DNA of 64,000 bases, taken from NCBI GenBank assembly GCA_944323735.1, contig CALUTO010000009.1, positions 1 to 64,000 on the forward strand. The letters run 5' to 3'. A program made the translations under genes and the position numbers. This document shows positions 1-64,000 of the stretch, in pieces (position 1 is the first letter of the stretch; each line of letters begins with the position of its first letter). Source of the stretch: Candidatus Gastranaerophilales bacterium. Lineage in GTDB: Bacteria > Cyanobacteriota > Vampirovibrionia > Gastranaerophilales > Gastranaerophilaceae. The notes under the pieces were generated by a model that searched no databases, had not been told where the DNA came from, and was given only the letters and a program-made list of their open reading frames with translations.

Positions 1-16
1 AGTGACCTCCATATCG

Positions 17-478
17 CTAAAAATCTGTAATCGCAACGCAAGCGTCGCTCAGTCGAACCCAGTCTATGCTATTTTTTGTTGATTTTTGAATTTCAAGCAG
101 ATTGTAAAACACGGAATTTAGCTCTATACTTAGCTTTCCGTCTTTGTATAAAAAGTTCGAGCCTAACAAAGATAAAATTTGTTTTTTTATCTTGATTGAT
201 TTGCTTTTATACAAGCGTGGAGCCTCTTTACAGAAATTTAGCAGCAAGTTCGACCCCTCATAAAATGTTTTGTCTGCATTATTCATCGCATGAATTTGAT
301 TGCCCAATTTTTCTTTTTCTGCCTGCCACTCATTATTTTTCTGTTCCCAAGATTCCTCTGATATTTTCCCGTCCAGTTTATCAAGATACAGCCCTTCTAT
401 GCGGCGTTGAAGCGATTTGATTTGCTTGTTTATGTTATCAAGAGTATTTTCGTTATAATCGCTTTTAAAGCCCTGCAT
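17..478 (-). pseudogene. C-terminal remnant of a large serine recombinase
   Basis: The 153 residues read as the distal part of a serine site-specific recombinase: a coiled-coil segment (residues 12-65, with LYLDKLDGKISEESW, typical of the region after the zinc ribbon) followed by a short C-terminal tail. The catalytic resolvase domain, recombinase domain and zinc ribbon are missing. Reading upstream in the same frame, a TAA stop lies three codons before the ATG (485-487), and another gene begins beyond 521, so the N-terminal two thirds is not nearby. I take this as a decayed mobile-element integrase rather than a working gene. Family assignment rests on the coiled-coil pattern only. Confidence 0.6.
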
Positions 479-520
479 AATTTCTTACACAGGGCATTAT
501 ATATTGAAATATTTATTTGT

Positions 521-1069
521 TTATCTTATCTTCTTAATATTTTCCATTAGAAAATCGAGTCCAGCATAAAACATATTTTGTGCATGTTTTGGCAGGTCTT
601 TTATTTTTGTTTGAAGTCCATCTAAAGCTGCTTCGAAATTAGCATATTTTATTGTACCGTCAGTACATGCCAGGGTCGTCATATCAGGCAACTTTAAATA
701 AGAATTGAACCATTTACTATTATTTCCTATTTTAGTTTTTTCAAACTTATATTCATTGCGTAAGTTGGTACATTCTTTCTTCATTTCTGCTTTTTTCAAA
801 ACACCGGAATTATTGTAATGATAAGTAGTCGTTTTCATTGGACGATTTGGGTCTTTTTGCTGAGTAACGCTGTCAACATAATACGTATTTACAGTCTTAT
901 TTTGAAGTTTGCCATCAGAATAAAGTTCTGAAACCTCTGATTTGACATTGCCAACCTGTCTGCTTATTTTTTTCTCATTAAAATTAAAATCACCAAATTC
1001 ACTAAAATCCGTAAAATTGTTCCTAGCAACACCTGCAAATGCCGGAGCATTTGAAAAAGAAATACTCAT
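521..1069 (-). CDS. Hypothetical protein with N-terminal ISF motif
   Basis: A 182-residue soluble protein without a signal peptide or membrane segment. I do not recognise the family. It opens with MSISFSNAPAFAG; a similar short ISF-type opening appears in the protein at 59256. The middle is rich in polar residues and Tyr/Asn/Thr (residues 45-95), the C-terminus is helical and basic. An AAGGTGG ribosome-binding site lies just upstream of the ATG, so translation is credible. It stands alone between the recombinase remnant and a 440-bp gap. Confidence 0.6.
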   Translation of the reverse strand: MSISFSNAPAFAGVARNNFTDFSEFGDFNFNEKKISRQVGNVKSEVSELYSDGKLQNKTVNTYYVDSVTQQKDPNRPMKTTTYHYNNSGVLKKAEMKKECTNLRNEYKFEKTKIGNNSKWFNSYLKLPDMTTLACTDGTIKYANFEAALDGLQTKIKDLPKHAQNMFYAGLDFLMENIKKIR

Positions 1070-1507
1070 TAACTACCACCTTTCTTCACTAAACACTTTG
1101 ATATATTTATTAAATAATTTTGCTTGCAGAACTTGCTCTTATTTAATACCCGTTTTACAATTCTTTACAAATATGTATAAATACAGTATTTTATATATTT
1201 TGTTATTTTTTTGACTTTTTACCAACAACAATAAAGAGTAAATGTGTATAAGTAAATGTTCAAGCTATGAAGTTACGAGGTGAAATAAACTCTTTTGCAA
1301 ACGAATTAACAACAAGTATCCGTGCAATGCATCGGCAAACAAAAATGCCCGGTATAATAAATGAAAACTAAAATCACAGCGGGTAATCTGCGGGTAATTT
1401 ACACTCTTCTAAACTCAATATTCTCTGCCAATTTTATGTGTTAAAAAATTTGTAAAAAAATTTCACCATTATGGCAATTTTTCTTGTTTAGCAGTTTTAA
1501 TTAGACC
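1070..1507. other. Non-coding gap with GCGGGTAAT direct repeat
   Basis: This 438-bp AT-rich stretch holds no ORF with a usable start. Near 1379-1400 the 9-mer GCGGGTAAT occurs twice in quick succession. Given the recombinase remnant at the left edge, the gap may be scar DNA from a lost element, but I see no duplicated attachment core. It should also carry the promoters of the two flanking divergent genes. Confidence 0.4.
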
Positions 1508-1531
1508 GTGAAAGTTTTAGGATTATCAACC

Positions 1532-4441
1532 ATGCGTATTGAACATATTTCTACCATAAATACCCAAATCCGACGCAAAGAAACAACCGCAGCAAAAAAA
1601 CAGAATACACCGTCAAAAACAGAAGATTCACATCTTTTGCAGTCAAAGTTCAATGACCATTTGATTGCCTTCAAATCCAGAGTAGATAAAGGGCTGGATA
1701 GATTTTATGAAGCGAATAAGAACAGAATGCCGTTAACTGTCAGAAGATACGTATCCGCACTCGAGGACAAATCTCTTCTCACCCCTGCTCAGGCTCAACA
1801 AAGAGCATTCACAAAACTAAATGATGCAAAAAATGTACATGATATAAAAAATTATTTTCCGGATGAAGAATTGTTTTCAGATTTGATAGAACCTGAAAAC
1901 TCAAAAGCAACAAGAGGAATTTTGCAGTCTTTCAAAGAAAATGCAGAACTCCTTGCTCTTTCAGGCGACTCTATACTGAAAGACAATTCTGATTTTACGG
2001 TCTATCTGGTAAAAAAAGTTTTTCTTGAAACCAAAACAATAGACGAAATCAATAAAGATTTAGAAAACGACCTGAATGAAGATTTTAAAGCTGATTTTAA
2101 ATTTAAAAATAAAGACGCAAAATACATTTACTCCTCCACACTAAAATCACTCGGCATACAAATGCCGCCGTTTGAATATCAGCAGTCACTCAGATATACT
2201 AGAGACGGCTATTCGGATGCTGTCGGGGAAAATATCGCCCGTGGACAAAGAAATTTTTGGGACTCTCTTTCCTCAGAGGAAAGAACCGCACGTGCAAAAA
2301 AATCTGTTGAAAAATTCGAAAACTGGTGGAATTCATTTACGAATAATCAGAAGCTTGATATGATTGCAGACCAGCTGACGGCTATTGAGCTGTTGAAAGA
2401 TTTTAAAAAACAGCAGACTAAAGAATCAAAAAGCCAACCAGAGCAAGAAACAACAGAAACAGAAACAGAAACGAATACAAAACAAAAACAACATACAAAA
2501 ACCGGTTCATTAAAGCTCAGCAGAGATGAACTGTTTATAAAATGGGCATCAAACAATCTTAAGCTATTCGAAGCAAACCTGACAGAAGCGGAAAAAGATA
2601 CTCTTCACCTGAAACGTATGCAGCGGCTAACGGACAGATGGTCAAAAATGACTGCTGCAGAAAAAACAGACTATGTTTCAAAAATGAAATCAGGTTTAGA
2701 ACCGCTAAGATACACAATGATAGATGCATGGAACCACAGCATGGATTTGATAAAAGATTTATCCGTTTTTCTCAGGGAAAAACAAATATACAAACCGGCT
2801 GATATCCTGTATTCTTCAGAACAATTCAGCAGTTTTCAGTCTCAAATTATGTCGGAATTCTGGTTCAAATATCCGGATTACGCTACATCACTGGGCAATA
2901 ATATAAAGATTTCACAGGAAAAAGTAAATACAGCAATCAAAAGAGGCACTTTTGAAGAACTAAAAAAACAGATAATGAGGGATAAAAACCAGCGGATAAA
3001 AGAACTCGCAAAACTCCAAACACAAAATAGTTATCCTAAAAAACCCGCAAACACAAAAAATCCGCAGGAACGCCCTGAATACATGAAAGATTTTATTGAT
3101 TTATACAAAAGCCACGGACGTCTGGGCGTTATGGACATGCCGGAAGAATACTGGAAAGACTTCTTTGATACAATTCAGGAAAACTCTCCGGAGTTTGTTA
3201 GAATTTGGACAAAACAGTTAAAAGGAGAATATATAACTCCTGAAGAAGAAGCATATTCCGCTAAAATACGAACAACAGAAACACACAAATCCGCAAAAAT
3301 CAGCCGTGCAATAGAAGCAGCTATGGCTTCAGTTGCTTTTGACTGTCTGAAAAATCCTGATGTATACAAACTTTCCACTACTGACCTGAAAACAATACTG
3401 TACAACATCTATCACGGCTCAGAAGTAATAAGAATTAAGTCACACCAGCTGAATGAATATTTTGAATTTCCGGTAAAAAGCAGAAAAATAGATGCCAAAA
3501 AGATAGCATATCTTTATGATGTTTACAAAAAAGATATGACTGAAAACGAACTGAATGCAGTAGTATATTATTATTTCAGCCCGCAGGATAAAGAAAGCGA
3601 ACTGAAAGAGTATTTACAGACATACGGAAAATCAATTCTGCCGTTGTTTTCACTTAACAGTCTTTTTTCTGAAAAAATTAAATCCGCAATGTATGAAAAA
3701 TTTAAAAACAGAATGCCCGAAAATTTGAAAAATATTCCCTGCGCACTGGAATTGCACGGTGTAGGATTTGAAGAAAAGCTCAAACAGGCAAAATTTAAAT
3801 ACGGGGAAAAAATGGATTTTCTTCCAAAAAACTTTTTAGATATATATTTCAATGAAATAGCAAAACATTTAAGAATCAGTTCGCAAATAACCGTAGATGA
3901 ATTTGAAAAAACAGCCTGCAAAAAACGGAAAAATACAACTGAGCATATGCCGATGATGGTTTTTCCGAAAAATGTCATGATGGGACCTGTTAAACTATAT
4001 ACTCTCGCAATGGAGCAGGCACTTGCCGACGTATTATATGAAGCTACCGGAAACATCGAGGTGTACCGGATGTCTTATGAAGAATTGTGCAACAATATAG
4101 AACTTTTCAGGCTCGTAAAAAAATTCCCCTCAGAAAACAGACACTATGACAGCTTTTCACTGAAAAAAGAAATAGATATTTCCGCAAAAAAACATCTCAA
4201 TCTTTCACGCATTAATACACTATACAAAGAATATCTTGATAACATTAAAGACTGGATGCAAGAAAATGCGGCAAAATCAGAAGAACCGCCGGAGCTTGTT
4301 GATTTGCTATACTGTCTTAACCCTGATGAGGACATGCCGGAAAAAGACAGAGCTGTTGTGAAAAGAATACTCGACTACGAAATGAACCTCTCTGTCAAAC
4401 CGCCAATCGAACCGCATATTGCTGATGCCCTCGTTCATTAG
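1532..4441 (+). CDS. Large hypothetical protein (969 aa)
   Basis: I do not recognise this family. The protein is largely helical and hydrophilic, with no signal peptide or membrane segments, so probably cytoplasmic. About residues 305-325 form a low-complexity Glu/Thr/Gln linker (repeated TE) separating an N-terminal third from the rest. A short motif, W-[DS]-x-[LM]-[ST]-x-x-E-[RK]-T, occurs on both sides of the linker (FWDSLSSEERT and RWSKMTAAEKT), hinting at repeated helical modules. An in-frame GTG at 1508 is possible, but the ATG at 1532 has an AGGA nine bases upstream and is preferred. It stands alone; the next gene starts about 95 bp downstream. Confidence 0.75.
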   Translation: MRIEHISTINTQIRRKETTAAKKQNTPSKTEDSHLLQSKFNDHLIAFKSRVDKGLDRFYEANKNRMPLTVRRYVSALEDKSLLTPAQAQQRAFTKLNDAKNVHDIKNYFPDEELFSDLIEPENSKATRGILQSFKENAELLALSGDSILKDNSDFTVYLVKKVFLETKTIDEINKDLENDLNEDFKADFKFKNKDAKYIYSSTLKSLGIQMPPFEYQQSLRYTRDGYSDAVGENIARGQRNFWDSLSSEERTARAKKSVEKFENWWNSFTNNQKLDMIADQLTAIELLKDFKKQQTKESKSQPEQETTETETETNTKQKQHTKTGSLKLSRDELFIKWASNNLKLFEANLTEAEKDTLHLKRMQRLTDRWSKMTAAEKTDYVSKMKSGLEPLRYTMIDAWNHSMDLIKDLSVFLREKQIYKPADILYSSEQFSSFQSQIMSEFWFKYPDYATSLGNNIKISQEKVNTAIKRGTFEELKKQIMRDKNQRIKELAKLQTQNSYPKKPANTKNPQERPEYMKDFIDLYKSHGRLGVMDMPEEYWKDFFDTIQENSPEFVRIWTKQLKGEYITPEEEAYSAKIRTTETHKSAKISRAIEAAMASVAFDCLKNPDVYKLSTTDLKTILYNIYHGSEVIRIKSHQLNEYFEFPVKSRKIDAKKIAYLYDVYKKDMTENELNAVVYYYFSPQDKESELKEYLQTYGKSILPLFSLNSLFSEKIKSAMYEKFKNRMPENLKNIPCALELHGVGFEEKLKQAKFKYGEKMDFLPKNFLDIYFNEIAKHLRISSQITVDEFEKTACKKRKNTTEHMPMMVFPKNVMMGPVKLYTLAMEQALADVLYEATGNIEVYRMSYEELCNNIELFRLVKKFPSENRHYDSFSLKKEIDISAKKHLNLSRINTLYKEYLDNIKDWMQENAAKSEEPPELVDLLYCLNPDEDMPEKDRAVVKRILDYEMNLSVKPPIEPHIADALVH

Positions 4442-4512
4442 GTTAATGTATTACTATTATACAAACAATTATAACCGGTCTTATGCGTGATAAAATGCCC
4501 GATTAAAAATTT

Positions 4513-4524
4513 CAACACGTGTTG
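4513..4524. promoter_or_regulatory. 12-bp perfect palindrome before secreted protein
   Basis: CAACACGTGTTG is a perfect palindrome ending 12 bases before the ATG at 4537, where a ribosome-binding site would be expected but none is seen. It could be an operator or chance. No second copy was noticed in the window. Confidence 0.25.
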
Positions 4525-4536
4525 TAATTTTTAACT

Positions 4537-5253
4537 ATGAAACAAATCATCTGCATAATTCTCATAATGTTATTTATGCAAAACTTTGTGCTGGCAGATT
4601 GCACAACAGAGGAACCTTTCATAATCGAACATCTGCAGCAGTATAAAGAGTCCACCGTGAATATTGTAAAAATCACACCAACTGCAGCGATTATCCTTCC
4701 GCATAATGTATTAAAAATAACTTTCAATTCCGATTTCAACTCAAAAACCGTTCAATGCGGGGATATAATAGATTTTTGTCTTGAGGAGGGCCTGTCGACA
4801 AGGGAAGGACGCTGTCTTTTGCCTCCCTGTACAAAAATAACCGGTACAATAAAATACATTGAAAAACCAAAATGGATGAACAGAAATGCAAAAGTCTGTA
4901 TAGTTTTCGACAAAATAAATCTGCCGGACGGAAGAACAATAGACATCTGTGCATTACCTTATGCAAAAAATAACGAACTCAAAAAATCAACACTTGGCGC
5001 AGTAGGAAAAGCAGCCGCATATACAACCGGTATGTTCGGTATAGGCACCGGACTCGGTGCGGCAATAGGGTCAGCCTGTCTCGGACACATTGGAAATGCA
5101 GTCGGTGTAGGAGCAATGGCATTCGGTATGCCGATAGGCGGAGGTGTCGGACTGCTGCTGGGGATTTTTACTCCCGGTCTGCATTACAAAGTCAAAGCAG
5201 GAACACCGATATATATACAGCTTGAGCAGCCTCTCACCCTTTGCAGATATTGA
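4537..5253 (+). CDS. Secreted protein, possibly VirB10/TrbI-like fold
   Basis: A 238-residue protein with a clear signal peptide (hydrophobic residues 3-18, cleavage near VLADC). Residues about 75-150 run through GTIKYIEKPKW, an acidic beta strand, and KINLPDGRTIDICALP. The G-x-I-x-G, basic turn, I-x-F-x-x-I-x-LPDG-x-x-I pattern resembles the beta-barrel of TrbI/VirB10-type proteins, but no other type IV secretion genes are near. A long glycine/alanine-rich hydrophobic stretch (about 160-215) follows, then a strand with GTPIYIQLEQP. Eight cysteines after the signal peptide suggest disulphides. The fold is my inference. Confidence 0.6.
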   Translation: MKQIICIILIMLFMQNFVLADCTTEEPFIIEHLQQYKESTVNIVKITPTAAIILPHNVLKITFNSDFNSKTVQCGDIIDFCLEEGLSTREGRCLLPPCTKITGTIKYIEKPKWMNRNAKVCIVFDKINLPDGRTIDICALPYAKNNELKKSTLGAVGKAAAYTTGMFGIGTGLGAAIGSACLGHIGNAVGVGAMAFGMPIGGGVGLLLGIFTPGLHYKVKAGTPIYIQLEQPLTLCRY

Positions 5254-5350
5254 AACTGCGACAAAATTCCATGCAATATACCTGCCGCACAGCTTGAATA
5301 CACTGCTTTTTAAGTCATTCTTGCACCCGGGGTACAGAGTATAAGTAAAA

Positions 5351-5390
5351 AAGATAAGTCAAAACAGAAAAAACTGTTCTATTTTATCTT
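5351..5390. terminator. Likely shared terminator hairpin
   Basis: The inverted pairs AAGATAA/TTATCTT and inner AACAG/CTGTT can fold into an imperfect hairpin spanning the space between two convergent genes; it overlaps the 3-prime end of the AsmA-like gene. There is no clean U tract on either strand, so support is modest. Confidence 0.35.
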
Positions 5391-8174
5391 CTTCAATGAA
5401 GATAAGAAGTTAAAATGCTCAACATCTCCGTCTACTTTTGTTAAAAATATCTGACAGTCTTTTTCTTCTGCATCTATATCCGGAAGCTGGGCAATTTCCG
5501 CAGCATAATAGTTTGCTTCCGCATCATTATTGAAAGATACTCTGTTTGCAAGGCTGTTCAAAGAAATATTTCTCAGAAATCCGGCAAAACCTTTGTTATT
5601 ATTGCTGAATTTTGTGTATATTCTCAGCGTTGCATCTCTGGTCTCAAGGTCAAACCGGCCTATAATAAACGAACTGAGCTGAGAAGCAGAGGATTTTATC
5701 ATGATTCTTTCAACAACATTATTTTTTATCTGTAAATCACCGTGTATTCTTTCAAAATCTCCCTCGGGAACATTCACCAGATCCACAACCGTTGACGGAC
5801 TAATCATAGCCAGAGGATTTCTGAAAAGTGCAGCAAATTTCAGAGCATATTCAACAAGTCCGACTTTTTGAATTGTTCCGTTACGAATATCAAACTGAAT
5901 TCTGCCGTTCAATTTAAAAGAATCATCAGTGTTTAGTTCAATCAATCCCATAGCTTTACCCGTTATTTCTTTTTTCAGGGCAAGCAGTGTCGTAGCAATC
6001 AAATCAGAATTTATATCTTTTACACCCAGTCTGATGCTGTATTTATGGCTCATAAGGTCACATCTGACTTTCAGACTCGAAATACCTTCCGCAAAATCAA
6101 ATCTATTGGAATGTATCTCGAATATCCCGTTTTTGTCCAGTGTAAGGTTTGCTTTCAGATTTCCGAAGGTAATATCTTTATAATTTCCTTTTACAAGCTC
6201 AAAAATACATCTTTCAACTATCAAAAGCCCTGTATTAAAGGTGTAAGCATCATCACTTTCTTTCTCTGCCTTCTCCAGTTCTTCTTCGGAAACTTTTGTC
6301 GGCACCTGGCTGACTTCTTCTGTGTTCTGCTTATTCATAGAAAGCAGAACTTTTTCCACATCAATATTATCAACAGTCAGGTGTATATTTTTTACCACAA
6401 CAGGGAATATAAGCTCATTTTTTATATCGCCGCTGAATTTATATTCAGAACGTTTGAAACGGCCGAATGCATTTATATGTATATTATCTTTTGATGTGGT
6501 AAATTTCGCTTCTCTCACAGAAAGACGCTGGCTCGGAATACGCACTTTGTCCATCGAGAGTGTTCCGTCAAGGTATGGAGTCTTGCCGGTATTGTTAATC
6601 ATTTGTAGATTTCCGGCTATTTTACCGCCTTTGAAAAGCTTCTGTCCGATTAAAACATTCAAAAATTCGCTTGGCAGTGGGTTTGGTATTTCAAACCCCA
6701 GTCTTTTAACTATAAGCGTAGAACAATCTACCACCCCGTCTATTGTCAATATCGGCTTCACGCCTTTTGAATTTTTATCCAGAACAGATGCAATATAGTA
6801 ATTTATTGATTTTATATCCAGTATATTATTTTCAAAATGAAAGTCAGCTTTGACAGCTCTGTCCCATCCGGTCGGACTGAGCGATGCACCTGCGACAAGA
6901 ATATCCTGCCCTTTTGCCAGTTTCGACATGACTGTAATATCCATTTTGTTGTAAATAGATTTTACAATAACTTTTGTTCCGGCATCACCTATCAGAGTGA
7001 GAGGACAGCCGGCAAGTTTCGAGATATAGTCTTTTGTCAGTTCATTTGTAGCCTTTCCGGATGCTTCTATATACATGTCGACCGATTTTGTGTAATCCTT
7101 TATGGAGCCGGTCATTGTAACCTTATTTTTTACGGGATTTTTACCGTAATATCCGATGAAATCACTTAAGTAAATAGTTTTCGGTGTTAAATGAATTTTC
7201 CCTTTTGTGACGGTAACTGGAAGATCGTTTACAGGTATAACCTTTAGCGAGGACTGTTTTACAAAAACATCTCCGTTAAGCCCGTCTTTTGAAAGATTAA
7301 TCTGAAAATCCAGTTTGCCCTTTATATCTTTAAAGAAAGAAAGCATTTCTTTTCCGTTGGGAACAACGAGATTAGACTCCAGCAATGAAACTCCGTTTTT
7401 CAGATCAAAATTGCGGGAAGCAACATTTATATTGAGTTTATTTTTTTCATCAGAAGTTCCGTTAATATAAATCCGGGAATTATTTATATCAAATACACAG
7501 TTATCAATATTAAGCCTGCGGTCTTTGATGTAAACACTTTTTCTGTCATCCAGTGCAAAGAACAAATGTTCTTTATTTTTATTGATATTCACGTCAAAAT
7601 GAAAAAGTACATATTTGGGTTCTCTTTTATCAGAAATAATGAGCTTATTACCATCAACTTTGACAAACATATCAGGCTCGGCTTTATAGAGAATCTGCAG
7701 TTTTTTAATGTAAAACAGAGAATTAAACCAGCCGACAGTCCAGTCGCTCTTTTTCTGTTCTTTCTTCTCCTGCTGCGGAACTATAGCCATAAGTTTATTT
7801 ACATCAACAAAAACATAGTCCATTCCGACTTTTTTTAGCTCTATTCTGTGTCTTAAAATATCCGCAAATGAAAGATTTATGTGAAGTTTGTCAATCTCAA
7901 GCAATTTTTCCTGTTGTCTGGTAAGTAAAATTTTGTCGGTTTTAAAGCTCAAGGACGGAGAAAGAATGGTAATCAGCTCCGGATTTTCAATCTGTAAATC
8001 CGCTCCTGTAATGTCTTTAACGGTTTTTACCACATAATTTTGCACATCTTTATTGGAAACAGCATACGGCAGAACCTCTAAATACAAAACAAAGGGGATA
8101 CTAACAAGAACCATCGCAAAAACTGTTATAAATATTAAAACCTTAACTTTTCCTGATATTTTCATTTTTTCCAT
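5379..8174 (-). CDS. AsmA-like envelope protein
   Basis: A 931-residue protein with one N-terminal membrane anchor (residues 10-32) and a long beta-rich periplasmic body. The N-terminal region after the anchor (junction at about 45-120, with TGADLQIENPEL and LSPSLSFKTDKI) matches the start of AsmA/YhdP-type proteins. The C-terminal third (about 720-880, including RIQFDIRNGTIQKV and a segment on diagonal lipid-path-like strands) fits the AsmA C-terminal domain. Family members bridge the periplasm and are linked to phospholipid or glycolipid transport to the outer membrane, implying a diderm envelope. It is monocistronic and convergent with the gene to its left. AsmA family membership is fairly secure; the exact subfamily is not. 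Confidence 0.8.
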   Translation of the reverse strand: MEKMKISGKVKVLIFITVFAMVLVSIPFVLYLEVLPYAVSNKDVQNYVVKTVKDITGADLQIENPELITILSPSLSFKTDKILLTRQQEKLLEIDKLHINLSFADILRHRIELKKVGMDYVFVDVNKLMAIVPQQEKKEQKKSDWTVGWFNSLFYIKKLQILYKAEPDMFVKVDGNKLIISDKREPKYVLFHFDVNINKNKEHLFFALDDRKSVYIKDRRLNIDNCVFDINNSRIYINGTSDEKNKLNINVASRNFDLKNGVSLLESNLVVPNGKEMLSFFKDIKGKLDFQINLSKDGLNGDVFVKQSSLKVIPVNDLPVTVTKGKIHLTPKTIYLSDFIGYYGKNPVKNKVTMTGSIKDYTKSVDMYIEASGKATNELTKDYISKLAGCPLTLIGDAGTKVIVKSIYNKMDITVMSKLAKGQDILVAGASLSPTGWDRAVKADFHFENNILDIKSINYYIASVLDKNSKGVKPILTIDGVVDCSTLIVKRLGFEIPNPLPSEFLNVLIGQKLFKGGKIAGNLQMINNTGKTPYLDGTLSMDKVRIPSQRLSVREAKFTTSKDNIHINAFGRFKRSEYKFSGDIKNELIFPVVVKNIHLTVDNIDVEKVLLSMNKQNTEEVSQVPTKVSEEELEKAEKESDDAYTFNTGLLIVERCIFELVKGNYKDITFGNLKANLTLDKNGIFEIHSNRFDFAEGISSLKVRCDLMSHKYSIRLGVKDINSDLIATTLLALKKEITGKAMGLIELNTDDSFKLNGRIQFDIRNGTIQKVGLVEYALKFAALFRNPLAMISPSTVVDLVNVPEGDFERIHGDLQIKNNVVERIMIKSSASQLSSFIIGRFDLETRDATLRIYTKFSNNNKGFAGFLRNISLNSLANRVSFNNDAEANYYAAEIAQLPDIDAEEKDCQIFLTKVDGDVEHFNFLSSLKKIK

Positions 8175-8238
8175 CCAACCCTATGCCAATAAAAATTATA
8201 GCATAACAATTTTTTTAAAATCATGCTATTATCACATT

Positions 8239-9147
8239 ATGAAAAAGATTTTTGTATTAATAAGTCTAATTTTCCTTTTACAGAATTGTGTATTTGCAGC
8301 AGACGAAAACACATTTGTTACTATGCATAAGATGTCCGATATCGAAGTATACAGTGAGGAGGGCAAATTCGGATTAAAAACAAAAGACGGCGAAAACATT
8401 ACCGGTGCTGATTATAAAATACTAATTAGAGTCGGAAACAGCTCCTGGATTGCACTGAAAAAAAACAGATACGGACTGATGGACTGTGACGGAAATTTCA
8501 TAATAGAACCCAGATACAGGCACGTTGAAAGAGTTTTCGGAAAATACGTAAAACTCGGAAATGACAATGACTACGGACTATACAATGAAGAAGGACAGGT
8601 CATCATACCGCCTGAATACTCCTCTATTGAACCATTATTCGGCGAAATGTTTCTTACCTGTAAAAATTACAAATACGGCATTATTGACGCAAACGGAGAA
8701 GTTCTGCTCACAAACGATTTTGACGACATATACATGCCAACTCCGAAAATTATGCGTATTCAGTATGAAGGGAAATGGTATGAACTTGAAAAAATTACTG
8801 ACAAAGATGAAGTACTGCCGGAGGGAACACGAAAAGTCAGCATAAGAGGCACGGACTTAAAAGTTACGGATCTTGTCGTCAATACAGGCATTATGTCGGG
8901 ATATTCAGTTGTAACTGCTGCGGACTATGCACTGAAGCTTTTATCATCTATTTCACCTGCTTATGAGGACACAATAGATGAACTTATGTTCTCTCAGGGA
9001 ATGGAGGGACTTTCTGTGTTCGTAAAACTCGGCTGGATTCCCAGATTTCCATTCACATATCTCAAAAACTATTACCAGAACTTCCGTGCACCGAACAACG
9101 GGCCGCTGTCAGGAATAAAAAGCAATTTAAAACGGCAGATTAAATAA
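8239..9147 (+). CDS. Secreted WG-repeat protein
   Basis: The 302-residue protein begins with a signal peptide (residues 1-20, cleavage near VFAAD). Residues 35-165 carry about four to five WG-type repeats, each opening with an aromatic-Gly pair: KFGLKTKDG, RYGLMDCDGNFIIEPRY, DYGLYNEEGQVIIPPEY and KYGIIDANG. WG repeats form beta structures and usually mediate binding. The remainder (170-302) is unrecognised, with a basic C-terminus. The longer reading from 8053 lies opposite the AsmA-like gene and lacks a plausible start; the ATG at 8239 is right before the signal peptide. It is divergent from the AsmA-like gene and convergent with the HNH protein. Confidence 0.8.
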   Translation: MKKIFVLISLIFLLQNCVFAADENTFVTMHKMSDIEVYSEEGKFGLKTKDGENITGADYKILIRVGNSSWIALKKNRYGLMDCDGNFIIEPRYRHVERVFGKYVKLGNDNDYGLYNEEGQVIIPPEYSSIEPLFGEMFLTCKNYKYGIIDANGEVLLTNDFDDIYMPTPKIMRIQYEGKWYELEKITDKDEVLPEGTRKVSIRGTDLKVTDLVVNTGIMSGYSVVTAADYALKLLSSISPAYEDTIDELMFSQGMEGLSVFVKLGWIPRFPFTYLKNYYQNFRAPNNGPLSGIKSNLKRQIK

Positions 9148-9154
9148 TTATTTT

Positions 9155-11155
9155 TTATTTATTTTTCTTTTCTATTCCTGAAAAACGAAGGATTATCGGA
9201 CTTTCAAAACGTGTCTGCCGTCTTATAATATTTGCAAACTTCGCCGGATAATCTTCATATCCCTTAAGCTCTCCTGTTTTTATCAGTTCAACAACTCTGT
9301 CAATATATTTTTGCATATTTAGTTTTATTTCCGGATTAAATCTGTAAAAATCCTTTAAGAGCATATCTGATTTTTTCTGGTTGCAAAATTTACAGAATGC
9401 AGCGATGTTAGACCGCTCATTTCCGCCCCGTCTATCTCTCGGAATAACATGATCTGCGGTTATTACCGAATATTTAAACATATTTTGCACCATACCTTTT
9501 AACGGAGACATTTTCTGTAAAATATTAGGATGAACATACAAAATAGTTTCAAGAATATGCTTGTTTCTGATGTCGCCTCTCGCTTTGTTCGCAAGGTTAT
9601 ATTTTTTCTCAGAGTCCATTTTGAGCAATGTTTCGTCAATCAATATGTTATAGTCTTTATACGGAAACCATTTTTCAAACTCTTTATTAATAAAAGATGT
9701 TTTTGTTTTATTAATAAACTTACTTACCAGTTTTTTGTCATTTTCACTAAGATTGAGCATGCCAGCTTTGTATTTAATAACATCGACAATAGTCATCAGC
9801 TGTATATCCATATTCATACTCATTTTTTTTTGCAGAATGTCTATTATGTCTTTCTGTGAAAAATTCGGAAATTTATGATAAATATATTCATATTCATCTA
9901 ATATTTCTAAAAACTCGGGGCGCAAATATTTTTTATTATTTTCAATTATTTTGAACACCTCTTCGTCATCTTGCGCACTTAGAATTTCGTCCATTAGTTT
10001 CAATTTTTGCTCATGGGTCATTGTGGTTATTCCACAGCAGGCACATGGTACATTTTCAAAATTCAATATTTCAAAATCCAGATTGTTATGACGTTCGTCG
10101 AAAATTTTATTTTTCATTACTGTATTCAATGCATGTATATCAATGTTGCAGCCTGTCATTTTTTTTATGTTTTTAGCCTGATTGACCACATAAGATGCAG
10201 GCAGCGCAATAGCATTATCAGCAATCAAGTCCGCAATCTCCTGAAAATACCTGTTGAGATACAATACTGAATCAGGATTTTTTCTAATCCTGCCCAGAAC
10301 ACTGTTCTGGCTTTTTTCGCATCCGGCACACAAGAAAATATTGTTCACATCTTCATAATAATTATTACTCAAATTTTCAAATATTTTACCTGTTTTCGCT
10401 AAAACAGGCTGAAAAATTTTAGCGGTAATCTGTTCAGTACGATTACCACAGGGGGTATTTGAATTATCGTAAGCAAATAACATGTTGTACAAAAAAGCTT
10501 CTTTTATATTTGCCCTTGAGGAATAAGAAATATCCCTCTTTCTGGGACTGTCCATTGACAGAGTACTCCGGTTTATCAACTCAGAATAATAAGGATATTT
10601 TTTAATAATTGACTGGTTTTTATACGGCTTGATAAGCTCCTGCGCAGCTTGTTGTAATTTTTGCCTGTCGCTGTCTGAAAAATCCCCGTGTTCTGCCATA
10701 TACAAAAAACTTTCAGCCGAACGTCTCAGATAAGTTTTTACTCTTGATTTTGAAACCCTTGACAGAGCGGTAAATAATTCATCCATTGTTTTAACATTGT
10801 GTTCATTAACCTGAACCTGCGCATGTTTTATTATTTTTGAATAGACTTTGGGAATATACTCTTTGTTTTTTTGCAGAAAATCAATATATTCCTCCGGATT
10901 TTTTATATTTTTACTTTGTTCGACAAGTTTATTATATTCTTCTTTAGTCAGTGTTTTTACACCACATACGGGACAGTGCAAACCCTGAAGAGTCAAAAGT
11001 TCATTTTCAACTTTTGTTCTCCCAAAACCCGGCGGCAAATAAAATGCTTCCGGCAAAGTGCTATTCCGGGGAACTTTTTCGGAATTATCGCCGTGTTTTA
11101 GCGGTAATGTCTGCATATTATGATATTTTATAAACGGTAATAATATAATTTTCAT
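9155..11155 (-). CDS. Internally duplicated HNH-type endonuclease-like protein
   Basis: The 666 residues form two related halves. Each has a CxxC followed by G-[VI]-x-T-[LM]-T (C61/C64 and C371/C374), a later MDS-x-[RK]-K motif (201 and 513), an ITA motif (243 and 565) and a second CxxC (C276/C279 and C588/C591). Spacings are nearly equal: first to second CxxC is 215 and 217 residues. In copy 2 the ITA is followed by DHVIPRDRRGG and N-x4-FCKFCN, the HNH nuclease signature with zinc knuckle. In copy 1 the matching site reads ITAKIFQP, so the Asp-His pair is absent. HNH proteins cut or nick nucleic acid using a metal ion. Start codon is uncertain: the second Met (residue 14) is an alternative. 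No partner gene is adjacent. Confidence 0.75.
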   Translation of the reverse strand: MKIILLPFIKYHNMQTLPLKHGDNSEKVPRNSTLPEAFYLPPGFGRTKVENELLTLQGLHCPVCGVKTLTKEEYNKLVEQSKNIKNPEEYIDFLQKNKEYIPKVYSKIIKHAQVQVNEHNVKTMDELFTALSRVSKSRVKTYLRRSAESFLYMAEHGDFSDSDRQKLQQAAQELIKPYKNQSIIKKYPYYSELINRSTLSMDSPRKRDISYSSRANIKEAFLYNMLFAYDNSNTPCGNRTEQITAKIFQPVLAKTGKIFENLSNNYYEDVNNIFLCAGCEKSQNSVLGRIRKNPDSVLYLNRYFQEIADLIADNAIALPASYVVNQAKNIKKMTGCNIDIHALNTVMKNKIFDERHNNLDFEILNFENVPCACCGITTMTHEQKLKLMDEILSAQDDEEVFKIIENNKKYLRPEFLEILDEYEYIYHKFPNFSQKDIIDILQKKMSMNMDIQLMTIVDVIKYKAGMLNLSENDKKLVSKFINKTKTSFINKEFEKWFPYKDYNILIDETLLKMDSEKKYNLANKARGDIRNKHILETILYVHPNILQKMSPLKGMVQNMFKYSVITADHVIPRDRRGGNERSNIAAFCKFCNQKKSDMLLKDFYRFNPEIKLNMQKYIDRVVELIKTGELKGYEDYPAKFANIIRRQTRFESPIILRFSGIEKKNK

Positions 11156-11281
11156 AAATTCTTATTTTTTCTGCATATATAACAAAACAGAAAAAAATTT
11201 TTTTTGCCCTTATTGAATAAAAAAATTTCAGAGAGATAATTATTGTATAATTGTACAACCTACACTTATTAAAGGAGAGTT

Positions 11282-11560
11282 ATGAGTATTTTTGAAGCGG
11301 GTATGATGATATGTTTTGGCGTAAGCTGGCCTATTGCAGCCTATAAAACATATAACTGCAAATGTGTACACGGAAAAAGCATAACATTTTCTTATCTTAT
11401 TCTTCTTGGTTATATCTGCGGAATATTACATAAAATATTCTTCAGCAGAGATATTGTTATCCTTCTTTATTTGCTAAACACTGCATTTTTGCTGACAGAC
11501 ATGTTTTTGTGGTACCGCTACAAAAACAATCCGGCACCGGCTGCAGATAAAAAAGAATAG
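11282..11560 (+). CDS. PQ-loop (SemiSWEET-like) small membrane protein
   Basis: A 92-residue protein with three predicted membrane segments (about 5-22, 38-55, 59-78), the arrangement of a single PQ-loop/SemiSWEET unit. The first segment ends in SWPIAAYKTY, where the PQ of the family is replaced by WP, a variant common in the bacterial PQ-loop family. SemiSWEETs dimerise to carry small sugars; the substrate here is unknown. AAAGGAGAG lies immediately upstream of the ATG. It appears to be a single-gene unit. Confidence 0.7.
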   Translation: MSIFEAGMMICFGVSWPIAAYKTYNCKCVHGKSITFSYLILLGYICGILHKIFFSRDIVILLYLLNTAFLLTDMFLWYRYKNNPAPAADKKE

Positions 11561-11723
11561 AAATATCCGGACAAATTTATTCTGCAAAGTTTATTTACTG
11601 TAATTTTGAACAACAACACATATAAACAGAAAAAACGGAATACCTTCGGACAGGTACATTCGTCTAATGTAATAAATGCACAATTCATTTATAGTGCATG
11701 TAAAATAAAGAGGAGGAATTACC

Positions 11724-12701
11724 ATGTCTGAACCTTCATCAAAACTGCCAAACCTGACAACAGAAACCGAAGAATTCATAACAAAAACAGAAGAACAATC
11801 AGCCGCACCATTATATAAACTTTCACCGGTTGAAGCCAGAAATTACCTCCTGACAATTCAGGAAAATTACAACAGCTCTCTGCAAAAAATCTCTGTACAA
11901 ATACAGGATAAAAAAATTGAGCTAAAAAATGAGACTACAGTAGAAATCAGAATTGTCAGACCCGAAAACACTGATGAAATCCTTCCTGCAATACTATACA
12001 TACACGGAGGCGGCTGGATAACGGGGGACAAAAATACACACGATACTCTCGTAAGAAAACTTTGTGTCTGTACAAATACAACCATCGTTTTTCCTTCCTA
12101 TAGCCTGTCTCCGGAAGAGAAATACCCGAAGGCACTGAACCAGATTTACGGTACACTGCAATATATACAGGAAAATGCTGCGGAATTAAAAATAAATCCG
12201 GACAAAATAGCAATATCAGGAGACAGTGCCGGTGGAAATATGGCAGCAGCGGTATGTATTATGGCAAAAAAAGAAAACACCCCGCTTCCTGTTATGCAGG
12301 CATTATTTTATCCTGTGACAAATGCAGATATGGATACAAAGTCCTATGAACTTTTTAAAGACGGTCCCTGGCTGACCAAAAAAGCAATGGAATGGTTCTG
12401 GAATGCATACGCTCCGGACAAAAAAGAACGGGAGTCTATATTCATCTCTCCGCTAAAAGCAGCTTTAGAAGACTTACAGGGGCTCCCTCCAGCACTGATT
12501 ATTACTGATGAAAATGATGTATTAAGAGATGAGGGCGAAGCCTACGCAAGAAAACTTGAGCAGGCTAACGTAAAAGTTATTTCAGTAAGAATAAACGGAA
12601 CGATTCATGACTTTATGATGCTCAATGCACTGGCGGACACAGAACCCGCAAAAGGTGCCTTCACTCTTGCTTGCAATGTTTTAAAAAATATTTTGCATTG
12701 A
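11724..12701 (+). CDS. Alpha/beta hydrolase, HSL-type esterase
   Basis: The 325-residue protein has the hallmarks of the hormone-sensitive-lipase group: the oxyanion-hole motif HGGGW (about residue 94), the nucleophile elbow GDSAGGN (about 169), an acid in the DENDVLRDEG segment (about 262) and the catalytic His in IHDFMML (about 293). These enzymes hydrolyse short-chain acyl esters. There is no signal peptide, so it acts in the cytoplasm. A strong GGAGGAAT site precedes the ATG. The physiological substrate cannot be told from sequence. Confidence 0.9.
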   Translation: MSEPSSKLPNLTTETEEFITKTEEQSAAPLYKLSPVEARNYLLTIQENYNSSLQKISVQIQDKKIELKNETTVEIRIVRPENTDEILPAILYIHGGGWITGDKNTHDTLVRKLCVCTNTTIVFPSYSLSPEEKYPKALNQIYGTLQYIQENAAELKINPDKIAISGDSAGGNMAAAVCIMAKKENTPLPVMQALFYPVTNADMDTKSYELFKDGPWLTKKAMEWFWNAYAPDKKERESIFISPLKAALEDLQGLPPALIITDENDVLRDEGEAYARKLEQANVKVISVRINGTIHDFMMLNALADTEPAKGAFTLACNVLKNILH

Positions 12702-12940
12702 AGTACGAATCTATCCGGTGTGAAGAAAAATATTTTTAGCAAAAAACCCCATTTTCATATATTCTTTTTGATTTATTCAAGCCTGTACAGGAGAATGGAA
12801 CACAGGATACAGAAATTAAATTTTCTGCGGGTTAATTTTTGAGCAATACCACTATCACTACATTCTGTGTTTTTATTGCAAGTTTTCTTTGTTTTATGGA
12901 AAATACAGAAAGCTAAAGACAAATCTCCGGAGGGGGAAGA

Positions 12941-14050
12941 ATGAATGAAGTTTTTTCAAATAAGATGAACCTTTTAAAAGCACTGGCAATCACGCTTGTT
13001 GTATCAGGACATCTGGAATTTTCACTGCTTGGAATATTTCCGCCTTATTCGTTCCAGCTGGCTTTATTCTTTTTTATCTCCGGCTGTTTGTTTAAAGACA
13101 AATATTTAGACAGCACATATACATTTTTGAAAAGGAGAGTAAAAAGCCTTCTTGTTCCTTATTTTTTGTACAGTATATTTTATATGTGTGTAACGATTTT
13201 AATTGCAAAACTGACCGGAAAATTCTGGGGAATGCCAATTTCATTGAAAAACTTTTTTATAACCCCGTTTTTAAACGGCCACCAGTTTGACCTGTCCTGT
13301 CCGCTGTGGTTTGTGACCCAGCTGTTTATGACAATGATAACATTTCTGTTCATATTTAAATCACTGAAAAAACTGAAAGATAATAAATTCTTTCATCTTG
13401 CTTTTTTCACAGTCCTTGGCTGTCTGGCAATCCCGCTGACAAAAGTTGTTACGGTTGATGCGTTTGTACTTGTTGTTATAAGAACGATGTTTTCTTTATT
13501 TTTTGTATATCTGGGCTATTTTTATACTCATTATATTGAAGGCAAATACGATATTTTTACTGTAAAATGGTTTTTTACAGTGGTGTTAATTCAGGCTGTA
13601 TTATGGATGTTTAACCGTGACTATGATCCGGAACACGGGATAGGTTTGAGTTATGTGCTCGTGTGGGCAAGATTTGACGAGCAGCTTTTTGTACCGGTCT
13701 TAACAAGCCTGACAGGAATATGGGCATCATTGTTTACAATTCATATTGTTTATCCGTACTTCAAAGATAACAGCTTTATAAAACATGTAGGCCAAACGAC
13801 TTATCACATCATGGCAAACCACCTTCTCGTGATGTATATCATCACGGCTGTTTTCCTTTACATAAACGGTATTCCAGTAACAGAACGGGCAAATCATGAT
13901 ATTTACTGGATTTACAACCCTGTGCAAACAACATATCTTTACTTTGTACTTACTATGATAATATGTACGTACACGGGTGTCTGGCTAAAAGCAATAAAAG
14001 CAAAACTTTTTCCGGAAAAAAAATATGAAGAAGCGGCTAAAAATTTGTAA
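12941..14050 (+). CDS. Membrane acyltransferase, family 3
   Basis: A 369-residue polytopic protein with about ten hydrophobic helices. The N-terminal segment contains the family-3 acyltransferase His in VVSGHLEF (about residue 24) and the FFFISGCLFK motif, followed by the cytosolic KRRVKSLLVPYF arginine motif. Such enzymes (OafA/WecH group) transfer acetyl or other acyl groups from acyl-CoA to surface sugars or lipids. GGAGGGGG precedes the ATG. Its neighbours are an esterase and a UvrA paralogue, so the acceptor cannot be inferred from context. Confidence 0.88.
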   Translation: MNEVFSNKMNLLKALAITLVVSGHLEFSLLGIFPPYSFQLALFFFISGCLFKDKYLDSTYTFLKRRVKSLLVPYFLYSIFYMCVTILIAKLTGKFWGMPISLKNFFITPFLNGHQFDLSCPLWFVTQLFMTMITFLFIFKSLKKLKDNKFFHLAFFTVLGCLAIPLTKVVTVDAFVLVVIRTMFSLFFVYLGYFYTHYIEGKYDIFTVKWFFTVVLIQAVLWMFNRDYDPEHGIGLSYVLVWARFDEQLFVPVLTSLTGIWASLFTIHIVYPYFKDNSFIKHVGQTTYHIMANHLLVMYIITAVFLYINGIPVTERANHDIYWIYNPVQTTYLYFVLTMIICTYTGVWLKAIKAKLFPEKKYEEAAKNL

Positions 14051-14081
14051 AATTAAAGCAGCATAACAAGGACAGCAATTT

Positions 14082-16565
14082 CTATAAAAATTTTGCGGTT
14101 TTAGACTGCTTACAGTTTCTCAGATTTTCCAGAGTTCCGGCAAAAACGATTTCTCCGCCTTTTTCGCCGCCTTCAGGCCCCATGTCTATTATGTAATCTG
14201 CATTTTTTATTACATCCAGATCATGTTCAATCACAATAACAGTTGCCCCGTTTTCTATAAGTGTCTGAAACACCTGCAACAGAGTCTGTACATCAAGAGG
14301 ATGAAGCCCGATTGTCGGCTCATCAAAAACAAAAACAGTATCAGACTGCGCTTTTCTCATCTCTCCGGCAAGCTTAAGCCTTTGCGCTTCGCCGCCGGAA
14401 AGCCCCGGAGTTTGCTCTCCGAGAGTCAAATACCCCAGCCCGAGTTCCTGTAATACTTTTAATCTCTGATGTACAAGTTTCAAATCTTTGCAGACTTTTA
14501 TTGCACTGTTTACATCCATAGCCATAAGTTCAGGCAGAGAATATGAATTATATTTTACACCGTATGCACTTTTTGCATATCTTGAACCGCCGCAGTCAGG
14601 ACAGGGGATTTCAACATCCGGCAGGAACTGCACATCCAGACTGATTACGCCTGTTCCGTCACATGCCGGACAACGAAGATTACCGGTGTTATATGAAAAA
14701 TCACCGGACTTGTATCCCCGTTCTTTTGCAAGAGGTGTTTTTGCATAAACTTTTCTGAGCTCGTCATGAACGTTTGCATAAGTAGCAACTGTTGAACGGA
14801 CATTTATACCTATCGGGGTCGCATCTATAAGTTTAACCTGTTTTATGCCTTCTGCTGAAATTTGTTTAACATGCTCAGGCAGTTTTTTTCCTGCAATACT
14901 GTTTTCCAGAGCCGGTATAAGACTTTCTAGTATCATTGTTGTTTTACCTGAGCCGGAAACACCTGTCACCGCTGTCAGTTTTCCATGCGGAATATCGACT
15001 TCAAGCGGTTTTACCGTGTGAATTGAATTTGTTGACAGATGTATTTTCCCCTGAGAAAAAATTTCTTTTTCATCAGTACGATTTCTTACGATAACTTTTG
15101 TGTCACCGGACAAAAAACCGCCGATTAAAGATTTTTTATTGTTTTCTATACCGGCGACTGTGCCTTCCGCTATTACATAACCGCCATCGTTTCCTGCCTT
15201 CGGCCCCATTTCAATAATCCAGTCAGATTCTGATAATATCTGTGTGTCATGGTCAACAAGGATTACAGAATTTCCGTCAGAAATCAAATCGTGTATTACA
15301 CCTTTAAGCCCTTCAATATTAGAGGGATGCAGACCAATAGACGGCTCATCAAGCACATACAAAACCCCTGTTGTCCTGTTACGCACAGCACGGGCAAGCT
15401 GCATTCGCTGTCTTTCACCTGTTGAGAGAGTTGACGCCGCTCTGTCCAGCGTCAAATATCCGAGTCCCAAATCCATAAGCCTTCCCGCTGCACTCAGAAA
15501 CGAATCGCATATACTTTTCGCCATAGGCCGCATTTTCTCAGGCAAAGACTCCGGAACACTTCTAACCCATATTATTAAATCCGAAAGAGTCATTGTACAG
15601 GCTTTATCAAGAGTAATTCCTTTTAATTTCGGCATTCTTGCCGCTTTTGAAAGACGTGAACCGTGACAGTCCGGACAAATTTCCTGTTTTAAGAATTTTT
15701 CCACACGTTTCATGCTTTTTTCATCTTTTACCTTAGCAAGAGCATTTTCTACCGTGTAGGTAGCGTTGTAATACGTAAAATCAAGTTCACCTGCCTGATT
15801 GGAGCTTTTTGCTTTGTAAAAAATATGTTTTTTCTCAGCAGGCCCGTTATAGACTATATCTTTCTCTTTTTCCGATAAATCTTTAAACGGAACATCTGTT
15901 CTGACGCCCATTGCACGGCAGACATCAGTCATAAGCGTCCACATTAAAGAATTCCACGGTGCAACTGCACCTTCATCAATTGTCAGATTTTCATCAGGCA
16001 CAAGCGTGGATTTGTCAACAGTACGGACAATTCCCGTGCCCTGACAGACAGGACATGCACCCTGACTGTTAAAAGCAAGCTCTTCTGCAGACGGTGCATA
16101 AAAATGAACCCCGCACTCCGGACAAATAAGCTCCTGCTCTGCAGCAACCGCAAGCGTCGGCTCCAGATAGTGTCCGTTCGGACAGCAATGGTTTGCAAGT
16201 CTTGAGTACATAAGTCTTAAACTGTTCAACAGCTCTGTTCCCGTTCCAAAGGTGCTTCGTATTCCGGGAACTCCCGGTCTCTGATGGAGTGCCAGTGCAG
16301 CAGGCACATATAAAACTTCATCCACCTGAGCTTTTTCCGCCTGGGTCATCCGGCGTCTTGTGTATGTAGACAGAGCTTCTAAATATCTTCTTGACCCCTC
16401 GGAATATAAAACCCCGAGTGCAAGAGATGACTTTCCCGAGCCTGAAACTCCGGCTATTCCTACTATTTTGTTTAGCGGAATATCCACGTCAATATTTTTT
16501 AAATTATGAACTCTTGCTTTCCTGACAAGTATTTTTTGCGGTTGTAAAGCTTTTTCGTCTTGCAT
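14082..16565 (-). CDS. Short UvrA-like ABC ATPase (UvrA paralogue)
   Basis: From ATG 16565 the protein is 827 residues, about 110 shorter than canonical UvrA. It has two ABC modules: Walker A GVSGSGKSS (39-47) with signature LSTGERQR, and GVSGSGKT with signature LSGGEAQR, each followed by a DEPSIGLHP or DEPTIGLHP Walker B. Cys-rich zinc knuckles are present (CPNGH...CPECG, CPVCQGTG, CPACDGTG...CPDCGGSR). The missing length is where the UvrB-binding domain lies, the hallmark of UvrA2-type proteins tied to DNA damage or antibiotic tolerance. The frame is open upstream to 16871 but that part overlaps the divergent gene and lacks a ribosome-binding site, so I reject it. Divergent from an AlkD-like gene. 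Confidence 0.88.
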   Translation of the reverse strand: MQDEKALQPQKILVRKARVHNLKNIDVDIPLNKIVGIAGVSGSGKSSLALGVLYSEGSRRYLEALSTYTRRRMTQAEKAQVDEVLYVPAALALHQRPGVPGIRSTFGTGTELLNSLRLMYSRLANHCCPNGHYLEPTLAVAAEQELICPECGVHFYAPSAEELAFNSQGACPVCQGTGIVRTVDKSTLVPDENLTIDEGAVAPWNSLMWTLMTDVCRAMGVRTDVPFKDLSEKEKDIVYNGPAEKKHIFYKAKSSNQAGELDFTYYNATYTVENALAKVKDEKSMKRVEKFLKQEICPDCHGSRLSKAARMPKLKGITLDKACTMTLSDLIIWVRSVPESLPEKMRPMAKSICDSFLSAAGRLMDLGLGYLTLDRAASTLSTGERQRMQLARAVRNRTTGVLYVLDEPSIGLHPSNIEGLKGVIHDLISDGNSVILVDHDTQILSESDWIIEMGPKAGNDGGYVIAEGTVAGIENNKKSLIGGFLSGDTKVIVRNRTDEKEIFSQGKIHLSTNSIHTVKPLEVDIPHGKLTAVTGVSGSGKTTMILESLIPALENSIAGKKLPEHVKQISAEGIKQVKLIDATPIGINVRSTVATYANVHDELRKVYAKTPLAKERGYKSGDFSYNTGNLRCPACDGTGVISLDVQFLPDVEIPCPDCGGSRYAKSAYGVKYNSYSLPELMAMDVNSAIKVCKDLKLVHQRLKVLQELGLGYLTLGEQTPGLSGGEAQRLKLAGEMRKAQSDTVFVFDEPTIGLHPLDVQTLLQVFQTLIENGATVIVIEHDLDVIKNADYIIDMGPEGGEKGGEIVFAGTLENLRNCKQSKTAKFL

Positions 16566-16680
16566 ATTTATGTTCTTCTTTAATATTTTATCCGATACTT
16601 TGTCCGTTCTGTTTTTTACAGAGTATAGCATGCAAGTTTTTGTAATAAAATAACATAATAGATTTGCAGGAAAAAAGAAA

Positions 16681-17370
16681 ATGTGTATTTGTAAAAAAGT
16701 AAGAAAAAAACTGGAATTTGAAGCTGATGAAAAGTATAAAAAATTTTCCGCATCACTGCTTCCGGGGGTGGACAATATACTCGGAGTAAGACTCCCCCTG
16801 CTGAGAAAAATTGCAAAAGAAATATATAAAACCGGCTGGCAGGCTTTTCTTGATGCAGAAACAAAATACATGGAAGAGACAATGCTAAAGGGAATGGTTA
16901 CCGGTCTTTTAAAAGAAACAGACTCTGATATTCCGGCAGCTATAGAAAAATTTATACCTGAAATAAAAAACTGGTCTGTATGTGATAGTTTTTGCTGCAG
17001 TCTGAAATATACAAAAACTCATGAAAAAGAAATCTGGCGGCTTGCAGAAAAATATGCGGGTTCTGAAAAAGAATTTGAACAGAGATTTTCTTATGTCATA
17101 ATGTTGAACTATTTTGTGAAGGAAGAATATTTAGACAAAATATTCCGGCTTGTTAACGATTTCAGGTCAGAATACTATTATGCACAGATGGCTGTAGCAT
17201 GGCTTATTTCCGTATGTTTTGCAAAGTATCCGGAAAAGACAACGGAATTTTTGGAAAACACTGTTCTTGATAATTTTACATACAACAAATCCATACAGAA
17301 AATCTGTGAATCATACAGGGTGGACAAGGCAACAAAACAGAAACTAAAACTGACCAAACGACAGTTTTAA
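16681..17370 (+). CDS. DNA alkylation repair protein, AlkD-like
   Basis: The 229 residues match the AlkD family of HEAT-repeat DNA glycosylases in length and in motifs VRLPLLRKIAKEI (about 38-50), the YVIMLNYF helix and the AVAWLISVCF helix near the C-terminal third. AlkD enzymes remove alkylated purines such as 3-methyladenine and 7-methylguanine. It starts 115 bp from the divergent short UvrA gene, suggesting a shared regulatory region. The last 27 bp overlap the end of the convergent GNAT gene. The catalytic Trp/Asp positions were not aligned. Confidence 0.85.
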   Translation: MCICKKVRKKLEFEADEKYKKFSASLLPGVDNILGVRLPLLRKIAKEIYKTGWQAFLDAETKYMEETMLKGMVTGLLKETDSDIPAAIEKFIPEIKNWSVCDSFCCSLKYTKTHEKEIWRLAEKYAGSEKEFEQRFSYVIMLNYFVKEEYLDKIFRLVNDFRSEYYYAQMAVAWLISVCFAKYPEKTTEFLENTVLDNFTYNKSIQKICESYRVDKATKQKLKLTKRQF

Positions 17371-17793
17371 ATAAATAAGGTCTTTTAGCTGTCTGCCGTT
17401 TTCAATAATAGGGTGGTCATAGTTTTCAACAAAATAGTTTTCAACTCTGTGAGAATACACAAACCCGTTTTTTATATAAAAAGATAAAGTATTTTCATTT
17501 TCGCCGGTGCCGACAAGAATAGTGTTCATTTTATCTTTGTAGATTTTAAAAATATGATTCAGCATAAAGCTGCCATATCCCCTGTTTTGATATTCAGGAT
17601 AAACCGCAAGATTTTTTATCTCCAGTACGGTCGGATATTTTTGTTTAACAATACACACGGCTCTCGCATCGTCATCAAAAAGTACATACATTGTTCCGTC
17701 TATGTATGTATCAATCATGCTTTCCTGCTCATCTCCGATAAGCAAAAGCTTTAAATATTCTTTTTTGTTTTCTTGAATTTCTTTTATTTGCAT
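17344..17793 (-). CDS. GNAT-family N-acetyltransferase
   Basis: A 149-residue single-domain protein. The acetyl-CoA-binding motif A reads LAVYPEYQNRGYGSFML (about 72-88; R/Q-x-x-G-x-G/A form) after a beta strand VLEIKNLAV, and the later N-x-x-x-x-x-FY-x-K-x-GF element (about 104-114) is the usual GNAT strand. The substrate is unknown. The gene ends inside the tail of the AlkD-like gene on the other strand, a 27-bp convergent overlap. An AAGAAAG site precedes the ATG. Confidence 0.85.
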   Translation of the reverse strand: MQIKEIQENKKEYLKLLLIGDEQESMIDTYIDGTMYVLFDDDARAVCIVKQKYPTVLEIKNLAVYPEYQNRGYGSFMLNHIFKIYKDKMNTILVGTGENENTLSFYIKNGFVYSHRVENYFVENYDHPIIENGRQLKDLIYLKLSFGQF

Positions 17794-17917
17794 AATACTT
17801 TCTTGTAATTCTATTATAAACCAATATCAGCTATTTTTAAAAGCATTCTCCTTTGTTTGGTTTAAATTTTTGATGTACAAACGGGAGCAGTGTCAGTTTT
17901 AAATTTTAAATTGTCTG

Positions 17918-18145
17918 TTATCTGTTTTTTGCTGCAGCTTTGAATGCAGAGTATTTAATCAGTCCGAGGTGTAAAAGTGAAAAAACACCGGTCAAAATTC
18001 CGAAAGGTTTATGTATTTTTCTGTTTTTTGTCTTTACAAGACATACTGCGGCAGATGCCAGTGCTGCATAGCCGCTGTACGTTATTTGTTTGTGAGGATT
18101 TTTTAATTTGTTTTCATAAAAGTTTTTTACAGCATTTATTTTCAT
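17918..18145 (-). CDS. Small membrane protein, unknown
   Basis: A 75-residue basic protein with two predicted hydrophobic helices (about 23-37 and 47-66) joined by a short KTKNRKIHKPFG loop. I do not recognise a family. A good GAGGT site lies a few bases before the ATG, supporting a real gene. It is flanked by gaps and lies divergent from galE. Confidence 0.6.
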   Translation of the reverse strand: MKINAVKNFYENKLKNPHKQITYSGYAALASAAVCLVKTKNRKIHKPFGILTGVFSLLHLGLIKYSAFKAAAKNR

Positions 18146-18240
18146 AATACCTCCATAAATTAATTATAATCTGAAATTGATTTTGTGTCTCTCATGTCAT
18201 AAAATAGTCATAATACTAACTATTGAAAGAAAGACTGCAG

Positions 18241-19221
18241 ATGAATTTATTAGTAACAGGAGGTGCCGGCTACATCGGCTCTCATACGGTATATTCGCTT
18301 ATAGAAAAAGGATACGGAGTTGTTGTTGCTGATGATTTACAAACCGGACACATAGAGGCAGTGCATAATGATGCAAAATTCTATTGCGGAAATATTCAGG
18401 ACACAAATTTTCTTGATGATTTGTTTAAACTGGAAAAAATAGATGCTGTTATACATTTTGCCGCTAACTCGCTTGTGGGTGAAAGTATGACATCTCCTAT
18501 AAAGTATTATGAAAATAATGTGTACGGCACTATGATGCTTGTGAAATCCATGATAAAAAATAATGTGCACAATCTCGTATTCTCTTCCACGGCAGCAGTA
18601 TACGGAGAGCCTGAAAATATTCCAATCAAAGAAGATGATAAAAAACTCCCGACAAATACCTACGGCGAAACAAAACTGGCAATAGAAAATATGCTGAAAT
18701 GTGTTTCCTGTGCACATGATTTTAAATTTACGGCTTTAAGGTATTTTAATGCGGCAGGTGCACATAAAAGTGCATGCATAGGTGAAGCGCACAAACCTGA
18801 AACTCATCTTATACCGGTTGTTCTCGAAACAGTTAAAGGAAAAAGAGAATTTGTGACAATTTTCGGTGATGACTATGAAACAAAGGACGGAACCTGCATA
18901 AGAGATTACATACACGTAAGCGACCTCGCACAGGCACATATTCTTGCTGTTGAATATCTGAAAAACAACAATGAAAGCAATATTTTCAATCTGGGAAACG
19001 GTGTCGGATTTAGCGTAAAAGAAGTGATTGATACTTGCAGAAAAGTGACGGGACATCCTATACCTGTCCGGATTGAAAAAAGACGCACAGGAGATCCCGC
19101 CGTGCTTGTGGCATCCAGCAGCAAAGCAAAATCCATACTCGGCTGGCAGCCGGAATATACATCACCGGATACTATTGTACAAACAGCGTGGAACTGGCAC
19201 AAAAACCAGCGTTACAATTAA
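18241..19221 (+). CDS. galE: UDP-glucose 4-epimerase
   Basis: A 326-residue extended short-chain dehydrogenase. The Rossmann NAD motif GGAGYIGSH is at residues 7-15, the catalytic Ser/Tyr/Lys are in SSTAAVYGEP (about 117) and NTYGETK (about 143-149), and the C-terminal part holds RRTGDPAVLVA typical of GalE. It interconverts UDP-glucose and UDP-galactose, feeding surface polysaccharide synthesis and galactose use. I take the ATG at 18241, directly before the Rossmann strand, rather than the TTG at 18223. It is monocistronic and convergent with the zinc transporter. Confidence 0.93.
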   Translation: MNLLVTGGAGYIGSHTVYSLIEKGYGVVVADDLQTGHIEAVHNDAKFYCGNIQDTNFLDDLFKLEKIDAVIHFAANSLVGESMTSPIKYYENNVYGTMMLVKSMIKNNVHNLVFSSTAAVYGEPENIPIKEDDKKLPTNTYGETKLAIENMLKCVSCAHDFKFTALRYFNAAGAHKSACIGEAHKPETHLIPVVLETVKGKREFVTIFGDDYETKDGTCIRDYIHVSDLAQAHILAVEYLKNNNESNIFNLGNGVGFSVKEVIDTCRKVTGHPIPVRIEKRRTGDPAVLVASSSKAKSILGWQPEYTSPDTIVQTAWNWHKNQRYN

Positions 19222-20019
19222 TTAAACAAGAAGCAGACCGGCTCCGATAAAAAACATGCCTGCAAAAATTCCCGCCATAACATCGTGGTTTTCGCCGTAT
19301 TCTCTTGCCGTAGGCAGCAGTGTATCAAGCGAGATATAGACCATTATGCCCGCAACAATAGAAAACAGTATGCCTATTGCCATCTGCGGCATAAATACTT
19401 TTATCAGCCCGAAGCCTATAATCGCACCTATTGGCCCTGAAATACCGGCAATGAAAGAAAAAAGCATTGCCATTCTTTTTTTGCCCGTAGCCTGATACAT
19501 AGGAAGCCCTATTGCTATACCTTCGGGCAGATTGTGAATTGCAATGGCAATTGCAAGAGGAATACCCAGTTTTACATTTGTACTTGCAACAAGAAACATA
19601 GTCAGACCTTCGGGAAACCGGTGAAGTGAAATAGCAATAGCAGTCAATAGTCCTGCTTTTTTGATTTTTGCATCCTCCTCGGAAATATTTTCAGGATTTT
19701 TGTCAATCAATTCATCCCCGAAATGTGCGGGTAAAAAATAGTCAATCAGCCCTGCCAGAATAATTCCGCAAAAAAATCCGATAAAGGTGATAAGTGCGGC
19801 TTTATTACCAAAATATATTTCGGTAAATGCTCTGGAGTCTTTTAGTATCTCTGTCAACGCCATATAAATCATAACACCGGCGGAAAATCCGAGTCCTATC
19901 GCAAGCATGCGAAGATTGCTTCTTTTTACAAAGAAAGAAACAGTACCGCCGAGAACTGTTGCCAGCCCCGCAATAAGCGTTAACAAAAACGCTACTATAT
20001 GTTGATGTTCTATAACCAT
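19222..20019 (-). CDS. ZIP-family zinc/divalent metal transporter (ZupT-like)
   Basis: A 265-residue protein with about eight hydrophobic helices. The ZIP signature pair is visible: HRFPEGL (about 133) and HNLPEGIAIG (about 162), whose His/Glu residues bind the metal in the transport path. The length and lack of a long His-rich loop fit ZupT. It imports zinc and perhaps iron or manganese. Its ATG overlaps the stop codon of prfA (TAATG), so the two are translationally coupled. Confidence 0.9.
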   Translation of the reverse strand: MVIEHQHIVAFLLTLIAGLATVLGGTVSFFVKRSNLRMLAIGLGFSAGVMIYMALTEILKDSRAFTEIYFGNKAALITFIGFFCGIILAGLIDYFLPAHFGDELIDKNPENISEEDAKIKKAGLLTAIAISLHRFPEGLTMFLVASTNVKLGIPLAIAIAIHNLPEGIAIGLPMYQATGKKRMAMLFSFIAGISGPIGAIIGFGLIKVFMPQMAIGILFSIVAGIMVYISLDTLLPTAREYGENHDVMAGIFAGMFFIGAGLLLV

Positions 20020-21098
20020 TATATTTGCGCCAGTTTTTCTAATTTAAGCTTTTGATCGTGTTCAATCAAAAGATTAATCAATTCATCCAAATCACCGTCA
20101 ATAACAGTCCACACATTCAGATTTTGTCCTATTCTGTGGTCTGTCAGCCTGCCCTGCGGGAAATTGTAAGTTCTTATACGTTCCGAGCGGTCTCCTGTAC
20201 CGACCTGCGAGCGTCTGAGGTCTGTTATTTCCTGCATCTGCTTCTGTGTTTCTATATCATAGAGTTTTGCTTTCAAAATCTGTAATGCACGTTCTTTGTT
20301 CTGTAACTGTGAACGTTCCTCCGTACAGAATATCATTATTCCGCTGGGTTTATGAAACACACGGACAGCCGTTTCGACTTTATTTACATTCTGACCTCCG
20401 GCTCCGCCCGAGCGAGCTGTCGAAATTTCAAGGTCTGCCGGATTCAGTTCAATCTCAACGTCATCAACCTCCGGCATAACAGCAACAGTCGCCGTTGATG
20501 TATGTACACGTCCCTGTGATTCGGTCTGGGGAACACGCTGTACCCTGTGAACACCGGATTCATATTTTAGCTTCGAATAAAGGCTGTCGCCCTTCATTGA
20601 AATTATGACTTCGGACACACCGCCGGCTTCACATTCTGTCATACTGAGTATTTTCGTTTGCCAGCCCTGTTTGTCTGCGTATCTGAGATACATACGCATA
20701 AGATCGCCTGCGAAAATATTGGCCTCATCACCGCCGGCTCCTCCTCTGATTTCCAGCATAATATCTTTATCATCCATCGGGTCTCTGGGAAGAAGCAGGA
20801 TTTTCATCTTCTCTTCCAGTTCCTGATTTCTTTTTTCATTCTGAGCCATTTCTGTTCTCAAAAATTCTTTCATCTCTTCATCAGATTCTGATTTTATGAG
20901 TTCTTTTGCATCAGAAATAGCCTCTTCATTCTTTTTCCATTCTCTGTATACTTCGACTGTTTCTTCCATGGCTTTTCTTTGTTTTGAAAGGTCTCTGAAT
21001 TTTTCATAGTCGTGTATAACTGCAGGGTCAGAGAGTGTCGTACCGAGTTCAATATATTTTTTCTCTATCTCGAGAATTTTATCTAACATATCTTTCAT
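20019..21098 (-). CDS. prfA: Peptide chain release factor 1
   Basis: The 359-residue protein has the class-I release-factor GGQ motif in [13 protein letters not shown] (about 230), which triggers peptidyl-tRNA hydrolysis, and the stop-codon-reading PxT element in [10 protein letters not shown] (about 186), here PQT, which marks RF1 (UAA/UAG) rather than RF2. Length fits RF1. It is followed by the ZIP transporter with a 1-bp overlap; the usual neighbour prmC, which methylates this Gln, is absent. Confidence 0.95.
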
Positions 21099-21178
21099 AG
21101 TGTAATTATTCTAACGCAAGCATAAACTTTTGAGAAGCTGCTTGTTAAAATTTGTTATTAAAGAGTATAATTGTAACT

Positions 21179-22309
21179 ATGGAAAAGAACTGCAAAACTG
21201 CAATAGGTCTGATGTCAGGCACGTCAATGGACGGGATTGACGGATGTCTTGTTAAAATTTTTGATGATTTTAAATTTGAAATCCTGTCAGTAAACACCGT
21301 TTCATATCCTGATGAAATAAGAAATAAACTGCTTGAAATTGCGAACAACAACGGAAACACGCAGGATATATGCGAAATGGATTTTGTGACCGGCAAACTG
21401 TTTGCAAAATGCGCAAATGAATTAATAATAAAATCCGGATTAAAGCCTGATAACGTTGATTTTATTGCATCACACGGACAGACTGTTTTTCATATACCGG
21501 AGTTAAAAAATTATTCCGGCATCACGACACGTTCTACACTTCAAATCGGAAATATCTCCGTTATTTCTGAAGAAACAGGAGTCCTGACCACAGGTAATTT
21601 CCGTGTAAAAGATATTGCAGCAGGAGGTCAGGGAGCTCCGCTTGTGCCTTTTGCCGATGAAATTATATTCAAAAAAGAAATCCCGAGAGGTATTCAAAAC
21701 ATTGGCGGAATATCCAACATAACTGTATTGTCACCCGTGTGTGAAACGTTTGCATTTGATACAGGCCCCGGAAATATGCTGATTGATTACGCCGTGAAAA
21801 AGTATTTTGACCTGCCATATGACAGAGACGGAGAAATTGGCTTAAGCGGAAATATTGATAAAAACTGGCTGGAATTTTTATTGAAGGAGCCGTATTACAA
21901 AAAAAATCTGCCAAAAACCACGGGAAGAGAGCTTTTTAACGACAGATATGCGGAAAAAATTCTAGAAAAAGCACCTGAGAAAAAAAATGACATCATTGCG
22001 ACATTAACCGCTCTCACTGCAAGAACAATCTATGATGCATACAAAAATTTTGTACTGCCTGAAACAAGAATAAACGAACTTGTGCTCGGAGGAGGAGGCG
22101 CATGTAACAAATTTCTTACGGAACTTTTGAAAAGCTATTTTCACGGAATTGTTATAAAAACCCATGCTGATTTCGGTATAAATGACAAATTCAAAGAGGC
22201 ACTTGCGTTTGCAATACTGGGTTACTGCACGATTAACAAAATACCGAACAATGTTCCTTCCTGCACCGGTGCAAAGAAAAAAGTTATAATGGGTGAAATA
22301 TCATATTGA
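21179..22309 (+). CDS. anmK: Anhydro-N-acetylmuramic acid kinase
   Basis: The 376-residue ASKHA-fold kinase begins its core with GLMSGTSMDGID (about 11-22), diagnostic of AnmK, then DFIASHGQT (about 100-108), GGISNIT and FDTGPGNMLID (about 182-210), and GGGGACN near the C-terminus. It converts anhydro-MurNAc to MurNAc-6-phosphate in peptidoglycan recycling. I use the ATG at 21179; the upstream TTG adds residues unlike the family. murQ follows after 9 bp and supplies the next step. Confidence 0.94.
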   Translation: MEKNCKTAIGLMSGTSMDGIDGCLVKIFDDFKFEILSVNTVSYPDEIRNKLLEIANNNGNTQDICEMDFVTGKLFAKCANELIIKSGLKPDNVDFIASHGQTVFHIPELKNYSGITTRSTLQIGNISVISEETGVLTTGNFRVKDIAAGGQGAPLVPFADEIIFKKEIPRGIQNIGGISNITVLSPVCETFAFDTGPGNMLIDYAVKKYFDLPYDRDGEIGLSGNIDKNWLEFLLKEPYYKKNLPKTTGRELFNDRYAEKILEKAPEKKNDIIATLTALTARTIYDAYKNFVLPETRINELVLGGGGACNKFLTELLKSYFHGIVIKTHADFGINDKFKEALAFAILGYCTINKIPNNVPSCTGAKKKVIMGEISY

Positions 22310-22318
22310 GAAAGAATT

Positions 22319-23224
22319 ATGGATAATATTATTTCTACAGAAAACACAAATGACAGAACAAAAGACATTGATATAACCGACACACTCGGTATTGTCACGC
22401 TTATTAACAATGAGGATATGACTGTTGCCCTTGCCGTAAAAAAGGCACTGCCTGAAATTGCGCAGGCAGTAGACATAATAAGCGGAAATTTCAAACACGG
22501 CGGACGGCTTTTCTATTTCGGTGCAGGCACAAGCGGAAGGCTTGGAATTCTTGATGCCTCGGAGTGTCCTCCGACATTCAGCACAGACCCGGAGATGGTA
22601 CAGGGGGTTATTGCCGGCGGAGATATTGCAATAAAAACGGCAGTCGAAGGTGCGGAAGATTCTGAAACACTGGCACAGGAAGATTTTATTAAAAAAGATA
22701 TACACCAAAACGACACAGTGGTCTGTATTTCTGCTTCAGGCAACGCAAACTACGTTATAAAAATACTAAAACTTGCGAAAGAAACAGGCTGCAGGACTAT
22801 TTCTGTTTCTTCAAACATTGATGCGGGAATGAAGAAATTTTCGGATTGCTTTATATTTGTCGATACCGGTGCAGAAGCAGTTGCGGGCTCAACAAGAATG
22901 AAAGCAGGAACTGCACAGAAAATGGTGCTCAATATGCTCACCACAGCGTCAATGATAAAAATCGGCAAGACCTATAAAAATTACATGATAGATGTAAAAG
23001 CAACAAATGATAAGCTAAAAAACCGTGCGGTGAGAATAGTTTCCGCCATTGCGGAATGTGACGCAAATACCGCCGAAACAGTGCTCGGAAATAATGACTA
23101 TGACGTGAAATCCTCAATTCTGCAGATAAAATACAACATCGGACCAGATGAAGCAAATCGTATTTTAAAAAGCTGCAGCGGAATTCTTCGCAGGGTATTT
23201 GAGGCTGCAAATAAACAGAATTAA
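22319..23224 (+). CDS. murQ: N-acetylmuramic acid 6-phosphate etherase
   Basis: A 301-residue SIS-domain enzyme. The substrate-binding region FYFGAGTSGRLGILDASECPP shows the family sugar-phosphate loop (about 62-82; key residues GTSGR and DASE), and the second loop carries ISASGNANYV and GSTRMKAGTAQK. MurQ cleaves the lactyl ether of MurNAc-6-P to give GlcNAc-6-P. It lies 9 bp after anmK, an operon that recycles the cell's own wall sugar. Confidence 0.94.
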   Translation: MDNIISTENTNDRTKDIDITDTLGIVTLINNEDMTVALAVKKALPEIAQAVDIISGNFKHGGRLFYFGAGTSGRLGILDASECPPTFSTDPEMVQGVIAGGDIAIKTAVEGAEDSETLAQEDFIKKDIHQNDTVVCISASGNANYVIKILKLAKETGCRTISVSSNIDAGMKKFSDCFIFVDTGAEAVAGSTRMKAGTAQKMVLNMLTTASMIKIGKTYKNYMIDVKATNDKLKNRAVRIVSAIAECDANTAETVLGNNDYDVKSSILQIKYNIGPDEANRILKSCSGILRRVFEAANKQN

Positions 23225-23235
23225 ACAACCGGACG

Positions 23236-23817
23236 TTATAAGCTTTTAATTCTTTCTTCAGGATCCGTAATACTTGTTATACGCAGACCGAAATTGTCCT
23301 CGATTACAACAACTTCTCCATTGGCAACATGTTTTCCGTTTGCATAAAGCTCTACAGATTCTCCGGCGACCTTATCCAGCTCAATAATGGAGCCTCTTGT
23401 TAGTTCCAGAACTTTTTTTACGGGAAGATGGCAGCGTCCGAGTTCTACGGTAAGCTCGAGTTTTATATCCATCAAAAGCTCAAGATTTCTGTTTGTATCG
23501 GTGTTTGTAGGAGTATAACTGTCAAACGGCGCAAATTCTACCGGTCTGACGGTCACAGGTTCATCATAGTTTTTTTCCTGCTCTATATGGACTTCTTCTG
23601 AGCTATCATCTTTGTATACGTTTTCAAACTCATAGTTTTTCGGATCCTGTGGAAGAGGAGAGTCCTGAGACAGGGGAATTTCTGCCTCCGGTGCAGGTGT
23701 CTCAGGTGCAGGTGCTGCACCTGATGTATTTTCAGGATTTCGTGCATTTAAATCATTAGAAAAATCCGGTATATCCCGGTTATTCATATCATCATTCGGT
23801 ATTTTATCTTCTGACAT
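23236..23817 (-). CDS. fliN: Flagellar motor switch protein FliN (extended N-terminus)
   Basis: The C-terminal residues 110-190 form the SpoA/FliN domain: LMDIKLELTVELGR, LELTRGSIIELDK and a final VVIEDNFGLRIT strand. FliN completes the C-ring that reverses the motor and controls export. The first 105 residues are an acidic, Pro/Ala-rich, likely disordered extension, so the protein is longer (193 aa) than E. coli FliN (about 137). It is the last gene of motA-motB-fliL-fliM-fliN and is convergent with murQ, 11 bp apart. Confidence 0.9.
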   Translation of the reverse strand: MSEDKIPNDDMNNRDIPDFSNDLNARNPENTSGAAPAPETPAPEAEIPLSQDSPLPQDPKNYEFENVYKDDSSEEVHIEQEKNYDEPVTVRPVEFAPFDSYTPTNTDTNRNLELLMDIKLELTVELGRCHLPVKKVLELTRGSIIELDKVAGESVELYANGKHVANGEVVVIEDNFGLRITSITDPEERIKSL

Positions 23818-23829
23818 TGGAAATCCTTT

Positions 23830-24876
23830 CTAAAAATAACGCTTCAGAGCATTTACATAATAATCGTATCTATCGGTTATTTTAACACAAATTTTATCTT
23901 TTATTCTTCCGGGTCTTGCATAAAATTTACGTTCATTATTGACTTTTACTATCAAATCTTCGTTTGAAAAATTGTCGAGTTTTATGACATCATTGACTTT
24001 AAGGTCAAGAAAATCCTTCATTGTAATATCAGTCTGTCCGAAAAGAACGTTTATATCAACGAGTGAGGTATTGAGTTTTTCAATCATTTTCTGGCGTTCT
24101 TCCGATGTTGCAATGATACCTTTTGTCTGGAAAATATGCTGTGTGGTAAGCTGGGAAAGTATATTTTCGAGCACCGGATACGGGAAGCAAAGGTTTATCA
24201 ATCCGTAGTGTCGGCCCGCAATATGAACCTCAAACGTAATCAGAGCAACAATTTCCCCGGGAGTTGCGACCTGAATTCCGGAATAATTGTTGTCCATGCC
24301 TATAAGATGACTTTCTACGGGAATAATATGAGACCAGGCTTCTTCGAGTGTCTGAATAGTACGCTCTATCATTTTTTTAACCAGAGATTCCTCAACATCA
24401 GTCAGTTCTCTTGCTTTTGCTTCAACTGCTCCGACGCCGCCGAGCATTCTGTCAACCATACTGGACAAAACTTCAAAGCTTATACCCAGAAGGATTTGGC
24501 CGGGGAGGGGATTTAGCTCAAAAATGGCAATAGAAAGAGGATTCGGGATAGAACGCATAAACTCATCATAAGTCAGCTGGTCTACAGACACAACATCCAC
24601 CTCGAGATGCATTCTTAAATATGCGGTCAAAACAAGAGCAAGTTGTCTTGAGAATTCTCTGTGAATATCCTGCAAACCTCTTAAATGGTCTTTGGAAAAT
24701 TTGTCCGGACGTCTGAAGTTATAGAGTTTGTAGCCTTTTTTGTATTCTTCGGCGGCATCGTAGAGGTTCAGAAACATGTCTTTGTCTGCAGCGTCAAAAG
24801 GCATTCCTGACATATCATCGCCAAGAATTGCATTTTGTTTAAAATTTTCTGATTGAGGATTTTCTGAATCAGACAT
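23830..24876 (-). CDS. fliM: Flagellar motor switch protein FliM
   Basis: The 348 residues match FliM in length and order: a short N-terminal segment, the FRRPDKFSKDHLRGLQ element (about 55-70), the CheC-like middle domain with LGISFEVLSSMVDRMLGG (about 135-152), and a C-terminal SpoA domain with LDLKVNDVIKLD (about 295). FliM forms the rotor ring that binds phospho-CheY. The EIDAL-type N-terminal CheY-binding peptide is not obvious: the start reads MSDSENPQSENF. It sits between fliL and fliN. Confidence 0.92.
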   Translation of the reverse strand: MSDSENPQSENFKQNAILGDDMSGMPFDAADKDMFLNLYDAAEEYKKGYKLYNFRRPDKFSKDHLRGLQDIHREFSRQLALVLTAYLRMHLEVDVVSVDQLTYDEFMRSIPNPLSIAIFELNPLPGQILLGISFEVLSSMVDRMLGGVGAVEAKARELTDVEESLVKKMIERTIQTLEEAWSHIIPVESHLIGMDNNYSGIQVATPGEIVALITFEVHIAGRHYGLINLCFPYPVLENILSQLTTQHIFQTKGIIATSEERQKMIEKLNTSLVDINVLFGQTDITMKDFLDLKVNDVIKLDNFSNEDLIVKVNNERKFYARPGRIKDKICVKITDRYDYYVNALKRYF

Positions 24877-24889
24877 TTAATAAGTCTCC

Positions 24890-25513
24890 CTACTGCATTA
24901 TGAATTGGCCGAAGCTCACTCTGATAACTTCTCTTTCTCCGTCAAATATACCGTTTACAGCTTCTGAAATCTGCTGTTTTGCAAGCTCTTTGCCTGCAGT
25001 TGTGGACAGTTCGTCCGAAGTTTTGCTGGAAAGCACTGTTATAACAGCGTCTCTGATAGCAGGTTTGTACTGTTCCATTTCTTCTATTATAGCATCATTC
25101 GGATCAGCGGGAGCTGCTGCACCGTGACCGCCGTGTCCGCCCGCAGCCTTTTTGGGTTGTTCTTCAGGAATGGGTTCGGGGTTCGTGACTTCTATTGCGA
25201 CCTCTGCTTTCAGATACCTTCTGGGTTCTATATCACTCAAATTCATTGTAAAATCGCCGAGTTCAACAACAATACCCTTTTGCGGCTGATCCAGATTTTC
25301 TTCTGAATTTTCATCAGTTTGTTCCGCAGTAACAGCTTTTAGATGGTTTGTCAGCAAATTAGACTGCAAAAAGTAATTTACGCCTATAAATATTACGCAA
25401 ATAATAGCTGTTGTAACTATATTAATCAGGATAGAGCCGGAGCCGCCTGAACTGTTATCCTGCTGCTTTTCTTTTTCAGGTTTTGCATCTTCTTTTTTTT
25501 GAGGTTTTGCCAT
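24890..25513 (-). CDS. fliL: Flagellar basal body protein FliL
   Basis: A 207-residue protein with a charged cytosolic tail (1-28), one membrane helix (about 29-48) and a periplasmic domain containing VVELGDFTMNLSD (about 79) and the C-terminal RVSFGQFIMQ, the typical FliL ending. It supports stator assembly and torque. A Gly/His-rich loop (AAGGHGGHGAAAP, about 123-136) sits in the periplasmic part. It is in the operon motA-motB-fliL-fliM-fliN. Confidence 0.88.
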   Translation of the reverse strand: MAKPQKKEDAKPEKEKQQDNSSGGSGSILINIVTTAIICVIFIGVNYFLQSNLLTNHLKAVTAEQTDENSEENLDQPQKGIVVELGDFTMNLSDIEPRRYLKAEVAIEVTNPEPIPEEQPKKAAGGHGGHGAAAPADPNDAIIEEMEQYKPAIRDAVITVLSSKTSDELSTTAGKELAKQQISEAVNGIFDGEREVIRVSFGQFIMQ

Positions 25514-25527
25514 CTCCTAATCTCCAA

Positions 25528-26268
25528 TTATTTCTTATCCGAACTTAGAATTATTATATCAACTCTTCTGTTTTTTGCCTTATTTTGCGCTGAATTGTTT
25601 TCAGCAACAGGCATATATTCACCGTATCCTACGGCAGAAAGCCTTTCCGGCGGAAGCTTTTGTTTTTCTATAAGGTAGGAAATTATATTAGTTGCTCTTG
25701 CCGTAGACAATTCCCAGTTTGAAGGATATTTTTCATTTTTTATCGGTGTGGAATCCGTGTGTCCTTCAATGAGTACGGGATTGTTAAACTCTCTGAGTTT
25801 TTCCGATATATTTTCCAGTGTTGCTAAAGCTTCTGGTTTTATTATAGCAGAACCCTGATCAAAAAGCATGGTGTCATTTAGTCTTATAACCACACCCCGC
25901 TTCTCTTTCAGTATAGTTGTATTGTTTTTTATATTTGTGTCATTTTTTAGTTTTTCAAGGATTTTTTCAGCATCCAAAATTCCGTTTTTACTCTCCAACA
26001 AGGTTTTTCCGTCATGCTCAAGTATAGACTCCCCGTTTTGAAGAATTTCAGAATTCTTAACATTTTCAGATATTTGAGTTTCCTGTGCACTCTGTCCGGT
26101 AAAAACTTTTTCTATAGATTGGTTTACATTTTTTACGTGTTTTGAATCCATTCCGTTCAGTGCAAACATAACCATAAACAGAGCAAGAAGCATAGTCACA
26201 AAATCCGCATAGGATATAACCCAGCGGTTTATGTAATCATTCGAATTTGAATAGTAGTCGTTTCTCAT
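25528..26268 (-). CDS. motB: Flagellar stator protein MotB
   Basis: The 246 residues show an N-terminal membrane helix with the proton-carrying Asp22 in ISYADFVTMLLALF, and an OmpA-like peptidoglycan-binding domain (about 125-240) with VLIEGHTDSTP and the NRRVDIII ending. With MotA it forms the proton-driven stator anchored to the wall. motA ends at the base before motB starts, and fliL follows. Confidence 0.93.
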   Translation of the reverse strand: MRNDYYSNSNDYINRWVISYADFVTMLLALFMVMFALNGMDSKHVKNVNQSIEKVFTGQSAQETQISENVKNSEILQNGESILEHDGKTLLESKNGILDAEKILEKLKNDTNIKNNTTILKEKRGVVIRLNDTMLFDQGSAIIKPEALATLENISEKLREFNNPVLIEGHTDSTPIKNEKYPSNWELSTARATNIISYLIEKQKLPPERLSAVGYGEYMPVAENNSAQNKAKNRRVDIIILSSDKK

Positions 26269-27054
26269 TTATCTGTTTCCGTATACCTGCTTTAAGTTAT
26301 GTTCTCTGTCGTGGTATTTTAAATAAGCAAGAAGCTTTTCTTCTATAACCATAGGTGCTTCCTGCATCTGTATAGAAACTATACCCTGTAAAATAATTTC
26401 CTGCAGCAGAACTTTTTCTCTCAAATTGAGCTTCAGCTTACCCGCAACAGGCAGGAACAAAAGATTTGCAAACCCGACGCCGTAAAGTGTGGACACAAAT
26501 GCAGTAGCTATACCCTGCGCCAGAATTTCAGGCTGCTGTATATAACTCATAATCTGTATAAGCCCCATAACCGCACCCACAATCCCAAAAGTCGGGGCAT
26601 ATCCGCCAAAAGCCTCAAAAACTCTGGAATTTATAAGTTCTTCTTCTTCGGTGAAAGCGATTTCACCTTTTAGTATGTCATGTATCATCTGGGGATTGTT
26701 ATAATCAACAGAAAGCTGTATCCCGCGTTTCAGGAAAGGGTCCTGTATATTTTCTATATACCGGCTAAGAGAAAGGAGTCCGTTTTTTCTTGACTCATGT
26801 GATAAGAATATTATTTCATCAATAACTTTTATGTGCGAGGGATGTCTGTTCGTAAACACCTCAACCGAAGCTCTCAGTGCATTTTTCAGCGTTGAGAGAT
26901 TGAAATTCAACAGTGATGCACAAAATGTACCGCCCAGAACAATAAGGATTGCGGATGGCTGTATAAGTGAAATCATCGCCGCAGAATCAGAACTGTGTCC
27001 GAACATTATTATCAAAACAGCAAGTACAATAGCGATTATTGCCGGAAAATTCAA
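26269..27054 (-). CDS. motA: Flagellar stator protein MotA
   Basis: A 261-residue protein with four membrane helices (about 3-18, 32-50, 147-168, 180-203). The conserved segment FGGYAPTFGIVGAVMGL (about 148-164) and the cytosolic loop with basic and acidic residues that contact FliG between helices 2 and 3 are present. MotA is the first gene of the five-gene stator and switch operon on the minus strand. Confidence 0.93.
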   Translation of the reverse strand: MNFPAIIAIVLAVLIIMFGHSSDSAAMISLIQPSAILIVLGGTFCASLLNFNLSTLKNALRASVEVFTNRHPSHIKVIDEIIFLSHESRKNGLLSLSRYIENIQDPFLKRGIQLSVDYNNPQMIHDILKGEIAFTEEEELINSRVFEAFGGYAPTFGIVGAVMGLIQIMSYIQQPEILAQGIATAFVSTLYGVGFANLLFLPVAGKLKLNLREKVLLQEIILQGIVSIQMQEAPMVIEEKLLAYLKYHDREHNLKQVYGNR

Positions 27055-27149
27055 CTTTAAACCTCTTCATCCCCATACTATTATCTGACAATATCATTTC
27101 ATATCATAAGATGTTCTAGTATCCGCTATATGGAGGATTTTTGATATAT

Positions 27150-27395
27150 TTAACCGAGTTCTTCATAAAGTTCCTGCGCCTGCTGTAGCGGAACATTCCC
27201 TTCCGGTATTTTTAATACTCTGACAGAAATATCTTTTTTTACATGCTCAATTTTTATTATATCTCCAATTTTGAGCTGCTTAGAGGGCTTTGCAGGTATA
27301 TCATTCACAAGCACCCGTCCCTGCTCCGAAACTTCATTCGCAACGGTTCTTCGTTTTATCAGTCTTGATACCTTTAAAAATTTATCCAATCGCAT
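27150..27395 (-). CDS. RqcP-like S4-domain RNA-binding protein
   Basis: The 81-residue protein is almost entirely an S4 domain: MRLDKFLKVSRLIKRRTVA at the start and the GRVLVND and PSKQLKIGDII elements. This matches RqcP (YabO)/Hsp15-like proteins that bind stalled 50S-peptidyl-tRNA complexes during ribosome quality control. An AGGAATG site precedes the ATG. It stands alone between motA and a membrane protein on the other strand. Confidence 0.85.
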   Translation of the reverse strand: MRLDKFLKVSRLIKRRTVANEVSEQGRVLVNDIPAKPSKQLKIGDIIKIEHVKKDISVRVLKIPEGNVPLQQAQELYEELG

Positions 27396-27510
27396 ATTTT
27401 TTCATTCCTGTTTTATTATTAAAATACTAAACAGAGCAAATTTTTTTCTTTACCGGTAACAAAAAATTTTTTTTAGTGATTTAATTTAATCATAGAAATA
27501 AGAGATTGTC

Positions 27511-28230
27511 ATGACCAGACTTCAAGTTATAGGAAATTATCATCAGCCGGCAGGTTATTGCAATACACCGAAGGCTTTCGGTGATAATGATGAAAAGAAA
27601 ATATTCAATCATAAAAACAAAGTCCGTGCTGCAACGGTTACCGGAAGCATTGCGGCAAGTGCTCTGTTTCTGGCTGCGCTTGAGCGGCTGAATAACCCGA
27701 AAAATTTTAAGTTTAAAAATCTTTTTAAACAGAATTTCAAAAACCCTTTTAAAGTAATGGGGCTTGCTACCGTCACAATGCTCGGCGGACTCACAGGAGG
27801 ACTCATCACTGACCACAAGTCCAAAAGGAAAGCAAAGCTCAAAGAAGCCATGCACCAGTTTATCGGGAATATACTTGTTCCGATATCCATTGTCGGCGCA
27901 GCAGTAACGGCAATTGAGAAACAGAACTACCCTAGAAAAAAAGAATTGATTTTAAGCGGAATTGCATCTATTGCAGGTGTTGTTGCAGGGGTCATTACAG
28001 GAAACTATGCGGCCGGAAAAATTAACGAAAAAATCTTCAAAGAAAACGACAAACGCCACATCGGTCCAAAAGATTTCAGCATACATATTGATGACATTAT
28101 GACGCTTATGGCACTGACATCAAACGGTGAAAAAATACAGTCATTCATAGGGAAGGCTCTTCCTGCCATATTCCTGCTGTGCGGATACGAAGCAGGTACA
28201 AGCAAACTGCATGACGATATTAAAGATTAA
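27511..28230 (+). CDS. Hypothetical multi-spanning membrane protein
   Basis: The 239-residue protein has about four to five hydrophobic segments (about 45-62, 85-104, 121-135, 150-170, 212-228), rich in Gly/Ala, separated by basic loops such as DHKSKRKAKLKEA. I do not recognise the family. There is no cleavable signal. It may be a lineage-specific inner-membrane protein. The context gives no function: it lies between the S4 protein and a metallophosphoesterase. Confidence 0.65.
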   Translation: MTRLQVIGNYHQPAGYCNTPKAFGDNDEKKIFNHKNKVRAATVTGSIAASALFLAALERLNNPKNFKFKNLFKQNFKNPFKVMGLATVTMLGGLTGGLITDHKSKRKAKLKEAMHQFIGNILVPISIVGAAVTAIEKQNYPRKKELILSGIASIAGVVAGVITGNYAAGKINEKIFKENDKRHIGPKDFSIHIDDIMTLMALTSNGEKIQSFIGKALPAIFLLCGYEAGTSKLHDDIKD

Positions 28231-28324
28231 ATCTTTGTAATTTCTTTAAATTTGCCCCTGAATAATATATAATTTTATAAAATGTAATTTGACACTATAA
28301 GAAGTAATAAGAAGAGGCTTTTTT

Positions 28325-29155
28325 ATGAAATATATAAAATATATTCTGACATTCCTTTTTATGTTTACTGCTCTCACAGCTAATGCAAGAACGCTTAACT
28401 TTGCGCTTGTTTCTGACATACACTACGACATTAATAAAGGCTCAAAACTCACAACCTCGCAAAAAGCACTGGACGGGCTTATTGCGAGAATAAATGAAAA
28501 TGACTATGACTTTGTTGTTTTTCTCGGCGACAATATTGATAAATCCAGAAAAGAAGTGCTGGAAAGCTTTTTAGACAGGATAAAAGACATTAAAACACCG
28601 TATTATATTGTTCTCGGAAATACTGATGCGCATAAGATTTCAGGATTAACAAAACAGGAGTTTATGGAAATTGTTAAAAAGAAAAACAAAAACCAGAGAA
28701 GTCTGAGTCCGTCATACACATTTTCTCCCGCATCAGGATTTTTATGTATAGTTCTGGACAGCACTTCTTCTTTTATGCCTTCAACACACGGGATTTTTAC
28801 AGACAAAACGTATGAATGGTACGACAGGACTCTCAAAGAAAACAAAGACAAAAAAGTTCTTGTTTTCCAGCATGTGCCCTACCATGAACCTTATCAAGAC
28901 GAATCTCATAACATACTGGACAAATACCAGTATAAATATATTCTGGACAAACACAATAATATCTATCTTATTGCATCGGGACATTATCATAAAAGTGCTT
29001 TTGCAACAGATGAAAACGGTTTAAACCATGTCAGCACTCCGGCACTGAAAACACCTCCGTTTCAGTTTATTGATGTAAAACTGAAATATTCAAAACTTCC
29101 GTTTGGAAAACCTAAAAAACTGGAGTTATACGGTGAACTGAAGGAAGCTCTGTAG
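28325..29155 (+). CDS. Secreted metallophosphoesterase
   Basis: A 276-residue protein with a signal peptide (residues 1-21, ending ALTANA). The calcineurin-type metal ligands are in order: DIHYD (about 31), FLGDNID (about 66), VLGNTDAH (about 97), FQHVPYH (about 180) and ASGHYH (about 217). The usual GNHD motif is here GNTDAH. It should hydrolyse phosphomono- or diesters outside the cytoplasm with two metal ions; the substrate is unknown. A strong bidirectional hairpin follows. Confidence 0.87.
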   Translation: MKYIKYILTFLFMFTALTANARTLNFALVSDIHYDINKGSKLTTSQKALDGLIARINENDYDFVVFLGDNIDKSRKEVLESFLDRIKDIKTPYYIVLGNTDAHKISGLTKQEFMEIVKKKNKNQRSLSPSYTFSPASGFLCIVLDSTSSFMPSTHGIFTDKTYEWYDRTLKENKDKKVLVFQHVPYHEPYQDESHNILDKYQYKYILDKHNNIYLIASGHYHKSAFATDENGLNHVSTPALKTPPFQFIDVKLKYSKLPFGKPKKLELYGELKEAL

Positions 29156-29186
29156 TTCTTTGCCGTTTAGTCAATTTGATACATAA

Positions 29187-29230
29187 AAAAATCGCCGGTT
29201 TCAATAATAACTCAGACCGGCGATTTAAAA
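29187..29230. terminator. Bidirectional rho-independent terminator
   Basis: AAATCGCCGGT at 29189-29199 pairs with ACCGGCGATTT at 29216-29226, an 11-bp stem with A and T runs outside, between convergent metallophosphoesterase and GH57 genes. Confidence 0.85.
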
Positions 29231-29244
29231 ATATCATGAACTAA

Positions 29245-30966
29245 TTACTGGTATAAAGGTTTTAGTTTTTCTTCCTGCTGAGGAATTTTGCCTTCTTCAA
29301 TCGGAAGATATGCTCTGTAATCAATTACCGGGAAGCAGTTGTCTATAGATTCGATTTCAGACAGTTTGCTCTCGTCTATGTTTCCGGCTTCTATCATGTC
29401 GGCAATTGTTTCAAATCTGTCGACGTGTTCTCTGAATCTGTCTGTTGCGTAGTCTTTTGCCTGCCATGTCGTAATCAAAAACGGCCAGTCAGAACTCTGC
29501 AGAAGAAGATTTTCTCTTGCAAGCTGGTTAAGTGCTCTGTGCAGAAGTTTATCTTCCGGTACTTTTTCGTACTTAGACACAATATCAATAATACGTTTTT
29601 CACATCCGTGAATAATAGGCCACATCCATTCTGTCAGGTGGTTAAGCCAAACATAGAAATGACCGCCCTGCCCCCATGAAGATTCGGGTATCTGAATAGC
29701 TTCCGTCGGCGGATGAGCTTTCAGGTATTCACCTGCTGTCATTCTTTCTACCTGCGGCAGATAGTTGTTGAATTTTCTGATAACCTGCTTGATAAATTCA
29801 ACACCTTCAAACCACCAGTGACCGAACAACTCTGTGTCAAATGAAACCATGACAAGACCTTCTTTGTTATGCGCAATCTTGTAGTCGTTCAATAAATGAT
29901 AAATCAGTGTCGTATAGTGATCAGAGTTCAGATTTACCTGTGACATAGCGAGTACCGGATCGTAAAGCATTTTGTCACCAAGGTCTGTTGTTGATGATGT
30001 AATTCTCCAGTAGTGTGCACCGGATTTGTCATCTTTTTTGTGAAATTCTCTGTAGCAGCCGTCTCCAGGATATCCGTCAGCAGCCGACCAGACCTGAAAA
30101 CCTGCTCTGTCATTTCTTCCCATTACAGCGACCTGTGCGTCAGGCAGCCAGTATGCGGAATATGTATCATAGCCGGTAGGTTCTCTTTCCGGCAGCGGGA
30201 TATATTCAATATTTCCGTAAACACCGATTACACGTCTGTTACCGATTGAATTTCCGCCTTCTATAACATGAGATTCCGTGAAGAAATATTCAATATCATT
30301 GTTCTGAAGTGTTACTTCTATCGCCGGTCTCCATTTTTTCTTTCCGTCTTTTCCTGTATATTCATAGCCCTGTCTGTAAGCACATTCAGGCAGCCAGCAG
30401 CCTTTTGCTTTTTTGCCGAAAAGACGTTTCGTTGTATCAGAACCGATTTTGAACTGCGCATTCAGGTTGGAATCCGTTGCAAGCAGCGGTGAAAACCCGT
30501 GGGTTGCACCTGATGTTGTGATTTCTATACAGCCTAAATCCTGATACTTTTTAAATGCACTGATTAAATCTTTGTTGTATTTGTTAATGAATGAGTCTTT
30601 AATGTGATTGAACCAGTCAAAATAATATTTTGCAAGGTATTTTAAATGCTGTGAATGAGCAACTTCCGGATCCGGATATCTTTCCAAATCACCGGAAACA
30701 GCTTTTATTCTAGCATCTAAGTATGCAATAAAACCGTTTTTCAAATGCTCATCGTTCAGCTGTTCTGCAAGAATAGGCGTAATACCGACAGTAAGCTTCG
30801 CTTTTATGCCTTCATCTTCATACAGTTCGGAAATTGCATTCAACAACGGAACGTATGTTTCTGCCATACATTCATATAAATTTTCTTCCCCGAACGGCCA
30901 CATACCGGCTTTTCTGTAATAGGGAAGATGGGAGTGTAACATAAATACGAATTGACCAACTGCCAT
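29245..30966 (-). CDS. GH57 1,4-alpha-glucan branching enzyme
   Basis: The 573 residues contain all five GH57 motifs: HSHLPY (11-16), TSGATHGF (151-158), WLPECAY (191-197; catalytic nucleophile Glu194), FDTELFGHWWFEG (376-388; acid/base Asp377) and SSWGQGGHF further on. The motif set and spacing match GH57 branching enzymes such as those of Thermococcus and cyanobacteria. It would form alpha-1,6 branches in glycogen. An AAAGGAGAG site precedes the ATG. It appears monocistronic, with no other glycogen genes nearby. An alternative is a GH57 amylase; the GATHGF and ECAY context favours branching. Confidence 0.88.
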   Translation of the reverse strand: MAVGQFVFMLHSHLPYYRKAGMWPFGEENLYECMAETYVPLLNAISELYEDEGIKAKLTVGITPILAEQLNDEHLKNGFIAYLDARIKAVSGDLERYPDPEVAHSQHLKYLAKYYFDWFNHIKDSFINKYNKDLISAFKKYQDLGCIEITTSGATHGFSPLLATDSNLNAQFKIGSDTTKRLFGKKAKGCWLPECAYRQGYEYTGKDGKKKWRPAIEVTLQNNDIEYFFTESHVIEGGNSIGNRRVIGVYGNIEYIPLPEREPTGYDTYSAYWLPDAQVAVMGRNDRAGFQVWSAADGYPGDGCYREFHKKDDKSGAHYWRITSSTTDLGDKMLYDPVLAMSQVNLNSDHYTTLIYHLLNDYKIAHNKEGLVMVSFDTELFGHWWFEGVEFIKQVIRKFNNYLPQVERMTAGEYLKAHPPTEAIQIPESSWGQGGHFYVWLNHLTEWMWPIIHGCEKRIIDIVSKYEKVPEDKLLHRALNQLARENLLLQSSDWPFLITTWQAKDYATDRFREHVDRFETIADMIEAGNIDESKLSEIESIDNCFPVIDYRAYLPIEEGKIPQQEEKLKPLYQ

Positions 30967-31146
30967 AAAATCTCTCCTTTGCGTGTTAACGCTTTTTATT
31001 ATCTTTTTATTCTTAACGGAACCATGCTTACAGTTCCCGATTATAATTCTTTATAACACAAAACATAAGAAATTATAACCCTCATGAATTAATTCTACGG
31101 GATTATTTACAAAAATATATACAATTTATTTAAAACAGGAGTTTTT

Positions 31147-31686
31147 TTAGTAATTGTAAGCTTTTTCAAAAAAATAAGCTCTCGGATGCCTGCACAGAGG
31201 ACATATTTCGGGTGCTTTTCTGCTGTCGGCCGTGTATCCGCAAACCGCACACTCCCATACAATTTCGTTTTCCCGCTCAAAAATTTTTCCGCCCTGTATA
31301 TGATTTAAAAGAACTCTGTATCTGCTGTCATGCATTTTTTCTACGTTTATGACCTTTTCAAATAAAAACGCAATATCATCAAATCCTTCTTCTCTTGCCT
31401 CTTTTGCAAAACCTGCATACATATCAGACCATTCATAGTGTTCTGTCTCGGCCGCACACTTTAAATTTTCGAGAGTAGATTTTATTTCTCCGCCGTTTAA
31501 AAGTTTGAACCAGATTTTTGCATGTTCTTTTTCATTGTTTGCTGTTTCTTCAAAAATTCTTGAGATTTGAACATAACCTTCTTCTTTTGCTTTTTTCGCC
31601 CAGAATGTATATTTGTTTCTTGCTTCTGATTCTCCTGCGAATGCACACATAAGATTTCTTTCTGTTTTAGAGCCTTTAAAATCCAT
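31147..31686 (-). CDS. Rubrerythrin
   Basis: A 179-residue protein with a four-helix di-iron domain (Glu ligands in GESEARNKY about 15, [13 protein letters not shown] about 48, then AKEAREEGF and VINVEKMHD) and a C-terminal rubredoxin domain with two CxxC pairs: CAVCG (about 145) and CPLC (about 162). Rubrerythrin reduces hydrogen peroxide in anaerobes and microaerophiles. An AAGGAGATA site precedes the ATG. It implies an oxygen-sensitive lifestyle. Confidence 0.95.
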
Positions 31687-31958
31687 ATAAAATATCTCCT
31701 TAAAAACTGTGATAATATCATATAAACACAGAAACCCCGCAGATATGCTGCTTATGCCGGTTAATTCATGCGGGTATAATTAAATCATTGCGAATAACAT
31801 GAAAATATAATATAATTTTGATATAGTTTATACAAAAAAAATTCGTAATAATGACCAAAGTGATGTGAGCGGATTTTTTGAGTTACCATTGAACAGGATA
31901 GCAGCTGCCGGCAGGCATTGTGCGGCACAGCAGAAAGATATATTAATAAGGCGGATAT

Positions 31959-32306
31959 ATGGCAAAACATCTGGACACAATACCTATAGAAGTTTGCATA
32001 CTGACTGTAGACCACGATATAAAAGGTACAGTTCATGTTTCAAAATACACAAATACGAACCGTGAATTGACAGACCTGCTCAACGATAAAGAAAGAAGAT
32101 TTCTTGCGGTTACAAATGTTGAAATCTATCCCAGAAACGGCAACACTCCGCCGCGCAGATATAATTTCCTCGAAATACATATGGACTATGTTCTGATGGT
32201 GCATCCGTCATCACAGGTTGTATTCAAAGAAGCCTCAAAAGCACAGGAAGATATCGCAAGATTCAGAGAACTGAGAAACAAACTCAGCCAGACAAAACCG
32301 TTCTAA
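31959..32306 (+). CDS. Conserved hypothetical protein, possibly DUF6812-like
   Basis: A 115-residue soluble protein of alternating strands: EVCILTVDHDIKGTVHVS, a segment RELTDLLNDKERRFLAVTNVEIY (shown in part), then FLEIHMDYVLMVHP. The layout (strand, loop with a bare L-x-D-x-L-N motif, F-L-A-V-T-N-V) resembles small proteins annotated DUF6812; I recall this only loosely. An AAGGCGG site precedes the ATG. The glycosyltransferase gene starts 4 bp downstream, so they are likely co-transcribed. Confidence 0.6.
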   Translation: MAKHLDTIPIEVCILTVDHDIKGTVHVSKYTNTNRELTDLLNDKERRFLAVTNVEIYPRNGNTPPRRYNFLEIHMDYVLMVHPSSQVVFKEASKAQEDIARFRELRNKLSQTKPF

Positions 32307-32310
32307 TATC

Positions 32311-33300
32311 ATGAAAAAGCCGAAAAAAATACTTATTGTCAACTTTGGCGGAATAGGAGACGAGATTCTTTTTCTGCCTGCAATCTCGAGTTTGAAAAAA
32401 GAGTTTCCGGATTGCGAAATCACTTTATGCTTAGAACCCAGAAGCAAAAGCATCAAGGATTTGACCGATTTGATTGACAATGTCATCTGCGTGGATATAA
32501 AAGCAAACGGCGCAGCCAAATATTTTGAGCTTTTAAAATTTTTAAAAAAAGCTGTCTTTGCAAACTTTGATATGGTTTTTTCGTCAGGTGCAAACAAGTT
32601 TATCCCCGTACTTTTATTTTTAACGGGAATAAAGCAGAGATACGGATTTGACAGCGGAGCATTGAGTAAAATACTTCTGACAAAAGCCGTTAAACTGGAT
32701 AAAAACCGTTATGCTTCAGCAATGTACCATGAACTGGTCACACCTGTTACCGGCAAAGTAACCATTTTGCCCGAAATAAAAACAGATGAAACAGAAAAAG
32801 AAACAAACAGCGTTCTTGTACATCCCGGGGTCAGCAAAATGAGCGTACAAAAAAACATGATAAAAACATGGACACCTGATGTTTGGACAGAGCTGATAAA
32901 ACGCATCATTGAAAAAGGCAAAAAGGTTTATTTAATAGGCGGCCCTGATGACAAAGAATGCATTGAAAAGATAGATGCAGCCCTGAATGGTTATCCTGAC
33001 TATGTAAATCTTTACGGAACAACAAAAAATATCATGGATTTGGCAAGGATTACCAGAAAAGCAGAAGTGCTTATCTGTTCTGATTCTGCGCCGATGCATA
33101 TAGGTGTTGCTGTAGGAACAAAAACGCTTGCGCTGTTTGGCCCTACAGATGAAAAAAAACTTCTTCCCGTGAGTGAAAAATTTATACCAATAAAGAACAA
33201 TGCTGACTGCAGACCCTGCCTGTGGGATAAGCGTCAAACAACATGCGAGAGACTCGACTGCTTAAAAATAGATTTGGATGAAGTTGTTAAACTGATATAA
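32311..33300 (+). CDS. Glycosyltransferase family 9 (heptosyltransferase-like)
   Basis: The 329 residues show the GT9 pattern: an N-terminal NFGGIGDEILFLPAI (about 10-24; R/G-x-G-D-x-x-x-x-x-P), and in the C-terminal half VHPGVSK (about 169), YLIGGPDDKE (about 206), DLARI and a CSDSAPMHIGVAVG motif (about 252-265) followed by LFGPTD. These enzymes add sugars, usually heptoses, to lipopolysaccharide core, consistent with an outer membrane. It follows the preceding small gene by 4 bp. Confidence 0.87.
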   Translation: MKKPKKILIVNFGGIGDEILFLPAISSLKKEFPDCEITLCLEPRSKSIKDLTDLIDNVICVDIKANGAAKYFELLKFLKKAVFANFDMVFSSGANKFIPVLLFLTGIKQRYGFDSGALSKILLTKAVKLDKNRYASAMYHELVTPVTGKVTILPEIKTDETEKETNSVLVHPGVSKMSVQKNMIKTWTPDVWTELIKRIIEKGKKVYLIGGPDDKECIEKIDAALNGYPDYVNLYGTTKNIMDLARITRKAEVLICSDSAPMHIGVAVGTKTLALFGPTDEKKLLPVSEKFIPIKNNADCRPCLWDKRQTTCERLDCLKIDLDEVVKLI

Positions 33301-33330
33301 AAATCCGGCGGACTGATACTACTGCTGTTT

Positions 33331-33858
33331 CTATTTATTTCTGTGCCTGCCGGTCATATACAAGACTTCTTTTTGCGCCTGTGTAGCCGGCTCAACCCTT
33401 CTGGGATAAATGGAGATAGTAAACTGGTCATAGACTGAATTCACTGCAGTGGTTTTTTTGTTCGGGCCTTTGTCACTGTTTGTATCAACATCTACAACAG
33501 CACAAACCACTTTTGCATTCGGCCCGTCAGTTGTACAATCACCGCCTGTTTCCTGAACAGAAAATTTTATGCCATCGGCAGTGTAAATTGTATTATCTAT
33601 ATGGGTCGCAACATTCAATCGTCTGGTCAGCAGGTGCACAAAATCAGAACCGGTAAAACAGGAAGCATCTTCACCGTCAATGACGTAATTTTGTTGTATT
33701 GCATGCCCGAGTATGGCAACTGCTTTTTTGTATACAGTAATATGCTCCTGCTGTGCCGTATTCATCATCAACTGAGGAATAATCATTACACAGAGCACAC
33801 CTATAACCATTATGGTAACAAGCACCTCTGCAAGAGTAAACCCTCTGTAAATTTTCAT
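33331..33858 (-). CDS. Type IV pilin-like / pseudopilin protein
   Basis: From ATG 33858 the protein has 175 residues. It opens with MKIYRGFTLAEVLVTIMVIG: a short basic leader, the prepilin peptidase site G^F with Glu at +5, then a hydrophobic helix (about 8-26). The C-terminal globular part has three cysteines. It is a pilin or minor pseudopilin of a type IV pilus or type II secretion machine. The start is preceded by AGGAGAG with a 10-base spacing. No pilus assembly genes are nearby. Confidence 0.85.
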   Translation of the reverse strand: MKIYRGFTLAEVLVTIMVIGVLCVMIIPQLMMNTAQQEHITVYKKAVAILGHAIQQNYVIDGEDASCFTGSDFVHLLTRRLNVATHIDNTIYTADGIKFSVQETGGDCTTDGPNAKVVCAVVDVDTNSDKGPNKKTTAVNSVYDQFTISIYPRRVEPATQAQKEVLYMTGRHRNK

Positions 33859-33937
33859 ATTCCCATCTCTCCTGATTCCTTTTCTATAATATACACTATG
33901 ATTAAAAAAAAAGCTATAAAAAAGTATAAATTTCAAA

Positions 33938-33963
33938 TTGCCGCCGTTTTTATACGGCGGCAA
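33938..33963. terminator. Hairpin terminator after XRE regulator
   Basis: TTGCCGCCG (33938-33946) and CGGCGGCAA (33955-33963) form a perfect 9-bp stem with an 8-base loop, downstream of the minus-strand regulator gene. The minus-strand U tract is short (TTTG). Confidence 0.65.
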
Positions 33964-33969
33964 AAAACA

Positions 33970-34536
33970 CTACGGATGTACATAATTTCTTGCACAATCA
34001 AACATTGCATCGACCAGTCCGGAGTTTGCCTGCATGTTGACGCCAGATGTCTGCAAAAGCTGACGCATACGCTCTTCCCAGTAGGGATAAATCTCTTCTT
34101 TTTCGATATCAAGCACCTGTGCAATAAGTGTAAGCTCTTTCCAGTCAATCGGGATTGGTTTTGCACCTCTTAAGATATCAACAATTTCCACCCGTTTTTT
34201 TCTTGGAAAGCTTTTAAGAAACTGGACAGTTGTAATCCCTTTATCCATTTGTTTTTCTTTTAAAAATTCAACTGCATCATCTATCACAAGAGGCTCCTGC
34301 GGAATTTTATATTCGACAAATTCCTCCGGCTCAATATCCATAACAGTCGCTATACGCTCAAGAGTAATTCCTCTTGTTGAAAAAGGGATTGCATTGTCTA
34401 TCAGGTTATACACATACGACAGGGTCACGCCTATCATTTCAGCAAAGTCTTTTTTATGCAAATGATTTGATGCCAGAAAATTCGCAACCTTTTCACTGCT
34501 TTTCAGATTTACTATTGATTTACTTTTGGTTGACAT
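33970..34536 (-). CDS. XRE-type helix-turn-helix regulator
   Basis: The 188 residues contain a Cro/C1-type HTH in residues 18-70 (KKDFAEMIGVTLSYVYNLIDN is the core; the recognition helix is LSYVYNLI) and a related second element about 100-160 (GITTVQFLKSFPRKKR...WKELTLIAQVLDIEKEE), suggesting two HTH-like units in one chain. Its target is unknown. GGAGGAGAG precedes the ATG. It is followed by a hairpin and then a pilin-like gene on the same strand. Confidence 0.7.
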   Translation of the reverse strand: MSTKSKSIVNLKSSEKVANFLASNHLHKKDFAEMIGVTLSYVYNLIDNAIPFSTRGITLERIATVMDIEPEEFVEYKIPQEPLVIDDAVEFLKEKQMDKGITTVQFLKSFPRKKRVEIVDILRGAKPIPIDWKELTLIAQVLDIEKEEIYPYWEERMRQLLQTSGVNMQANSGLVDAMFDCARNYVHP

Positions 34537-34682
34537 AGCTCTCCTCCGTCTCTAATATATATATAGATAAACTGTATTTATCTTTTTTTTATTGGTAAGT
34601 AGAGCCGAACTTTAAGGCTATCTTCTTATAATAAAAGTTTTAAAAAAGACAAAAGCAACAGAGACATAATCGGAAGTTTAAT

Positions 34683-35246
34683 ATGAAACTAATAGCAGGG
34701 CTCGGAAATCCGGGAGTTAAATATCAGTTCACCAGACACAATGCAGGTTTTATGCTGCTTGATTATATGAAATACAAGCTTGATTTTTCTTTCAAATTTG
34801 AATCAAAATTCAACGGTGAACTGGCAAAAACCACACTGGACACAGAAAGCGTAATGTTGCTTAAGCCCCATACCTATATGAATCTTTCAGGAAATTCAAT
34901 AATTGCTGTTATGAACTTTTTTAAAATTAAACCGGAGGATTTGCTGATAGTTTATGATGATATATCGCTGCCGCTCGGAACACTTCGTTTTAGGGCAAAA
35001 GGTTCTGACGGCGGTCACAACGGCATAAAATCCATAATCAAAGTTCTGGGAGGCAATACTGTTTTTGACCGGCTGAAAATAGGAATAGGCCCCCAGCCGC
35101 CTGTACCGTCAGAAACATTTGTGCTTCAAAACTTTACGGACGAACAGCTTAAAGAACTGAAACCGGCACTCGAAAAAGGTTATGAGGCTGTTTTATACTG
35201 TTTAAAAAACGGAATTGTCCTAACCCAGAGCAAATTTAACGGGTAA
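34683..35246 (+). CDS. pth: Peptidyl-tRNA hydrolase
   Basis: A 187-residue protein with the Pth signatures: GLGNPGVKYQFTRHNAGF (6-23; catalytic His20 in TRHNAG), LLKPHTYMNLSG (about 59-70) and the D-D-x-x-L-P-x-G segment YDDISLPLGTLRFR with GSDGGHNG (about 108-115). It releases peptides from prematurely dropped peptidyl-tRNA. It is convergent with infC, with only a 4-bp gap and no visible terminator. Confidence 0.96.
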   Translation: MKLIAGLGNPGVKYQFTRHNAGFMLLDYMKYKLDFSFKFESKFNGELAKTTLDTESVMLLKPHTYMNLSGNSIIAVMNFFKIKPEDLLIVYDDISLPLGTLRFRAKGSDGGHNGIKSIIKVLGGNTVFDRLKIGIGPQPPVPSETFVLQNFTDEQLKELKPALEKGYEAVLYCLKNGIVLTQSKFNG

Positions 35247-35250
35247 AAAA

Positions 35251-35787
35251 TTATGCAGCCGGTGCAAGTATAATAATTACGTTTCTTCCTTCAAGCGATG
35301 GTTTTTTCTCAATATTCAGTGAAACGTCTTTTAAATCTTCGATAAATCTGTTAGCAAGATTAAATGCAAGTTCTGTATGCTGCATTTCACGACCTCTGAG
35401 CATAATAACAATTTTTACCTTGTCACCGGAGGCTATGAATTTTTTGATATTTTTTACACGGACATTGTAATCATGTACATCTATTTTGTATCTTATTTTT
35501 ATTTCTTTTACTTCAACAGTATGCTGTTTTTTTCTGGCTTCTTTTGCTTTTTTCTCGAGTTCATACTTGTATTTTCCGTAGTTCATAATCTTTGCTACGG
35601 GCGGAGCCTGATTGGGAGAAACAACAACTAAATCTAAATTTTTTTCATCAGCCAGAGCCTGTGCTTTTTCCGTTGATATGATACCGTAATTTTCCCCCTG
35701 ACTTCCTATTAATCTAACCTCACGGCATCTGATATTGTGGTTTACCAACGACTGTTCTTTTCCTTGATTTGAATAATCTCTGCTAAT
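35251..35787 (-). CDS. infC: Translation initiation factor IF-3 (AUU start)
   Basis: IF-3 keeps subunits apart and proofreads the start codon. The N-domain (VNHNIRCREVRLIGSQGENYGI), the Lys-rich linker (about 84-105) and the C-domain (KIVIMLRGREMQHTELAF) are all present. No ATG lies at the N-terminus: the frame is open upstream of the TTG at 35748 through ISRDYSNQGKEQS to an ATT at 35785-35787, which has AAGGAGA seven bases upstream. ATT is the known autoregulatory start of infC in E. coli, which I think applies here, giving 178 residues. rpmI and rplT, the usual followers, are absent. Confidence 0.93.
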   Translation of the reverse strand: MSRDYSNQGKEQSLVNHNIRCREVRLIGSQGENYGIISTEKAQALADEKNLDLVVVSPNQAPPVAKIMNYGKYKYELEKKAKEARKKQHTVEVKEIKIRYKIDVHDYNVRVKNIKKFIASGDKVKIVIMLRGREMQHTELAFNLANRFIEDLKDVSLNIEKKPSLEGRNVIIILAPAA

Positions 35788-35875
35788 GGCTGTTCTCCTT
35801 TTTACGCTATAAATACATATTTACTCTATTAATTTATTTTAGTGTGCTGGTAATCTATTGTCAACACTGGCTTTT

Positions 35876-36379
35876 TTAAATTCTTATATTGTTCAATTCA
35901 GTATATGCATTAACTAACCGGTTTCTTGTCTGCACAGCCATCTGCATAGTAAGGTTTGCCTTTTGTGTCGCAATCATAACATCATGAACACTGATATCTC
36001 CGCCGGAGGCAAAAACTTCCGCTGCATTGTGTGCATCAAGCTGGGATTGGTTCAGGGAGTTCAATGTATCGCCAAAAGCATTGGAAAAATCATTCGCTGT
36101 TTTTTCAACCGGAGACATTGATTTTACGTCTTTTGTCGGATTATTGTGCTGAACTTCTATACCCATATTCTCAAGCCCGACATTCATCTGTATACCGCCC
36201 GGGATTGGCATTACTGGATTTGTTATCTGTTGTGTTTTGTCAGCCAGAATATTTTCAAAATTCTGAAGATTATTAAGATTATCCAGACCTCTGTTAGTTT
36301 GCTCCAGCTGGAGACTGAATATTTTATTGTAATTCCCAATAGAATTATTAATCTGTCCCATCGGATTCATAGTGCTCAT
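35876..36379 (-). CDS. fliE: Flagellar hook-basal body protein FliE (extended)
   Basis: The last 90 residues match FliE: SPVEKTANDFSNAFGDTLNSLN, then ISVHDVMIATQKANLTMQMAVQTRNRLVNAY, the canonical C-terminal motif (about 127-160). FliE joins the rod to the MS ring. At 167 residues it is longer than usual (about 100): residues 1-80 are a polar, Asn/Gln-rich extension. It is the last gene of the flgB-flgC-fliE run. Confidence 0.88.
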   Translation of the reverse strand: MSTMNPMGQINNSIGNYNKIFSLQLEQTNRGLDNLNNLQNFENILADKTQQITNPVMPIPGGIQMNVGLENMGIEVQHNNPTKDVKSMSPVEKTANDFSNAFGDTLNSLNQSQLDAHNAAEVFASGGDISVHDVMIATQKANLTMQMAVQTRNRLVNAYTELNNIRI

Positions 36380-36389
36380 TTTTCTCTCC

Positions 36390-36896
36390 CTAGATTCTCA
36401 TTGCAGCCGAAATCATGCCTTTTGTTGTTTCAGCAGTAGCTGAATTAGCTTCATAGGCACGGGAGGCTGTTACCATATTAACCATTTCTTCCACTATATT
36501 TATATTCGGCAGCGTAACAAAACCGTCCTCATCCGCCTCCGGATTGGACGGATCATAGATAGTTTTGTATGGATCCTGTGAATTTGTTATTTCAGCGACT
36601 TCCACACCCTGCGCAAGTTCTCTTTCATCGTAAGATATACCGCCTCTCAGTGCAACAATACCGTTTGCACGGCTGTAATATACCTCGTGCTGTCCGTCAG
36701 GAAATGCAGGAGCTGTGCTTCCGAGTCTGTCCTCATAGATGGCCTTAAAAGTTACATCTTTTCTGACATAAACACCAGGAGAGCCGTCAGGATTTCTTGT
36801 TGTATTGATGTTTGCAATATTACTTGCAATAGTATTCATTTTGACTTTCTGGGCATGCATGCCTGAAGCACTAATATCAAAAGAACTGAAACTCAT
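36390..36896 (-). CDS. flgC: Flagellar basal-body rod protein FlgC
   Basis: The 168 residues open with FDISASGMHAQKVKMNTIASNIANINTT (key residues SASGM and ASNIANINTTR), the rod-protein N-terminal helix, and close with VEMVNMVTASRAYEANSATAETTKGM, the coiled C-terminal helix typical of the FlgBCFG family. FlgC is proximal rod. It lies 3 bp after flgB and 10 bp before fliE. Confidence 0.93.
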   Translation of the reverse strand: MSFSSFDISASGMHAQKVKMNTIASNIANINTTRNPDGSPGVYVRKDVTFKAIYEDRLGSTAPAFPDGQHEVYYSRANGIVALRGGISYDERELAQGVEVAEITNSQDPYKTIYDPSNPEADEDGFVTLPNINIVEEMVNMVTASRAYEANSATAETTKGMISAAMRI

Positions 36897-36899
36897 CTA

Positions 36900-37391
36900 T
36901 TATGCACCTCCTGTTCCTATTGCTGTTTGTAATTCACCCAGAAGTCTGCTTTCCACCGTAGCAAGAACTGAATACTGGCTTCCTGCTTTTGCCATATCCA
37001 TCATTTCTTCTTCTATATTGACATTATTTCCGTTGCCGTAATCGAGCATACTGTTATCTCTTAAAACTTCCGGTTTGTATGTTGCATCAAAATCCGTCTG
37101 CCCCAGATATATCATCTGTTCTCTCGGAAGTTTTTTAGCGGCATCTGCGGTAATGGGGTTGTAGTACGTATCTGTATTTTTGTAGGCAATACTGTTTTGC
37201 ATACGCAAATCACGTCTAATATCATCTTTTTCGATAATTTCTCTCAGCTGATCCTCAAAAACCACATCCTTTCTCTGATATTCAGGAGTCATGGCGTTTG
37301 CGGTGTTTGAAGAAATCGCCTTCTGGCGTTCCAGCAGTCCGTCCATAGCAAGTTTTGAAACTTCAATCGCTCTTACATTGAACAAATCCAT
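36900..37391 (-). CDS. flgB: Flagellar basal-body rod protein FlgB
   Basis: From the ATG at 37391 (8 bases after an AGGAGG), 163 residues. The N-terminal helix reads LAMDGLLERQKAISSNTANAMTPEYQRKDVVFEDQL, the FlgB version with a Pro-Glu-Tyr turn (key residues SSNTANAxTPEYQ); the C-terminal part ends in a helix with NIEEEMMDMAKAGSQYSV. An in-frame GTG two codons earlier is too close to the AGGAGG. It begins the flgB-flgC-fliE series, right after the histidine kinase. Confidence 0.92.
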   Translation of the reverse strand: MDLFNVRAIEVSKLAMDGLLERQKAISSNTANAMTPEYQRKDVVFEDQLREIIEKDDIRRDLRMQNSIAYKNTDTYYNPITADAAKKLPREQMIYLGQTDFDATYKPEVLRDNSMLDYGNGNNVNIEEEMMDMAKAGSQYSVLATVESRLLGELQTAIGTGGA

Positions 37392-37403
37392 CTTCACTAC
37401 CTC

Positions 37404-38666
37404 CTATGCTTTCGGGATAAGTACATCAAAAGTTGTGCATTTTGTATCAGAATGAGACAATATTAAATCTCCGTACAACTCTTTCATACTCTGTTTTGAA
37501 ATATACAAACCAAGACCGTTTCCAAGAGGCTTTGATGTATATCCTTCTTTAAATATATTGTGCAATTCTGCGGGGTCAACTCCGCAGCCGTTGTCAGTAA
37601 CACTTATTTTCAGCATATTGTCCGCTGTATTTTCAGCAGAAACCTTTATCTTTCCGTTTGACTCTATTGCATCAACGGAATTGTAAAACAGGTTAATCAA
37701 AACGTTAATCAGCCTGTTCTCATCTGCAATGATTCTGCAGTCCTCAATATTTTCAAATTCTATTTCTATATTTTTTTCTTCAACAACAGGCTTCATCATG
37801 CTTATTACATTTTGGATAAGTGACGCTGCACCCAGTTCAACAAGCACAGGCGGCTGTATTGTACGCAGCTCTGACAAAAGCTGTGAAATTGCACCGCTTG
37901 ATTTTTGTATACACATAACTGCATGCTCAATTGAGGATTTTTCAGAACATTCTGCTGTTTCAATTTTCTTACTCATGATTTTTGAGTACAGATTAATCAT
38001 AGAAATGTGGTTTCTCACTTCATGCGCAATACCCTTTGCCTTAGACGAAATATAGTCATATTTCTCTTTTACGCCGGTATTTGTTTCAAGTATGCTGTTT
38101 TGGGCAGTTGATATCATATTTTCTTCAAAAATTGAATTTGCAAAATTTATGAATTTGTTAACAGCATTATTGAGCGTTTCGTTGCTTCTTCTCTCCGGTG
38201 TAAACTCTTTTGTATAACGCATTAAGTCAATTTTAGAATTTGATGAAATAATGTTTACAACGTCATTGACGTTTTTTGAGTTCAGCATATAACAAACAGC
38301 CGATGAGTCAGGAACATCTTCTGTTGAATAATCCCAGACCATAGCCAGCGAATATCTCGGAGATAAAATAACAAGGAATTCTGTTGTTTCCCAGATATCA
38401 TTCAGCTCAAGATTTTCATATTCAAGTGCGTCTGAAAATGAATAAATATCCGCATGAATAAAGCTCAACCGCTTTAGGATGCTCCCGAGATTTTTTGTAT
38501 CTTTAAGCCGCACAAGAACCAGCGATTTGTGGTACTGGGCATCGATGAGAGCCTCCAGCCCGAAGCGGAAGAGTCCGTTTATGACTTCTTTTTTTACCGG
38601 TTTCGTTTGTGCAAGATATATTAAATCTTTTAAAAGATTTTTTTTGGGATAAGCTTCTCTATACAT
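37404..38666 (-). CDS. Soluble sensor histidine kinase
   Basis: A 420-residue kinase with no membrane helices. Residues 1-190 form an unrecognised sensory region; around 45-140 the alternating hydrophobic strands could be a ligand or protein-binding fold. The dimerisation helix holds the phospho-accepting His215 in AHEVRNH, and the HATPase domain shows the N box LINLFYNSVDAIE, the G1 box DNGCGVDP and the G2 box GNGLGLYISK. It lies between a LuxR-type response regulator and flgB, separated by 21 and 6 bp, so it most likely controls flagellar genes. Confidence 0.88.
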   Translation of the reverse strand: MYREAYPKKNLLKDLIYLAQTKPVKKEVINGLFRFGLEALIDAQYHKSLVLVRLKDTKNLGSILKRLSFIHADIYSFSDALEYENLELNDIWETTEFLVILSPRYSLAMVWDYSTEDVPDSSAVCYMLNSKNVNDVVNIISSNSKIDLMRYTKEFTPERRSNETLNNAVNKFINFANSIFEENMISTAQNSILETNTGVKEKYDYISSKAKGIAHEVRNHISMINLYSKIMSKKIETAECSEKSSIEHAVMCIQKSSGAISQLLSELRTIQPPVLVELGAASLIQNVISMMKPVVEEKNIEIEFENIEDCRIIADENRLINVLINLFYNSVDAIESNGKIKVSAENTADNMLKISVTDNGCGVDPAELHNIFKEGYTSKPLGNGLGLYISKQSMKELYGDLILSHSDTKCTTFDVLIPKA

Positions 38667-38687
38667 TTTATCATCCGAATCATTCTG

Positions 38688-39398
38688 CTAAATTGCTATT
38701 TTAACTTTCCTTTTGTTCAGAAAACCGTTGTTCAGTGCATATAAAACAGCCTGGGTTCTGTCATTGACCTGAAGTTTCTGAAAAATATTATTTACGTGTG
38801 TTTTTACGGTTGTTTCACTTATAAACAGCTTCTGCGCAACCCCTTTGTAAGTAATACCCTGTGTAAGCAAATCCAGAACTTCTTCTTCTCTCTGCGTCAG
38901 ATAGTTCAACAGATTTTCTTCATCCGATATACTCTGGAGCTCTTCTTTGAACGATTTTTGAAAGTATTCAAAAAATCTGGAGGACAGTGTATTCGGAAGA
39001 TAAATCTTTCCTGCTGCAACTTCGTCTATTGCATATATAAGCTGGGCAGATGCCATGGTTTTTAAGATATAGCCCTTTGCACCTATTTTCATTGCTCTGA
39101 AAATAAGATCGGGGTCATCATAGCCTGTCAATGCGATAGTACGCACTCCCAAATCCAATTTCTCAATTTCTGCTATCGCTGTTAATCCGTCTTTTTCAGG
39201 CATGTTAATATCCATCAAAACGATTTCCGGACGGTATTTTTTGATAAGGCTGATTGCAACGCTTGCGCTTGTTGCTGTCGCCACCACGTCAAAATCACTC
39301 TCAATTTCAATTAACTCTCTGACCCCGTTTAGATGTTCATAATTGTCATCGACGATAATGATTCTTGCTTTTTTCTTAAATTCTAAACCTCTTCTCAT
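38688..39398 (-). CDS. NarL/LuxR-family response regulator
   Basis: The 236 residues contain a receiver domain (11-130) with Asp17/Asp18 and the phosphorylated Asp63 in VLMDINMPEKDG, and a LuxR-type helix-turn-helix (about 165-230) with LTQREEEVLDLLTQG and ETTVKTHVNNIFQKL. It is a DNA-binding output partner for the next gene. A GGGGGGAG site precedes the ATG. It heads the run regulator, kinase, flgB, flgC, fliE. Confidence 0.92.
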   Translation of the reverse strand: MRRGLEFKKKARIIIVDDNYEHLNGVRELIEIESDFDVVATATSASVAISLIKKYRPEIVLMDINMPEKDGLTAIAEIEKLDLGVRTIALTGYDDPDLIFRAMKIGAKGYILKTMASAQLIYAIDEVAAGKIYLPNTLSSRFFEYFQKSFKEELQSISDEENLLNYLTQREEEVLDLLTQGITYKGVAQKLFISETTVKTHVNNIFQKLQVNDRTQAVLYALNNGFLNKRKVKIAI

Positions 39399-39700
39399 GT
39401 ACTCCCCCCAAGATATTTTTTTGTAAAATTATATTCATGCAAATACATTATTCACATGCTCTATATTACCCCCAAATAATGGAGTAACTCATCGACTATC
39501 AGGTTGAAATAATTCTTTATATTTCTTCACTTGAAGATTTAGACCACATGGTCAATAACTAAACTCCACAGCCGTTTTTTCTAAAATATCAAAATACAGC
39601 ATAAGTACTAATGCTTTGCAAAAGACATACATTTTTCAGATTAAATGTAATAAATGATAATTTTGTTTGCCAATACATCAAATTTGCGATATCTTTTTCA
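39399..39700. other. Gap holding upstream regions of rnpB and the response regulator
   Basis: These 302 bases contain no credible ORF. The right end must carry the rnpB promoter; a weak candidate is TTGTTT (39663) and GATATC (39688), which I do not trust. The left side holds the upstream region of the flagellar two-component operon. I see no clear repeat or hairpin. Confidence 0.5.
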
Positions 39701-40040
39701 AAGGAGCAGCCGTACAATCGCGCGGAGAGATTCGTGAGGAAAGTCCGGGCACCCTAGGGCAGATTGCCGGATAACGTCCGGTGCGGGCGACCGTGAGGAT
39801 AGTGCCACAGAAATGCAGACTGCCGATGGCTGAAAAGCACAGGCGATGGTGCAACGGCGGGGTAAGAGCCCACCGGCAATATCGAGAGGTATTGGCCAGG
39901 TAAACCCCAATCGGGTGCAAGATTGACAGAAAGGCTAAGGCGGCCCGCCATCTTTCGACAAATCGCTAGAGTTTACAGGTAACTGTAAATCGAGACAGAT
40001 GATTGTATAGAAACAGAACCCGGCTTATGAACTGCTCCTT
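39701..40040 (+). ncRNA. rnpB: RNase P RNA
   Basis: The ribozyme that trims tRNA 5-prime ends. The 5-prime AAGGAGCAG pairs with CTGCTCCTT at the 3-prime end (P1). The conserved GAGGAAAGTCCGGGC segment is at about 39738, the universal ACAGAAA near 39808, the GGTAAACCCC around 39898, and AGATGATTG then ACAGAACCCGGCTTAT close to the end. It is bacterial type A by layout. The three overlapping minus-strand ORFs here are shadows of this RNA. Confidence 0.96.
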
Positions 40041-40109
40041 TTTAATTAAAATGATTTAAAACGTTACCGCATTAACTCCGGATAAAAAATATAACTCTGT
40101 CCGTCTGAA

Positions 40110-40664
40110 CTATTCTCTGATTGCACCTATAACGTTATAAACAAACGCACCTGCAACGCCGAGTACAACACCCGGAATAACATAAAGAGATGTAGGACGT
40201 TTTGATTTTATAGCTGCTTCCATAAGCGTACCGGATGCCTGTTTTGCGTCTTTAACTTTTTCCGCAACCTGTGCGGTGTAATGGGATATAGCATCTTTTA
40301 TTTCAGGTGTTGCATTTTTTATCTGTTCTTTTATTCCGTCAAGATTCTTTTTTGCTGCATTTAATAATTCCTGAGTCGGAGAAACTTTTATTGCGTCCTC
40401 AGCGTTCATTTTTCTGACAAACAAATCAGCAGCAAGATTTCCTTTTCTTGCAGCAGTTGCAATATTTTCAATAGTTTCCTGCCTTGCAACCTTCATATTT
40501 CTGTCCACAAGAGTAGCTGTTTTATTCGGATAATAATTATTGTACTCATCAACCTCAATCGGCAGACTGTGTTTTAATGTATAACCGACTAACCCGCAAA
40601 ACGCACCGGTCAAAGGTAAGCTCGCTCTTTTGGGCTCGGTATTTTTAATTACGCAAACTTGCAT
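40110..40664 (-). CDS. Hypothetical protein with C-terminal membrane helix
   Basis: A 184-residue protein with a hydrophobic segment near the start (residues 15-35, ALTGAFCGLVGYTL-like) and one at the end (about 160-178, VIPGVVLGVAGAFVYNV). Between them is an Ala/Lys/Glu-rich helical region (about 45-150) that may form a coiled coil. I do not recognise a family. It resembles in layout other small membrane proteins in this window. It sits alone downstream of rnpB. Confidence 0.6.
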   Translation of the reverse strand: MQVCVIKNTEPKRASLPLTGAFCGLVGYTLKHSLPIEVDEYNNYYPNKTATLVDRNMKVARQETIENIATAARKGNLAADLFVRKMNAEDAIKVSPTQELLNAAKKNLDGIKEQIKNATPEIKDAISHYTAQVAEKVKDAKQASGTLMEAAIKSKRPTSLYVIPGVVLGVAGAFVYNVIGAIRE

Positions 40665-40846
40665 AGCTAAAAATCCTTTAACTAATACTCTTATGAATAT
40701 TTTGTTTTTAATTCTTTCTTCTTATCCGGTATCTAACCGTAATTTAAAAACGCAGATAAAAAACTTCTGAATTTCTAAATTTTTAATATTTTATCATTTT
40801 AATTTATTGTTGTCAATGCTTTTGAATAAAATATTTTAAGAAAATA

Positions 40847-42325
40847 TTACTTTATTGAAGCATTCTCGAAAACGTATGTCTCGAGTGCTTTTCGGATAGA
40901 TTCTGCAGTTTTTATTCTGAATTTTTCATCCAGAAGCCTGCTATAATCTTCCGGATTTATCATATATGCAGTTTCAATAAGTACCGATAATGGCATGCTG
41001 GGTCTTATAACAGCAAAACTTGCCTTATTAGTTCCGTCATCTCTTGTAGCGAGGTCGTTAAGCATTTGTTTTTTTATGGTGTCAGCAAGCGAGAACACTC
41101 CATCGTGATAATAAAAAACAGATGTTCCATGTTTTTTATAAGGATTTGCGCCGTCAGGAAGTGCATTTGCATGCACACTTATGAAAAACAATGCATTCTT
41201 TTCCCGTGAACGCTCTATTCTGTCAGAAAGAGAGACATAAGAGTCGTCTTTTCTAGTGAGTATTACTTTTGCTCCGGATTTTTCCAGTTCTTTTTTAAGT
41301 TTAAGCGTTATGTCAAGGTTTATATCGCTTTCTTTTATATTTGTAGGCCCGGCTGCCCCCCTGTCTTTTCCTCCATGCCCTGCATCAAGAGCGATTGTGA
41401 GTCCTTTGAGGGGTTTATTTTTGTTTACACGGGGTTCTTTTCTGATTTTCAACACAAGCATATTCCCCTCATAGCCGCAGCTGTATCCCCAGAGGATTTT
41501 ATTTTTCAAATCAATAAAAAGAGTGGCGGTATTATCTGATGAGGTGTTTATTGCAATATTTTTTATGTTTCCAAAATTATTTAAAATTTTTCTGTCAGCA
41601 TAGTTTTTTTGAATACCGTATATTTTAAAAACAAGTCCGTTTTCAATTTCCTGTATTTTGTAGGGCATTTGCATGTCCAAATCAATTTTTATGTAGTTAA
41701 AATATTTGTCCTCATCAACTTTAATATCTGAAATAGCAGAAAAAACAGGTGTTTTCAAAACTCTGTAATCAATAACAGAGTTTTTTTTCACCCAGCCTCT
41801 TTCATCGCTGCAAAACGATACCTGATAATATCCGCCCTTTTCTCCGGTAATTCTAATCATTGTTCCGGAGTCAAGATGAGTTAATCGTTTTGCATTTTCA
41901 TCAGGCTGTTGTCTAAAGGGGGTATTGTCTGTTACAACAAGCCCGTAATGATATGTAACAGGATCATAGCATGTCAAAACAGGGACAGCAGCAGGCTTTT
42001 TGGCATTATTCGTTTTGCCGGTTCTTGTTACTACATATTTAAGAGTGCTTTGTTCTTTATTGTTAATTTTTTCTTTCAGTGTAAAAGTATTTTCACCTTT
42101 ATTCAGCGGCACAACATGTACAAAAGAATTATGCTCCCATATTTTTACGGGTTCGTTATTTATAAAAAGTTCTGAACCTTTTTTGACATTTCCGACAAAA
42201 AATATAGAGGGAGCAGAGGTTTTATGGTTATTTTTCGCAGGATACACAACCTCGAGCGTCATAACATCCGAATGACTGAATATTAATATAAAAAGAATTA
42301 TCAAAAATCTCAAACTGTATTTCAT
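40847..42325 (-). CDS. N-acetylmuramoyl-L-alanine amidase (Amidase_3)
   Basis: A 492-residue secreted enzyme. Residues 1-23 form a signal peptide. An SH3-like domain lies about 135-190 (TPFRQQPDENAKRLTHLDSG is the core), and an AMIN-like beta region about 200-300. The catalytic zinc domain (about 310-485) shows DAGHGGKDRGA (His ligand), IKESDINL (Glu), SVHANA (His) and LIETAYMINPED (catalytic Glu). It cleaves peptidoglycan amide bonds during division or recycling. It is a single gene. Confidence 0.92.
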   Translation of the reverse strand: MKYSLRFLIILFILIFSHSDVMTLEVVYPAKNNHKTSAPSIFFVGNVKKGSELFINNEPVKIWEHNSFVHVVPLNKGENTFTLKEKINNKEQSTLKYVVTRTGKTNNAKKPAAVPVLTCYDPVTYHYGLVVTDNTPFRQQPDENAKRLTHLDSGTMIRITGEKGGYYQVSFCSDERGWVKKNSVIDYRVLKTPVFSAISDIKVDEDKYFNYIKIDLDMQMPYKIQEIENGLVFKIYGIQKNYADRKILNNFGNIKNIAINTSSDNTATLFIDLKNKILWGYSCGYEGNMLVLKIRKEPRVNKNKPLKGLTIALDAGHGGKDRGAAGPTNIKESDINLDITLKLKKELEKSGAKVILTRKDDSYVSLSDRIERSREKNALFFISVHANALPDGANPYKKHGTSVFYYHDGVFSLADTIKKQMLNDLATRDDGTNKASFAVIRPSMPLSVLIETAYMINPEDYSRLLDEKFRIKTAESIRKALETYVFENASIK

Positions 42326-42394
42326 ATTCTAATTATCAGTCATGAAACAGTTATAAGCAAATTTTTTACATTAAACCGCACCTTTTTTTACGGC

Positions 42395-42429
42395 AAAAAC
42401 CGGCTTTAGTTTTCTAAAGCCGGTTTTTT
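42395..42429. terminator. Terminator after rpsA
   Basis: A perfect 14-bp stem (AAAACCGGCTTTAG, 42396-42409, with CTAAAGCCGGTTTT, 42414-42427) with a 4-base loop, downstream of rpsA on the minus strand and upstream of the amidase gene. Confidence 0.88.
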
Positions 42430-42447
42430 GAGTGTATTTATCATCAA

Positions 42448-43509
42448 TTATTCATTAATATCTTTTACGCTCAAAGCGATTCTGTGTTCTTGCGGTGTAA
42501 ACTTTTTAATAAGAACTTTAACTTCATCGCCTGCTTTGTAAACATCAAACGGGTTTGCATTGGAATCTTCCATTTCTGCAACCGGAAGAAGAGCTTCTAC
42601 TCCGGGGAAAATATTGATGAATGCACCGAAGGAAGTTACTTTGTTAACAGTTCCTGTGATGATTTCACCTTCTTTGAATTTATCTTCAATTTCTTCCCAC
42701 GGATTGTCGCCAATACGTTTGAGGCTCAGGCTGATTCTTTTGAGCTGATCGTCTATTTTCAGAATTTTGACTTCTATTTTTTGACCGAGGGTGAGAACAT
42801 CCGACGGATGTTTAATTCTCTGCCATGAAATTTCAGAAATAGGCAGAAGTCCGTCTACGCCGTTTATATCAATAAATGCACCAAAATCAGCGATACGAAC
42901 GACTTCACCTTCAACAATCTGGTCGATTTCAAGATTTGATATAACATCATCAACAAGCTGTTCTCTCTGTTCAGCAAGTGCCTGTCTTTGAGAAAGAATA
43001 AGTTTGTTTCTTTTTGCATCAGCTTCAAGAACTTTTGCTTCTATTTCCTGATTCATAAGTCCGTCAAAAGGCATGCCGGTTCTAAGCTGAGAAGCAGGTA
43101 TAAATCCTCTCAAATCCTGAACTTCGACTATTACACCGCCCTTAACAAGCGAAACAACTTTTGCAACAACTGTTTCTCCTGAAATTTTTGCATTTTGCAA
43201 AGTCTGCCATGCCTGTGCACATGCAACTTTTTTCAATGAAAGCAGAACACCGTTTTCGTCATTGTCGTCTTCTCTCAGAACGTAAAATTCTTTCTGGTCG
43301 CCGATTGAGAGCGGATTTTCAATATTTTGCGACGGAATTTCTCTGTTAGGTAAAAATCCTTCAGATTTTGCACCTACATCTACAAGATAGCCGTCATTTT
43401 CTTTTTTTACGATTACGCCTTTAACAACGTCTGCTACATTTAATTTTGTAGCAAAAGATTCGTCTAACAATCTTTCAAATTCATCAAGTTCAACTTTTGT
43501 TTGTGTCAT
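42448..43509 (-). CDS. rpsA: 30S ribosomal protein S1 (four S1 domains)
   Basis: A 353-residue protein with four S1 motifs: about 24-95 (VVKGVIVKKENDGYLVDVG), 108-175 (VVAKVVSLVKGGVIVEV), 195-268 (VEGEVVRIADFGAFIDI) and 280-350 (ITGTVNKVTSFGAFINI). The last two carry the classic F-G-A-F core. S1 binds mRNA leaders and delivers them to the ribosome. E. coli S1 has six domains; cyanobacterial forms are shorter, which fits this length. Followed by a strong terminator. Confidence 0.9.
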   Translation of the reverse strand: MTQTKVELDEFERLLDESFATKLNVADVVKGVIVKKENDGYLVDVGAKSEGFLPNREIPSQNIENPLSIGDQKEFYVLREDDNDENGVLLSLKKVACAQAWQTLQNAKISGETVVAKVVSLVKGGVIVEVQDLRGFIPASQLRTGMPFDGLMNQEIEAKVLEADAKRNKLILSQRQALAEQREQLVDDVISNLEIDQIVEGEVVRIADFGAFIDINGVDGLLPISEISWQRIKHPSDVLTLGQKIEVKILKIDDQLKRISLSLKRIGDNPWEEIEDKFKEGEIITGTVNKVTSFGAFINIFPGVEALLPVAEMEDSNANPFDVYKAGDEVKVLIKKFTPQEHRIALSVKDINE

Positions 43510-43546
43510 TTTTTCTTTTACCTTTCTATTTATTTTTAATAATTTT

Positions 43547-44410
43547 TTAATATTGATTTAATTTATTCAAAACTTTTTCTATTATATCCTCGGGTGTAGA
43601 AGCACCTGCTGTGACACCGATATTCTGCGCAGATTTTATGAGACTGTCATACTGTTTAAGCTCGGAGTCTGTTTCGATATGTATTGTGCGTGTGATATCC
43701 TTTAATATTTCAGCAAGGTGAGTTGTGTTTGCACTTTTTTTGCTGCCTACAACCACCATTAAATCAGACTCGCCTGCGAGCTGGCGTGCTTCATTCTGTC
43801 TCAGAGAAGTAGAAGCACATATTGTGTTAAACACACAGAGCTCTTTTGCTATGCCCGTGAGATAGTTTACCACATTTTTTAATACTTCTATACGCTGTGT
43901 CGTCTGCACCACAACGCCTATTTTTTTGTGGTCTTTAATTCTGGATTCATATTTCAACAGACTCTCGACATCAGGAGCTACAAGTATATTCTCACCGTAT
44001 ATCTGGGCATTTGCTTTTATTGCCGAGACCTCCGGATGCTCTGGTTTTCCGACAATAACAAGCAAAAATCCGTCTTTAACCAGCTGTATAGCCTTTTGCT
44101 GAACTTTTTTTACGTCAGGACAGGTCAGGTCAACAGTTTCATACCCTTTATTTTTTATATCTTCAAAAATTTCAGGAGATGCGCCATGGCTTCTGATAAC
44201 ACAAATGCCGCTCTCATTTTCAGGCAGCTCATCTACAGTATTTATTCCGAGTTCCGAAAGCGAGTGAATTACATGAGAATTATGTATAAGCTCGCCGAGA
44301 ACCCATATTTTTGCGTCAGGGTTTTCTGATTTAAGTTTTTTTGTGGTCTCTACGGCTCTTTTTACACCGTAGCAAAAACCGGCATGTTTAGCTAGTTTTA
44401 TGTTTTTCAA
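43547..44410 (-). CDS. ispH: 4-Hydroxy-3-methylbut-2-enyl diphosphate reductase
   Basis: The 287-residue iron-sulphur enzyme of the MEP isoprenoid pathway, making IPP and DMAPP. The three cluster cysteines are Cys13 (GFCYGV), Cys97 (LTCPDV) and Cys198 (NTICAST), with substrate-binding His43, His75 and His125 in the expected motifs (GELIHN, RSHGAS, PEHPEV). Length fits LytB/IspH. An 8-bp perfect inverted repeat lies 29 bases upstream of the start codon. Confidence 0.96.
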   Translation of the reverse strand: MKNIKLAKHAGFCYGVKRAVETTKKLKSENPDAKIWVLGELIHNSHVIHSLSELGINTVDELPENESGICVIRSHGASPEIFEDIKNKGYETVDLTCPDVKKVQQKAIQLVKDGFLLVIVGKPEHPEVSAIKANAQIYGENILVAPDVESLLKYESRIKDHKKIGVVVQTTQRIEVLKNVVNYLTGIAKELCVFNTICASTSLRQNEARQLAGESDLMVVVGSKKSANTTHLAEILKDITRTIHIETDSELKQYDSLIKSAQNIGVTAGASTPEDIIEKVLNKLNQY

Positions 44411-44438
44411 AGAAAATTACGTCCTGTCTTTCAGACTC

Positions 44439-44457
44439 ATACGGTAAAATACCGTAT
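44439..44457. promoter_or_regulatory. Inverted repeat upstream of ispH
   Basis: ATACGGTA, 3 bases, TACCGTAT: a perfect 8-bp inverted repeat 29 bases upstream of the ispH start. It could be an operator or a short RNA hairpin; no second copy was seen. Confidence 0.35.
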
Positions 44458-44620
44458 GGTATTTGTTTTATATCACAAACAGAATTTAAATACAAATGTT
44501 CTGATGAATAGTTTTTCTCACAGCTAATGTTACCGATTGTAAATATTAAATGAAATACACTAAAGTAATTTAAAAAACTGCCGATTTATAGAATGTAAGT
44601 AAAAACAGGGAGTAAAAGAA

Positions 44621-44800
44621 ATGTCACATGAATATCGTGAATTCAATGAAGCATTGAAAAAGCGGGAAGAAGCAAGATTTTCTGAACTAAAAAGCGACAT
44701 TGAAAAGGTTAGAAATACTGTAGAAAAAATGCTGACTTCATTTTTTGAAAGCACTGCCAATCAGGCAAAAACACAGTACAGCGGTCTTGAGATGTACTAA
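44621..44800 (+). CDS. Small coiled-coil-like protein (59 aa)
   Basis: A 59-residue charged helical protein: MSHEYREFNEALKKREEAR, then heptad-like SELKSDIEKVRNTVEKMLTSF and a polar tail ending in GLEMY. A GGGAG site lies ten bases upstream of the ATG, and a strong terminator hairpin follows the stop directly, both of which support a real gene despite its size. Function is not recognised. It is divergent from ispH and convergent with the next gene. Confidence 0.65.
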   Translation: MSHEYREFNEALKKREEARFSELKSDIEKVRNTVEKMLTSFFESTANQAKTQYSGLEMY

Positions 44801-44826
44801 AAAGCTCCTTAAAAGGAGCTTTTTTA
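44799..44826. terminator. Bidirectional terminator
   Basis: AAAAAGCTCCTT pairs with AAGGAGCTTTTT, followed by a T run on both strands, shared by the 59-residue gene and the convergent activase-like gene. Confidence 0.87.
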
Positions 44827-44829
44827 ATA

Positions 44830-45969
44830 TTATTTTACTGAAGCTGTTTCAGCCTGTTCTTTTTCTTTTCTGCGTTTTCGTCTGCGCATCAAATCCACGA
44901 ATGCCTCAAGTCTGGTCAGATATCCTGCTTTGCCGGTCTGTTCATCCATAATGAGAGGCAAAATAGGTATTTCACAATTCTCTCTCATAGCAGGGAATAT
45001 GTTCTGGGACATAATCTCCGGCATACAGGTAAACGGGCTGATGTGAATAATACCGTCTTTTCCTTTTTCGTTTGCATAAGCAACATCACTTATACATTCC
45101 AGTGCATCGCCGCCTATGTCTCTTGAAAGATATGGTTTCGCAAGTCTAAACGCACGCTCGAGATGAGTTTCGCCTTTTTTGAATATTTTAGGGATTATAG
45201 CATCTTTTAAAAAGCTCGAAACAGTGAGTGTGCGGCGGGTCTGAACCCCCATTTTCCCGAGTTCTCTTTCAATGTTCTGATTAGAAAACGGGTCTTGAAC
45301 CAGATATATTTCGCCGGTTATATCCACATAAACGACATCACGATTCGGGTCAATTTCAACCTTTTTCATTTCGTCAACAGCTTTTTTTTCGGCATGCTTC
45401 AGTTCGCCTGCGTGATTTGCCTCAAGAATGTACTTAAGTCCTTTATTATAAGCTTTTTCAGAGCTGCCCTCTTTAATTTCACGTGCTCTGTAATATGAGA
45501 GCATATTTTCTAATCTGTCGACAACAAAAACTTTTTTCAGCGCAAATATAATTGCTCTTAAAATAGTAACAGGATTTTTAACTCCCGTAAGCTCTACAAG
45601 AAACCTGTACATGCCCATTATTCCGTCATAGAGTTTAAGCTCAATATATTTTGCATGATAGCCCATTTCTTCAAGCGTTTTTTCAATATTTGAGCCGTAT
45701 TCACCCAGTCTGCAAATTCCGGGAGAAGTAATCATTGCGACACAGTCAGCACCGCCTTCTATTGCTTCGATGAAGTTGCCAAGAATCAGCTTATAAGGCA
45801 GACAAATAGAATCAGGACTGTTTTTTGTGCCTAAAGACAGAGTTTTTTTGTTTGTATAAGGCGGAACATACGGCTCAACCCCCATTCTGCGCAATGCAGA
45901 TGCCCATACAATATAGATATTTCCCATATGCGGGAAAGCAACTTTTATTTTTTTCTTTTTCTCTTTCAT
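44830..45969 (-). CDS. 2-Hydroxyacyl-CoA dehydratase-like / CoA activase-family protein
   Basis: The protein (379 residues from ATG 45969) resembles the HgdB/DUF2229 family linked to CoA-dehydratase activases: KVAFPHMGNIYIVWASALRRMGVE at the start (key residues FPHMGN and LRRMG), conserved cysteines in PDSICLPYKL (about 55) and SPGICRLGEYG (about 86), a further Cys in ISPFTCMPEIM (about 314), and DVVYVDITGEIYLVQDPF. These cysteines likely bind an iron-sulphur cluster. The exact reaction is unknown. An in-frame TTG six codons earlier (45987) is an alternative start. Confidence 0.75.
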   Translation of the reverse strand: MKEKKKKIKVAFPHMGNIYIVWASALRRMGVEPYVPPYTNKKTLSLGTKNSPDSICLPYKLILGNFIEAIEGGADCVAMITSPGICRLGEYGSNIEKTLEEMGYHAKYIELKLYDGIMGMYRFLVELTGVKNPVTILRAIIFALKKVFVVDRLENMLSYYRAREIKEGSSEKAYNKGLKYILEANHAGELKHAEKKAVDEMKKVEIDPNRDVVYVDITGEIYLVQDPFSNQNIERELGKMGVQTRRTLTVSSFLKDAIIPKIFKKGETHLERAFRLAKPYLSRDIGGDALECISDVAYANEKGKDGIIHISPFTCMPEIMSQNIFPAMRENCEIPILPLIMDEQTGKAGYLTRLEAFVDLMRRRKRRKEKEQAETASVK

Positions 45970-46089
45970 ATTATGATTGTAACGCAAACAAATTTTTTAG
46001 TTATAAACTTTTGTAAAAGAAAATATTTAAAAACGCAATCCGGTATTTTTCCATGCTTTAAAAACATTGTAATAAAAAGTGAGGTATGA

Positions 46090-46290
46090 ATGAAATTAAC
46101 AGGTATAAACATTTTTTCCAAAAAAGGCGCAACACGAATAAATTCTTCAAAAAAACCGCCGAAAATAATTACTCATATTCCTTTTAAACCCGTTGACACA
46201 TCAGTGCCAAAAACAGTAATTTTTATGAATAAAGTACACAAAAACACAACAAACTTTTTCAAAAATCTGAAAAACTTTTTTACGTCATAA
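46090..46290 (+). CDS. Small basic hypothetical protein (66 aa)
   Basis: A 66-residue lysine-rich protein, MKLTGINIFSKKGATRINSS at its start and NTTNFFKNLKNFFTS at the end. No membrane segment or known domain. A GTGAGGT site precedes the ATG, which supports translation. It lies divergent from the activase-like gene and convergent with the DUF262-like gene. Confidence 0.5.
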   Translation: MKLTGINIFSKKGATRINSSKKPPKIITHIPFKPVDTSVPKTVIFMNKVHKNTTNFFKNLKNFFTS

Positions 46291-46313
46291 AAATTGCTCA
46301 TCGCATTTAAAAT

Positions 46314-46964
46314 TTATCCGGCATTTGAAAGACTGTTTATTGTCGTCAAATCAGATATTTCCGGATTTTCCGTGACAAATTTCGGCATATAGTCTTTCAG
46401 CACCATCATTTTATTAATTTCTTTGCTCAATCCTGCAAAAGAAAGTGCAATCTGAGAAGGACTTACCGAATTTCGCTCTTCTATAAAGGATATAACTGTA
46501 TCAAGTATATCGAGAAGCATATGCTTGTTTATATGAGCAAAGTCATAATCTTCAAATACCTCCATTAAAAAAGGATAGGCATCTTTTGCACCGCAGCTGT
46601 TGATTATATCTATTTTTTCTTTTATATCCGGGTCTGAAATACAGCCTGAAGCTATTTTTTTGTAATACAGGGAGTATCTGCAAAGATTTTTTATTATCAC
46701 GTTTTTTGACTGATATTTTGTAATTTTTGCATAAAAAATTATAAAATCTTTCGCCAGGTTTTCAAACTCTGTAATTTTTCCGCCGTTTTGAATTGTCAAA
46801 TAGTCCCGTATGAAGTTCACAGGGTGATACAGGTCGCCTGAAAGATTGTTTTCCAGCTCAACCCAGTAAGAGTAGACCTCATTCAGCATTCCTGAATTTT
46901 TCAAATCCTGAAACACAAAATTTCTTATTTTCCCTGTTTCCTCTGCCAATACATTCTTATCCAT
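46314..46964 (-). CDS. Helical protein resembling the C-terminal part of DUF262 proteins
   Basis: A 216-residue all-helical protein. The segments HPVNFIRDYLTIQNGGKITEF (part), YYKKIASG, and AKDAYPFLMEVFEDYDF followed by a long helix and IEERNSVSPSQIALSFAGL resemble the helical half of DUF262/GmrSD proteins (their FIRYYL, YPFLL and Y-x-x-R-R elements). The N-terminal ParB-like nuclease core, with its QRxxxW motif, is absent, so it is either a diverged stand-alone domain or a truncated relic. Similarity is from memory of the pattern, not an alignment. The start codon has no good ribosome-binding site. Confidence 0.4.
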   Translation of the reverse strand: MDKNVLAEETGKIRNFVFQDLKNSGMLNEVYSYWVELENNLSGDLYHPVNFIRDYLTIQNGGKITEFENLAKDFIIFYAKITKYQSKNVIIKNLCRYSLYYKKIASGCISDPDIKEKIDIINSCGAKDAYPFLMEVFEDYDFAHINKHMLLDILDTVISFIEERNSVSPSQIALSFAGLSKEINKMMVLKDYMPKFVTENPEISDLTTINSLSNAG

Positions 46965-47015
46965 ATAATATATATTAAATTATTTTTAAACAAAAGTGAA
47001 AAATATTAAGTTTGT

Positions 47016-47041
47016 AAAAAAAACCGCCTGTGAAAGGCGGC
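47016..47041 (-). terminator. Rho-independent terminator after sepF
   Basis: On the minus strand GCCGCCT, loop, AGGCGG followed by eight T residues, downstream of the sepF gene. Confidence 0.85.
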
Positions 47042-47071
47042 TAACTTAATTCATATATCCCCAACTATTCT

Positions 47072-47557
47072 TTACTGCGGCTGGTTCCAAAGCGCATCAC
47101 GAATGAATTTGCTTTTTTGTGATTCAGCATTCAGCGTAACATTGCTCGGTGTGAAGATAAATACAGCATCACCGATTTTCTGCTGGTTTCCGCTCAATGC
47201 ATGAGTCGCACCGCATAAGAAATCTACAATTCTCATTGATTGTTCTTTATCTAACAAATGCAGATTAAGAATGATTGTTTTCTTTTCTTTTAAATGTTTA
47301 ACAATTTGAACACATTCATCATATGAACGGGGCTCGCAAACAAGTACTTCATAGCCCTTGAAGCCGGGATGGCTGACAACATTAGGTGCCTGTGATTTTA
47401 TCGGAGCAGAAGAGTACATAGGCTCAAGTGCCAGATTATCGTTAACCGGATAATCTTCAATTTCGTTTGCCATGTCATCGAATATGTCATCTCTGCTTTC
47501 AAAGCCTGATGTTAAAAAACCTACTATTGATTTAATTTTGTCTGATACGCCTGCCAA
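47072..47557 (-). CDS. sepF: Cell division protein SepF (TTG start)
   Basis: A 161-residue protein whose C-terminal 85 residues match SepF: EVLVCEPRSYDECVQIVKHLKEKKTIILNL (part), QSMRIVDFLCGATHALSG and an NVTL ending. SepF anchors FtsZ to the membrane; the N-terminal amphipathic helix is MAGVSDKIKSIVGFL. No ATG is available before residue 26: the start is TTG, with a strong GGAGGAG upstream. It follows yggS, the usual ylmE-ylmF order. Confidence 0.92.
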   Translation of the reverse strand: MAGVSDKIKSIVGFLTSGFESRDDIFDDMANEIEDYPVNDNLALEPMYSSAPIKSQAPNVVSHPGFKGYEVLVCEPRSYDECVQIVKHLKEKKTIILNLHLLDKEQSMRIVDFLCGATHALSGNQQKIGDAVFIFTPSNVTLNAESQKSKFIRDALWNQPQ

Positions 47558-47582
47558 TTTCTTCTCCTCCCAATATTTTTCT

Positions 47583-48239
47583 CTATAAAAATAACTTTCT
47601 ACCTACTCTTATCATTGTGGAACCGTTTTTTACTGCAATCTTGTAGTCATTACTCATTCCCATGGACAACTCCGGAAGCTCATATCCATACTCTGCTTCT
47701 AATTCTTTTTTAAAAGAATTCATATCAGCGAACAGAATATCCAGCTCATCCTCAGATGTAACGGGGGCTATATTCATCAACCCTCTGACATCAAGACCTT
47801 CCAGAGAAATTATATCTGAAAAAACAGCTTTTAAATCATTTTTGGAAAACCCTGACTTGTTCGCTTCGTTTGCATTGTTAACCTGAAGAAGAATTTTTTG
47901 TACAATCCCTCTGTCCAGTGCTGTTTCCGAAATCATCCGTGCAAGTCTTAAAGAATCCACCGACTGGATATAATCAAAATAACCCACTGCTTTTTTAACT
48001 TTGTTCGTCTGTAAATGACCGATTAAATGAAAAGTGGAATTCTGTTTTATCTCCTCCGGCAGTTTCCCGAATTTGTCCAAAGCGTCCTGAACTCTGTTTT
48101 CAGCAAAATCTCTAAGTCCGTCCTGATAAGCTTCAATAAGCTTTTCCGCTCCGAAATATTTAGTAACTGCTATGATTTTAGCTTTACAAGGTGCGATATC
48201 TTTTCTCAGCTCAGATAAGTTTTCTTCAACTGTACTCAT
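47583..48239 (-). CDS. YggS-family PLP-binding protein
   Basis: A 218-residue single-domain TIM barrel. The PLP lysine is in IIAVTKYFG (about 27), and the characteristic ENRVQDALDKF and HLIGHLQTNKVKKAV segments follow, with LSMGMSNDY (about 190) holding the phosphate-binding serine. These proteins buffer PLP levels and are usually found next to sepF, as here. GGAGGATAGG precedes the ATG. Confidence 0.93.
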   Translation of the reverse strand: MSTVEENLSELRKDIAPCKAKIIAVTKYFGAEKLIEAYQDGLRDFAENRVQDALDKFGKLPEEIKQNSTFHLIGHLQTNKVKKAVGYFDYIQSVDSLRLARMISETALDRGIVQKILLQVNNANEANKSGFSKNDLKAVFSDIISLEGLDVRGLMNIAPVTSEDELDILFADMNSFKKELEAEYGYELPELSMGMSNDYKIAVKNGSTMIRVGRKLFL

Positions 48240-48508
48240 TAACCTATCCTCCGGAGATGCGGCAAATCACTTGCACTACATCCCAAACTGTACTTAACAG
48301 TCCCCAAGAAAATCAGAATTAATTCAATTCCTTATTCTAATTATAATATATGTTCACATGCATAACAAATAAATCCTTTAAATGATGTATTCTTTTTTTT
48401 CGAAATAACGAAAACCCATGTGTACATGGGGTTTGGCATGAATTTAACGAATCAGCAAGAACTTAACAATAGTTAATATTTTTTAGCAATAAAATAATTA
48501 TTCCACAA
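48240..48508. other. Non-coding region with a palindromic element
   Basis: No credible ORF. The segment at 48411-48435 reads AAACCCATGT-GT-ACATGGGGTTT, a nearly perfect inverted repeat with one extra G. The tandem repeat begins immediately after. The left part contains the yggS upstream region. Confidence 0.4.
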
Positions 48509-48796
48509 CAAGAAGCGAAATCAGGCGGGGCTGAACGAAGTGAACGCCCCCTGTGAACAAGGTTGACGACGCGGGATTTGCGAAGCAAATCAAAGCGGAG
48601 TGCAAAACCTTGCGAACGCCGGTATTTCAAGAAGCGAAATCAGGCGGGGCTGAACGAAGTGAACGCCCCCTCTGAACAAGGTTGACGACGCGGGATTTGC
48701 GAAGCAAATCAAAGCGGAGTGCAAAACCTTGCGAACGCCGGTATTTCAAGAAGCGAAATCAGGCGGGGCTGAACGAAGTGAATGCCCCCTGTGAAA
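48509..48796. repeat. 119-bp structured tandem repeat, about 2.4 copies
   Basis: Copies begin at 48509, 48628 and 48747 (the third is cut after about 50 bp). Copies 1 and 2 differ at about one base (CTGTG vs CTCTG), and copy 3 has one change (GAACG to GAATG). Each unit contains GATTTGC-GAA-GCAAATC, an outer AAGGTT/AACCTT pair enclosing it, and GGGGC/GCCCC arms, so it can fold into nested hairpins. It is GC-rich compared with its surroundings. It is next to tRNA-Thr. Confidence 0.9.
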
Positions 48797-48903
48797 CCGG
48801 ACGATAAAATAATCCGCTGAATTTCGTAAAGAAGCAAAGAACCGCCGGAATACCGCTATTTATACAGCACATTTCAGTTCCCGCACCCATTTTTACACTA
48901 AAA

Positions 48904-48976
48904 AGCCGATAAAGGGACTCGAACCCTTGACCTACTCATTACGAATGAGTTGCTCTACCAGCTGAGCTACATCGGC
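48904..48976 (-). tRNA. tRNA-Thr (anticodon CGT)
   Basis: On the minus strand GCCGATG pairs with TATCGGC (acceptor, with a G-U at the base). The D arm, the anticodon stem ACTCA/TGAGT with loop TTCGTAA (anticodon CGT, reading ACG), and the T arm GGGTTCGAGTCCC are all standard. CCA is not encoded. A TATACT box lies 27 bases upstream. Confidence 0.96.
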
Positions 48977-49093
48977 TTTTTTATTAATTAAATATTACCT
49001 TTAGTATAACAAAAAAATATTATAAAAAAAAATTTTTGTAAAAAATGAACCTTTTATTTTTTTATTCGTTATAGTTAATGTAAGGAATAAATT

Positions 49094-49438
49094 ATGAAAA
49101 CAAAAAAATGCAACGGATATGAAAGTATGTTTACCTTCCTCAGTGAAGAAGCATTCAATGAACACCTCAAAGAATGTGAAGAATGCAGGCTTGAGCATGA
49201 AAAAATGCAAAAAGTCTCAGCACTGATTCAGGAAGCAAAACCGTACATTCAAAAAACGAAAAAGAGAAAAACAGCTCTGAAAGCTGCATGCGCAGCATTT
49301 GCTGTAATATCAATGAGTGCTTGTTTTCAATTCTTTGCGGTCACGGGATTGTACGATGAGATTGCTTACGCAAATTCACCGACAATCGAGGAAATGGGAC
49401 TGCCCGTGGATGAGTATGGATTTTTACTGGTAGATTGA
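49094..49438 (+). CDS. Zinc-binding anti-sigma factor-like membrane protein
   Basis: A 114-residue protein with the ZAS pattern in the N-terminal cytosolic part: FNEHLKECEECRLEH (His, CxxC) at about 22-36. One membrane helix follows (about 60-80), then a short periplasmic tail. The ATG of the ECF sigma gene overlaps its stop codon (TGATG), so the two are coupled. It would hold the sigma factor at the membrane until a signal arrives. In most operons the sigma gene comes first; here the order is reversed. Confidence 0.75.
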   Translation: MKTKKCNGYESMFTFLSEEAFNEHLKECEECRLEHEKMQKVSALIQEAKPYIQKTKKRKTALKAACAAFAVISMSACFQFFAVTGLYDEIAYANSPTIEEMGLPVDEYGFLLVD

Positions 49439-49929
49439 TGAACCTGAAAGAAATAATTAACGGCAACTACGTTAAAAATATAATAAAAAGAATAACAAAC
49501 GAATATAACGAAGACCTCGAACAGGAAGTCTATCTAAAAGTATGGAAAAATTCAGAAAAATACACAGAACAAGGAAACTTAAAAGCATGGGTCAGCACCA
49601 TTGCAGCAAACGTCTCAAAAGACTATCTTAAATCATCCCGAAAAAAATTGGAACAGCTCACCGTGGATGACGATGACGCAATACTCAGAACAGCAGATAA
49701 AAAATCAACTCCGGAGCTCAAACTTATACAAACAGAAAGGCAAAAACAAATATCCAAAGCAATAAACTCCCTAAAACCAAAATTTAAAGAAGTAATTATG
49801 CTCTCGGAAATTCAAAACCTGACCTACGAAGAAATTTCAAAAAAAATCAATTGCCCTGTAGGAACAGTAAAATCAAGAATTTACAACGCAAAAAAAGAAC
49901 TTGCGGAAAAATTAAAAGACTTAATGTAG
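49438..49929 (+). CDS. ECF RNA polymerase sigma factor
   Basis: A 163-residue sigma-70 family protein with region 2 (EDLEQEVYLKVWKN and LKAWVSTIAANVSKDYLK) and region 4 (LKPKFKEVIMLSEIQNLTYEEIS, part, then INCPVGTVKSRIYNAKKEL). It lacks regions 1.1 and 3, so it is ECF-type. The ATG overlaps the upstream stop by one base. It would drive its own operon and the Spy-like gene that follows 81 bp later. Confidence 0.9.
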   Translation: MNLKEIINGNYVKNIIKRITNEYNEDLEQEVYLKVWKNSEKYTEQGNLKAWVSTIAANVSKDYLKSSRKKLEQLTVDDDDAILRTADKKSTPELKLIQTERQKQISKAINSLKPKFKEVIMLSEIQNLTYEEISKKINCPVGTVKSRIYNAKKELAEKLKDLM

Positions 49930-50010
49930 TACAAAAAAGAAGCAGAGCAGGACTGTGAGGATTTACTTACCCTCTAATTGTTATGCAAAAAATTGAAAGG
50001 ATAAAAAATT

Positions 50011-50547
50011 ATGAAAAAATCATTCGTTTTAGCAGCAATCGCAACTATGATTCTCAGCCAGAGCATTTCTTATGCACTAACAACACCTCCGGCTGACACA
50101 CAGCCAAATGTAAAAACTGAACAGACAAAAGTCTGCCCGGGCAAAAAGCCGCAGCGACCTAATCTCGATGACAAACTTAACCTTACCGAAGAACAACGCC
50201 GGAAAGCTCATGATATCAGAATGAAAGGTCATGAAAAAATAAAACCGGTTTTTGAACAAATCAAAGCCAAAAAACAGGAAATTAAAGAAATCAAAATGAG
50301 CAATCTTTCAGAAGAAAAGAAACAAAAGAAAATTGAGCCGCTTAAAAATGACTTAAGAAAACTCAAAACAGAGGTAAGAAAAATACATGAAGAAAATATG
50401 AAAGAATTTGAAGCAATTCTCACCCCCGAACAAAAAGCAGAATTTGAAAAAATCAAACAGCAGGGCAGAGAAAACTTCAAAAAACATCACAAAAGACACC
50501 ATCACAACCATATGAAAAAAGATTTTAACGAATCAGTAAAAAAATAA
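50011..50547 (+). CDS. Spy/CpxP-like periplasmic protein with His-rich tail
   Basis: A 178-residue secreted protein: signal peptide 1-22, then two LTxxQ motifs (LTEEQRRK about 57 and LTPEQKAEF about 137) flanking a long charged helix, the hallmark of the Spy/CpxP/ZraP fold. The C-terminus carries KKHHKRHHHNHMKK (about 156-169), a likely metal-binding tail. It may be an envelope chaperone or metal sensor. AAAGGAT precedes the ATG. It follows the sigma gene and ends with a terminator. Confidence 0.8.
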   Translation: MKKSFVLAAIATMILSQSISYALTTPPADTQPNVKTEQTKVCPGKKPQRPNLDDKLNLTEEQRRKAHDIRMKGHEKIKPVFEQIKAKKQEIKEIKMSNLSEEKKQKKIEPLKNDLRKLKTEVRKIHEENMKEFEAILTPEQKAEFEKIKQQGRENFKKHHKRHHHNHMKKDFNESVKK

Positions 50548-50584
50548 CCCGAAACTTAACACACGCATAATACTCAAACCAATT

Positions 50585-50612
50585 GCCCCCAAACTCCGGG
50601 GGCTTTTCTTTT
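50585..50612 (+). terminator. Rho-independent terminator of the sigma module
   Basis: GCCCCC, 7-base loop, GGGGGC, then TTTTCTTTT, following the Spy-like gene. Confidence 0.88.
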
Positions 50613-50643
50613 ACAATAAATTTGTGCAGTGTATTATTGAAAT

Positions 50644-51774
50644 ATGGATATAAAAACATTTAAAGTCGAAGAATGGATGAATGAGCACGAAAAGACTGCT
50701 TTATACAACATTGCAGACACATGCGTAAACACACTGTCTCTCGATGAATTATTCACTCTTACCGGTACAAACAAATACGAATTTTTTGACGGAATATCAG
50801 GACAAAAACTCGGTTACGGTCATATTCAAGGTTCTCCTGACTATAAAAACGGAATTTGTAAACTATACAAAAGTCTTAAGCCCGAAAATATAATCTCAAC
50901 CAACGGTGCGGCAGGAGCTAATTATCTGGTCTTTTATTCGCTGGTAAATCCCGGTGACAGGGTTATATCAGTTACCCCGACATATCAGCAGCTGTATTCA
51001 ATACCTGAATCGTTCAATGCGGACGTACAATATCTCCGGCTTAAGCCTGAAAACAATTTTTTGCCTGATTTAGACGAACTGAAAAAACTAATCACCAAAA
51101 ACACAAAACTCATCTGTTTAAACAACCCCAACAATCCGACAGGAGCTCTTATACCGGAAACAATGCTAAAAGTGATTGTGAATATAGCAGACGGTGCTTA
51201 TGTTCTTTGTGACGAAGTATACAGAGGGCTGAATCAAAACGATGACTATCAACCGTCTATCGCAGATATATATGAAAACGGAATTAGCATCTGCAGCATG
51301 TCAAAAATATTTTCTCTTGCAGGACTCAGACTGGGCTGGATTGCCTCTAAAAATCAGGAAGCAATTGAAAAATGCCTGAGACACAGAGAATATAACATAA
51401 TAAGCTGCGGAATGATTGATGAAATTTTAGCTTCTCTTGCGCTAAAAAATGCTGATATAATTATTAAACGCAACAAAAAAATATTAAAAGAAAATCTTCA
51501 TATTCTCAACGAATGGATAAAACGGCAAAAGCACTATAGTTATGTAAAACCCCGGTCGGGCACAACTGCACTGATATTCTACGACTTTAGCATGACATCC
51601 AAAGATTTTTGTGAAAAATTACAAAAGGAAAAAGGTGTTTTTCTCACACCCGGGTTCTGCTTTGATATTGAAAACTGTGCAAGAATAGGTTACGCAGGAC
51701 AAAAAGCAGAATTGATAAAAGGTCTGGAAAAGCTTGAAGAATTTGCCATTGAGCTGGAAAGAGCAGGATTTTAG
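50644..51774 (+). CDS. PLP-dependent aminotransferase, class I/II
   Basis: The 376 residues show fold-type-I aminotransferase motifs: STNGAAGANYLVFYSL (about 81-96), NNPNNPTGA (about 160-168), the LCDEVYRG element and the PLP lysine in SMSKIFSLAGLRLGW (about 219-233). The sequence resembles capreomycidine synthase-like and aspartate-type members, but the substrate is uncertain. The preceding terminator separates it from the sigma module. It overlaps nothing and leads straight into a small secreted-protein gene. Confidence 0.8.
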   Translation: MDIKTFKVEEWMNEHEKTALYNIADTCVNTLSLDELFTLTGTNKYEFFDGISGQKLGYGHIQGSPDYKNGICKLYKSLKPENIISTNGAAGANYLVFYSLVNPGDRVISVTPTYQQLYSIPESFNADVQYLRLKPENNFLPDLDELKKLITKNTKLICLNNPNNPTGALIPETMLKVIVNIADGAYVLCDEVYRGLNQNDDYQPSIADIYENGISICSMSKIFSLAGLRLGWIASKNQEAIEKCLRHREYNIISCGMIDEILASLALKNADIIIKRNKKILKENLHILNEWIKRQKHYSYVKPRSGTTALIFYDFSMTSKDFCEKLQKEKGVFLTPGFCFDIENCARIGYAGQKAELIKGLEKLEEFAIELERAGF

Positions 51775-51775
51775 G

Positions 51776-52240
51776 ATGAAAAAATATTTGACGGTACTCC
51801 TGTTGGTCATTTCGACTCTGCCTGCGTTTTGCGCATTGATTATAAAAATAAACAAAATTTCTCCTATTCCGGATGCAACATACAAATATCTTGAAAAAAA
51901 CAGCCCTATGTATGAAATACTTTCTATGAACAAAAAAGTTATCTTCTACAGTTATGCAGATTATATAGCTTACGACAGAAGTTTTAAATGGCTTATTGAC
52001 AAGTATTTACAGGAGCATCCTAAAATATTTTCAAATTACGAATATATGGTTTTTGAAGATGCTATCATGCCTGCAAAAAAGAATTCCTGCAAAACCCCGT
52101 CGTGCGAAGAAAATGCACTGTTTATGGCCTGCTGCACAGGTTTTTGTATCATAAATCCCAAAACACGGCAGTATATATACATCACAGGACATAATTATGC
52201 TAAAGCCAAACGGCTCATAGAAAAATACAAAGACTGGTAA
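51776..52240 (+). CDS. Small secreted protein, possibly thioredoxin-like
   Basis: A 154-residue protein with a signal peptide (1-19). The order of elements, KKVIFYSYAD, a long helix, EYMVFED, then CIINPKTRQYIYITG and a final helix AKAKRLIEKYKDW, resembles a thioredoxin fold, but no CxxC sits at the usual place. Instead five cysteines cluster at about 102-120 (CKTPSCEENALFMACCTGFC). The start lies one base after the aminotransferase stop, so it is co-transcribed. The fold call is my inference. Confidence 0.55.
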   Translation: MKKYLTVLLLVISTLPAFCALIIKINKISPIPDATYKYLEKNSPMYEILSMNKKVIFYSYADYIAYDRSFKWLIDKYLQEHPKIFSNYEYMVFEDAIMPAKKNSCKTPSCEENALFMACCTGFCIINPKTRQYIYITGHNYAKAKRLIEKYKDW

Positions 52241-53194
52241 TCAGCACAACCCGAACATTAAATTTTCTAGTATTAACTGAGGCTTTATGTAAGAATTGAG
52301 CTCCTTTTTAGCCTTCTGGATTGAAAGAATATCCTTCTTCAATTTATTAACGAGTAATTTATTATCAAGATTATTTTTCATTAACTGTGCGAAATAATAC
52401 TGAAAACTGTCCAGCAAAAATTCTGTTTTGTAGTCTTTTTCCTGCTGGACAGAAAGTATAGACTGAACAAGTTTTAGGACTTCTTTTTTTTGAATATCCG
52501 GATAGTCCGCTAAAAGGCTCGCTGCAGTCTCTATATCATATTCTATTTCAGGCAAAGAAGGCACATAAAACGCCTGAGAACGGGAAACAATAGTTTCAAT
52601 AATATCATCTCTGTCTCTTGCAAGAAAAATAAAAAGAACTTTCTCCGGCGGCTCCTCTATCGATTTTAAAAGGGCATTCGCAGCTTCAGCCTGAAGAACA
52701 TCTCTTTTTACCGGATAAGGAAACCACTTTTTTTCAGTACCGGTATCAGGCAGCAAAAAACCGGCAGGGCTGAATTTTTCAAGTTTTTTTTGCTGGAACG
52801 GCGAAATCTCTTCTATTTCAGAATCACAGAAGATAAAAACACGGTAATAATCTGACGACTGAACAAGAGAATTATTTATCATGTGAATTTGCTTTATTGA
52901 AATAACTTTTTTTGAGGTGTCATCAGAGGGTTTGTTATCATTTTTAGATATGGTAAGAACAGCAGGATGCCTGCTTCCTCTAATCCAGCTGCAATTCAAA
53001 CATCCGCAATCTTCTTCCCGTGTTTTTGTACAATTCAGAATTCTTGATATTTCCATTGCAAAATAATACTGTGCAAGTGTGTCCTGCCCGTAAAGTATAA
53101 TCGACTGCGCAATACTGTGTTTTTGATTGCTAAACGCACTTTCAAAATATTCCGTTAAATATTTAAAATTTTCTTTAAAAAATCCATGAAACAT
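52241..53194 (-). CDS. holB: DNA polymerase III subunit delta-prime
   Basis: A 317-residue clamp-loader subunit. The AAA+ fold is recognisable (IILYGQDTLAQYYFA, where the Walker A lysine is lost as in other delta-prime proteins), with the four-Cys zinc module in NCTKTREEDCGCLNCSW (about 54-70), and the sensor region ANALLKSIEEPPEKVLFIFL and SRSQAFYVPS. It loads the beta clamp onto DNA with delta. It is the last gene in uppS-rdgB-holA-holB, starting 4 bp after holA. Confidence 0.85.
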   Translation of the reverse strand: MFHGFFKENFKYLTEYFESAFSNQKHSIAQSIILYGQDTLAQYYFAMEISRILNCTKTREEDCGCLNCSWIRGSRHPAVLTISKNDNKPSDDTSKKVISIKQIHMINNSLVQSSDYYRVFIFCDSEIEEISPFQQKKLEKFSPAGFLLPDTGTEKKWFPYPVKRDVLQAEAANALLKSIEEPPEKVLFIFLARDRDDIIETIVSRSQAFYVPSLPEIEYDIETAASLLADYPDIQKKEVLKLVQSILSVQQEKDYKTEFLLDSFQYYFAQLMKNNLDNKLLVNKLKKDILSIQKAKKELNSYIKPQLILENLMFGLC

Positions 53195-53198
53195 ATTA

Positions 53199-54170
53199 CT
53201 AGCCCATTATCGCCAATTCTACAGCCAAATCTCCAAACTGCATGTCACCTGATTTCATAAGATATTCCGCCTCAAGCAGTCTCCTTCTTATGCCGATAAT
53301 TTTATCTGCGGGAATATTCTTCAATTTTTCAAGCTGCTTTTTTACAACAAATTCATGCATGCCGGTTTTTCTTGAAATTTCAGAAGCGGACATAGATAAA
53401 GAATCCACCTTCAGCCCCAGAAGTCTTGAAAAATTTGTCTGCAAAACCGCTGCTATTTCAAGATAATGCTTTTCTGTACACAGCTTTTTATATTCCGAGA
53501 GTGCCAGATCTTTTTTGCCCAGAAGAATATAATCAGTCAAAAGAAATATGTCCTGTGTAGAGGTGCATATTTTTTCTATATCTGCATTTTTTATATTTTT
53601 TTCAGGATATATAGAGAGTTTTATTTTTTCCAGTTCATTGTCCACAATCCTGAGATTTGTACCAAGACGCTCAATCAAAAACGAAACGGTGTCAGATGAA
53701 GCAAAAAGCTCCTTTTGTTTCAAACGCTTTTGTATCCATGCCGCATACTCCTTCTGATATGGCTTGAACTCCGGAAACTCGGATATCTGAGCATATTTTG
53801 AAATAATTTTGTATATTTTTCTTCTTGTATCTATCTTTTTTATTTCATCTCTCGGAATTTTGCACACAAAAATTACAGTCAGCGCATCAGGCACTGTTTG
53901 CAAAACATTTTCAAGTATTTTCAGCTCTTTATCTTCAAAATTTATCTTTCCCTTTATGTCAAAAAAATATTTTTCACAATTTATTACGGAAAGGACTTTT
54001 CCAAACATTAAAGGTGCACTCTGCAATATTTCAATAAGCTCTGAAAATACAGGATTGTTATAAACACGATAATTCGCAGCAGCAAAAGTTTTGTCCACGG
54101 TTTTGGACTTTATTTTTTCAATTTCAATCTCAATATTAAATTCTTCCTGTCCAAAAAAGAAATACAGCAT
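53199..54170 (-). CDS. holA: DNA polymerase III subunit delta
   Basis: The 323 residues fit HolA: a start with LYFFFGQEEFNIEIEIEKI (part), a beta-clamp-binding segment, and the helical collar domain (about 210-320) with DIFLLTDYILLGKKDLALS and VVKKQLEKLKNI. The protein is the wrench that opens the beta clamp. It precedes holB by 4 bp. The sequence is diverged, so I rely on the pattern and on the neighbour. Confidence 0.85.
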   Translation of the reverse strand: MLYFFFGQEEFNIEIEIEKIKSKTVDKTFAAANYRVYNNPVFSELIEILQSAPLMFGKVLSVINCEKYFFDIKGKINFEDKELKILENVLQTVPDALTVIFVCKIPRDEIKKIDTRRKIYKIISKYAQISEFPEFKPYQKEYAAWIQKRLKQKELFASSDTVSFLIERLGTNLRIVDNELEKIKLSIYPEKNIKNADIEKICTSTQDIFLLTDYILLGKKDLALSEYKKLCTEKHYLEIAAVLQTNFSRLLGLKVDSLSMSASEISRKTGMHEFVVKKQLEKLKNIPADKIIGIRRRLLEAEYLMKSGDMQFGDLAVELAIMG

Positions 54171-54227
54171 AATAATATTGTAACAGTATAAGAAATGTTT
54201 AGATGTTTTTATAAATTTTTATAAAGT

Positions 54228-54863
54228 TTAGTAAAGCTCGTTTTTCTTTCTTTCCTCTTTTCTTTGTTTGAACAGAATATATTGATTATGCCGCAAAATA
54301 TATTTTATGACGGGCTTTAGAGCCATAGCTCTATGGCTGATTTCGTTCTTAACATCAGCAGGAAGCTGTGCCATTGTTTTACCGTAAGCAGGAATAAAAA
54401 ACACAGGATCATAACCAAACCCGTGCAAGCCCTCCGGTTCAAAACCGATAGTGCCATGCACAGAGCCGTCCACACCTTTTAACTTTCGCCCTTCGGGATC
54501 AACAAGCACCATAGAACAAACAAATTTCGCCCCTCTTTTTTCTTCCGGAACATCTTTCAGTATCCCGAGAAGTTTTTCTATACGTGACTTTGTAGTTCGG
54601 GCAAATCTTGCAGAAAAAATACCCGGCGCACCTCCCATAGCCTCAACACACAATCCTGAATCATCACCCAATGCATACATTCCGGTCATTAAAGCTGCTT
54701 CTCTCGCTTTTATATATGCATTTTCGGCAAAAGTTTCACCATTCTCGACCGGCTCAAACCCTTCAGGTGCACAAACAAATTCTATTCCTATATCACCAGC
54801 TATTTCTTTTATTTCTTCTACTTTATGAACATTTGTAGTTGCAATAACAACTTTTTTTATCAT
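54228..54863 (-). CDS. rdgB: XTP/dITP pyrophosphatase (RdgB/HAM1)
   Basis: A 211-residue protein. Family motifs are IATTNVHKVEEIKEI (7-21; T/SNxxK), DDSGLCVEAMGGAPGIFSAR (67-86) and GFGYDPVF (about 150), ending in SHRAMALK (about 180). It removes damaged purine nucleotides (dITP, XTP). Its ATG overlaps the uppS stop by 4 bases (ATGA), the start of an operon that continues with holA and holB. A 15-residue basic tail follows the conserved part. Confidence 0.94.
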   Translation of the reverse strand: MIKKVVIATTNVHKVEEIKEIAGDIGIEFVCAPEGFEPVENGETFAENAYIKAREAALMTGMYALGDDSGLCVEAMGGAPGIFSARFARTTKSRIEKLLGILKDVPEEKRGAKFVCSMVLVDPEGRKLKGVDGSVHGTIGFEPEGLHGFGYDPVFFIPAYGKTMAQLPADVKNEISHRAMALKPVIKYILRHNQYILFKQRKEERKKNELY

Positions 54864-55606
54864 TTTCCATACCTTCTATTTCTTTTTTTAAACTCGAGAA
54901 TAGCCTGAGCAAGCGACTCTTCATTGAATTCCGGCCAGTATTGACCGGTTATATATACCTCTGAGTATGCTATCTGCCACAACAGATAATTGCTAATACG
55001 TTTTTCACCCCCAGTTCTTATCAGCAAATCAGGATCCGGTATTCCCGCTGTATACAAACCGGAAGAAACAGTATCTTCCGTAATTTCAGACACATCCATT
55101 TCGCCGTCTTTTACTTTTCGGGCAATTATTTTTACGGCGTTTAAAATCTCATCTCTGGAACCATAATTGAAGGCAATTTGCAAATTGACCCCGTTGTTGT
55201 TCTTTGTGTATTCTTCCGCATGTCTTAATATGCTTTTCAGATTGCAGTTTAAAGGAAGCATATTGCCGATGAATTTTATTTTGACATTGTTTTTATGCAT
55301 ATCTTCTAGCTCTGATGACAAAGTTTTTGCCAGAAGTCCCATTAAAAAATCGACTTCTTCTTTTTTTCGATTCCAGTTTTCTGTAGAAAAAGCATAAACA
55401 GTGAGATATTTTACCCCGAATTCCCCGCATGCTCTCAGTACAGCACGCAAAGAATCAACACCCTTTTGATGTCCGACTGCAGACGGAAGAAATTTTTCCT
55501 TTGCCCACCTTCTGTTTCCGTCCATTATAACAGCAATATGCTGAAGCCCTGTTTCTTCAACTATATTTTTTATATTTTTTTGCTGTTTGGTTTTTGACAC
55601 GTCCAT
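54860..55606 (-). CDS. uppS: Isoprenyl transferase (undecaprenyl diphosphate synthase)
   Basis: From ATG 55606 the protein has 248 residues. The signature HIAVIMDGNRRWAKEK (about 23-38; catalytic Asp in MDGN), GVKYLTVYAFSTENW (about 75-89), and the C-terminal DLLIRTGGEKRISNYLLWQIAYSE (part, about 193-215) are diagnostic. It makes the undecaprenyl carrier of cell wall and surface sugars. The TTG at 55642 extends the frame by 12 residues but lacks support; GAGGGG lies upstream of 55606. First gene of the uppS-rdgB-holA-holB operon. Confidence 0.95.
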   Translation of the reverse strand: MDVSKTKQQKNIKNIVEETGLQHIAVIMDGNRRWAKEKFLPSAVGHQKGVDSLRAVLRACGEFGVKYLTVYAFSTENWNRKKEEVDFLMGLLAKTLSSELEDMHKNNVKIKFIGNMLPLNCNLKSILRHAEEYTKNNNGVNLQIAFNYGSRDEILNAVKIIARKVKDGEMDVSEITEDTVSSGLYTAGIPDPDLLIRTGGEKRISNYLLWQIAYSEVYITGQYWPEFNEESLAQAILEFKKRNRRYGK

Positions 55607-55671
55607 ACCCCTCAAAGCTATCCTTATAAGATTATAATTCAAATATTTTATTTTTTTGCAATAATATATTT

Positions 55672-56418
55672 ATGTACGCTAAAAATCTTAAAATAAATAT
55701 AGCCCACCTTTATCCAAAACTGCTTAACATATATGGAGACATGGGCAATATTGTTACTCTGACAAAACGCTGTCAGTGGAGAAATATCGAAGTCAATGTC
55801 GACACTGTTAACACAGGAGACACTATAGACACCGAAAAATATGACCTGTATTTTATTGGAGGCGGACAGGATAAACAACAAATACAGGTAGCACAAGAAC
55901 TGCAAAAACGGAAAGAAAGCTTAAAAGAAGCAGCTGAAAAAAATGCGGTTTTTCTTGCGATTTGCGGCGGATACCAGCTGCTGGGACATTATTACCAGCC
56001 CCATAATGCAGAAAGACTCGATGGAATAGGTCTGCTGGATGCATATACTGTCGCAGGAAACAAAAGATTTATCGGTAATGTAACAGCAAAAATTATTACC
56101 CCCGGCACAGCCAGAGAAACTCTTGTGGGTTTTGAAAATCACAGCGGACTTACATATCTGCAGGGAGAAACAAAACCTCTCGCTAAAATACTGACCGGAA
56201 ACGGAAACAACGGGAAAGACAAAACAGAAGGCGCAAGATTTAAAAATATATTCGGCACATATCTTCACGGCTCTTTGCTTCCCAAGAACCCGCACTTTGC
56301 TGATTTGTTAATAACACTTGCACTCGAAAAAAGATACAATGACAGAATAGAGCTGCAAAAACTAGATGACGACATAGAACTCGCAGCTCACAATTCTTTA
56401 GTAAATAAAAAGTACTAA
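55672..56418 (+). CDS. gatD: GatD-like glutamine amidotransferase (lipid II amidation)
   Basis: A 248-residue type-1 glutamine amidotransferase of the CobB/CobQ-like class: start with INIAHLYPKLLNIYGDMGN (about 8-26), GGGQDKQQ (about 63-70), the nucleophile Cys in LAICGGYQLLG (about 94) and His in TYLHGSLLPKNP (about 203). This is the GatD pattern, the glutaminase that with MurT amidates D-Glu of lipid II. The MurT ligase gene normally lies beside it, but no such gene is in this window. It ends 4 bp inside the convergent aminotransferase. Confidence 0.85.
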   Translation: MYAKNLKINIAHLYPKLLNIYGDMGNIVTLTKRCQWRNIEVNVDTVNTGDTIDTEKYDLYFIGGGQDKQQIQVAQELQKRKESLKEAAEKNAVFLAICGGYQLLGHYYQPHNAERLDGIGLLDAYTVAGNKRFIGNVTAKIITPGTARETLVGFENHSGLTYLQGETKPLAKILTGNGNNGKDKTEGARFKNIFGTYLHGSLLPKNPHFADLLITLALEKRYNDRIELQKLDDDIELAAHNSLVNKKY

Positions 56419-57602
56419 CTATACCTGATTCCTGCCTTTTCCATACGGTCAAAAGCTTCATTCAAACGATCTTCCGGCTGTACAATAGAAAATCTGAAAT
56501 GGTCATCACTCATACTGCCGAATGCAATACCCGGTGTGAATACGACTCCTGTCTTGTCCAGCACCATTTTACAAAAATCTTTTGATGTCATTTTATCAGG
56601 TACTTTTAGCCAGAAATACATTGTCGCAGGTGTTCTGTATACATCCCAGCCGAGCTGTGTCAATCTTTTCGCAATGAGTTCTCTTCTTGCATCATATCTG
56701 TCCATAATCTGTTTCACATATTCATAAGGCATGGTAAGAGCCTTGATTGCCGCATCCTGAACAAGAGTAGATGTGCCGTAATCTATATTTGTTTTCATTG
56801 CATAGATTATATCGATAAATTCTTTCTTCCCTATAACAAACCCTGCTCTCCAGCCTGCCATATTAAACGTCTTTGAAAAAGAATGAAATTCAACCGCCAC
56901 GTCCCGTGCTCCTTCTATTTCAAATATGCTTGTCGGACGGTAATTGTCAAACACGACCTCGCCGTATGCCATATCTGAAACAAGTAATATATTGTATTTT
57001 CTGCAAAAATCAACAATTCTTTCCAGAAACTCAACAGGCGCAATTGCGGCAGTCGGATTGTTCGGATAATTTATAAAAAATATTTTTGCTTTCTTAGCTA
57101 TTTCTTCCGGTATTTCACTCAAATCCGGTAAAAAATCATTCTCTTTTTTTAACTGAACATGAAAAACTTCACCGCTCGCAATCCATGTTCCTCTCGACAA
57201 GACCGGATAATAAGGGTCGGGAACAATGTTTACGTCACCGGGATTTGTGAAAGCCATTGCAACATTAGCAAGCCCCTCTTTCTCGCCTATAAGTGTTTGT
57301 ATTTCTGTTTCGGGATTTACCGTGACATTGTAGCGTCTTTTCATCCAGTCAGCGATTGCCTGCCTGAATTCTATTTTCCCCCTAAAGCTCGGGTAGCCAT
57401 GGCTTGCCGGATTTTTTATTGATTCTAAAGCCGCACTAACAACCGGCTCCGGCGTTGCGCCGTCAGGATTGCCAATCCCCAGATCAATAAGGTCAACGCC
57501 TTTTTTTCGTGCCTCCGCTTTCCATTCATCAAGTTCCGCAAATATATATTTTGGAAGCTTTAACAATTTATCAGCAGGTTTTATATCAATTTTTGTTTCC
57601 AT
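56415..57602 (-). CDS. LL-diaminopimelate aminotransferase-like enzyme
   Basis: A 395-residue class I aminotransferase: DLGIGNPDGATP (about 41-52), YPNNPTAA (about 179-186) and the PLP lysine in FHSFSKTFNMAGWRAGFVIG (part, about 236-255). The sequence and the cyanobacterial affinity suggest DapL (LL-DAP from tetrahydrodipicolinate), the short lysine route, but AlaC-type alanine transaminases look similar. Start ATG at 57602 is followed by 20 polar residues before the fold. Confidence 0.82.
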   Translation of the reverse strand: METKIDIKPADKLLKLPKYIFAELDEWKAEARKKGVDLIDLGIGNPDGATPEPVVSAALESIKNPASHGYPSFRGKIEFRQAIADWMKRRYNVTVNPETEIQTLIGEKEGLANVAMAFTNPGDVNIVPDPYYPVLSRGTWIASGEVFHVQLKKENDFLPDLSEIPEEIAKKAKIFFINYPNNPTAAIAPVEFLERIVDFCRKYNILLVSDMAYGEVVFDNYRPTSIFEIEGARDVAVEFHSFSKTFNMAGWRAGFVIGKKEFIDIIYAMKTNIDYGTSTLVQDAAIKALTMPYEYVKQIMDRYDARRELIAKRLTQLGWDVYRTPATMYFWLKVPDKMTSKDFCKMVLDKTGVVFTPGIAFGSMSDDHFRFSIVQPEDRLNEAFDRMEKAGIRYS

Positions 57603-57658
57603 ATTAATTTTTTCTCCATAAACTATATTACATTTATTACTTATTTTTAGAATTTTGC

Positions 57659-58633
57659 CTATTTTTTAATACATTGCAATATATTATTAGCCCGAACAGT
57701 ATAAGAATGACGCTTAATAACTGTAGAATAACCATTGTAAGCAATTTTTTCAGCAATACCGGGATAATTCAAATAAAATCTAATTTTATCAACAAGCTCA
57801 TCTTCATCTTTGTATACTTCTAAGTCTTTACCAATTTCAAAATTTTCACCCAAATCAGACACATCGTCTGTTATCAAAAATGCCTGTGACGCCGGAACTT
57901 CAAAAACACGATAATTCAAACTCGTACTCCCCTGCAAAGTAATATTTAGATTAATACGTGAATGACGGTAAACAGAAGCGAGTTCTTTTTCACTGCGCAA
58001 ATAACCACAAAAACAGTCACGGTAAATATTTAACTCCTCTTCATTCAACAGACCGTTATCTTTTATCTCCTCAATACTTCTTACAAAATGCGGTTCATAT
58101 GAAAATATTTTCAACCCGTTTTTGAACTCCCTGACAAGTCTGCACAATATCTTCTGTCGTTTAGGGGTAAGAGGTCTGCCGACAAAAGATATTCCGTATT
58201 TATAACCGTAAAAATCAGTATATTTATATGCTTTTGCATTGACAGCAAGCGGTAAATAACGGCTATCAGGCAGCTGTGAACAATATTCCCTGTCCCAAAC
58301 AAAAGAATATGCACCTGTTTTCTTAAATTCGTTATAGATTTCAGGATGGTTTGTATAAGCATATTGTCCGTCCGGCTCATCAGCAAAATAATGAACAAGT
58401 TTATATTTATCCTTATTCGAAAGAATAAAACCGGAAATTTCTTTATTGTGTAAATAGCTGTAGTCATATCCGAAAATAATATCAGGTCTGTAATTTTCAA
58501 TATCAGATACAGTCAAATCCCTGACATCTTTTTCAATTACATAACATCCGTTTGACCTGAAGCCCGAGCCAAACCCCTTTACTATCAACACACCCGCTAT
58601 ACTGACCGGCAATATACTTAGAACTTTTTTCAT
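57659..58633 (-). CDS. CgeB-type glycosyltransferase
   Basis: A 324-residue protein without a membrane anchor. The C-terminal half carries the CgeB/GT1-like pattern: SRINLNITLQGSTSLNYRVFEVPASQAFLITDD (key residues NYRVFE and SQAFLITDD, about 229-258), with ENFEIGKDLEVYKD next. The N-terminal half has DIIFGYDYSYLHN. It probably modifies a surface molecule with sugar. The start MKKVLSILPVSIAGVLIVKG has a mildly hydrophobic opening. AGGAT precedes the ATG. Confidence 0.75.
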   Translation of the reverse strand: MKKVLSILPVSIAGVLIVKGFGSGFRSNGCYVIEKDVRDLTVSDIENYRPDIIFGYDYSYLHNKEISGFILSNKDKYKLVHYFADEPDGQYAYTNHPEIYNEFKKTGAYSFVWDREYCSQLPDSRYLPLAVNAKAYKYTDFYGYKYGISFVGRPLTPKRQKILCRLVREFKNGLKIFSYEPHFVRSIEEIKDNGLLNEEELNIYRDCFCGYLRSEKELASVYRHSRINLNITLQGSTSLNYRVFEVPASQAFLITDDVSDLGENFEIGKDLEVYKDEDELVDKIRFYLNYPGIAEKIAYNGYSTVIKRHSYTVRANNILQCIKK

Positions 58634-58663
58634 AAAATATCCTGCGTTTTGTTTTAAAAATTA

Positions 58664-58697
58664 TAAAAAAAAACCACCTTCGTTAAAAAGTGGTTTA
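58664..58697 (-). terminator. Rho-independent terminator after rpsP
   Basis: On the minus strand AAACCAC, 12-base loop, GTGGTTT followed by a T-rich run (TTTTTT), downstream of rpsP. Confidence 0.8.
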
Positions 58698-58726
58698 ATA
58701 AGTGTTCTTTCCCCTGTTAACTTATT

Positions 58727-59113
58727 TTAAGCCTCGCTTGCTGCTTCAACCACTTCTTCAGTGTTTTCAGCTGCGGCGGCTTCTTCTGCGGCTTTAGCCT
58801 GAGCTTCTTTTTCTGCTTCAAGTTTAGCCAGAGCTTTCTTGGACAGTTTCTTTTCTGTCTTTTCTTTATAAATCAATTTGCCTTCATCATCGCAGTTTTT
58901 GATAAGGTAGCTGACTGTATCAGAAGGCTGTGCACCTTTGGATACCCATTCGAGTGCAAGATTTTTATTAAGTTTCATATCTTTAGTTTTAGGATTGTAA
59001 GTGCCGAGCTCAGCAAGCGGAGCACCTTCTCTTTTTTGGTCAGAATTTATTACAACTATTCTATAATAAGGATTCTTTTTATTACCAAGTCTTTTTAATC
59101 TTATTTTAACCAT
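58727..59113 (-). CDS. rpsP: 30S ribosomal protein S16 with acidic tail
   Basis: The first 80 residues are S16: MVKIRLKRLGNKKNPYYRIV, DGKL-like basic motif GTYNPKTKD and the SDTVSYLIKN segment. The remaining 45 residues are a Lys then Ala/Glu-rich extension (KKALAKLEAEKEAQAKAAEEA, shown in part) without a known function. Total 128 residues versus about 80-90. An AGGAGAC precedes the ATG. The usual partners rimM and trmD are not beside it. Confidence 0.94.
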   Translation of the reverse strand: MVKIRLKRLGNKKNPYYRIVVINSDQKREGAPLAELGTYNPKTKDMKLNKNLALEWVSKGAQPSDTVSYLIKNCDDEGKLIYKEKTEKKLSKKALAKLEAEKEAQAKAAEEAAAAENTEEVVEAASEA

Positions 59114-59255
59114 TCGGTTCTGTCTCCTGTTTCTTAGTTTTCTATACTAATAATCAAAACACAAGGATATTTAATAATCAAGTGAATTGTAAAGTTTTCT
59201 TGACTTCCGGAAAAAAATATGTCAGAAAATCTTTTGTTTATTATTATAATTGACT

Positions 59256-59591
59256 ATGACGACAACAAACATATCATTTAAAGCACGCTACGAAACCCTT
59301 GATATTCTAGGTGTTACGACACAAAAAGTTCTTAAAAAAGACGGAATGCCTGCTATAACAAAAATTGTAAACGAACTAAACAGTCAAAAAGCTGTAGGCG
59401 GCAGATGCATCAAAAAACTTGCACAAAAAGCAGGCAAAAAAATCACGGACAAATACCCTGACATTAATTCAGCGACAAATGAAATAAACGCCTTGTACGG
59501 GAAAAATCACGGAGAAAAGCCGGCAAATTTAGATACATTGCTGAATTCAATAACTCAAAAACTCGGACAAGAGCTTGATATAACGATATAA
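59256..59591 (+). CDS. Small hypothetical protein, NISFKA N-terminus
   Basis: A 111-residue protein starting MTTTNISFKARYETLDILG. The rest is a basic helical domain with KAVGGRCIKKLAQKAGKKI and a C-terminal LLNSITQKLGQELDITI. No domain recognised, no signal or membrane segment. The ATG at 59256 is chosen over the TTG at 59250. The NISFKA opening resembles the ISF start of the protein at 521-1069. Divergent from rpsP. Confidence 0.6.
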   Translation: MTTTNISFKARYETLDILGVTTQKVLKKDGMPAITKIVNELNSQKAVGGRCIKKLAQKAGKKITDKYPDINSATNEINALYGKNHGEKPANLDTLLNSITQKLGQELDITI

Positions 59592-59616
59592 CCCTCATAA
59601 AAAGCAAAGAAAGATA

Positions 59617-60984
59617 CTAATTATTTAGGCTGTGTACGGGTGCAGGTATTCTTCCGCCTCTGCGTATGAAACCGGCTGATGAAAGATGATTTACATTCAT
59701 AACCGGAGCCTCTCCCAGCAAACCGCCGTATACAGCCCTGTCTCCTACTTTTTTTCCGGGGACAGGGATTACCCTGACCGCTGTTGTCTTTTTATTTATC
59801 ATACCTATAGCCATCTCATCCGCTATTATTCCGGAAATAGTATCCACCGGAGTATCGCCCGGAATAGCTATCATGTCCAGACCGACAGAACAAACCGATG
59901 TCATTGCTTCAAGTTTATCAAACGAAAGATATCCTTTTGAAACTGCCTCTATCATACCTGCATCTTCAGAAACAGGAATAAAAGCACCGGACAGTCCGCC
60001 GACATGAGAACTTGCCATAATACCGCCTTTTTTCACTGCATCATTCAACATTGCAAGCGCAGCTGTTGTACCATGGGCACCTGTGTGCTCAAGCCCCATT
60101 GCCTGAAAAATACCGGCTACACTGTCTCCTTCTGCAGGAGTAGGAGCAAGAGATAAATCTATTACCCCGAAGGGAATATCCAGCTTCTCAGCCATTTCCC
60201 TGCCTATCAATTCACCTGTTGTTGTGATTTTATATGCGGTTTGCTTTATTTTGTTTGCAAGATCATCAAAACTTGCTCCAGACGGCAAGGACTCTATTGC
60301 AGCACTAACCACACCCGGCCCCGAAATACCAACGTTCAGCGCACATTCAGGCTCACCTATTCCATGAAATGCACCTGCCATAAACGGATTATCACCGGGG
60401 GCATTACAAAAACATACGAGCTTTGCAGCACCTATCCCATCGGCATCTGCTGTCAATTCTGCCGTCTTTTTAACAATTTGTCCCATTTTATATACCGCAT
60501 CCATGTTTATGCCGGCTTTAGAAGAAGCAAGATTCACTGATGAACAAATATATTTTGTTTGAGACAGTGCTTCAGGAATACTTTCAATAAGAGCGGTATC
60601 GCCCTTTGTGCAACCCTTTTCAACAAGTGCACCATAACCGCCGATAAAATTTACCCCGACTGCTTCAGCCGCTTTATCCAGAATTTTTGCAAGATACACA
60701 TAGTCATATCTGTCACACGATTCACCTACAAGCGATATCGGTGTAACAGCTATTCTTTTGTTAATAATGGGAATAGAATAAGCTTCTTCTATCTCATTTG
60801 CACAATCCACAAGCCTTGATGCGTATTTCAGTATCTTATCATATATCTTTTTTCCTGCAGCCTTTACGTCACTGTCACAGCAGTCTCTTAAACTCAAAGC
60901 AAGCGTAACCGTTCTTATATCCAAATGCTGGACTTTTATCATATTTATTGTTTCTAAGATTGATTCGGAATTTATAAACTTCAT
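59617..60984 (-). CDS. PFL-family protein (DUF711/UPF0210)
   Basis: The 455-residue protein matches DUF711 (PFL) over its whole length: [16 protein letters not shown] (about 22-37), the [19 protein letters not shown] segment, [20 protein letters not shown] (part), [34 protein letters not shown] and [22 protein letters not shown] near the end (part). The family is related to pyruvate formate-lyase-type folds; the reaction is unknown. It pairs with an ACT-domain protein that starts first on this strand, a typical operon. Confidence 0.9.
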
Positions 60985-60996
60985 AGCAAACCCTTA

Positions 60997-61275
60997 TTAT
61001 ATATTGTGCATATTATCAAAAATCTCTTTCTTTTGTACCCAGATTTCCATACTGAGCTCTTCACCAACTTTTAAAAGCCCCTCTTTTATCTCTTTAAAGG
61101 AATATTCGGAATCCGCAATACTCCCGAGAAGGAACATAACAAAATATCCCTGCATAATCGTCTGCTTTATATCCTCTATATTCACTTTATATTCTGCAAG
61201 TGCCGTTGTTAATTTTGCAACTATTCCTATTTTGTCCTGTCCCGAAAGTGTGATTATAATCTTGTCATCCTGCAC
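60997..61275 (-). CDS. ACT-domain protein (UPF0237)
   Basis: A 92-residue ACT protein: IIITLSGQDKIGIVAKLTTALAEYKVNIEDI (key residues GQDKIGIVA and NIEDI), then a second strand-helix. ACT domains bind small ligands such as amino acids. The start is GTG, with AAAGG eight bases upstream. It precedes the PFL protein by 12 bp, the usual gene order. Confidence 0.93.
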   Translation of the reverse strand: MQDDKIIITLSGQDKIGIVAKLTTALAEYKVNIEDIKQTIMQGYFVMFLLGSIADSEYSFKEIKEGLLKVGEELSMEIWVQKKEIFDNMHNI

Positions 61276-61453
61276 AATAACAACCTTTCTGTTTCTGTAA
61301 TATAACTATTATTTTACATTAAAAAATAATAATTTAGTTTATAGTTAACAAAAAACATTATGAAGTTTTGTAACATATATAAAAAATATTGAAATTCGAT
61401 ATATTAAATTGTTTTTATTTAATTGTAAGTAAGTATAAAAAGGGTGTATCAAC

Positions 61454-62704
61454 ATGACAAGTGTTAATTCAGTATCAGGAACAGGCTATCCTCCAAGAAA
61501 TAATGGCGTATCCGGTACAAGTTCAAACAGCGAAAGCTCTGAACTTTTGTTTGTAACAAAAAACGGAAATGCAGATGCGCCAAAAACAGAATCTTCTGAA
61601 GTAACTGCACTAAAACAGGAACGTTCACAGTTGGAAGCAAAATATCAACAATTGGAGAACAAACAAACAAGATTAGAAACAAAGAAAGAAAATCTTGAAA
61701 ACAGACAGGCAAATCTGGAAAAACAGTTAGCTCAAATTGACCAAAAAATTCAAAAAGCAGAACAACAAAAAGCTGCTGCAGAAAATGATGTCAGAGAATT
61801 AACAGAAGCATACAACAAAGACAAAGAACAAATTATCAAACTGGCTCAAGATGCATCTGAACAGGTTTCACAACTTTTGAATGAAACAGAAAAACAGACA
61901 AAAGAAAGAAAAGACAAAAACAAAGCCACTATTGAAAAAGTAATGGAAAAATATGAAAAAGGTGAAATCAGTAAAGAAGATGTCGGCAGACTTTTACAGA
62001 TGGAGCTTGAAAAAGATTACGCTGACAACGGCAAAAAATTAAACGGATTAAACATTATAGATGTTGCCTGTGCGGAAATCAAAGGTCTGTCCTCCGCAAT
62101 GGCGGGAATATATGACCAGATTGCCGCAAAACAGGCAGAAATCCAGTCTTTGACTACAGCGATTGCAGATTATAAAGTTACAAGAGAAAATATTTCAAAC
62201 GAGATTGTTGTAGTAAAAAGCGAGATTAACGAAATCATTCCTGAATTAAATAATGTAAACAAGGAAATGACAACAGTACAAAAAGACGTAAATAAAGTTG
62301 ATGCCAAAATTGCAAGAGAAGATGCTTCGCAGCAGCCGTCTCAGGTTGCCACAGGCTCAACCTACTACCAGGAAGAACAGCTGCTGGTAGAAGGAAGTAT
62401 CTCGCACACTGCATATGAAGAACGGGAAAGACTCCGTGACAATCCGTTCGAAAGTATTATGCCTACAGACTTCTCAATGCAAATCGAATTGTTGATGAAC
62501 AGCTTAAAAGTAACAAAAGAAATTGCAACAGAACTTCTGAATACGAACAAAACAGAAGCAAGAGATGAAGATGTAAATGCCAGAGAAGACATCATCGCAA
62601 CAAAACCTGAAGAAGAAAAAGATGATAACAAAGTCAATGGCAAAAAAGACGGCAGCGACGACGAAAAAGAAAAAGAAGACGAAGAAGAAACAGTCGGAGT
62701 TTAA
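61454..62704 (+). CDS. Coiled-coil protein with acidic tail
   Basis: A 416-residue protein with no signal or membrane segment. A long coiled coil runs about residues 50-165 (heptad-rich QLEAKYQQLENKQ, ENLENRQANLEKQL), then a helical region (about 165-215), a second coil (215-290), and a Pro/Gln-rich joint. The last 50 residues are Glu/Asp/Lys-rich (EEEKDDNKVNGKKDG and beyond). I do not recognise it. It may be a structural or scaffold protein. A strong terminator follows the stop. Confidence 0.7.
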   Translation: MTSVNSVSGTGYPPRNNGVSGTSSNSESSELLFVTKNGNADAPKTESSEVTALKQERSQLEAKYQQLENKQTRLETKKENLENRQANLEKQLAQIDQKIQKAEQQKAAAENDVRELTEAYNKDKEQIIKLAQDASEQVSQLLNETEKQTKERKDKNKATIEKVMEKYEKGEISKEDVGRLLQMELEKDYADNGKKLNGLNIIDVACAEIKGLSSAMAGIYDQIAAKQAEIQSLTTAIADYKVTRENISNEIVVVKSEINEIIPELNNVNKEMTTVQKDVNKVDAKIAREDASQQPSQVATGSTYYQEEQLLVEGSISHTAYEERERLRDNPFESIMPTDFSMQIELLMNSLKVTKEIATELLNTNKTEARDEDVNAREDIIATKPEEEKDDNKVNGKKDGSDDEKEKEDEEETVGV

Positions 62705-62714
62705 TAATATGCAT

Positions 62715-62742
62715 AAAAAGCCCCCTTTGCGGGGGCTTTTTT
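62715..62742 (+). terminator. Terminator of coiled-coil gene
   Basis: AAAAAGCCCCC, short loop, GGGGGCTTTTTT, ending 79 bases before metX. Confidence 0.9.
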
Positions 62743-62820
62743 ATTTTAACAGATAATATGATAAAATAATCATAATAAACAGCCATATTGTTTAACACGT
62801 TGCATTTAAAGGGAAGAAAA

Positions 62821-63957
62821 ATGACATCTGAAAGCCAGTCAGTCGGTATTGTAGAAACAAAATTTTTCCATATCAATGAAAAAATAGAACTTGAGTCCGG
62901 CTGTATGTTTGGCCCCGTTCAGGTAGCATACGAGACTTACGGCAGACTTAACGAAAAAAAAGACAATGCAATACTGCTGTTACACGCTCTGACAGGAGAT
63001 GCCCATGCAGCAGGATTTCACAGCAAAAATGACAAAAAACCGGGCTGGTGGGATGATATGGTCGGGCCAAACAAAGCCTTTGACACAAACAAATATTTTA
63101 TTATTTCGTCCAATATGCTCGGCGGATGCAGCGGAACAACAGGGCCCTGCTCTATAAATCCCGAAACAAACAAACCCTACGGTCTGACTTTTCCGGTAAT
63201 AACAATAAGTGATACAGTAAAAGTGCAAAGAAAACTTGTCGAGCATCTGGGTGTAAAAAAACTGATTGTAGCAGGCGGTTCAATGGGCGGCATGCAGGCT
63301 CTCGAATGGGCTATAGAACAGCCGGATATGGTTAGTGCCTGCATTACTATTGCCTCAACAGGACGGCTCACAGCCCAGGGGATTGCTTTTAATGCAGTCG
63401 GACGAAATGCCATTCTCTCAGACCCGGATTTCAATAACGGCGACTACTACGGACGTGAAAAACAGCCTGAGAAAGGACTTTCTATCGCCCGAATGGTAGG
63501 ACATATAACATATCTGTGCGAGGACGCAATGCACCAAAAATTCGGCAGACGATTTCAAAGTAAAGACAAACCTAATTTTGACTTTAATATTGATTTTGAA
63601 GTTGAAAGCTATCTTGAACATCAGGGACGTGTTTTTGTCGGAAGATTTGATGCAAACAGCTACCTTTACATAACAAAAGCTGTAGATTACTTCGATGCGG
63701 CAGGGAAATACGGTTCGCTTGAGGAAGCATTCAAAAACACGAATGCTAAATTTCTTATAATGTCATTTTCCTCCGACTGGCTTTTCCCCACACAACAGTC
63801 AAAAGAGCTGGTGAAAGCACTTGTGAAAACCGGTAAAGATGTATCTTTCTGCGAAATAGACTCACCCTGCGGACACGATGCATTTTTGCTGGAGTTTGAA
63901 ACCCAGACAAAAATCATTAAAAGTTTCCTTGCTAAAGAAAGAAGGCTGCATGATTAA
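62821..63957 (+). CDS. metX: Homoserine O-acetyltransferase
   Basis: A 378-residue alpha/beta hydrolase-fold acyltransferase. The oxyanion and substrate segment is [14 protein letters not shown] (about 22-35), the nucleophile is Ser in [13 protein letters not shown] (about 149-161), the acid is in [10 protein letters not shown] (about 318), and the His in PCGHDAFL (about 347). It activates homoserine with acetyl-CoA for methionine synthesis. I take ATG 62821, after AAAGGGAAG, rather than the frame-open 62788. The next gene starts inside its stop region. Confidence 0.93.
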
Positions 63958-64000
63958 TCATTACAACGAGTCTAAAGGGCTACACCTGAACTACTCTATT
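63950..64000 (+). CDS. Partial CDS cut by window edge, probably metW
   Basis: An ATG at 63950 overlaps the end of metX by 8 bases and opens an uninterrupted 17-codon frame, [17 protein letters not shown], to the window edge. In many bacteria metX is followed by metW, a methyltransferase-fold partner, often overlapping. Only the first 17 residues are seen, so the name is inference from position. Confidence 0.55.

Follow-up and report, generated by a model that had tools for sequence, protein, structure and literature searches.

The three residues of the HNH domain of SpCas9, H840, N854 and N863, follow one another in the spacing H-14-N-9-N. XPF-ERCC1 represents an arrangement in which an active nuclease domain is coupled to a dead homologue whose retained roles are binding and positioning. 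In the solved HNH enzyme TagI, the DNA site is formed jointly by two nuclease domains (PMC6212794). Our literature search, which did not extend to subscription journals, found no account of an HNH family in Gastranaerophilales or Vampirovibrionia, or of a tandem HNH/pseudo-HNH protein. Here we describe a tandem HNH/pseudo-HNH architecture that is well supported as real, and that belongs to an order-specific nuclease family.

A doubled HNH module in one open reading frame

The window, by which we mean the whole stretch of 64,000 nucleotides analysed, corresponds to contig C9 in the 2.06-Mb genome of a gut bacterium from the cyanobacteria-related order Gastranaerophilales, and carries the gene as a single open reading frame of 666 aa with an ATG start and zero internal stops. 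The closest relative among named records is a protein from a Candidatus Gastranaerophilales MAG (L008, 51% protein identity). The gene is solitary: a WG-repeat-type gene on the opposite strand ends 7 bases off, and behind its 5' end lies the start of a PQ-loop-like gene, also on the opposite strand (both names were given from the sequence by eye). Its features are as follows:

9155..11155, minus strand: two-module HNH protein, 666 aa (open reading frame; 61 distinct two-module homologues)
11006..11155, minus strand: N-terminal leader, residues 1-50, MKI..P...FYLPPGF (pattern precedes copy 1 in most two-module proteins and also occurs on unrelated proteins of the genome)
10121..11005, minus strand: copy 1, pseudo-HNH module, residues 51-345 (homology to copy 2)
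10964..10975, minus strand: first CxxC knuckle of copy 1, C61-C64 (60/60 invariant)
10385..10390, minus strand: site of the lost catalytic pair of copy 1, G256-K257, pairing with D568-H569 (alignment; DH in 0/60 homologues)
10343..10345, minus strand: retained structural Asn of copy 1, N271, pairing with N583 (Asn in 58/60)
10319..10330, minus strand: second CxxC knuckle of copy 1, C276-C279 (60/60 invariant)
9206..10108, minus strand: copy 2, HNH nuclease module, residues 350-650, its two CxxC knuckles separated by a helical insertion (Pfam HNH E=1.2e-6, HNH_5 E=1.8e-6; AlphaFold2 model)
10034..10045, minus strand: first CxxC knuckle of copy 2, C371-C374 (60/60 invariant)
9449..9454, minus strand: predicted catalytic D568-H569 of copy 2 (DH or EH, together with an intact N592, in 50/61 two-module proteins)
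9407..9409, minus strand: N583 of copy 2, structural Asn of the HNH motif (Asn in 54/60)
9380..9394, minus strand: second CxxC of copy 2 with N592, C588xxC591-N (C591 60/60; C588 55/60, otherwise His)

A preliminary description had proposed that the protein aligns with itself, and this was borne out by three kinds of comparison. BLASTP aligned 274 aa of copy 1 with copy 2 at 20% identity (E=2e-14), the Smith-Waterman score of 185 compares with 40.9 +/- 6.6 for shuffled sequences (maximum 77, n=500; z=22), and a profile comparison of the halves gave E=1.7e-31 in hhalign, with 11 copy-1 sequences set against copy-2 and single-module sequences, and E=7.7e-22 against single-module sequences only. 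Judged by sequence, the halves share a homology that chance does not explain. The paired landmarks named in the preliminary description are all present (C61xxC64/C371xxC374, M201DS/M513DS and C276xxC279/C588xxC591), with offsets of 310-312 residues. The register, which places F248 opposite F560, corrects two of its details: the pairing of ITA at 243 with ITA at 565 has an offset of 322 and is a chance pair, ITA-243 lying opposite residues 555-557, and ITAKIFQP had been put in the place of DH in a wrong register, the true counterpart being G256-K257. The HNH core claimed for copy 2 is indeed complete (D568-H569...N583...C588xxC591-N592), whereas copy 1 has G256-K257 for D568-H569 and E280 for N592, and keeps N271 for N583. 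Scored for the HNH catalytic residues (D/E-H, N and a final N/H), copy 2 therefore has the full set and copy 1 does not. Because the H-14-N-9-N spacing equals that of the SpCas9 domain, the three residues lost from copy 1 would correspond to the metal ligands and the general base, and the Asn that it keeps would be structural.

Matches to curated domains are confined to the core of copy 2. Pfam HNH (PF01844, 29.0 bits against a cut-off of 21.4) and HNH_5 (PF14279, 28.2 against 27.5) match residues 561-603 in copy 2 only, PHROG and Pfam HNH families match at 561-622 only, and no curated family covering the whole module was found. The NCBIfam IscB model also matches at 564-609 (E=3.9e-5), and a profile of the single-module relatives described below matches the HNH domains of Cas9 and IscB (Acidothermus Cas9, E=2e-8), which could point to an IscB/Cas9-like guided nuclease. 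However, the IscB match lies far below its cut-off (22.9 bits against 175) and covers the HNH core only; a RuvC domain, absent from the Pfam matches, a bridge helix and a PLMP domain were not found, and there is no Rfam guide-RNA family in the window, so that membership was rejected and a guided nuclease seems hardly credible. Similarly rejected was the MqsA antitoxin (CxxCG...CxxCG-HTH), which matches residues 54-107 around the knuckle only, at 15.2 bits against 30 (E=0.024) and, for the family TIGR03830, at 13.7 against a cut-off of 61.8.

An AlphaFold2 model of copy 2 (four alignment rows, two of copy 2 and two of copy 1; pLDDT 76, pTM 0.71) runs from the CxxC knuckle through a helical region to the HNH motif, where it has two strands and a helix (module positions 215-220, 235-239 and 240-244, local pLDDT about 55-71), followed by further helices. 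Foldseek searches with this model returned nothing at E<0.3 in the PDB or at E<0.2 in a viral library, and similarity to Cas9 HNH domains, though in line with the profile matches, was weak (E>0.5); the helical region showed no known relatives in these searches and no Pfam or PDB match. The proposed alignment of the halves stands at the level of sequence and profile, and in the same order and similar lengths of the helices predicted for copy 1 (71-81, 87-96, 103-118, 124-156, 161-175, 183-198, 206-227, 236-251) and copy 2 (381-392, 397-406, 413-428, 434-466, 471-489, 499-508, 518-539, 551-563). These come from a full-length model (two-row alignment, mean pLDDT 51) that is too weak for the copies to be superposed or their relative placement to be read.

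Age, maintenance and loss across the two-module proteins

Relatives were searched in 59 relatives and then in 191 and 241 genomes. Two-module proteins, of about 650-700 aa, are found only in the family of the window, where 61 distinct proteins from 11 genera share a mean pairwise identity of 26%; 60 of them are complete in copy 1, and residue counts are given on these 60. The DH pair is present in copy 1 of 0/60, the nearest being the Asn-His of L013, while C61, C64, C276 and C279 are each found in 60/60 and N271 is Asn in 58/60. The reading of copy 1 as a dead copy that keeps its zinc ligands, which an intact pair in homologues would have contradicted, is thereby upheld, and can be extended in two respects. 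First, copy 1 forms one clade (SH-aLRT 99) in a tree of 23 copy 1, 23 copy 2 and 22 single-module sequences, so that a single loss before the genera split suffices, and the dead copy is ancestral and not a product of recent decay. Second, between the congeners G001 and G002 copy 1 has a dN/dS of 0.13 and copy 2 one of 0.10 (dS is saturated in more distant pairs), and the former value indicates that copy 1 is maintained by purifying selection. Copy 1 evolves faster in protein (dN between the window and L009 is 0.48, against 0.24 for copy 2), and both copies are positively charged (mean net charge +5.6 for copy 1 and +5.9 for copy 2).

A further observation concerns the same two congeners. Between L068 (G001, C17) and L069 (G002, C4), identity is 91-100% over about 600 bases upstream and the first 370 bases of the HNH gene, and mostly 65-90% over the remainder of the gene; this step in identity is a recombination breakpoint inside copy 1.

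Copy 2 retains D/E-H and the last N in 50/61 proteins and has lost them in 11/61. On a tree from which the active-site columns were excluded, these losses require four or more changes, and some sit in second two-module genes beside an intact one (G068, G244, G236). The repeated losses suggest that cutting is not essential for every member. The zinc ligands of copy 2 persist, as Cys throughout or as His at one position in one group, and since they are kept where catalysis is lost, the zinc frame is more conserved than the catalytic site. These patterns lend weight to the view that the protein is a zinc-scaffold binder of nucleic acid or protein, in which cutting is secondary and catalysis has been lost piece by piece: copy 1 is dead everywhere, three of the four zinc Cys of copy 2 are unchanged in the losses and the fourth is Cys or His, and G068 and G244 each carry, by residues, one active-type and one fully dead two-module gene. 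However, the retention of all three catalytic residues of copy 2 in 50/61 proteins across a mean identity of only 26% argues for selection on catalysis, and we consider such a binder possible but unlikely.

As a separate observation, L079, L126, L066, L067, L108 and L109 are two-module paralogues in which both copies are without catalytic residues and all zinc ligands are kept.

Family distribution, genomic context and leader

Single-module members, of about 320-540 aa and sometimes with long C-terminal extensions, are multi-copy and diverse, and most have E-H in place of the D-H of copy 2. They occur in nearly all genomes of the window's family, and other families of the order have them too; their profile has zero matches in genomes from other orders of the class and, elsewhere in the phylum, two weak ones (E about 2e-13 and 5e-13). 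This marks out a near-universal, order-specific nuclease family of Gastranaerophilales, for whose whole module we found no curated family. Relatives of about 740 aa were considered as extra two-module proteins and rejected, their C-terminal extensions being helical and coiled-coil-like by eye.

Contig C5 of the window's own genome carries two tandem single-module genes on the minus strand (L006:4929-6002 and 5968-7317) with a 35-base overlap, which may show what the arrangement looked like before fusion. A separate HNH protein of 167 aa (CxxC...DHxxPxSxxG; L004 / L007:5228-5731) matches the HNH core only, and several relatives contain short open frames that match the core in a similar way.

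The two-module gene has a shared neighbourhood in 10/21 loci, consisting of NagZ-like, unknown, lipase-like, aquaporin-like and PgeF-like genes. In the window's genus the neighbours are others (AsmA-like, WG-repeat-like and PQ-loop-like), common to its congeners; names in the shared neighbourhood were given by eye. In the loci examined, none of the neighbours names a pathway. A search with PADLOC gave no link to defence, the best match (E=0.0089) being a type II REase in the region of the HNH core, and no defence neighbourhood was recognised among the genes named by eye. This setting also bears on whether the gene could be a selfish or mobile HNH element, such as a homing endonuclease or an intron or phage HNH, doubled by chance. 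Phages commonly carry HNH cores of this type, but no relatives were found in viral contigs, phages or plasmids, chromosomal synteny is kept, and the family is near-universal in its host family and essentially absent outside the order; membership among phage or intron homing endonucleases was rejected for want of any mobile-element association, and we regard a mobile origin as very improbable. Elsewhere in the window, a 977-aa protein (1508-4441, plus strand) has no Pfam match at E<=0.01, and its relatives lie near the two-module HNH gene in congeners.

In most members, the module is preceded by a leader of the pattern MKIxP[ILV], a polar stretch and then [FY]YxP[VI][SN]FxG. A comparable leader, M[KRN][IL] followed by an N/S/T/K-rich linker of 10-60 aa and [SN]FK[GA], is found on unrelated proteins of the genome, and the box [VILPTSA][SN]F[KRHTSGQN][GA] shows a 5.2-fold enrichment in residues 9-75 (p=6e-6; 395 ORFs in 487 kb of genome). 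Besides the window gene (11006-11155, minus strand), the bearers include L096:9830-10624, L096:12018-13199, L096:13216-14205, L100:1075-3822, L104:2753-3661, L104:3726-4979 and L105:3063-5432. We would guess that the leader is possibly a previously undescribed sorting signal of Gastranaerophilales. Its presence on single-module, two-module and unrelated proteins, together with its enrichment and the diversity of the multi-copy single-module members, is what a sorted or exported nuclease would lead one to expect, one that works beyond the cytoplasm or against a competitor or host, with the leader as targeting tag and copy 1 as adaptor. However, no known secretion domain was seen, CheR-like and AAA proteins are also among the leader bearers, and neither an immunity gene nor a secretion locus was recognised in the syntenic neighbourhoods, which makes export distinctly unlikely. 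One further bearer, L093:12462-18926 (minus strand), encodes a protein of 2154 aa whose residues 240-419 give a weak intein-splicing match (E=1.7e-5, under the cut-off).

Proposed mechanism and comparison with described systems

Our preferred though tentative reading, which we would put at somewhat less than even, is that of a chromosomal, lineage-specific two-module HNH (beta-beta-alpha-metal) nuclease in which copy 1 serves as a pseudo-dimer half for nicking or for cutting structured DNA. An ancestral one-module gene, comprising a CxxC knuckle, a helical region of about 190 residues and an HNH core with a second CxxC, was doubled in one reading frame. Ahead of the radiation of the host family, copy 1 lost D, H and the last N, the presumed metal ligands and general base, while its four zinc cysteines were kept. 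The family motif points to metal-dependent phosphodiester cleavage by copy 2, in which D568 and N592 would hold the metal ion, H569 would activate water and one DNA strand would be cut. We infer that copy 1 is a regulatory or DNA-binding partner of the catalytic copy, most likely standing in for the second protomer of an HNH dimer, as a half that is braced by zinc and grips DNA but has no blade. The single chain might then grip both sides of a substrate and cut one strand, resulting in a nick or a structured-DNA cut. In favour of this reading are the homology of the halves, the single clade and maintenance of copy 1, the positive charge of both copies, the shared chromosomal neighbourhood and the joint DNA site of TagI; against it speak the repeated catalytic losses in copy 2, the faster evolution of copy 1 and the weakness of the full-length model.

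The protein offers a well-sampled case in which a domain was doubled, one site was lost once, the dead copy was kept through the radiation of a bacterial family, and the second site was later lost repeatedly; with it, the role of a pseudo-nuclease half becomes testable.

Compared with the HNH superfamily (PF01844/PF14279), copy 2 shares the DHxxP...GG...N...CxxCN core above both gathering cut-offs, but differs in having its first CxxC some 195 residues before DH, with a helical region between, and in its fusion to a pseudo-copy. With IscB/Cas9 HNH domains it shares the motif spacing, as H569-N583-N592, whereas the two-module protein is without RuvC or guide parts. The likeness to XPF-ERCC1 is one of analogy only, as the latter has a PD-D/E-like fold, consists of two chains and acts in eukaryotic repair. 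A bolder extension of the analogy, which we think unlikely in its entirety, would make the protein an ancient single-chain HNH nuclease/pseudonuclease counterpart of XPF-ERCC1, a natural nickase or structure-specific enzyme with the dead copy as obligate DNA-positioning half, which in some lineages became a zinc-based binder, within an order-wide family bearing a sorting leader. TagI (PMC6212794) is a homodimer with an SRA domain, whereas here a single chain holds both modules, one of them dead, and has no SRA; common to both would be a single DNA site built from two HNH-type modules, which for the present protein is our proposal.
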